Both the position numbers and the translations under genes were made by a program. Of a DNA stretch of 26,412 nucleotides, positions 1 to 26,412 are shown piece after piece (within the stretch, counting starts at the first letter, position 1; the number at the start of each line of letters is the position of its first letter). The stretch lies in the IMG/VR virus record IMGVR_UViG_3300042090_000791, positions 1-26,412 of that record; one strand, written 5' to 3'. The notes beneath the pieces were generated by a model. It had not been told where the DNA came from. It saw only the letters and a list, made by a program, of their open reading frames with translations, and did no database searches. The DNA comes from a virus.

Positions 1-86
1 GCGCCTGTGGGATACCCGTCATGGTGCTTGTAAACATGCACCATGCCGTAGTCGGTATCGAAGCTATAGATTGCCCGTGTCGACAT
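1..86 (-). CDS. Partial small hypothetical phage protein (cut by window edge)
   Basis: An open frame starts at the ATG at 86 and runs off the left edge; 28 codons are visible. The protein begins MSTRAIYSFDTDYG and continues with a VYKHHDGYPTGA stretch. An HHDGYP-type motif after an MSTR start is common in small phage and plasmid proteins of unknown role; that link is from memory. A GGAG-type ribosome site lies 8-9 bases before the start on the minus strand. A competing ATG at 93 is in another frame and stops after nine codons, which supports the start at 86. It is the last visible gene of the leftward cluster. Confidence 0.6.
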   Translation of the reverse strand, partial: MSTRAIYSFDTDYGMVHVYKHHDGYPTG

Positions 87-102
87 TGGTCATACTCCGT
101 TT

Positions 103-158
103 CGGCATGATCGCCGACACTGCCGCGCGTTCGCACTCGCGCGGCAGTAGCTGCAATC
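103..158 (-). repeat. Intergenic hairpin element, copy 1
   Basis: Contains a perfect 11-base inverted repeat (119-129 pairing with 138-148, core ACTGCCGCGCG) around an 8-base loop. On the minus strand it starts with GATTGCAGCTACTGCCG, and the same 17 bases begin copy 2 at 952-1008. It sits between the gene ending at 157 and the one starting at 86, so it may be a terminator without a T run, an mRNA-stabilising hairpin or a processing site. Confidence 0.7.
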
Positions 159-474
159 AATCTGCGCAGTCAGTAGCCGGCGGAAAGCGCATTCCAGCTG
201 CGTACCCGTCACGCGTATAGAACGCGCGAATAGGCGCAAGCGCTTTTCGGTAGTCACTCTCGCTTGGATTGCCGCCGGCTTGGATCAGCTCCATTAGCTT
301 GCGCGCGGCACGGCACGGCTTAGGCCAATAGGCCCAGCCATCGCTATGTTCATTGGTTTCGTTATACAAGCGCCACAAAAACCGCGTTGCCTTGCGGAGC
401 ACGGCGGACGCCTTGCCGGGCGTTTTGTAGCGTTGCATTGCGGCCCTGATATCATACTCGTTCATGTATAGCAT
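157..474 (-). CDS. Hypothetical protein, 105 aa
   Basis: The frame reads MLYMNEYDIRAAMQRY and has a basic N-terminal half with a WRLYNETNEHSDGWAYWP segment. No domain was recognised, and no signal peptide or membrane segment is visible. Two starts are possible (474 and 465). The upstream one has GGAA about 9 bases ahead and is preferred. It lies only four bases behind the stop of the preceding gene at 479, so the two are probably co-translated. Unlike its upstream neighbours it lacks the shared AATAGGAG leader. Confidence 0.6.
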   Translation of the reverse strand: MLYMNEYDIRAAMQRYKTPGKASAVLRKATRFLWRLYNETNEHSDGWAYWPKPCRAARKLMELIQAGGNPSESDYRKALAPIRAFYTRDGYAAGMRFPPATDCAD

Positions 475-478
475 GGCG

Positions 479-703
479 CTATTCCGTTGCCCGGGTACGC
501 AAATAACGCGTCAACGGAAGAGCGCCATGCGCTACGTATTGCGCGCAACGTTCTAAGTAGGCTTGGCGCTTGCGCGCGTCATCTGTTAACAACATTTCTC
601 GCTTGATGAAATCTTGCAATGATAGCTGGGCGCCACTTGCGCCCCCAGCTAGCCGCGCGAATTCCGTATCATCAAGCATTAAAACTACACGCGTTTTTCC
701 CAT
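479..703 (-). CDS. Hypothetical small protein, 74 aa
   Basis: Starts MGKTRVVLMLDDTEF and ends in an Arg-rich tail (RYLRTRATE). The first 35 residues (a beta-strand-like VVLML followed by a predicted helix with LSLQDFIKREM) loosely suggest a ribbon-helix-helix type fold, but I cannot assign it. The start carries the shared leader AATAGGAGAAACGGGCCATG, a very strong ribosome site. The upstream gene (719-934) ends inside that leader, so the two are tightly coupled. Confidence 0.65.
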   Translation of the reverse strand: MGKTRVVLMLDDTEFARLAGGASGAQLSLQDFIKREMLLTDDARKRQAYLERCAQYVAHGALPLTRYLRTRATE

Positions 704-720
704 GGCCCGTTTCTCCTATT
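701..720 (-). promoter_or_regulatory. Shared translation-start leader, copy 1
   Basis: Minus-strand sequence AATAGGAGAAACGGGCCATG, including the start codon of the gene at 703. It differs by one base from the copies at 932 and 1280. The AGGAG core is a near-ideal Shine-Dalgarno site about 9 bases from ATG. Confidence 0.85.
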
Positions 721-934
721 ACGGTTTGCTGATCCGCGAATTATCAGGCGCTAGTTGTGGCTTGCTTGTGGCAGTGTTGATGTCAAGATCGAACAAAAAA
801 TCGACTAGCGCTTGTGCCTCAGAGTCCGTAGTGCAAAGCCGCTCATTCTGATAAATACCGTTCTTGCGGCTGTAGACTTGGAATTGACCGTCTGCGCGCC
901 GATACCACGTAAACAGTGTTTCACTATTAGCCAT
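719..934 (-). CDS. Hypothetical small protein, 71 aa
   Basis: Starts MANSETLFTWYRRADGQFQVYSRKNGIYQN; the alternation of aromatic and charged residues suggests a small beta-rich fold. This is followed by a TDSEAQALVDFLFDLDIN helix-like stretch and a polar tail. No family was recognised. The start at 934 is fixed by the shared leader AATAGGAGAAACGGGCAATG. The hairpin element at 952-1008 lies directly upstream, and the stop codon falls within the leader of the next gene. Confidence 0.65.
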   Translation of the reverse strand: MANSETLFTWYRRADGQFQVYSRKNGIYQNERLCTTDSEAQALVDFLFDLDINTATSKPQLAPDNSRISKP

Positions 935-951
935 TGCCCGTTTCTCCTATT
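932..951 (-). promoter_or_regulatory. Shared translation-start leader, copy 2
   Basis: Minus-strand AATAGGAGAAACGGGCAATG ending in the start codon of the gene at 934. It is identical over all 20 bases to the copy at 1280-1299 and lies directly downstream (minus-strand sense) of hairpin element copy 2. Confidence 0.85.
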
Positions 952-1008
952 CGGCAGGATTGCCGACACTGCCGAGCTCGGGTTAGGGGCTCGGCAGTAG
1001 CTGCAATC
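952..1008 (-). repeat. Intergenic hairpin element, copy 2
   Basis: A perfect 10-base inverted repeat (968-977 with 989-998, core ACTGCCGAGC) encloses an 11-base loop. Outside the loop it closely matches copy 1 (103-158) and shares the flanking GATTGCAGCTACTGCCG on the minus strand. The loop side differs while the stem stays paired, which suggests the structure is what is kept. Confidence 0.7.
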
Positions 1009-1024
1009 ACACTAAATTTCTGCG

Positions 1025-1282
1025 TTATGTCGCATTCGTACGCAGCCGTTGCCGGTGTTTCCTTCTTAGGCGCCGTCTCGTGTCGCGTAGCTTGTCAGCC
1101 GCGGCGCTTTTCGCCTTTATTTGTTCGATAGACTGGTCAAGTAGCTCTATGGCGCGTTCATATTCATCTTCGATATCGTACCCGCGGCATATCGCGGCGA
1201 TATATCCTGGATTGTGCATTTCACGATGCAAGCGAATGACCAGGGTCTTTATCACGTCAAGTTCATCGTGGTCTAATGCCAT
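1025..1282 (-). CDS. Hypothetical helical, basic-tailed protein, 85 aa
   Basis: Starts MALDHDELDVIKTLVIRLHREMHNPGY and continues with a long predicted helix (YERAIELLDQSIEQIKAKSAAADKL). It ends in a strongly basic stretch (RDTRRRLRRKHRQRLR) that could bind nucleic acid. No known family was recognised. The start at 1282 is set by the shared 20-base leader, and hairpin element copy 3 precedes it. Confidence 0.65.
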   Translation of the reverse strand: MALDHDELDVIKTLVIRLHREMHNPGYIAAICRGYDIEDEYERAIELLDQSIEQIKAKSAAADKLRDTRRRLRRKHRQRLRTNAT

Positions 1283-1299
1283 TGCCCGTTTCTCCTATT
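1280..1299 (-). promoter_or_regulatory. Shared translation-start leader, copy 3
   Basis: Minus-strand AATAGGAGAAACGGGCAATG, ending in the start codon of the gene at 1282 and identical to the copy at 932-951. Confidence 0.85.
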
Positions 1300-1368
1300 C
1301 GGCACGATTGCCGCAACTGCCGCCAGTGAATTGGCCTTAGCCAACGTCCGGCGGCAATCGCTGCAAAC
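1300..1368 (-). repeat. Intergenic hairpin element, copy 3
   Basis: More diverged than copies 1 and 2 but in the same position and with the same edges. A perfect 9-base outer stem pairs 1306-1314 with 1351-1359 (GATTGCCGC). An alternative 7-base stem pairs 1318-1324 with 1350-1356. A small inner hairpin pairs TTGGC at 1331-1335 with GCCAA at 1340-1344. It lies between the DUF932 gene stop and the next gene's leader. Confidence 0.6.
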
Positions 1369-1372
1369 GCCC

Positions 1373-2413
1373 CTAGGCGTTCACAAGCACTTTATCGCCA
1401 ATGAACGGGAGCAACAAACCAAGCGCCTTATCTTTTAGAGCGGCGCCGCTCCCGAACAAGCGATTTTCGGTGTCGTTCGCGTCGCGCGTATGGTCCACAT
1501 AACGCGTGACACCCTGCAACGCGGTAAACGCATCCAAGTCCCCGACACGTTGCCCGCCGCGCTCGTTAGCACTAACCAGCATGGCGTCGATTATCGCCTG
1601 CCGCTGGTTTTTCTTGCGCGTCGAAACGTCGTCAGGTTGCGCGTCGCGCGGGATATCCAGCACGTCGCGCAAGAACGTAGCGAGCTCTTCGCTAGCAAGT
1701 TTGCGGCGTGCCAGCGCATCGCCCATGGCCTTGTATGCGTCGAAACCGGACGCGATGGTAGCGAGCTCTTTACGCGCCTTATCGATATCAAACCGCGTTG
1801 TGTGGCGAACGTTGACGATAGGCGCTTCTTCCCCCATCGCGACGCGGATTGTGTTTTCGCAAACCACGCGCGTCACGCTACCCTGTAACCGCGTGCAAGA
1901 CGTCGTGTCGAACGTGGTCGACATGAGCAAGTGGCGCTTGTGCTTATCGCCGGCCACGTCTTGCGTGCCGTCGAATTGCGCTTGCGCCCATATCCGCTTT
2001 CCGCCGTCTAAGGCGCCAACGGTCGTGATCTGGAACCGGTCATCCGCTTCCAGGTAGCGCGCGAACGTGTCGCGGATGGTGCTTGGCTGCACTAGCTGAT
2101 ATTGCCCGCTCGCCATGCCTACCGGCGCCCCGGTGTCGCGCCGAACATGGGCGAAACGGTCCGGATAAGCGAACATGCGTTTACTTGGCTCAATGTGATC
2201 AAAGTCGGCGCCGGTCAAATTGACGACAAGCGGCACTTTGTCGACGTCGAAATTACAGCCGGCAAGCGCCCAAGTTTCCTCCAGCGTCAACGGCCGGCCG
2301 AGCTCGGCCGCTTTTTGATCGATCGATTGACCAGTGCCGTGCCAGATTTTCGAACGCGGGCCCGCGAACGCAAGCGCCACAAAGCCCAGGGTTTCATCAA
2401 GGTTAGCTGACAT
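1373..2413 (-). CDS. DUF932 / TIGR03299 phage-plasmid-like protein, 346 aa
   Basis: The protein has the make-up of the DUF932 family (TIGR03299, phage/plasmid-like protein). The N-terminus contains a WHGTGQSI segment, followed by a GMASGQYQLVQPSTI stretch, a GALDGGKRIWAQAQ segment and the family-typical TTFDTTSCTRLQGSVTRVVC, with the following NTIRVA stretch. A charged helical C-terminal third ends LLLPFIGDKVLVNA. The molecular role of this family is not established; members are common near replication genes of phages and plasmids. The start at 2413 has the shared leader (first base changed), so this gene heads the leftward cluster. Transcription probably begins in the divergent region to its right. 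Confidence 0.85.
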   Translation of the reverse strand: MSANLDETLGFVALAFAGPRSKIWHGTGQSIDQKAAELGRPLTLEETWALAGCNFDVDKVPLVVNLTGADFDHIEPSKRMFAYPDRFAHVRRDTGAPVGMASGQYQLVQPSTIRDTFARYLEADDRFQITTVGALDGGKRIWAQAQFDGTQDVAGDKHKRHLLMSTTFDTTSCTRLQGSVTRVVCENTIRVAMGEEAPIVNVRHTTRFDIDKARKELATIASGFDAYKAMGDALARRKLASEELATFLRDVLDIPRDAQPDDVSTRKKNQRQAIIDAMLVSANERGGQRVGDLDAFTALQGVTRYVDHTRDANDTENRLFGSGAALKDKALGLLLPFIGDKVLVNA

Positions 2414-2430
2414 TGCCCGTTTCTCCTATA
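2411..2430 (-). promoter_or_regulatory. Shared translation-start leader, copy 4
   Basis: Minus-strand TATAGGAGAAACGGGCAATG ending in the DUF932 start codon. It has one mismatch to copies 2 and 3. Confidence 0.85.
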
Positions 2431-2446
2431 GGTGCACCATTGCACC
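2431..2446 (-). promoter_or_regulatory. Short perfect palindrome upstream of the DUF932 leader
   Basis: GGTGCA (2431-2436) pairs with TGCACC (2441-2446) around a 4-base spacer, directly abutting leader copy 4. Its position in the 5' untranslated region or promoter fits an operator or a small mRNA hairpin. No promoter hexamers are clear here; a GTGACA about 40 bases upstream lacks a good -10 partner. Confidence 0.4.
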
Positions 2447-3057
2447 ACTGGGTAAGGTAGCACGGGGCGCGCCGCGCGCTTGTCACAGGTACGTGACTAT
2501 CGATCACGGTATCGTTATCACGCCCTGCGTGCCGAGTTCGGCGCCAAGTATCGATCGCCGCGCGGCGGCTGCCGCCCGCCGGCTAGAGGTTTGAGCTCGG
2601 CAGATTAAGGCGCCCCGCAACGGTTTCAGGGTGTTGCGCGCCAATTATTAAAAGCCGGAAGGGTCTAATCTAACCTATTCTTCTTTAAGAAGGTTTAGTT
2701 GTATTGGGTAGTTGTAGCCTATTGGCGGTATATAGCGGCTATTGCTGATACCCTTAAACCCGCCTTCGGAGGGTGCCGACTACCTTCTTGCATTTCTACA
2801 GCTCTCATTTGTCGCCAAACCCCCGACATTTAGACGTTTAACCCCTATTCGGTAGCACGGTCAAAGGGTTACAATTGCCCGGCATTCCGCCCGCCGCGTC
2901 TAACTGTCTTTGCCGTTTAACTAACCGCCGCTCGCCCCCGCTTTTATCGGCTGCGTGCCCAGGAGGGTAGATTGTGTCGCGATTATGATTTACACCCTCC
3001 CAAATGTGGCCGTGGCCGAGCTCTGGTGCGACGCTGTGAGGGTGCGACATATCCCCC
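2447..3057. other. Divergent intergenic region, left half
   Basis: No convincing gene was found. The stretch around 2640-2830 is visibly richer in A and T than its surroundings and contains a palindrome, CTTCTT-t-AAGAAG at 2680-2692, and a TATATA at about 2730. It lies between leftward genes (from 2413) and rightward genes (from 3459), so promoters for both directions are expected here. I could not pin any to good -35/-10 pairs. A 70-codon minus-strand frame at 2838-3050 was considered and rejected. Confidence 0.5.
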
Positions 3058-3101
3058 GTCAGGGTCCGTCAGGGTCTGTCTAGACCCTGACGGACCCTGA
3101 C
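3058..3101. repeat. Perfect 20-bp inverted repeat with 4-base loop
   Basis: Arm 3058-3077 pairs perfectly with arm 3082-3101 around loop GTCT. Each arm holds two copies of the GTCAGGGTC unit, so the element is also a set of direct repeats. It is the longest perfect palindrome in the window and lies in the divergent region. An outer pair, GCGACATAT before it and ATATGTCGC after it, could extend the structure. It may act as an origin or iteron-like element, a bidirectional terminator or a protein-binding array. Confidence 0.8.
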
Positions 3102-3120
3102 ATATGCGCTCGCATATGTC
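3099..3120. repeat. Perfect 10-bp inverted repeat overlapping the previous one
   Basis: GACATATGCG (3099-3108) pairs with CGCATATGTC (3111-3120) around a 2-base centre. It shares three bases with the 3058-3101 palindrome, so the two structures are mutually exclusive at their border. Confidence 0.75.
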
Positions 3121-3142
3121 GCCGCGCGATTAAGAAAGAAGC

Positions 3143-3162
3143 GTAAAGCCGTTAGGCTTTAC
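3143..3162. repeat. Perfect 8-bp inverted repeat with GTTA loop
   Basis: GTAAAGCC (3143-3150) pairs with GGCTTTAC (3155-3162). The right arm also contains TTTACA (3158-3163), a possible -35 element for rightward transcription, but no convincing -10 follows at the usual distance. Confidence 0.6.
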
Positions 3163-3178
3163 ACCAGAAAGCAATTCT

Positions 3179-3316
3179 ATGGATAACAGTGAGCGCAGCT
3201 CTCCAATCAAACTCTACCCCACCACCATACTGGACAGACAGGTCACCCTCCGACCGGGTAAAACACCCGTCCTCGACATACGGGGGTGTCAAAAACCGAT
3301 GTTAAGAATCTCTTAA
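3179..3316 (+). CDS. Possible very small protein, 45 aa
   Basis: An ATG at 3179 opens a 45-codon frame beginning MDNSERSSPIKLYPTTILDR and ending at TAA. A weak AGAAAG lies 7 bases upstream. The sequence has no recognisable domain. It sits just behind the palindrome cluster and could be an early leader gene, or simply a chance frame in regulatory DNA. Confidence 0.25.
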   Translation: MDNSERSSPIKLYPTTILDRQVTLRPGKTPVLDIRGCQKPMLRIS

Positions 3317-3379
3317 GGGTATGACGGTAATAATCTTCCCCGTTGCTTACGTGCCTGTTTTCAGCTGCTTGCCACTTTA

Positions 3380-3422
3380 GGACCGGCCCACCGTCGCTTG
3401 AATAAAGAAGGTGGGCCGGTCC
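3380..3422 (+). promoter_or_regulatory. Perfect 13-bp hairpin ahead of the rightward genes
   Basis: GGACCGGCCCACC (3380-3392) pairs with 3410-3422 around a 17-base A-rich loop. It lies 36 bases before the first plus-strand gene (3459) and is followed by CCCTTTCCC rather than a T run. An attenuator, a stabilising 5' hairpin, or the end of the regulatory region are all possible. Confidence 0.6.
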
Positions 3423-3458
3423 CCTTTCCCGATCGGGAAATGATACGAAAGGTCGGAT

Positions 3459-3707
3459 ATGGCACTACCAACAGTCCGTATCATTCCAACCCCCCTCGAG
3501 CGATCGGCGCGCGCCAAAACGGTGAACGTGTCGACGGTGCCACATTCCCAGGCTCAATGGAAGCAGTATCTCCAGGCGACCGGTCCCGCGTTCGGGCCGG
3601 CCGGCAACAATCAATACCCCGAATTCGCTGCCGGTCTGACCGGCGCCGGCCCGTTCCGTAATGGCTTGCCGACGATCTACATCGCCGGGTTTGTCGGGCC
3701 AGTTTAA
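3459..3707 (+). CDS. Hypothetical small protein, 82 aa
   Basis: First solid rightward gene. Starts MALPTVRIIPTPLERSARAK, with AAAGG 7-9 bases ahead of the ATG. The rest (QAQWKQYLQATGPAFGPAGN and a GLPTIYIAGFVGPV tail) is rich in Gly, Pro and aromatic residues. It does not look like a membrane protein and matches no family I recognise. The longer overlapping frame from 3398 has no ribosome site and reads as a shadow. Confidence 0.55.
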   Translation: MALPTVRIIPTPLERSARAKTVNVSTVPHSQAQWKQYLQATGPAFGPAGNNQYPEFAAGLTGAGPFRNGLPTIYIAGFVGPV

Positions 3708-3733
3708 ACTTGTTATCGTCCAGCAGAATAAAC

Positions 3734-3762
3734 TTGACACCGTGACACCGAGACGCTAGGAG
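3734..3762 (+). promoter_or_regulatory. Weak sigma70-like promoter candidate
   Basis: A consensus TTGACA (3734-3739) is followed after 17 bases by TAGGAG (3757-3762), a poor -10 match (3 of 6). It lies about 30 bases upstream of the gene at 3793 and would drive the 3793-5447 group. The -35 is persuasive; the -10 is not. Confidence 0.25.
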
Positions 3763-3792
3763 GGTGCGACGATCCCAACTCGGAGCATCCCC

Positions 3793-4077
3793 ATGCCTAT
3801 CTCTTCCACTCAACCTGCGACGGTCACGGTGCGCGCACGCGCCGTTTCGCTTGTGCACCGGCTCGAGACGGTCCTCCGTCGAATAGCAAATCACAAGCAT
3901 GCCGTGCTCGCGACGCCGCAGGACGCAACACCGCCACCGACACCCCCGCCAGACAGGCAATTCGCCGGGGGACAGGGGGTGGCGCCCTTGCCGCCGATCG
4001 AGAGCAGCCTTGAGAATGCGCATGATCTTCTCACGTCGGTCGAAGATCATCTGTCTACTCTGGAGGATGATGTTTAA
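3793..4077 (+). CDS. Hypothetical helical protein with Pro-rich linker, 94 aa
   Basis: The N-terminal part (about 1-40) is basic and helix-prone (VRARAVSLVHRLETVLRRIA). A proline-rich linker follows (TPPPTPPPDR, about 47-56), then an acidic helix at the C-terminus (SLENAHDLLTSVEDHLSTLE) with heptad-like spacing. Helix-linker-helix architecture suggests an oligomerising or adaptor protein. No family was recognised. GGAG lies 8 bases before the ATG. Its stop codon overlaps the start of the next gene (TAATG), indicating coupling to the Acb2-like gene. Confidence 0.6.
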   Translation: MPISSTQPATVTVRARAVSLVHRLETVLRRIANHKHAVLATPQDATPPPTPPPDRQFAGGQGVAPLPPIESSLENAHDLLTSVEDHLSTLEDDV

Positions 4078-4301
4078 TGGCACTCCACCGCTCGACTTTC
4101 GACCTTCTGCTTCCGAACGAACAGCAGTTGAAGGACATGGTCATGGCGCGGAAGTGTGCGCGCGCCTACGCGGACGCCGTTGAAGCGTTGGTCCCGGACG
4201 GGCCGGATCAGACCTACATCCTGCGTCGCATCCGCGAGACGGCGATGTGGGTGAACGTTGCCATCAGTCGCCATGCCGACGGGAGCCCGCGAACATCATG
4301 A
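4077..4301 (+). CDS. Acb2/Tad1-hairpin-like protein (candidate anti-CBASS), 74 aa
   Basis: The layout matches the Acb2/Tad1 hairpin family as I know it: a short N-terminal strand ending in TF plus a loop, a first helix (about residues 16-39, QLKDMVMARKCARAYADAVE), a VPDGPD turn, and a second helix with RRIRETAMWVNVAISRH. That last segment resembles the family hallmark (L.e.vMWaNaAIaR). Acb2 proteins are small phage sponges that bind cyclic nucleotides and block CBASS signalling. The position where characterised Acb2 has a ligand-stacking Tyr appears here as Phe 8 (alignment by eye). The ATG overlaps the previous stop (TAATG), and its own stop overlaps the next start (ATGA), so it is embedded in a coupled operon. 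Uncharacterised relatives of this hairpin are common in phages, so activity is not assured. Confidence 0.6.
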   Translation: MALHRSTFDLLLPNEQQLKDMVMARKCARAYADAVEALVPDGPDQTYILRRIRETAMWVNVAISRHADGSPRTS

Positions 4302-5206
4302 AGCGCATCAAAATCCTGATCTGCGGTCTGCCCGGATCCGGCAAGACCACGCTCGCCCGCGCTCTCCAAAAAGAACTTGGCGCAGTTTGGTTTGACGGGG
4401 ACGACGTGCGCGCGTGGAGCAACAACTTCGATTTCAGTCTGAAGGGGCGCGAGCAGCAGGCGTTCCTGATGGGCCAAATCTGCGATGCCGTCGTGCGCGG
4501 CGGCAAGTATGCCATCGCTTCGTTTATCTGTCCGACCGAGTCGACGCATCGCCGGTTTGCAAACGGCACGCCGCCGTACACTGTGTTCGTCGATCGGATC
4601 ATTGCCGGGTGCTACCAGGACACGAATGCCATGTGGCAGCCGCCCGCCCTGCCGAACTTTACCGTTCATCCAGTAGTGGGGTCGCCTGAGGCGTCGGCTG
4701 TGGTTGTTGCCCGGCAGATTGCCAAGCATATCACGACATCGTGGCAGGCGCGCCCCGAGTGGAATTCGCTCAGCCCGACTGCCTTGATGGTTGGACGGTT
4801 CCAGCCCTGGCATAAGGGACACCGGGCACTGTTTGAAGCCGCGCTGAAGAAATACGGGCAGGTGGCTATCGCGATCCGCTGCCTTGCGGTCAGCCCCGAG
4901 AACCCCTACACGACGGAACAAATCGAAGATGCCATCCGTGCAGACTTGCGGCCGCAGTACGAGCAACGGTTTTTAATTCTGCGGGTTCCAAATATTGCGT
5001 CTGTTGTGTACGGCCGGAACGTCGGCTACACCATCGAGCGGATCTTTCTTGACGAGGCCATTGAACAGATATCTGCTACGGATATCAGAAAGGCTCAGGG
5101 CGATGAAACATCTAGCTTCGATACTGCTGCTGGCCTCGTTGACCACGTGCAGTCCGGAACCGAGCTTCGCCGGCCCTCCCTCCCAGGAAAATCTCAACGG
5201 TTCTGA
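4298..5206 (+). CDS. Fusion: APS-kinase-like P-loop domain + NMNAT/cytidylyltransferase-like domain, 302 aa
   Basis: The N-terminal domain (about 1-150) has a Walker A GLPGSGKT at 10-17 followed by FDGDDVRAW and a GREQQ...ICDAVVRGG layout, resembling adenylylsulfate kinase. The C-terminal domain (about 160-265) has GRFQPWHKGH at 166-175 (HxGH nucleotidyltransferase motif) and ISATDIRK at 258-265 (ISxTxxR), as in archaeal-type NMN adenylyltransferases. The start at 4298 is chosen because ATGA overlaps the previous stop and GGGAG lies 12 bases upstream. Possible roles are NMN/NAD+ metabolism, or APS/PAPS formation for the phage sulfotransferase at 14441. The kinase-then-nucleotidyltransferase order is that of animal PAPS synthases, but the second domain is far shorter than ATP sulfurylase. 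The last 35 residues overlap the next gene in another frame. Confidence 0.75.
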   Translation: MKRIKILICGLPGSGKTTLARALQKELGAVWFDGDDVRAWSNNFDFSLKGREQQAFLMGQICDAVVRGGKYAIASFICPTESTHRRFANGTPPYTVFVDRIIAGCYQDTNAMWQPPALPNFTVHPVVGSPEASAVVVARQIAKHITTSWQARPEWNSLSPTALMVGRFQPWHKGHRALFEAALKKYGQVAIAIRCLAVSPENPYTTEQIEDAIRADLRPQYEQRFLILRVPNIASVVYGRNVGYTIERIFLDEAIEQISATDIRKAQGDETSSFDTAAGLVDHVQSGTELRRPSLPGKSQRF

Positions 5207-5447
5207 CCTGTGGGAGATTCAGGTTGTCATTATGCACGAAGGCGCCGCTCTGGAATTTATTTACGGGACCAAGGAAAGCGGGCCCGTGTTTTTTTCTGAT
5301 AAAGCGTCGTGTGAGCATTTCGCGATCACCGACCCTCCGTTCATAGCCAACATGTTAAAGGTGTCAGAACTGACGGCGGAGCTCCACGACGAGTTGAAAA
5401 GCATCGAGTGCGTTGCTAGGGCAACGGAGGTTGAACCCTCGCGCTAG
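5103..5447 (+). CDS. Small secreted or lipoprotein-like protein, 114 aa
   Basis: Begins MKHLASILLLASLTTCSPEP, a typical signal peptide. Cys 16 could be a lipid attachment site, although LTTC is a poor lipobox. Alternatively, signal peptidase I could cut after PSFA at about residue 24. The mature part has two further cysteines (ASCEHF and SIECVA) that could form a disulfide, and no known domain. Export implies action in the envelope, for instance lysis or superinfection exclusion, but this is inference. The first 104 bases lie inside the preceding gene in a different frame, which is unusual. AGGG sits just ahead of the ATG. Confidence 0.6.
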   Translation: MKHLASILLLASLTTCSPEPSFAGPPSQENLNGSDLWEIQVVIMHEGAALEFIYGTKESGPVFFSDKASCEHFAITDPPFIANMLKVSELTAELHDELKSIECVARATEVEPSR

Positions 5448-5509
5448 CTGCTCTACACGGGTTAGCGCGAAGCACGGGGCCCGGGTAGACCCGCACACTC
5501 CCGGGCCCC
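5440..5509 (+). terminator. Two consecutive GC-rich hairpins (possible terminator)
   Basis: First hairpin: 7 bp, 5440-5446 with 5463-5469 (CGCGCTA), spanning the stop codon of the previous gene. Second: a perfect 10 bp, GGGGCCCGGG at 5476-5485 with 5500-5509, loop 14 bases. No T run follows, so it is not a classical Rho-independent terminator. It could also shield the mRNA 5' end of the next gene, which starts 13 bases later. Confidence 0.5.
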
Positions 5510-5521
5510 ACAGGATTGCCG

Positions 5522-6307
5522 ATGACGAACGTTGACGTTGCCGCGCCGATAGAACTTGGGTTCCTGTCGTCTCTGAAAGATATTAGTTTTCCGCCGAGAA
5601 CACCGCTGTTCGTTCTGCAATTTACCGTGTTCGCGCCCTCAACTTCCCCGCTCGTGCCGACGAAATGGCCGACGGCACTGAATTCATGTGAAGCGTTGTT
5701 TTTGGATACGGAGACGAGTCCCGACTGGGTGCTCGAGGGCACGCCGCCGCCACAGGGACCAAATCCGCCGACCGGTGTCACGTTCGCGGCGCCGGTGATC
5801 GGGCCTCCGAACCTGAAGATTAGTACGGCGTTCTTTAACCAGACCTCTGGCGGTAAGAATTCTGCGTCGATTTTTGATCCGCAGACGGGCAACTATATCG
5901 TTGGCGCATCCTTCGGCCAGTCGCTGGCGGCGCACCAATCGACCTCGTGGGCTCTTATCAATCTCGCCGGCGTGCAGCAAGTCGAGTTTGCCAAGGACAG
6001 CGTGGGCGGTGTCGACGTAAACAAGGAAGGGTTCATCGGGTTCAAATTTCAGGGCAATTTCGGGCCGGCCGACGCGAACAAATATCCGTTCTTTGTCAAC
6101 ATGCAAGTCTTGCGGGGTGCGACGTCGTTCACGCGGAACGCCAATGGCGTGCTGGTGCCGACGACGGGCAATACCATCGGGACGTACACAACCACGTTCA
6201 ATAATTCACCGCTCAGCACCGTGGTCGATTTTTGGGTTACGATCAAAATTTCCTCGCTGGCGATGACCGTTCAATCCCTGGTCGCCCCGGGCGGCGCCCC
6301 ATTTTAA
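5522..6307 (+). CDS. Hypothetical protein, 261 aa, beta-rich, possibly structural
   Basis: The ATG at 5522 has AGGA six bases upstream; a TTG two codons earlier is less likely. The sequence is rich in Val, Thr, Phe, Gly and Pro with short alternating segments, which points to an all-beta fold. Examples are TPLFVLQFTVFAPS, FVNMQVLRGATSF, STVVDFWVTIKISS. No catalytic motif, signal peptide or coiled coil is seen. The middle has a PPPQGPNPPTG linker. Size, composition and lack of motifs fit a phage structural or decoration protein, but I do not recognise the family. Confidence 0.6.
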   Translation: MTNVDVAAPIELGFLSSLKDISFPPRTPLFVLQFTVFAPSTSPLVPTKWPTALNSCEALFLDTETSPDWVLEGTPPPQGPNPPTGVTFAAPVIGPPNLKISTAFFNQTSGGKNSASIFDPQTGNYIVGASFGQSLAAHQSTSWALINLAGVQQVEFAKDSVGGVDVNKEGFIGFKFQGNFGPADANKYPFFVNMQVLRGATSFTRNANGVLVPTTGNTIGTYTTTFNNSPLSTVVDFWVTIKISSLAMTVQSLVAPGGAPF

Positions 6308-6328
6308 GGTACCCGTAACCGGCATGCT

Positions 6329-6404
6329 CCAGGGTAGATTGGGCCCTGGCAGCTGGCGGCGGTTGACGGCTAGTCCCGCTGGTTGGGGACCACTGTCAGG
6401 GCCC
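6329..6404 (+). promoter_or_regulatory. Nested inverted repeats in the intergenic region
   Basis: A 12-bp stem (6341-6352 with 6393-6404, starting GGGCCCTG, one G-U pair) encloses a smaller hairpin, GTCCC 6373-6377 with GGGAC 6386-6390. A competing 6-bp stem pairs 6329-6334 with 6344-6349 (CCAGGG/CCCTGG). The alternative pairings would suit a terminator for the upstream gene or a structured RNA. No T run follows. Confidence 0.45.
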
Positions 6405-6406
6405 AC

Positions 6407-6444
6407 TTGACGTGCGGAGATTAGCCGGCCTATTCTCCGCACGT
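6407..6444 (+). promoter_or_regulatory. Promoter overlapped by an 11-bp operator-like palindrome
   Basis: TTGACG (6407-6412), an 18-base spacer, then TATTCT (6431-6436) make a reasonable sigma70-type promoter. A perfect 11-base inverted repeat, ACGTGCGGAGA at 6410-6420 with 6434-6444, covers the -35 edge, spacer and -10. A repressor bound there would block RNA polymerase. The first gene downstream (6472) encodes a winged-helix protein, so autoregulation is a natural guess. Confidence 0.5.
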
Positions 6445-6471
6445 GCGGGTCTTAAGCATAAGGCCCCGACG

Positions 6472-7065
6472 ATGCCAGAAGCTGAGTTTCCCCCGCTCGA
6501 GCCTACGTTCGCATTAATTGCCAGCCGTCTGGCCATTGAGGGTGTCCCGGTGTGCGCGATAGCCCGTGCGCTCCAAAAAGCGTCCGCGGATGTCGGCGAG
6601 ACACTGCGCTACCATATCGAGATTGGCACGATAACCGAGCTTCCAAAATGGGACTGGCCACCGACCAGCCGCCGTGCCGATCGGTTGCCGTCGTCGGTGA
6701 AGCATCTGCCTGAGAGTTCCGTCGTCATGTCGCTTGAGCGTTTGCTTAAGTTAACACCCCTTGAAGCGAGTTTCATGTTGGTGTTTTTGAAACGGGACGA
6801 AGTCGACAAGGAGACGCTGCACCATGTCATCGAAACTCAGAGGGCTCTTCGACGATCACGTCCTAATACTTCGGAGCCTACTGATCCCAAGATGGTGGAC
6901 GTCATCATTTGTAAGATGCGGACTAAGTTTCGGCCTTACAAAATCCAGATCAAAACTCTATGGGGAAGCGGGTACTATCTTGCCGACGACGGACGTGATA
7001 TCGTTGAACGACTCCTTGGAGCCAGTATTGATGCCCCGCAAACCAATAACCCCCCTGTTGGATGA
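6472..7065 (+). CDS. Winged-helix transcriptional regulator (OmpR/PhoB-type C-terminus), 197 aa
   Basis: The C-terminal part (about 92-170) matches the response-regulator DNA-binding domain: LTPLEASFML, a helical stretch, then VDVIICKMRTKF and IKTLWGSGYYL, the hallmark recognition helix and wing. No receiver domain is present. The N-terminal part (FALIASRLAIEGVPVCAIARAL) may be a second helix-turn-helix. Rhizobial and other phages carry similar stand-alone regulators. The start at 6472 has AAGG 8 bases upstream; the longer frame from a GTG at 6412 would begin inside the palindrome and is rejected. It probably controls this rightward unit, including itself. Confidence 0.7.
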   Translation: MPEAEFPPLEPTFALIASRLAIEGVPVCAIARALQKASADVGETLRYHIEIGTITELPKWDWPPTSRRADRLPSSVKHLPESSVVMSLERLLKLTPLEASFMLVFLKRDEVDKETLHHVIETQRALRRSRPNTSEPTDPKMVDVIICKMRTKFRPYKIQIKTLWGSGYYLADDGRDIVERLLGASIDAPQTNNPPVG

Positions 7066-7408
7066 GCGTGCGCTCGTCGATATGTTGGCCCGGCCAGCGT
7101 CTCTTGGGGCGGCAGCGCACACGCGCACTGCGGCCGCCATGACCGTGCTCGCTGCGCATGATCGGAAGTTGGACCGTGAGACGGTCTATCAGATCCTGAT
7201 GGACGCGTTCAACTTGAACGAGACATTGCGGAAGGCGGAAATGCTGGCGCAGGTGCTTTACGACTTGAATCGTGGTGAGCTCACCGAAGAGCGCTGCAAG
7301 ACTGTTATCACTGCGCTCATGGAAGAGGTCGAGCGCCGGCGCGAAAAGGTTCACCGGCATATTTACTTGATGTCGGAAATGCCTTACGAGAATGACGTGA
7401 TCAATTGA
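7031..7408 (+). CDS. Hypothetical helical protein, 125 aa
   Basis: Starts MPRKPITPLLDERALVDMLARP, with GGAG nine bases before the ATG at 7031, inside the end of the regulator gene (35-base overlap). The sequence is almost entirely helix-forming, with charged heptads (RKAEMLAQVLYDLNRGELTE, ALMEEVERRREKVHRHI). No known domain was seen. Overlap with the regulator gene suggests coupled production and perhaps a partner role. Confidence 0.6.
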   Translation: MPRKPITPLLDERALVDMLARPASLGAAAHTRTAAAMTVLAAHDRKLDRETVYQILMDAFNLNETLRKAEMLAQVLYDLNRGELTEERCKTVITALMEEVERRREKVHRHIYLMSEMPYENDVIN

Positions 7409-7418
7409 GAGGGTTGTG

Positions 7419-7706
7419 ATGGCACACCTTACGCCAGACATGTTCAACACGATCGGGTGGCTCGCTATCACCGCTGCCAACCTGTTCATAGCGTGGCTGG
7501 CGTGGCGCACGAACCGGATCGCCCACCGAAACGAAGTGACCCTGCAGATTATTCACACAGCCACAAACAGCATGAAGGATGCGCTTGTCGCGTCGACCGC
7601 GAAGGCCTCGTACGCTGAAGGGCACGACGATGCCTCTGCCGAAGCTGCCAAGGCGATGATCACTGCGAAGGCTGTTGACCGGGTTGCTACCGTCGAGGAG
7701 AAATAA
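7419..7706 (+). CDS. Small single-pass membrane protein, 95 aa
   Basis: One clear membrane segment near the N-terminus (TIGWLAITAANLFIAWLAW, about residues 11-29) is followed by a basic stretch (RTNRIAHRN) and a soluble helical tail rich in Ala (AKASYAEGHDDASAEAAKAM). The topology fits an inner-membrane anchor with a cytoplasmic or periplasmic helix, such as a holin- or spanin-like protein, but no family match is claimed. GAGAGGG lies five bases before ATG 7419; a GTG at 7416 is an alternative start. Confidence 0.6.
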   Translation: MAHLTPDMFNTIGWLAITAANLFIAWLAWRTNRIAHRNEVTLQIIHTATNSMKDALVASTAKASYAEGHDDASAEAAKAMITAKAVDRVATVEEK

Positions 7707-7773
7707 TTAACTTTTTCCCGTACACGCTGTTATGAGTGTCGCTCCGAGAGACTGACGGGCGGCAAGGTTGGGT

Positions 7774-7800
7774 GGTGGGAGTGTACACTTACCTTTTTTT
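7774..7800 (+). terminator. Weak intrinsic terminator candidate
   Basis: A 6-bp stem (GGTGGG with CTTACC, two G-U pairs) with an 8-base loop is followed immediately by seven T residues (7794-7800). It lies in the 135-base gap between the genes ending at 7706 and starting at 7842. The stem is weak. Confidence 0.3.
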
Positions 7801-7841
7801 AAAGAGTACGCGATAACGTCCGTAGCGTGTTGGAGGTTTCC

Positions 7842-8069
7842 ATGATCCCTGGATTAATTCTTGGCCTGTTGTGGGCCCTGTTTTGGCTTGTCATTCTGGC
7901 GGGTATCCTTGCCTTCCTGCTGTACGGGTTCAAGACGTTCGTGTTTGCCATTCCCCCGCAGGTGGAGAAGGGGGTTTGGTTCCTGTTTGTCATCGTTGTT
8001 ATCATAGCCATCGTGACTGTTTTTGCAGGGGGCGGAGGGTCATCCCTCCATTCCTTTCGGTTATTCTAA
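7842..8069 (+). CDS. Small two-pass membrane protein (holin-like topology), 75 aa
   Basis: Two strongly hydrophobic segments: ILGLLWALFWLVILAGILAF (about 6-25) and WFLFVIVVIIAIVTVFAG (about 50-67), linked by a short loop with a lysine on each side. Size and topology resemble class II holins, though no endolysin gene is seen in the window, so the role is open. TTGGAGG lies five bases upstream of ATG 7842. Its stop overlaps the next start (TAATG). Confidence 0.6.
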   Translation: MIPGLILGLLWALFWLVILAGILAFLLYGFKTFVFAIPPQVEKGVWFLFVIVVIIAIVTVFAGGGGSSLHSFRLF

Positions 8070-8245
8070 TGACGCCACGACGGGAACCTTACCGCCAGAA
8101 GAAAAGCCGATCTGTACTCAGTGTTAATCTGCAAGCGACGCTTGTGGTTCTTGGGATCATCGGCTTCGCACTGTTTATGACATACGCAACCAATTGGCTA
8201 TGGCCATTACCAAAGGAGGCCCCCTATGAAACAATTACTCGTTAG
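8069..8245 (+). CDS. Small single-pass membrane protein, 58 aa
   Basis: ATG overlaps the previous stop (TAATG). A basic N-terminus (MTPRREPYRQKKSR) is followed by one membrane segment (TLVVLGIIGFALFMTYATNW), giving an N-in orientation by the positive-inside rule. The C-terminal 20 bases overlap the next gene. No family was recognised. Together with its two upstream neighbours it forms a run of small membrane proteins. Confidence 0.55.
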   Translation: MTPRREPYRQKKSRSVLSVNLQATLVVLGIIGFALFMTYATNWLWPLPKEAPYETITR

Positions 8246-8492
8246 TGTGGCGCTGTCGCTCGTTTTGGCGACGTCAGCGTTCGCTGCTGGCCATGGCGGC
8301 GGGGGTGGTCACGCTGGTGGCGGTGGTCACGCTGGTGGCGGTGGTCATGCTGTAAGTCATGGCGGTGGCGGCGGTGGGGGTGGTCACGGTGGGTACCGTG
8401 GCTATCACGGCCGGCGCGATCGCGGCTGGTACAACGACGGTTTTGATGGCGGCTGCCTCCCTGGTCCCCTTCCCGTCGTGGGCTGCTACTAA
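8226..8492 (+). CDS. Secreted Gly/His-rich repeat protein, 88 aa
   Basis: Begins with a classical signal peptide (MKQLLVSVALSLVLATSAFA, cleavage after AFA). The mature part has GGGGHA-type repeats, then a glycine run, HGGYRGYHGRRDRG, and two C-terminal cysteines (GGCLPGP, VVGCY). Regularly spaced His residues suggest metal binding or an extended flexible secreted protein; neither can be proven here. The ribosome site AAAGGAGG six bases before the ATG is one of the strongest in the window, so high expression is likely. Similar Gly/His-rich exported proteins occur in bacteria, so host origin is possible. Confidence 0.65.
   Translation: MKQLLVSVALSLVLATSAFAAGHGGGGGHAGGGGHAGGGGHAVSHGGGGGGGGHGGYRGYHGRRDRGWYNDGFDGGCLPGPLPVVGCY
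8304..8351 (+). repeat. 18-bp tandem repeat coding for GGHAGG
   Basis: The unit GGTGGTCACGCTGGTGGC occurs at 8304-8321 and 8322-8339, and in partial form from 8340. The DNA is nearly identical between units, indicating recent slippage or duplication. Confidence 0.75.
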
Positions 8493-8512
8493 GTCAATCT
8501 GAAGGAGTGTGC

Positions 8513-8812
8513 ATGGGAACGGGTCAAGACTTTCCGAACAATCAACCCGGCATAGGCACGCAGTATTTGCCCCATGCCGGACCGACTGGCAATCACCCGG
8601 TGGGCGCCTCAGGCCCTCTCGGATTTACCGGCCCTACTGGGCACACCGGATCCACCGGACCCACCGGGCTCACCCATTCTGCTGGTGGTTTTTATTATTT
8701 CTTCGATGACCTCGAGGAACACGTCGAGCGTGTTTACGACGAACTGCGAGGGACCGGCGGGACGGGGCACACTGGAATGTTCCCGCTGTTTAAGTCCAAC
8801 CAGCCGCATTGA
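8513..8812 (+). CDS. Short collagen-like (Gly-X-Thr) protein, 99 aa
   Basis: AAGGAG lies 5 bases before ATG 8513. Residues about 24-58 hold Gly-X-Y triplets with Thr in the third place ([18 protein letters not shown]), interrupted by a non-repetitive block (FYYFFDDLEEHVERVYDELR, probably a helix), then GTGGTGHTGMFP. It resembles a miniature of the collagen-like proteins at 15280-17437 but lacks their C-terminal cap. Its end overlaps the terminase gene end on the opposite strand by 23 bases. Confidence 0.65.
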   Translation: MGTGQDFPNNQPGIGTQYLPHAGPTGNHPVGASGPLGFTGPTGHTGSTGPTGLTHSAGGFYYFFDDLEEHVERVYDELRGTGGTGHTGMFPLFKSNQPH

Positions 8813-10244
8813 CTTTTGCCTTCTTTGGCTTAGGCTTTTGCCAGAGCCGTCGAGCCACATAGTCCGTGATGCCGCCATGGACGATCAAAGAGACGTACTG
8901 CAGGTCGTCAACGACGTGGCTGAACCCGTCGGGGTCATCTTTTTCCGGCTTTGGCTTGAGTGCGCCCTCTTTAGTCTTCTTGTAGCGGTAACCGCCTGCC
9001 ATGGCGCGGACCAGATGGGGACAACGCGTTCCATTGATGAGGATGCCGGCGCCGCCGGCGATCTGACGGCCCAGCAGCGCTTCAACGGCGCGGATCCGCG
9101 GGGAGATTTCATTCGTGGGGGCTGGATACCAGGAGAGCCCAAGCCGGCCGACAGCGTCGAAACAGCTTTCCTCGCTGATGCTTCCCTTGTAAGCGCCCGA
9201 CGGATCGCCGATTATCGCAACTTTGTATCCCAAGTATCGCGCCATCAGGACCGGGCGTAAGCGCTCGTTGATGTGTTTTTCTATTCCGATGTTGGTCGCG
9301 GATACTTCCTCATGGACCAGGAGACGGCCCATGTGATCCATTTGACATATGAGCGACCAGGGGTTGCGACCGAAATCTTGCCCGACCAGGAGCGGGTACC
9401 CCGGTATGAGAAGAGTCTCAGGTACAACGTGAATGTTCGACCGAAAGCTTTCCTTGAAAACAGCTGCACCCGATGGGTCATTTCCATACTCCGCTTTCAC
9501 ATAGCGCTTCACCCAATCGCTATCCTCGCCGTACATGTTGACGAAGCGCTCGTAGTATTTGCGCCCCTGCGCGAGGCGTTTCGGATCATCAGTCCCAAGC
9601 AGCTTCGTTTCCGGGGTTTGCAGGAGCCACGCTAGGTTCTCCGCTTCTGGTGACAAGCCCGAGGGCTGTACAAACTTCTGCCAGTCGGCGGGTAAGTTCT
9701 CCATGAAGGTGTGCCATGGCGTCATTTCTGTCGGCATGTTTGTATCTGCTATCAAGCCATGCCATGTCGGCGTCCCACGAACCCCGGAGGGATAACGCCC
9801 GCATCGACCACTCAATGGTGCAACCACGTCCAAGTTCATTTCGATGCACTCTGACAACCAACCTCCCGTCAGCTGCATCGACAGGAGGCGGGCTTGGTCC
9901 TCCGCGTTCTCCAGCGGGATGAATAACCATTCGCTCACGACCGAATTGAAATTAAGGTGAAAGCAGTTCTCGGATACTTTCCATTGTCCTATTCCTGACA
10001 GGTGGGTTTCGCAGTCTTTGAGGACGGTGTCTTTTAATTGTTTGAGGGTTTGACGCACGACGGCGAAGCGCGTGTAGCGGTTCCCATCCGCTGCCGGATC
10101 TTGCTCGATGGCGCGCCGGAACAGATCCATAATGCAGCCGGTCGTCTTACCGGAGCCGATGGGGCCCGCGATAATCCGACCGAATGCGTTTGACTTTGAG
10201 AACCGCGCGATTGTTGGGGCGGCGTCGTACTCTAGTCCTGCCAT
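8790..10244 (-). CDS. terL: Terminase large subunit (packaging ATPase/nuclease), 484 aa
   Basis: The ATPase half has Walker A GPIGSGKTT at residues 27-35, an LLSMQLTGGWLSECIE stretch carrying the Walker B/catalytic Glu region, and a later PTEMTPWHTF segment. The C-terminal RNase H-like nuclease shows its acidic sites in VGQDFGRNP, IIGDPSGAYK and DGFSHVVDDLQY. Length is normal for TerL. It cuts and pumps DNA into the prohead with the small subunit and portal. I chose ATG 10244, which overlaps the end of the upstream gene by 13 bases; an in-frame ATG at 10319 would add 25 residues without similarity. It runs opposite to the portal gene. Confidence 0.9.
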   Translation of the reverse strand: MAGLEYDAAPTIARFSKSNAFGRIIAGPIGSGKTTGCIMDLFRRAIEQDPAADGNRYTRFAVVRQTLKQLKDTVLKDCETHLSGIGQWKVSENCFHLNFNSVVSEWLFIPLENAEDQARLLSMQLTGGWLSECIEMNLDVVAPLSGRCGRYPSGVRGTPTWHGLIADTNMPTEMTPWHTFMENLPADWQKFVQPSGLSPEAENLAWLLQTPETKLLGTDDPKRLAQGRKYYERFVNMYGEDSDWVKRYVKAEYGNDPSGAAVFKESFRSNIHVVPETLLIPGYPLLVGQDFGRNPWSLICQMDHMGRLLVHEEVSATNIGIEKHINERLRPVLMARYLGYKVAIIGDPSGAYKGSISEESCFDAVGRLGLSWYPAPTNEISPRIRAVEALLGRQIAGGAGILINGTRCPHLVRAMAGGYRYKKTKEGALKPKPEKDDPDGFSHVVDDLQYVSLIVHGGITDYVARRLWQKPKPKKAKVNAAGWT

Positions 10245-11338
10245 GATACCCAGGCTTTCCCATCGGTGGCCTTCTGCCGACCTTCCAGGAAAATCTCCCA
10301 GCGGGCGGTTGTACCCCATTCCGGGTGATTAAACCAGAGAGCCTGGGAAGGACGGCTGGGTGGCGCGCGCAATTTGAGGGCGGCGTACTCGTCGAAGCCT
10401 TTGGCGGCATTGTTGACAGTGACGCCCGGCAACCATAGCATCTGGTGCCAGTGACACAAAATCAACTCGTCGAAGTCGAGGCCAACCTTATGGGTCTGTT
10501 GCCCCAGCTTGATCGAACCACGCATTATTGGGCCTATCGCCCCAATGATACCGTCGCCGCCCTTGACGCCCAAGTTATCGCCATGCGTCAGCATGTAATG
10601 CACGCCATAGCTGATAAAGTGCGCGTCGGCCGAGTTCGGAACGTCGATGCGGATATGCTTTTCTTTCTTGAAGTACCGGGCCAGATTGCAGTACACAGCC
10701 CAATCGTAGTTGGTGTAGACCAGATGCTTGAAACGCGGTTTCTTGTGACTGCGCCCGTGGTTGCCGACAACGCAAACCACGTAGACTTTCCCGAATTTCG
10801 ACGCCATGAGCTCGATGCCTGCAGCGAGAATGTCTGTCAGGTCATTGACCGATTGGTGCGGCGTGCGGTCGTTGGTGGCTTCAAGTTCCTCGTGAATATC
10901 ACCCCCAACCATGTCGCCGCCGAGACAGACGATGATGCCGGGATATTCCGTCTTCGCACGCCCCATATGATTGTAGGACAAGTCAACTGTCGTGTCGTAC
11001 AATCGAAAGAGGCGTTTCTTCGCGATGGACGCATTGTAGACGTTCACTCCATTGACCTCGTCTTTTGAAATGACCTCGCCATAATGCGAGTCACTCCAGA
11101 CGGTGATCGGGCAACCCCGACTGCCGATTTTGCCGCCGCGGCCGCTGATCCAAGTGGGCGGTTCAGGGTTGTGGGCGGCGATAGCAAAAATTTCTGCACG
11201 AATTTTTTCCGCGGTGTCGTGCTCAAACTGCAGCGCCTTGATGGTTCGGCGGGCGTCCAGAAGTTCCAGGTTTTTCTTGCGGAGAATGTCCTCTGCGTCA
11301 AGCAGCCGTTGCGCGTCTGACTTTAGTTGTGGTGACAT
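10232..11338 (-). CDS. Calcineurin-like metallophosphoesterase, 368 aa
   Basis: After a coiled-coil-like N-terminus (about 1-50), the metal-binding series of the metallophosphoesterase superfamily is present in order: DSH at 83-85, GGD at 140-142, GNHGR at 192-196, THGD at 251-254 and CHWHQ at 295-299. Such enzymes hydrolyse phosphomono- or diesters, including nucleic-acid ends or cyclic nucleotides; the substrate here is unknown. GAGGG lies six bases before ATG 11338. It sits between the two terminase genes, overlapping terL at its end and the small repeat protein at its start, so it is co-expressed with packaging and may process DNA ends. That link is inference. Confidence 0.85.
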   Translation of the reverse strand: MSPQLKSDAQRLLDAEDILRKKNLELLDARRTIKALQFEHDTAEKIRAEIFAIAAHNPEPPTWISGRGGKIGSRGCPITVWSDSHYGEVISKDEVNGVNVYNASIAKKRLFRLYDTTVDLSYNHMGRAKTEYPGIIVCLGGDMVGGDIHEELEATNDRTPHQSVNDLTDILAAGIELMASKFGKVYVVCVVGNHGRSHKKPRFKHLVYTNYDWAVYCNLARYFKKEKHIRIDVPNSADAHFISYGVHYMLTHGDNLGVKGGDGIIGAIGPIMRGSIKLGQQTHKVGLDFDELILCHWHQMLWLPGVTVNNAAKGFDEYAALKLRAPPSRPSQALWFNHPEWGTTARWEIFLEGRQKATDGKAWVSWQD

Positions 11339-11474
11339 AGTATTCCCTCTGGCGTTGCTTGGACTTTGGTGATTGGAAGTAGCGAAAGGCTCGAGCCTGT
11401 CCTTTTGTTGAGTGATCGTACCGCCAATAGGTTTCGTGCCCCTTAGCTGAACCAGCGTACCGCTTACGCGTCAA
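11298..11474 (-). CDS. Tiny basic repeat protein (KG-R-Y repeats), about 58 aa
   Basis: The frame contains a short repeat seen three times in variants: KRYAGSAKGHET, WRYDHSTKGQAR and FRYFQSPKSKQR. This spacing of Arg-Tyr and Ser-x-Lys-Gly resembles small repetitive proteins often seen in phages (from memory). It is strongly basic and may bind nucleic acid. The start is uncertain: TTG 11474 overlaps the previous stop and has AAAGGGG just ahead; GTG 11504 would add ten residues. Its end overlaps the start of the metallophosphoesterase gene by 41 bases. Confidence 0.5.
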   Translation of the reverse strand: MTRKRYAGSAKGHETYWRYDHSTKGQARAFRYFQSPKSKQRQREYYVTTTKVRRATAA

Positions 11475-12006
11475 GCGGCCCCTTTGGGAGCGCGCGTACT
11501 TCACCTGGGCTATGTTGTGTAAACGCTTCTGCTGAGACGTCGATCGTGGGCGGCCGGATTGTTTCTTCGTATTTGAGTTTTGTATCGGCGCCAAGATTGA
11601 TGGTGATGGTGAATTTTTCACCCGCGTCCGCGCCGTGCTTTTCTTCGCCGGCGCCGGCGAGTTTTGCAAACATTTTTGCCGTCTCGGTGACAGCTGAGAG
11701 GCCTTCTTTGCCATTGGTCATCCTCGATGCGATCTTGGGGAGGGCGTCTTCAAGGGCGGCGGCGCTCTGAATAGCGATACGCTTATTGGTGGAGAGCGCG
11801 CTCTCCCACTCGAGCACAAAAATTTCGTAGGCCTTTTTATAGAACGGATGCGGGAGAATCCAGCGATCAAACTGCTCCTGGGTGATGCCGAAGCTCATGC
11901 AAATTACGTCGGGATCTTTGACGCCGATCGCCATTTCTCGGGCTAGGCCAGCCATTTTAGTCTGGTCGAGCTCTATATGCGGAGGCAGCGTCGTTGGCTC
12001 GCTCAT
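11464..12006 (-). CDS. Probable terminase small subunit, 180 aa
   Basis: Residues about 20-60 (MAGLAREMAIGVKDPDVICM, then FGITQEQFDRW) look like the N-terminal helix-turn-helix of small terminase subunits. A long helical middle follows (WESALSTNKRIAIQSAAALE, then TETAKMFAKLAGAG) and a beta-like tail (KFTITINLGADTKLKYEETI). Position at the head of the terL operon supports the call. In phages this protein recognises the packaging site and activates TerL. Start at 12006 has GGGG just upstream; the longer frame to 12207 runs into the portal gene and reads like noise. Confidence 0.6.
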   Translation of the reverse strand: MSEPTTLPPHIELDQTKMAGLAREMAIGVKDPDVICMSFGITQEQFDRWILPHPFYKKAYEIFVLEWESALSTNKRIAIQSAAALEDALPKIASRMTNGKEGLSAVTETAKMFAKLAGAGEEKHGADAGEKFTITINLGADTKLKYEETIRPPTIDVSAEAFTQHSPGEVRALPKGPLDA

Positions 12007-12121
12007 AAGCCCCGAGTACCACAACAACTTTCCGCACGCAAGCCTATCTATTAGCAGATCGTTAAGGCCACGTCGGTAGGCTCGCTCGTGCGCTCCGCTG
12101 TGCGCAATAGGATTTCCGCGA
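12007..12121. promoter_or_regulatory. Divergent gap between terminase operon and portal gene
   Basis: 115 bases separate the leftward terminase operon from the rightward portal gene, so two promoters should lie here or just inside the genes. No clear -35/-10 pair was found. A TGCGC...GCGCA inverted repeat with a duplicated GTGCGC is near 12091-12110. Confidence 0.35.
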
Positions 12122-14440
12122 ATGAGTGATATGTCGCTAGGCCAACAAGGGGTGCTCCAGGTCATCCCGCCGGCACAGCTGGAACTCCAGTTGCAACAGC
12201 GGGCCAAGGATCAGGCCGCGGCTAATACGCCAGCCCAGCAAACACCTACGGCGCTGATTGGTTACATTAAGGGTCAGTTTGAGATTTTTCGCAACCACCG
12301 CAATACGAGCGCGGGATGGTCAGAGCGTTTGCTCGTTGCGTTGCGCACATTCAACGGGCAGTACGATGCGACCAAACTCAACGAAATTCGGCGTTTCGGG
12401 GGGTCCGAAGTCTATGCGCGCATCATCGCCCAAAAATGTCGCGCTGCTAGTTCACTCCTCCGCGATATTTATCTTGGTCAGGATCGCCCGTATGGTGTGA
12501 AGCCGCCGACCAATCCGGACGTTCCGCCGGAAATCATGGCGACGATCGAACAGCTACTCGCCGCCGAGCGCCAGCAGGTGCAGCAAACACAGGGTAAGCC
12601 GCCGGATGTGACTGATGAATGGCAGCGGCGCGAAGCGCTCGTGCAGTCCGCGGAGGACGCTGCCAAGAAAAAGGCGTCCGAGCAGGCGCGGATTAGCGAA
12701 GATAAGATCGAAGACATTTTGCGCGCCGGCGGTTTTTATCACGCCCTTGCTGAGTTTCTGGTCGACTTGCCGATTTTCCCGTTTGCTGTTATCAAGGGAC
12801 CGGAAGTCAAGGTGATCCCGACTGTGTCATGGCCGCCGAATGGAGGCCAGCCCACAGTTAAACAGACGCCGAAACTCACCTGGGCCCGCGTATCGCCGTT
12901 CGATATTTGGTGGACACCCGGCGTCGCAGATATTAAGAACGCCAATGTCATCGAAAAACTTCGTATCACTCGGGCCGAGCTCAACGACCTTCTTGACCTC
13001 CCGGGGTACAATCAGGACGAAATCCGTGCGGTACTCGATGAGTACGGCCGCGGGGGTCTTTACGATAACTGGGATACTACGGATGCCGAGCGTGCGGTCC
13101 TCGAGAGCCGCGAGAATCCGGCTTGGAACCGTTCTGCACTGTTGAGCATGATGGCGTTCAATGGGAATGTCCAAGGTCGCCTGCTTCAAGATTATGGTTT
13201 GGCCGTTCCGGATGAATTGCGAGATTATTACATTCAGGCATGGTGCATCGGCGGGCATGTCATTAAGGCTCAGTTGTCGCCGAGCCCGCGTCAGCGCCAT
13301 CCCTACTACATTACGAGCTTTGAGAAGGTGCCGGGCACGCCGCTGGGTAATGGCCTCACCGATCTTCTCGTCGACCTTCAGGAGAGTGCAAATGCTACGT
13401 TACGGGCGCTGATCAATAATTTATCAATTAGTTCGGGTCCGCAGGTTGTGGTTAATGATGATCGACTGAGTCCCGATGAAACCGGAGAGGATCTGTACCC
13501 ATGGAAGCGGTGGCATGTTCGGAACGACCCCGTGTCAAACAACGCCCAGCAACCGATCAGCTTTTTCCAGCCGCAAGCCGTAGCTCAACAGCTGATCCAA
13601 GTGTTTCAGGAGTTTGTCTCGATTGCGGACGATGTATCGGCTATCCCCAAGTATATTGGGGGGCAAGCTGGTGCCGGCGGTGCTGGTCGGACCGCGTCCG
13701 GCCTAGCAATGCTGATGGGCAATGCTTCAAAAATTCTTCAAACCGTTTCGGCGAATATTGATCGAGACGTGATCGAGGAAGTATTGATGAACCTCACGGA
13801 TATGATCCTCCTCACGGATACTACGGGTCTACTTACCGGTGAGGAAAAGATTAGCGTTCAAGGTGTCAGTGTCGCGGTCCAGCGCGAGACGCTGCGACAA
13901 CGCCAGATTGAATACCTGCAGGCCACGAACAATCCGACCGACATGCACATTATCGGGATCAAGGGCCGCGGCGCCGTGCTGCGCTCGGTCACCCGGGATA
14001 TCGGTGTCGACGGTGACGAGGTTGTTCCGCCTGAACAGGTGCTCGAGCAGATGGACGCACAGCAGAAACAGCAGCAAGCCAAACAGGCAGAGGAAGGTCC
14101 GCTGCAGCAGCGCATTCAGGAGGGTGTCAATAAGGGCGTTGGCATGGGCGTGCAGCGGATCACGACGGAGCTCACCGCTGGCGTTCTCGCTCCGGAATTC
14201 CAGATGCCCGAAGGACCGCCCGCGCACATTGGCACGCCGGAAGGCGCGCCGGGTGGCCCGACCACGAACAACTCGGAAATGGACTTGGGCCCTGGTGGTG
14301 ATCAGGCGCGGCGCGCTGCCGTTTCGCAGGGTAGCCAGCCTAGTCAGATTGCGAGCCATGGGCTTGGACCGCAGACTGCCAATTTGGTAGGAAACCAACC
14401 TGGACCCGGAGCTAACCCCGTGCACCCTGGACCTGGATAA
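12122..14440 (+). CDS. Portal protein (podovirus-type, long), 772 aa
   Basis: The protein has the layout of large podovirus portals: a helical N-terminus with FRNHRNTSAGWSERLLVALR, an IAQKCRAASSLLRDI segment, a WARVSPFDIWWTPGVADI block, a PYYITSFEKVPGTPLGNGL strand, and a DLQESANATLRALINNLSI helix. A VSAIPKYIGGQAGAGGAGRTASGLAMLMGNAS segment is typical of portals in this group (cited in parts: YIGGQAGAGG, GRTASGLAMLMGNAS). The C-terminal 150 residues are Gln-, Pro- and Gly-rich. It forms the dodecameric ring through which TerL pumps DNA. AGGA lies 9 bases before ATG 12122. The stop directly abuts the next start. Confidence 0.85.
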   Translation: MSDMSLGQQGVLQVIPPAQLELQLQQRAKDQAAANTPAQQTPTALIGYIKGQFEIFRNHRNTSAGWSERLLVALRTFNGQYDATKLNEIRRFGGSEVYARIIAQKCRAASSLLRDIYLGQDRPYGVKPPTNPDVPPEIMATIEQLLAAERQQVQQTQGKPPDVTDEWQRREALVQSAEDAAKKKASEQARISEDKIEDILRAGGFYHALAEFLVDLPIFPFAVIKGPEVKVIPTVSWPPNGGQPTVKQTPKLTWARVSPFDIWWTPGVADIKNANVIEKLRITRAELNDLLDLPGYNQDEIRAVLDEYGRGGLYDNWDTTDAERAVLESRENPAWNRSALLSMMAFNGNVQGRLLQDYGLAVPDELRDYYIQAWCIGGHVIKAQLSPSPRQRHPYYITSFEKVPGTPLGNGLTDLLVDLQESANATLRALINNLSISSGPQVVVNDDRLSPDETGEDLYPWKRWHVRNDPVSNNAQQPISFFQPQAVAQQLIQVFQEFVSIADDVSAIPKYIGGQAGAGGAGRTASGLAMLMGNASKILQTVSANIDRDVIEEVLMNLTDMILLTDTTGLLTGEEKISVQGVSVAVQRETLRQRQIEYLQATNNPTDMHIIGIKGRGAVLRSVTRDIGVDGDEVVPPEQVLEQMDAQQKQQQAKQAEEGPLQQRIQEGVNKGVGMGVQRITTELTAGVLAPEFQMPEGPPAHIGTPEGAPGGPTTNNSEMDLGPGGDQARRAAVSQGSQPSQIASHGLGPQTANLVGNQPGPGANPVHPGPG

Positions 14441-15253
14441 ATGTCGTATCACTTTATCAGCGGTCTACCGCGATCAGGCTCAACCTTGCTCGCCGCCCTC
14501 TTCTGTCAGAACCCCGCTTTCCATGCTGGTATCATTTCGCCGATGGGCCCAATGACGTCAGCGCTTCGTAGCGCTATGAGCCCGAAGCAAGAGACACATG
14601 TTTTCGTTGACGACGTGAAGCGTGGCCGCGTGCTCGAGGCCTTGTTTGATGCATTCTACGAAGACAATCTGCAGAAGGTGGTCTTTGATACGAACCGCCG
14701 TTGGTGTGCTGACATTGCAATGCTTGGCCGCCTGTTTCCGAAATCGCGCGTGATCGCGTGCGTGCGTCAGCCCGCGCACGTTGTTGATAGTTTCGAGCGT
14801 CTTTTTCAGAAGCATCCGTACGCTGTGAGCACGATCACTAAATGCAAGACGGAGGGGACTGTCTACGATCGCGCGGCGACGTTGCTCGCTATAGACGGTG
14901 TCGTTGGGTACGCGTACAACGCGCTGCGGGAAGCATTCTACGGTGCTAATTCGCACCGTCTGATCATTCTTGAGTATGTCAATTTGGCAAAGGCGCCGAA
15001 GGAAACGATGGCGTGGTTGCACGAGTGCTTGGGTGAAGCGCCTTTCGATTACGACTTCGATCATATCAAACAAATTCCTGAGGTCGAGTTGTTTGATCGC
15101 ACGATTGGCACGCCGGGTCTGCACGCAGTTAAGGAAAAAGTTGTCTACACCGTTGAGAATATTGTCTTGCCGCCTGATATCGTGGCGCGTATGCCGCCGG
15201 TGTTTTGGCGGCCGCCACCTTCCGTTAAGAAAGACGAAACCAATTCTGGATAG
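14441..15253 (+). CDS. Sulfotransferase family protein, 270 aa
   Basis: The PAPS-binding 5'-phosphosulfate loop is clear at residues 8-17 (GLPRSGSTLL). The 3'-phosphate region is VIACVRQPAHVVDSF (104-118) with Arg 109 and Ser 117, and FDTNRRW (82-88) sits where a substrate-side loop is expected. Such enzymes move a sulfuryl group from PAPS to a hydroxyl on a sugar, protein tyrosine or other acceptor. The ATG follows the portal stop with no gap (TAAATG), so it is co-translated with the portal. Its neighbours are collagen-like genes and glycan enzymes, so a glycan or fibre acceptor is likely. Confidence 0.8.
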   Translation: MSYHFISGLPRSGSTLLAALFCQNPAFHAGIISPMGPMTSALRSAMSPKQETHVFVDDVKRGRVLEALFDAFYEDNLQKVVFDTNRRWCADIAMLGRLFPKSRVIACVRQPAHVVDSFERLFQKHPYAVSTITKCKTEGTVYDRAATLLAIDGVVGYAYNALREAFYGANSHRLIILEYVNLAKAPKETMAWLHECLGEAPFDYDFDHIKQIPEVELFDRTIGTPGLHAVKEKVVYTVENIVLPPDIVARMPPVFWRPPPSVKKDETNSG

Positions 15254-15279
15254 TGTCACGCTGAATTGAAGGACAGCCC

Positions 15280-15900
15280 ATGACTGCCGGCATTACCTCT
15301 GCCCGACAATACGATCGTAATCAGCGTGGTGTCATCCTCGCAGAGGTTGTCAATGCTCTTGCGAGCGGTCCTACCGGAACAAATACTGGACCGACAGGTC
15401 CGACGGGGCCAGTTACAGGTCCGACTGGCGCTGCCGGTGTTCCAGGTCCGACCGGTCCGACCGGTCCGTTTGGTTTAGGTACGGGTGGTTTCGGGCCACT
15501 TGGGTACCAGGGCCCCACTGGTCCGCGCGGTGCTACAGGCTTCACTGGTTTCACTGGAAATAGCGGGCCGCTGGGCGCACAAGGACCAACTGGTCTTGCG
15601 AACGGCGCGACTGGCCCGACTGGCCCGACTGGTCCTTCTGCTGGGCCGGCCGGCTATACCGGTTGGACAGGTCCGACAGGTCCGACAGGATACACTGGAC
15701 CGACGGGTCCGACAGGTGGATATGGGCTTGTTGGTCCCACCGGGCCGACCGGGCCGACCGGAACCACGATTACGATTTTCATTCCGCCTACATCGACCCC
15801 TGGCATCACGGGCGCGGTGTGGTTCAATCAGAATGCGACCGGCTTGACCGGTGGCCAGCAATGGTTGGCGCTTGTAGTGTCGAAGGGACCGGGGACTTAA
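15280..15900 (+). CDS. Collagen-like protein A (Gly-Pro-Thr repeats), 206 aa
   Basis: AAGGA lies six bases before the ATG. Residues 1-29 form a helical N-cap ([16 protein letters not shown]). About 30-165 is an interrupted collagen domain of Gly-X-Y triplets, most often Gly-Pro-Thr, with a few Gly-Phe-Thr and Gly-Tyr-Thr. The C-terminal 40 residues make a non-collagen cap with [17 protein letters not shown]. Thr in the Y place substitutes for hydroxyproline in bacterial and viral collagens, and in Bacillus BclA it is the O-glycosylation site. A trimeric virion fibre or appendage is the most likely role. First of three tandem paralogues. Confidence 0.85.
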
Positions 15901-15901
15901 T

Positions 15902-16510
15902 ATGGCCAGAGAATATGGTAACGATGGCCCTATCCCGGCCATCCTGAACATCGATGCGAACCAGATCAGCCCTGTTCTTCAACAGGTTGTTGATGCATTG
16001 AACCAGGGCGTTACCGGCTATACAGGCCCCACTGGCCCGACTGGCGTTGGCAATTTGACGGGCCCTACCGGCCCGACCGGCACGTTGACCGGTTTCACTG
16101 GTCCAACAGGCGGCCAGCCGGGCCCGATCGGTCCTACTGGCCAGACGGGGATCACCGGCCTTAGTGGCGCGATGGGCTTGCAGGGTGCGCCGGGCCAAAC
16201 CGGCCCAGGTGGTCCGACTGGCCCGATCGGTTTGGCGCCGTTAACGGGGATCACCGGCTCAACAGGTCCGACCGGCCCGCAGGGGAAAAATACTGGCCCG
16301 ACCGGTTCGACCGGTGTGACAGGTCTTACCGGGCTCACCGGTGTTTATGGCGCGACGGGGCCTTATGGTCCGACCGGTGCCACGGGTCCGACCGGTCCGA
16401 CCGGTGTGAACTTTCGCAATTTTTTCCCGCCGACTGCGAGCCCCGGGGTGACCGGTCAAGTTTGGAGTAATGCGGGCGTGCTACAAGTTTCGCTTGGACC
16501 TGGGACGTAA
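15902..16510 (+). CDS. Collagen-like protein B (Gly-Pro-Thr repeats), 202 aa
   Basis: Follows protein A with one base between stop and ATG. The N-cap (about 1-36) contains [19 protein letters not shown]; the collagen domain is about 37-168 with many GPTGPTG blocks; the C-cap has [17 protein letters not shown] and ends VSLGPGT. Caps A and B are clearly related while the repeat registers differ, which points to gene duplication with free drift of repeat number. It is probably secreted into the virion rather than the host envelope, as no signal peptide is present. Confidence 0.85.
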
Positions 16511-16513
16511 TCG

Positions 16514-17437
16514 ATGGCCACGAACATTGAGAACCCGTTGCTGAGCCCGCCGGACACGTACGATGACAACCAGATCCCGGTTGTGTTGTTCGAAGTTGTC
16601 GGCGTGATCAACAACAATCAGGCAACCGGCCCTGCCGGTCCCGCGGGCCCGAAAGGTCCGGGCATTGCTGGAACTGGGTCGAGCGGTCCGACCGGTCTGA
16701 CAGGCGGCCAGTTTGTGCAATGGGTGACTGGCATCACCGGGACGACCGGCTTTACGGCATCCAATGGGTATTTCGGTCCGACAGGACCGTGGGGCGGTTA
16801 CACCGGCCCGACCGGTAACACTGGCTACACTGGCATCCAGGGCACCGGGGGCGCGACTGGTCCAACGGGACCATCCGGTATTACCGGTAACACCGGGCCG
16901 ACTGGCACTGCGGGACCATCCACTTTCCCGGGCCCGACCGGTCCAAGCTTTGGCGTCGGCACCGGTTTGACAGGTGTCACCGGGTCAGCCGGTCCTGCTG
17001 GAGCACAAGGCCCCGGTGGTCCGTCAGTCAGCGGTACGGGCAGTCCGTATTTCCAAGGTGTCCTGCCGAGCGGTGCAACCGGTGGTGTAACAGGCCCGAC
17101 TGGTCCGACTGGTCCGACCGGCACCCTGCAGTACAATTTCTACGCAATCGGTGCTGGTACCGGTGTGACGGGTCCGTATGGCGGCTATACCGGTTCTGCC
17201 GGTGGCGCACCTGGGTTCGGCTACCCGAGCGGCTATCAAGGTCAGACGGGTCAATCTGGCTACGCGCTGACAGCCTACACTCAGGTGGGTGGTCCGATTG
17301 GTCCGATCGGTCCGGTGCATAATACGATCTTCACACCGCCGACGGTGGATCCGCAGATCCCGGGCGCCGTGTGGTGGAACCCGCTCTACGGTAACACGGG
17401 CCTCTTCGTATCGCCCGGCTTCGTGAATGCGGGCTAA
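16514..17437 (+). CDS. Collagen-like protein C (Gly-X-Thr repeats), 307 aa
   Basis: Starts three bases after the stop of B. The N-cap has [18 protein letters not shown]; the collagen domain is longer and more interrupted (about 36-270), including [19 protein letters not shown] and Tyr/Gly-rich stretches ([20 protein letters not shown]). The C-cap has [17 protein letters not shown] and ends VSPGFVNAG. It shares both caps with A and B. The breaks in the triplet pattern may provide kinks or sites for other contacts in a fibre. Confidence 0.85.
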
Positions 17438-17466
17438 GCTTGACAGATGATAGTCCGGTGGTGTAC

Positions 17467-17491
17467 CTCCAGGGGATCCATTCCCCTGGAG
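17467..17491 (+). promoter_or_regulatory. Hairpin holding the ribosome site of the 17502 gene
   Basis: CTCCAGGGG (17467-17475) pairs perfectly with CCCCTGGAG (17483-17491) around a 7-base loop. The GGAG in the right arm is the only Shine-Dalgarno candidate for ATG 17502, ten bases on, so folding would limit translation. A TTGACA at 17440-17445 could be a -35 element, but no good -10 follows. Confidence 0.5.
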
Positions 17492-17501
17492 CATTCCCCC
17501 A

Positions 17502-19496
17502 ATGCGCCTCTGCCTGAATTCCATCGTAAAAAATGAAAGCGCGCGCATCCTTCGGATGCTTGAAAGTGTCGCCCCCCATATTTCTTGCTACGTGATCGCC
17601 GATACCGGGAGCACCGACGGCACTCCGGATATGATTAAAAAGTTTTTCGAAGCCGCGCATATCCCTGGGGAGCTTGTTCACTGCAAGTTTGAGGACTTCT
17701 CCCAGGCGCGCAATGTCGCTTTGTTTGCTGCGCAGAAGAGCAATCTTGCGTGGGACTATGCGATGCTCTGTGACGCAGATATGGAGTTTAAGGTCTACGA
17801 CGAGAAGTGGATTGAGTTTCTAAAAGACGCGCCGGCGTACGACATGTATCAGGTCGCTGGCACGCTGCATTACCAGAACCGGCGTTTTGTGAAGCGCGGG
17901 GAGCACAACGGGTACCGCGGTGTGACGCATGAATATCTGGACGTCGCCACCGGCGGCTGCGTGCCGCAAGAGAAGGCGTTCTTCCTTGACTATGCGGACG
18001 GCGCCAACCGGCCTGACAAATTCAAACGTGATATCAGGCTGCTTAAGAAGGGTCTTGAGGACGAGCCCACAAACGAGCGCTACATGTACTACCTTGCCCA
18101 ATCGTATCGCGATGCCGGGAAGGCGGATAAGGCGGTTAAATGGTATCAGCGGCGCATCGCCGCCGGCGGTTGGGACGAGGAAGTTTGGAGCGCGATGTAC
18201 TGTCTCGCGCATGCGCTTAAAGACCTGGGCGATGAAGCTGGATTTATACGTAAGATGCTGGACGCGTATAATTATCGGCCGAGCCGGGCCGAGCCGCTTT
18301 ATGATCTTGCGCACTGGTACCGCGAACGCGGCGAGAACGCTACGGGCTTATTGTTCGCTGAAACCGGTATTCAGATCCCGACGTCGAAAGACGCTCTGTT
18401 TGTCAACGATTTTGTCTACACCGCGGGGTGTCTGGAAGAGTACGCCATCATGGCGTTCTATGTTCCTCACAAGCGCACGGCGGGCTACAAAGTCAACAAC
18501 ATGCTCAGTTTGAAGCGGATGGCCTATACGGGTTCTCGGGAGCTCGCGCGCGTAAACATGTATCACTATTTCGTGCCGCTGAAAGACCTTTGCAAATCGT
18601 TCACTTGGAAGCCGCTCGCCTTCATCCCGCCGAAAGACTACGTGGCGATGAACCCGTCGATCGCGGCTAATCCGACCACCGGTCAGTTGCACGTTGTCGT
18701 GCGGAACGTGAATTATCGCATCGACGACCAGGGGCGATATTTAATCCGTGCCACCGATGGAACGAGCAACGGGACAAACCCGATCCATACGCGCAACTTT
18801 TTGGCTATATTGGACGAGAATTTAGAGATTGTTCCGGATAGCATTAGTGAAATTAGACCGCCGGTTGACTTGCCGAAGCCGTTGTTTGATCTGGTTATCG
18901 GTTTTGAAGATTGCCGGTTATACACGGTTGACGGTGCTTTTTGGGTGTCGGCAACCATGCGCGAGCTCACTCCGGAAGGTTACTGTGAAATTGTGCGCGC
19001 GCGGATAAATCATTTGCCGCCTGTGCAGGTCTTCGACGAAATGACCCGGATGAAGCGCCGCGGTCACGAGAAGAATTGGATGCCGGTCGCCGACGGTCAG
19101 CACCATTTCATGTATCGCTGTGACGAACTTGTGGATGGTACCGGTGAGAGCCTTATCAAGCACGACGCTGTTATTGACGTCGGTGCTCTTGCTGGCGGGT
19201 CGCAGCTGATCCCGATGGCTGATGGTTGGCTTGCCGTTGTGCACGAGGCAACGCTTATCCCTGGTCAACAGACGCGGTTCTATTCGCACCGGTTCGTTGC
19301 CTTTGATAAGAGTTTCGTACTCAAGAAGGTCACGGCGCCATTCTATCTGCACGAGAAGGGGATCGAGTATGTCTCAGGGCTCGCTCTTTCTAGTGACAAG
19401 ACAAAGCTGATCCTGTCTTACGGCTTTAAAGATTGTGAGGCGCGCATTGCGACGGTGGACGTGAAAGAGTTGGAGACGTTCCTGTGGGCAAGCTGA
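17502..19496 (+). CDS. Glycosyltransferase (GT2) + helical repeats + GH130-like propeller fusion, 664 aa
   Basis: Residues 1-165 are a GT2 domain: LNSIVKNESARILRMLES, IADTGSTDGT (32-41), DFSQARNVAL (65-74) and the metal-binding DAD at 91-93. Residues about 175-350 are TPR-like helices (YYLAQSYRDAGKADKAVKWY, LYDLAHWYRERGENA). Residues about 380-664 look like a five-bladed propeller of the GH130 type: NPSIAANPTTGQLHVVVRN, FEDCRLY (468-474), GHEKNW (521-526), a conserved HEAT and a final GLALSSDKTKLILSYG. It probably transfers a sugar from an NDP-sugar, with the propeller binding or trimming glycan. It directly follows the collagen genes, so collagen threonines are candidate acceptors. Confidence 0.75.
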   Translation: MRLCLNSIVKNESARILRMLESVAPHISCYVIADTGSTDGTPDMIKKFFEAAHIPGELVHCKFEDFSQARNVALFAAQKSNLAWDYAMLCDADMEFKVYDEKWIEFLKDAPAYDMYQVAGTLHYQNRRFVKRGEHNGYRGVTHEYLDVATGGCVPQEKAFFLDYADGANRPDKFKRDIRLLKKGLEDEPTNERYMYYLAQSYRDAGKADKAVKWYQRRIAAGGWDEEVWSAMYCLAHALKDLGDEAGFIRKMLDAYNYRPSRAEPLYDLAHWYRERGENATGLLFAETGIQIPTSKDALFVNDFVYTAGCLEEYAIMAFYVPHKRTAGYKVNNMLSLKRMAYTGSRELARVNMYHYFVPLKDLCKSFTWKPLAFIPPKDYVAMNPSIAANPTTGQLHVVVRNVNYRIDDQGRYLIRATDGTSNGTNPIHTRNFLAILDENLEIVPDSISEIRPPVDLPKPLFDLVIGFEDCRLYTVDGAFWVSATMRELTPEGYCEIVRARINHLPPVQVFDEMTRMKRRGHEKNWMPVADGQHHFMYRCDELVDGTGESLIKHDAVIDVGALAGGSQLIPMADGWLAVVHEATLIPGQQTRFYSHRFVAFDKSFVLKKVTAPFYLHEKGIEYVSGLALSSDKTKLILSYGFKDCEARIATVDVKELETFLWAS

Positions 19497-20161
19497 CAAC
19501 GAAAGTCGTCACCGGTTACGTGCGTCTCGAGAACCACACGCGCAAGCCGGAAGAGTATAAAGCGCTGGGGGAACGGCTGAGTGACGCGCTTGGTGATCAT
19601 CCGCTGGAGGTCTTCTTCCATCGCAACCTTCGCGACCTCTGGCTGACGCAGTGGATTGAGCGCTTGCCCCCTATGAAGCCCCCGCTAAGCTGGAGCCAGG
19701 GCGATAACCCGCTGAAGAACACTCTCGAGTATCACTGTGTGCAGCACCAGAAGATTGCGTGGTTGGCGAAGGCTGCCGATATGGATAGCTCGATTGACAC
19801 GTTTATTTGGATGGATTATGGCATTTTCTCCCAGCCCGGGGTAAACGCAGAAGTCATCCGGGATTTCTTGTCTAGGATCCGAAAGAACGACTTCGCGTTT
19901 CCCGGGTGCTGGCCAGAGGATCCTGACGTCTGGGATGATTATCCGTGTTGGCGCTTTTGTGGTTCGCTGTTGATAGTGCCGCAGAAGGAAATGCGTCGGC
20001 TGGTAGAGTGTTTTTTGGCGTTGACCCGGCTCTACATTCGCACGATGGGGAAGGTGACGTGGGAAGTGAACACGCTCGCGCGAGTCGAGCCGTTTCTGAA
20101 AAAGACCAATTTTCGCTGGTATGAGGCTGACCACAATGCCACTCAGTTTACGAGGTACTGA
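19484..20161 (+). CDS. HtrL/YibB-like (WlaTC) putative glycosyltransferase, 225 aa
   Basis: The N-terminus (TTKVVTGYVRLENHTRKPEE, then PLEVFFHRNLRD) and the FIWMDYGIF motif (107-115), preceded by a lysine-containing helix (HQKIAWLAKAAD), resemble the HtrL/YibB family, where WxDxGI is conserved. Family members sit in polysaccharide clusters and are thought to be glycosyltransferases. The start is GTG 19484, inside the end of the preceding gene, with GGAG eight bases upstream. The C-terminal half (WEVNTLARVEPFLKKTNFRW) fits the same fold. Moderate confidence. Confidence 0.5.
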   Translation: MGKLTTKVVTGYVRLENHTRKPEEYKALGERLSDALGDHPLEVFFHRNLRDLWLTQWIERLPPMKPPLSWSQGDNPLKNTLEYHCVQHQKIAWLAKAADMDSSIDTFIWMDYGIFSQPGVNAEVIRDFLSRIRKNDFAFPGCWPEDPDVWDDYPCWRFCGSLLIVPQKEMRRLVECFLALTRLYIRTMGKVTWEVNTLARVEPFLKKTNFRWYEADHNATQFTRY

Positions 20162-20163
20162 GA

Positions 20164-21180
20164 ATGTCCAAGAGGATCTTGATCACCGGTGTCGGCGGTT
20201 CAATTGGTTGCCATGTCTTGCGGCATGTTCTGAAGCACACGGATTGGCATGTTATCGGCTTAGACAGCTTCCGGCACAAAGGGCTGACGGATCGCGTGCA
20301 GCGCGTAACCTACAAGCACCGAGAGACTTTGTCCCGATTGACAGTGTATACCCACGACCTCACCGCCCCTATCTCGTCGTTGTTGGAAAGAAAGATCGGG
20401 AAGATTGACTACATCATCAATCTGGCGTCTATCTCGGACGTCGACCGCTCAATCGATGAACCGGGCTACGTGATCACGAATAACGTGGAGCTCATGGTCA
20501 ATGTTTTGGATTACGCGAGACGCGTACGACCAACTACTTTCCTCCAAGTTTCGACTGACGAAGTCTATGGGCCAACTGACGGCCGTACGGCGCACAAAGA
20601 GTGGGATCCGATCGTCCCGTCGAACGCCTACTCGGCATCGAAAGCCTGCCAGGAAGCCATCGCGATCGCGTACTGGCGCAGCTACGGCGTGCCGCTGATC
20701 ATCGTTAATCTGATGAACAATTTCGGTGAAATGCAGTCGCCGTCGAAGTTCCCCGCGATGGTGCAGCGGAGGGTGCGAGCAAACGAGAGTATCGGTATCC
20801 ATAGGTTTGAAGATGGCTACGGTTCCCGCTTCTACATTCATTCCCGTAACGCCGCGGACGCTATGTGGTTTTTGCTTCGCCAGTGTCGACCACATTTACA
20901 TAAACCAGGGACTGTTGATCGACCTAGTCGATATAACATTGTTGGGGACGAGCAGATCAATAACCTCACGATGGCATACACAATTGCCGCTGCCGTCGGT
21001 AAAGACCTGAAATGGTATGACGTTGACTGCGCTGAGAACCGGCCGGGTCATGACGCGCACTACGGGCTTGACGGTACGAAACTTAAAGAAGCTGGCTGGA
21101 CGTCGCCATGCACGTTTGAACAATCGATGAAAGAGACGGTGACGTGGTACGAGAGGAACCCCGAGTGGCTGGACCTATAA
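20164..21180 (+). CDS. NDP-sugar 4,6-dehydratase (RmlB-like, extended SDR), 338 aa
   Basis: The NAD(P)-binding Rossmann motif GVGGSIG is at 9-15. STDEVYG (130-136) holds the Thr-Asp-Glu triad that marks 4,6-dehydratases rather than 4-epimerases, and YSASK (156-160) has the SDR catalytic Tyr and Lys. GHDAHYGLDGTKLKEAGW near the end matches the RmlB-type substrate loop. It should convert an NDP-hexose (probably glucose) to the 4-keto-6-deoxy form, the entry to deoxysugars. No downstream epimerase or reductase is in the window; a C-methyltransferase at 23832 can act on such keto sugars. ATG lies two bases after the previous stop. Confidence 0.85.
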   Translation: MSKRILITGVGGSIGCHVLRHVLKHTDWHVIGLDSFRHKGLTDRVQRVTYKHRETLSRLTVYTHDLTAPISSLLERKIGKIDYIINLASISDVDRSIDEPGYVITNNVELMVNVLDYARRVRPTTFLQVSTDEVYGPTDGRTAHKEWDPIVPSNAYSASKACQEAIAIAYWRSYGVPLIIVNLMNNFGEMQSPSKFPAMVQRRVRANESIGIHRFEDGYGSRFYIHSRNAADAMWFLLRQCRPHLHKPGTVDRPSRYNIVGDEQINNLTMAYTIAAAVGKDLKWYDVDCAENRPGHDAHYGLDGTKLKEAGWTSPCTFEQSMKETVTWYERNPEWLDL

Positions 21181-21791
21181 TCTTTGTCCTCACGTATCCG
21201 CCGGACTTGGAGAATGGCCGCATTAATGCGGTTCGCGCTACGTGGTTAGACACATGGTGCGATATGATTGCTTACCGGTTTGCGTTTGATAACACGCACG
21301 TTGCCACGCGGGGGGATGAACTTGTGCTTGACGCGCCGACTGGTTTGTTGAACACTTCATTCAAGACACAGAGGGCTGCGCAATGGGCTCTCAAGCAAGG
21401 ATACGACCATGCATTCTTCGTCCCGACCGACTGCTACGTCGCGGTCCCCCTCTTACTTGCGTCCGGGTATGGGGATCACGACTATACGGGCTTCCACTCT
21501 TACGATGAACATCATATCGGTGGGGGTTCAGGTTACTGGCTCAGCCGAAGCGCTCTTCAAGTTGTTGCAACTTATGTACCCTACCCCGATTACGAAGACC
21601 GATGGGTTGGAAGCGCCTGCCGAGACGCCGGTATCCCCGCGGTTCACGACGCCCGATACCACTCGTGGGACCACGCTAAGCCCAGCCGCCCTCCAGTCAC
21701 TAAACACCTTTCTCGAGACACTGGGATTTACGACCCCATGTGGATGATGTTCGTCCACGAAACATTCCTGGCAACTGGTGATTTGACATGA
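21165..21791 (+). CDS. GT31/fringe-like glycosyltransferase, 208 aa
   Basis: The start chosen is GTG 21165, with AGAGGA seven bases ahead, overlapping the dehydratase end by 16 bases. The protein resembles GT31 galactosyl/fringe-type transferases: NAVRATWLDTW (21-31), AAQWALKQGYDHAFFVPTDC (71-90) where the DxD site would be, GGGSGYWLSRSA (119-130) and DYEDRWVGSACRDAGI (142-157), the late acidic block. The usual DDD is replaced by Thr-Asp-Cys, so metal binding may differ. It probably adds a hexose to a growing glycan. Confidence 0.6.
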   Translation: MAGPIIFVLTYPPDLENGRINAVRATWLDTWCDMIAYRFAFDNTHVATRGDELVLDAPTGLLNTSFKTQRAAQWALKQGYDHAFFVPTDCYVAVPLLLASGYGDHDYTGFHSYDEHHIGGGSGYWLSRSALQVVATYVPYPDYEDRWVGSACRDAGIPAVHDARYHSWDHAKPSRPPVTKHLSRDTGIYDPMWMMFVHETFLATGDLT

Positions 21792-22357
21792 CCCCACTTT
21801 GCGAGCTCTCCAGAAAGTACGGAACGGACAAGGGCGGCGAGCACATTCCCTACGGCGATCCCAATCACTGCTGTCACAACTATACGCCGATATACTACGA
21901 CCTCTTCAAGGCTCGACGCGACGATACCCTAACTCTTCTCGAGATTGGCGTGAGCGAAGGTAAGAGTATTCACATGTGGCGAGAGTTCTTCCCTCTCGCC
22001 GCGATCTATGGTTGGGATCTTCGCATCGATCGGTTTGAGGGTGCGCCGCCTCCCAGCGTCCATCTGCGCTGTGTTGACCAGAGCAACGCGGACAGTTTGT
22101 ACGAGGCGCTGATGGAAATTGGTAATCCGCGCTTCGACATTATCATCGATGACGGTTCGCATATCTACGAGCATCAAGTGACAGCCCTTGGCGTCCTTCT
22201 GCCGTTCTTGAAACCGGACGGCATTTACGTCGTTGAGGATCACACGGAGCCGCAGCGCATGATCCCCGACAGTATCTTGCCGACCGGCTGGACTAACACT
22301 GTCCACACTGACACAGACTGGCGTAATGTTTTGCAGGTTATCCGCCGTGCAAGCTGA
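21788..22357 (+). CDS. SAM-dependent methyltransferase (Methyltransf_24/MycE-like), 189 aa
   Basis: ATGA overlap joins it to the previous gene. The N-terminal YGTDKG and YTPIYYDLF, the SAM-binding LEIGVSEGKS (51-60), AAIYGWDLRID (71-81), IIDDGSHIYEHQ (119-130) and LKPDGIYVVED (141-151) are the run of motifs found in sugar O-methyltransferases of macrolide and cell-surface clusters. Metal-binding acidic residues (DDGSH) are present. At 189 residues it is a little shorter than many relatives. Probably methylates a hydroxyl of the phage-made glycan. Confidence 0.8.
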   Translation: MTPLCELSRKYGTDKGGEHIPYGDPNHCCHNYTPIYYDLFKARRDDTLTLLEIGVSEGKSIHMWREFFPLAAIYGWDLRIDRFEGAPPPSVHLRCVDQSNADSLYEALMEIGNPRFDIIIDDGSHIYEHQVTALGVLLPFLKPDGIYVVEDHTEPQRMIPDSILPTGWTNTVHTDTDWRNVLQVIRRAS

Positions 22358-23096
22358 TATCATTTCGATCAGTCACCCGCGCCCCACGCGTACGATCGAT
22401 CCGCCGCTCGGCGGCGTTGCGCGCGAGTTTATGAACGGGTTGGACGATGATGGCGGGCTATCGCAACGGTGGATCGATATGGTGCCGTTGGACTACATTT
22501 GGCGTCATATGAATGATCCCCTGCCGGACTGGCCGGTGCCGCCGATTATCGGTTTTCACGGCTACCGGAAGCACATTAATTTCCGCGATCCGATGGCAGA
22601 GCACGGGCATCAGCTGGCGCGCGGCTGGGACGCTGTCAGTCTGACGCAGTTCCTATCGTACCAGGAGTGGCTGGCCAACGATTTGACGGGCACCATGCTT
22701 GATAAGATGCTGGACGGCTACGACGTGTTGACGGTTGAGCCGTTTGATTGCTCCTACAATCAGAACATGCGCGAAGACTTTATTCGGTCGCGCTCGTTTA
22801 ACGACTGGCAGACATTTGAGTATGCCATGAGACTGAAGGGCGAGTTTAACTTTGAGACGCCGTTCATCCGCCCGATGCACTTTGTCTGCCGGCGTCCTGT
22901 GTTCTGCCGCTGGATGCGGTTCTTCAACGAAATGAAAGTCCTGGAATTTGTTATCGACTCCGAAGATGCCGTCGCGCTGGATTATCCGCGCCGCGCCCTG
23001 GGGTACCTTGCCGAGCGTATGTGGTCGCTCTGGTTGGACGCATCTGGCCTGAAAATAAAGACCCTCCCTCTCATGATCTGTTGGAACGTACCATGA
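22347..23096 (+). CDS. DUF4422 glycosyltransferase-like protein, 249 aa
   Basis: PIIGFHGYRKHINF (66-79) occupies the place of the family's GxxHYRR motif. LDGYDVLTVEPF (122-133) follows, then RPMHFVCRRPVF and the end motif RALGYLAERMWSLWL (216-230), close to the DUF4422 hallmark. This family is found in capsule and O-antigen loci. Start uncertain: GTG 22347 (AGG about 9 bases ahead) or ATG 22326 (no ribosome site). Either overlaps the methyltransferase gene. Confidence 0.65.
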   Translation: MQADIISISHPRPTRTIDPPLGGVAREFMNGLDDDGGLSQRWIDMVPLDYIWRHMNDPLPDWPVPPIIGFHGYRKHINFRDPMAEHGHQLARGWDAVSLTQFLSYQEWLANDLTGTMLDKMLDGYDVLTVEPFDCSYNQNMREDFIRSRSFNDWQTFEYAMRLKGEFNFETPFIRPMHFVCRRPVFCRWMRFFNEMKVLEFVIDSEDAVALDYPRRALGYLAERMWSLWLDASGLKIKTLPLMICWNVP

Positions 23097-23845
23097 TTAA
23101 CGGCTTAGCTGTTTCCACGGGTATGATGCATTTCACTCACGGGTCGCCGTTTGACCATGCAGTGATTGACGGCTTTTTGCGGCCTGATGTCCTGCTACGG
23201 ATCCAGGAGGAATGGCCACAAGACGACGACCCGCGCTGGATCACGTACCACAACGCCCTGGAAGACAAGAAGACGTGCAACAAGTGGGACGCGTTCGGGC
23301 CCTTCACCTATCAGTTCTTTTCGAAGATGTGCAGCCTGGACGTGACGCGATATTTCAGCGCATGCGTCGGCGTTGACCTTGTGCCCGACTACGGACTGCA
23401 CGGTGGTGGCCTTCACCAGCATGGTGAAGGCGGCAAGAACGGCGCGCACCTGGACTACAGCATCCACCCGAAGATGGGGCTGCAGCGGAAGTTGAACATC
23501 ATCCTCTATATCGCTAAGCCGGGTTTAGGAGGGCATTTTGGCTTGTGGGCCGATCCGGACAAGCTAGTCAAGGAAGTCGAGCCGCGGGTGAACCGCGCCG
23601 TCGTCTTCGACACGACGCAAAACTCCTGGCACGGGTTGAGCCGGACCGTTCACACGAATGGAATGAATTATCGAAAGTCGCTTGCCATGTACTACCTGTG
23701 CGAGCCGCCACCGGATGCCCCGCAGAACCGGCGTGTGCTGTTCGGTTTGACGCAAGAGCAGAAGAACGACGCGATGCTTCAGGAGTTTGTGGCGAAGCGC
23801 TGCGGTGTGGATACAGCGAAGGAGGTCTATCGTGATCGATTATAA
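23093..23845 (+). CDS. 2-oxoglutarate/Fe(II)-dependent oxygenase, 250 aa
   Basis: The iron-binding triad is visible: HLD at 119-121 (GAHLDYSIHPK), His 180 in NSWHGLSRTV, with Arg 194 (NYRKSLAMYYL) for 2-oxoglutarate. KLNIILYIAKPGLGGHFGLW supplies the core strands, as in the prolyl-4-hydroxylase-like 2OG-FeII_Oxy_3 group. Such enzymes hydroxylate proline, other protein side chains, or sugars. ATGA overlap links it to the DUF4422 gene. A substrate in the collagen-like proteins is attractive, but members of this family also occur in plain glycan clusters, so the target is open. Confidence 0.8.
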   Translation: MINGLAVSTGMMHFTHGSPFDHAVIDGFLRPDVLLRIQEEWPQDDDPRWITYHNALEDKKTCNKWDAFGPFTYQFFSKMCSLDVTRYFSACVGVDLVPDYGLHGGGLHQHGEGGKNGAHLDYSIHPKMGLQRKLNIILYIAKPGLGGHFGLWADPDKLVKEVEPRVNRAVVFDTTQNSWHGLSRTVHTNGMNYRKSLAMYYLCEPPPDAPQNRRVLFGLTQEQKNDAMLQEFVAKRCGVDTAKEVYRDRL

Positions 23846-25076
23846 GTGTCGCGGTTGCGGTTGTTCTCTGGTTCATGTCTTTGCAAACTTGGGTCGATCC
23901 CCCCCATCAAATGCATTTCGCACGCTGGAGCAGCTGGACGAACCAGAAATGACGCTCCCGTTGCGCGTCTTCGTGTGCAGGGAGTGCCAGCTTGTGCAGC
24001 TGCCGGCGTACGAGAAGCCGGAAAACATCTTCAATGAGTACGCTTATTTCTCCTCCTACTCGCCGACCTGGGTTGAGCATATGCGGCGTTATGCTGCGGC
24101 GATGACAGCGAAGCACCGGCTCGGTGCTCAGTCGCTCGTGCTCGACGTTGCAAGCAATGATGGTTATCTCCTGAAGCACTTCAAGGAGTTCGGTGTTCCA
24201 GTGATGGGGGTTGATCCCGCGAAGAATGTTGCTGACATCGCTATCGCGGCCGGTATTCCGACCTTTAAGGCCTTCTTTGGTGAGGCGCTGGCGAGGGACA
24301 TGGTGGTTGGTCACGGTCGTGCTGACCTAATCAATGCAACCAACGTCCTGGCGCACGTTCCCGATATTCACGATTTTGTCGAGGGCTTTAGGATCATGTT
24401 GCAGCCTGCCGGCACCATCACCTTTGAATTCCCCCATGTGCTCAACCTTATACGCGAGTGTCAGCTAGACACTATTTATCACGAACACTACTCGTATTTA
24501 TCGTTGCGAGCACTGGAACCGATTTTCAAGACACACGATTTGCGCGTGTACGATATTGATCAGTTACCAACGCACGGCGGTTCGCTTCGGTTGCATGTCT
24601 GTCACGCGTACGATTACCATGCAGCAATCGTTGCGAACGATGAAGCCATTTATAATATTCAAGCTTTGGAAGTTGGTGCCGGGCTGCATGAGATAGAGAC
24701 ATATACGAGCTTCGCTAGCGAGCCGCAGCGCGTCAAAGTGGACTTCCTTGATTTTTTGATCAGACAGAAAAAGCGCGGTAAGATGATTGTCGGGTATGGT
24801 GCGCCGGCGAAGGCAACGACGCTACTCAATTACTGCGGCGTCGGGCCAGAGCTCATTTCATACACGGTGGACGCAACACCGGCGAAACAATGGAAATACA
24901 TTCCGGGTGTTCAAATTCCCATTTTTCCGGAAGAAGAGTTGGTCAAAGATCGGCCTGACTTCGTGGTGATTTTCCCCTGGAACTTGAAAGACCCGATCAT
25001 GCAAAAGGCTAAGGTGATCCGGGAGTGGGGCGGTAAGTTCGTCACCGCGATCCCTAAGCTGCAGATCATCCCTTAA
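23832..25076 (+). CDS. Sugar C-methyltransferase (TylCIII/NovU-type), 414 aa
   Basis: Three parts: an N-terminal zinc site (Cys 6, 9, 49, 52); a SAM domain with LVLDVASNDGYLL (102-114) and NVLAHVPDIHDFV; and a C-terminal domain with GKMIVGYGAPAKATTLLNY. The YHEHYSY motif (216-222) is the catalytic block of 4-keto-sugar C-3 methyltransferases. It should C-methylate an NDP-4-keto-6-deoxyhexose, exactly the product expected from the 20164 gene. Start is GTG 23832 with AAGGAGG six bases upstream, overlapping the oxygenase gene by 14 bases. Full length for the family. Confidence 0.85.
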   Translation: MIDYKCRGCGCSLVHVFANLGRSPPSNAFRTLEQLDEPEMTLPLRVFVCRECQLVQLPAYEKPENIFNEYAYFSSYSPTWVEHMRRYAAAMTAKHRLGAQSLVLDVASNDGYLLKHFKEFGVPVMGVDPAKNVADIAIAAGIPTFKAFFGEALARDMVVGHGRADLINATNVLAHVPDIHDFVEGFRIMLQPAGTITFEFPHVLNLIRECQLDTIYHEHYSYLSLRALEPIFKTHDLRVYDIDQLPTHGGSLRLHVCHAYDYHAAIVANDEAIYNIQALEVGAGLHEIETYTSFASEPQRVKVDFLDFLIRQKKRGKMIVGYGAPAKATTLLNYCGVGPELISYTVDATPAKQWKYIPGVQIPIFPEEELVKDRPDFVVIFPWNLKDPIMQKAKVIREWGGKFVTAIPKLQIIP

Positions 25077-25140
25077 CTGTTCCTTCACCTGCATGCGGTT
25101 ACATGCTGGCGGGCATAGTCCCGTACGCAGGAGTTTTCCT

Positions 25141-25530
25141 ATGGCCAATTGGCAAAAGAAGGGCGTCTCTGGTGAGGCGGCCAATGTTGACGCCGGTAGC
25201 GGTTCAAAGCGCGATGGCGCCAAGGGCCGCGGTGCCGGTGGTCGCGCGCGAGGGCCGGACGTTTCGACTACTGACGGCGGTTCTGGTCGCACCGATAGCG
25301 GTGCAGGCGCTTCCGCAACTGAGAAGACCCACAACGTAGAGTTCGCGAAGGGTGGTGACACCCATATGTTTGGCGAGCAGGAGGCGAATAAGCAGCGCCC
25401 CGGTTACGCCGAGAAAGCGGACGCCCACGGCCCGGGTTCGAAGTTTGCGGAAGGTGGCAAGAATAAGATGTTCGGCTTTGCCGGCGCGTTGCCGGCGACA
25501 GCGGGCATTAGTGCCGCGCGAGAGTCCTAA
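25141..25530 (+). CDS. Small glycine-rich phage protein with KGG-MFG repeats, 129 aa
   Basis: GGAG lies just ahead of ATG 25141. The first 60 residues are low-complexity, rich in Gly, Ser, Ala, Arg and Asp. The second half holds two copies of a motif, FAKGGDTHMFGEQEA and FAEGGKNKMFG, seen from memory in small proteins of the structural regions of several podoviruses. Function is unknown; a minor virion or assembly protein is plausible from its neighbours. Confidence 0.6.
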   Translation: MANWQKKGVSGEAANVDAGSGSKRDGAKGRGAGGRARGPDVSTTDGGSGRTDSGAGASATEKTHNVEFAKGGDTHMFGEQEANKQRPGYAEKADAHGPGSKFAEGGKNKMFGFAGALPATAGISAARES

Positions 25531-25769
25531 TGGCAGCCCGGCTCTCTGTCGGGGTGCCCATGAAGGGCTCCAAGACTACGCCGACGCCCAGCATGCGGCC
25601 TAGCTTCGTGCTCGGTTCCCGGCCGGCCAGCATGCGCACCGGGGCCGTTCCTACGCCCGGCGCGCGTATCAAGCCCGCGGCCGCGAGCACCACGCAGTAT
25701 GGAAAGATGAACGGCCAGTCGAACCCGGCGAACGTCGCCGGCCAGTGGCCAGGAGCCGGCAATGTTTAA
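25530..25769 (+). CDS. Hypothetical small basic protein, 79 aa
   Basis: ATG overlaps the previous stop (TAATG). Starts MAARLSVGVPMKGSKTTPTP and is rich in Pro, Ser, Thr, Ala and Arg with almost no acidic residues. It appears largely disordered, with an NGQSNPANVAGQWPGAGNV tail. No family was recognised. Coupled on both sides to small proteins of similar type. Confidence 0.55.
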   Translation: MAARLSVGVPMKGSKTTPTPSMRPSFVLGSRPASMRTGAVPTPGARIKPAAASTTQYGKMNGQSNPANVAGQWPGAGNV

Positions 25770-25998
25770 GAAGCACATGGTTCCGCTGTCCAAGGGCGGT
25801 CAGACTGTCCAGCACGCCGGCAAGGGCTCCCAGCAAGCCCCCATGTCTGCGCGCAACAACGTCACCCAGTCGGGCTCGAGCGCGCCCGGCGCTTCAATCG
25901 GGAATTATGCCAAAGCGACACCGATGGCGAATCCAACGCCTCCTGCCGCGCCAGATGGTGGTCTTGGAACGGGTGATTGGCCTGGGATAGGACAGTAA
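25762..25998 (+). CDS. Hypothetical small Gly/Pro-rich phage protein, 78 aa
   Basis: CAGGAG lies six bases before ATG 25762, within the end of the preceding gene. Starts MFKKHMVPLSKGGQTVQHAG; the middle holds GNYAKATPMANP and the tail is Gly/Pro-rich (PDGGLGTGDWPGIGQ). The KGGQ segment echoes the repeats of the 25141 protein. Probably a disordered virion-associated or assembly protein; function is unknown. Confidence 0.55.
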   Translation: MFKKHMVPLSKGGQTVQHAGKGSQQAPMSARNNVTQSGSSAPGASIGNYAKATPMANPTPPAAPDGGLGTGDWPGIGQ

Positions 25999-26358
25999 AT
26001 GACTTCATACCGCTCTCCCCAAGCGGTTCAAGCAGCAAAGAAAAAACGTTCTAATCGTGCTGCTCAGGCTTACCGCGCTCTGCCTTTAGAAGACCGCCGG
26101 CGCCGAAATAAGCGTAAAAAATTGCGCTGTTTCTACGGGCTTTCTCTTGATGACTTTGATGCCATTCTTGAGCAGCAAAATAGTCGTTGCCTTGGATGTG
26201 GAACAGATACTCCGGGCGGCCGTGGCTGGAATATTCACCATTCTCACAAAACTGGTAAGGTATTGGCAATATTATGCAATCTATGCAACCGCGGGTCCGG
26301 GTTACTTGGGGATGACCCTATCCGGTTGCGCCGTCTAGCTGATATAAATGAGGAATGA
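25999..26358 (+). CDS. Endonuclease VII-type HNH nuclease, 119 aa
   Basis: ATG follows the previous stop directly. A basic N-terminus (about 1-45) precedes YGLSLDDFDAILEQQNSRCLGCG, then GWNIHHSHKTGKVLAILCNLCNRG, the zinc-ribbon (Cys pairs CLGC and CNLC) and HNH core of the recombination endonuclease VII family. The usual DHDH is HHSH here. These enzymes cut branched DNA; phages use them to resolve replication intermediates before packaging. The C-terminal GLLGDDPIRLRRLADI is also typical. Confidence 0.85.
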   Translation: MTSYRSPQAVQAAKKKRSNRAAQAYRALPLEDRRRRNKRKKLRCFYGLSLDDFDAILEQQNSRCLGCGTDTPGGRGWNIHHSHKTGKVLAILCNLCNRGSGLLGDDPIRLRRLADINEE

Positions 26359-26359
26359 T

Positions 26360-26412
26360 ATGACCCCCGATCCAATCAAAGTCTACGCCTTGCGTTTGCG
26401 CAACGCCGACCC
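26360..26412 (+). CDS. Partial gene running off the right edge
   Basis: ATG 26360 has AGGA five bases ahead and begins one base after the previous stop. Only 17 full codons are visible (MTPDPIKVYALRLRNAD). Too short to assign. Confidence 0.5.
   Translation, partial: MTPDPIKVYALRLRNAD

Follow-up and report, generated by a model that had tools for sequence, protein, structure and literature searches.

A phage gene joining an APS-kinase-like domain to a compact nucleotidyltransferase encodes a putative self-contained PAPS synthase

Introduction

The gene at 4298-5206 (+ strand) of the viral sequence studied here raises the question of whether a small two-domain protein supplies PAPS for sulfation or rebuilds NAD+ in response to NAD-depleting defences. 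The sequence (hereafter "the window", i.e., the whole stretch of 26,412 nucleotides that was analysed, positions 1 to 26,412 of IMG/VR virus record IMGVR_UViG_3300042090_000791) had been described in a sequence-only reading, which put forward both answers for this fusion of a P-loop kinase with an HxGH nucleotidyltransferase (NT) and leaned towards counter-defence. That reading also compared the domain order with animal PAPS synthases, a comparison that holds, as the human enzyme consists of an APS kinase followed by an ATP sulfurylase whose activity depends on an HNGH motif (PMC11697783).

Phage genomes have been reported to carry sulfotransferases, with an unclear role (PMC10580990), and viral cysC has been described in the literature as an auxiliary gene. 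In the literature searched, coverage of which was incomplete, we found no description of the NT domain as an ATP sulfurylase. Here, profile searches, predicted structures and the gene neighbourhoods of relatives are used to weigh PAPS supply, NAD+ repair and other possible roles of this protein.

Results

The gene starts with an ATG at 4298 and its stop codon ends at 5206, encoding a protein of 302 aa; the frame is real and the motifs of both domains are present, as the sequence-only reading had described. A single phage family, phrog_10255, spans residues 5-268 (E 4e-44), so the two-domain frame is not due to chance; this full-length match is named "kinase" only, however, and gives neither a second-domain function nor a pathway. 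AlphaFold2 prediction with 82 relatives yielded two well folded domains and a disordered tail (pLDDT 88.4, pTM 0.66). The C-terminal tail (5102-5203, + strand), which is poorly conserved, shows low pLDDT after residue 270, has no counterpart in relatives, and is also read, in another frame, by the next open reading frame (ATG at 5097). Four bases (ATGA) at the start of the gene are shared with the upstream gene, 4077-4301.

With regard to the N-terminal domain (residues 1-153; 4298-4756, + strand), both profile and fold comparisons point to APS kinases and not to a NadR-type kinase. Pfam APS_kinase (PF01583) matches residues 5-105 with 38.6 bits, above the gathering threshold of 21.1, whereas the score against the apsK equivalog TIGR00455 (33.8 bits) is below the cut-off of 138.7. 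In VIA-align comparisons, APS kinases ranked first (Z up to 19.4, for residues 1-153 against Arabidopsis APS kinase with APS bound), ahead of gluconate kinase (16.2) and adenylate kinase (about 13). The P-loop GLPGSGKT (residues 10-17; 4325-4348, + strand) includes G10, L11, G15 and K16, which are invariant in alignment A5, as are D35 and R38 of the acceptor-site DxxR motif (residues 35-38; 4400-4411, + strand); this motif matches DGDxxR of APS kinase in an alignment with canonical APS kinases. In that alignment, D35, R38, F46, R51 and P79 correspond to the canonical DxxR, F, GR and the P of ISP, and phage kinases retaining these residues grade into canonical APS kinases. The domain thus resembles CysC (PF01583, TIGR00455) in its fold, P-loop and acceptor-site D..R, F and R, and differs from it in its low equivalog score and in its lid; phage forms are without the lid segment, the canonical FTGID lid being shortened to YQDTNAMWQPP in the window kinase.

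The C-terminal NT domain (residues 158-268; 4769-5101, + strand) was delimited by alignments A2, A6 and A7 and by AlphaFold2, which gave a pLDDT of 91.8 and a pTM of 0.83 when this domain was modelled alone. Pfam CTP_transf_like matches residues 163-194 (24.4 bits vs a gathering threshold of 21.0). The domain carries, all on the + strand, the signature GRFQPWHKGH (residues 166-175; 4793-4822), in which G, R, Q, P, H, G and H are invariant in A5, the phosphate-binding signature ISATDIR (ISxTxxR; residues 258-264; 5069-5089), and the family signature YGR(D/N)VGY (residues 238-244; 5009-5029). The window reads YGRNVGY; D occupies that position in 192 of the 203 sequences that contain a YGRxVGY motif, and G, K or T in others.

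The sequence-only reading likened this second domain to an NMN adenylyltransferase, which is right on ancestry, since NadM is nearest to the NT profile among solved structures (46 bits; 1EJ2, 2QJO), but not on likely function. The NT shares GRFQPxHxGH, ISxTxxR and the NP(F/Y) segment with NadM-type enzymes, but misses the NadM cut-offs by far (TIGR01527, 24.5 vs 181.2 bits; NF002243, 28.3 vs 127 bits), and a match to the NadR profile is confined to the NT part (18.3 vs 341 bits). It also differs from NadM in having the YGRDVGY signature and in the segment between VPNI (third strand) and VYxG, which is missing in every aligned NT member and which in NadM carries the nicotinamide-stacking Trp. 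No Sat chain matched the NT profile at E<=1, canonical Sat (PF01747) was not among the best 25 Pfam families listed for the window protein, and glycerol-3-phosphate cytidylyltransferase chains matched weakly (E 0.16 and 0.87). Structural comparison, which the sequence-only reading had suggested as a check, was informative for the kinase but not for the NT: phosphopantetheine adenylyltransferase (PPAT; Z 11.6) and NadM (Z 11.2) are tied and, with others, indistinguishable, and the absence of Sat chains from the listed NT fold matches excludes nothing.

Relatives matching the whole protein or only a part of it were drawn from six named phage records, 51 viral contigs and 80 cellular loci, as well as from further viral contigs (80 listed of 594 confirmed matches). 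Among the matches listed, NT-bearing relatives from viruses and bacteria form at least 143 non-redundant groups; in 107 of the 143 (56 viral and 51 cellular) both domains lie in one fused protein, with either order represented, and in 22 they are adjacent separate genes, while the remaining 14 are cut by the edge of the locus or have no kinase-like neighbour. Together, the fused and adjacent forms argue that both domains serve one pathway. The NT occurs in phages, Alphaproteobacteria including SAR11, Patescibacteria and archaea.

In marine viruses with separate kinase and NT genes, the two share 106 or 112 bases in different frames (e.g., L015 6330-6435, L025 6330-6435, L041 6357-6468, and other marine viral loci); the shared stretch is 34 bases long in another set and 8 bases long in L012. 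The length of the overlap is constant across diverse marine viruses, with GRFQPWHKGH and the C-terminal helix of the other gene encoded by the same DNA. Programmed -1 frameshifting between the two genes was considered as an explanation, but a conserved two-gene overlap accounts for the data equally well. Among the matches listed, a small DUF2061 membrane protein (PF09834) neighbours the pair in 26 of the 143 groups (e.g., L002 6761-6976 and L005 6758-6973), and perhaps acts in the same pathway; nothing helpful on such a role turned up in the literature searched. A different fusion partner is found in L208 (8784-9491), where the NT continues in frame into a region that by eye resembles a MazG-type pyrophosphatase.

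NT relatives are also joined to canonical APS kinases. In two OCS116 genomes (L141 and L145), the NT is fused ahead of a complete APS kinase that has an FTGID lid (TIGR00455, 243 and 247 bits, respectively, vs the cut-off of 138.7), and in a Woesearchaeota genome (L214) it likewise precedes a canonical APS kinase (218 bits). The order is reversed in L204, with the APS kinase before the NT (164 bits), and in L205 the NT and a canonical APS kinase (144 bits) are separate, adjacent genes. The NT domains of these five loci have the phage-type GRxQPxHxGH, YGRDVGY and ISxTxxR motifs with small departures.

The earlier statement that this phage has a sulfotransferase is borne out: the product of 14441-15253 (+ strand), a likely PAPS consumer, matches Sulfotransfer_3 (E 8e-13), and the PAPS-site motifs GLPRSGST and R..S are visible in its sequence. 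It belongs to a subfamily (STa) that is found directly beside the kinase-NT pair in other viruses and in bacteria, and is one of three sulfotransferase subfamilies that recur there. Its distance from the kinase-NT gene in the window, 9 kb, counts against a PAPS synthase. It is followed by three collagen-like (GPTGPTG) proteins (15280-17437) and by a cluster at 17502-25076 encoding a glycosyltransferase, an epimerase, methyltransferases (with a C-methyltransferase among the glycan genes) and a 2OG-Fe(II) oxygenase. These neighbours could possibly represent a modified surface fibre or glycan, and their position beside the sulfotransferase suggests a sulfated surface structure as the product.

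Across the family, a sulfotransferase is located within 4 kb in 43 of 142 groups among the matches listed (21 of 75 viral and 22 of 67 cellular groups), a count that took in an added TPR-linked subfamily; the roughly 70% of loci with no sulfotransferase within 4 kb also count against a role in PAPS synthesis. Sulfotransferase density is 1.72 per 10 kb at 0-0.5 kb and declines with distance, reaching 0.05 at 6-10 kb. As a control, we used 109 viral contigs with other GxFQPFHxGH proteins; this motif-based set was preferred, as one phage NadM-Nudix protein used as a query gave only two loci. Only 1 of the 109 control contigs had a sulfotransferase within 4 kb (Fisher p = 1.5e-8 for viral groups and about 2e-11 for all groups vs control). 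Control flanks were somewhat shorter, but the difference holds per unit of length, at about 0.5 sulfotransferases per 10 kb within 4 kb for the family vs 0.02 for the control. Some arrangements are intimate: the kinase, the NT and a sulfotransferase form one uninterrupted block in L197, a sulfotransferase overlaps by four bases in L093, L106, L110, L202 and L060, and a single 555-codon open frame in Rhizobium sp. BK376 (L160, 8729-10396) contains a sulfotransferase-like region, the kinase and the NT. At the genome level, Sulfotransfer_3 was found in 23 of 35 NT-bearing genomes, compared to 2 of 14 named control genomes.

APS kinase requires APS. Among 35 cellular genomes with the NT, only 2 gave a match to Sat (PF01747) and 10 a match to CysD above cut-off (13 with any match counted), while neither was found in 21, including both OCS116 genomes, all seven Pelagibacteraceae, the Woesearchaeota genome L214, L204 and L205. 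Because most carrier genomes are incomplete, many of them single-cell or metagenome assemblies, this absence is weak evidence for each genome alone and is a trend, not proof.

Discussion

Judged from sequence, the product of this gene is very probably a self-contained two-step PAPS synthase, i.e., a putative compact NadM-derived ATP sulfurylase joined to an APS kinase for sulfation. A PAPS synthase is supported because NT relatives are fused or adjacent to canonical APS kinases, because sulfotransferases form operons with the pair and are enriched nearby, and because many carrier genomes have no detected ATP sulfurylase; on the same grounds, the PAPS-supply side of the original question has gained. 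In the first step, the C-terminal NT, with its HxGH and ISxTxxR motifs, would move AMP from ATP to sulfate, yielding APS and pyrophosphate, and would represent a compact ATP sulfurylase that either arose from NadM-type adenylyltransferases or is their sister. In the second step, to which homology speaks more closely, the APS-kinase-like domain would phosphorylate the 3'-OH of APS (APS + ATP -> PAPS + ADP). The resulting PAPS may then feed the phage sulfotransferase, whose possible target is a surface glycan, of the phage or of the host, or the adjoining collagen-like proteins. Points on the other side are that the NT resembles NadM in sequence, with no match to an ATP sulfurylase chain, that the kinase has a short lid and a low apsK score, and that the window carries YGRNVGY.

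Compared to animal PAPS synthases (PAPSS1/2), the window protein is alike in the proposed overall reaction, the kinase fold and the single chain with an APS kinase before an HxGH domain, but has 302 aa vs about 620, the short lid, and an NT of about 112 aa that is not recognisably related to PF01747 by sequence. Sat is likewise an HxGH adenylyltransferase with the reaction proposed here, but the NT has no sequence match to it; CysDN would share the reaction, but CysD is an unrelated PP-loop enzyme and the NT has no GTPase partner.

NAD+ repair, in which the kinase would phosphorylate nicotinamide riboside and the NT adenylylate NMN, as in a NadR of reversed order that counters NAD-depleting defence, is unlikely, and we would give it only a small chance. 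The NadM affinity of the NT and its NPF/Y segment speak for it, as do two neighbours. A NADAR gene adjoins the kinase-NT gene in four related Casjensviridae phages, the only such cases among the family loci (L052 15056-15499; L054, L055 and L056 7556-7999), which counts against PAPS synthesis; this gene overlaps the kinase-NT start by eight bases. In the window, an Acb2-like gene overlaps the start, and this was the basis of the earlier lean towards counter-defence. The four-base coupling itself stands, but the Acb2/Tad1-like hairpin protein has a sub-threshold Pfam match (E 0.079) and a better one to phrog_1454 (function unknown; 2e-5), and no other family locus has a homologue of 4077-4301. 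Counter-defence through this coupling was rejected, as the linkage does not recur across family loci, and so were Nampt or NAD genes as partners, none being found by homology in those loci. Nampt homologues, expected for a NARP1-type or a NadM with Nampt reconstitution, number 0 in all family loci vs 7 of 109 control contigs, and no Nudix partner was found in family loci either; in Rhizobium phage B1VFA, a NadM-Nudix gene adjoins Nampt. The lean towards counter-defence is thus not supported, and fusion to canonical APS kinases, the APS kinase fold, the missing NadM segment, the NadM scores and the sulfotransferase operons also argue against NAD+ repair.

A CoA-type enzyme, with the NT as PPAT and the kinase as dephospho-CoA kinase as in animal CoA synthase, would follow the same reaction logic of an adenylyltransferase followed by a 3'-OH kinase and fits the tied PPAT fold, but the kinase matches APS kinases, not CoaE, and sulfotransferases are enriched nearby instead of CoA genes, of which none were noticed; we regard it as extremely improbable. 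Hardly more credible is synthesis of a nucleotide-activated alcohol or sugar for a surface glycan by a TagD-like cytidylyl- or adenylyltransferase and a small-molecule kinase; the compact TagD-like size and the glycan genes of the window would suit it, but the cytidylyltransferase matches are weak, and the canonical APS kinase fusions and the sulfotransferase link would be left unexplained. Finally, the family may be a PAPS synthase while the NT of the window itself is decayed or altered, so that only the kinase works, on host APS. The N at a nearly invariant D and the shortened lid are consistent with decay, but the frame is intact, all remaining signature residues are kept, and other intact members have G, K or T at the same position; we regard this as unlikely.

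For the family as a whole, it is likely that the NT represents a putative third, separately evolved ATP sulfurylase of about 112 aa, NadM-derived and distinct in sequence from Sat and CysDN, which in phages, Alphaproteobacteria including SAR11, Patescibacteria and archaea would provide a dedicated PAPS supply for sulfation in organisms and viruses with no detected sulfate-activation pathway. If its activity is confirmed, the NT would extend the known ATP sulfurylases by one of very small size that is of use in PAPS regeneration, and would show an NMNAT-like fold turned to an inorganic acceptor. A phage-carried PAPS synthase, if true, would give viral sulfation a PAPS supply of its own, and some of the viral "cysC" genes that are now counted as assimilatory sulfur genes may be accounted for in this way.
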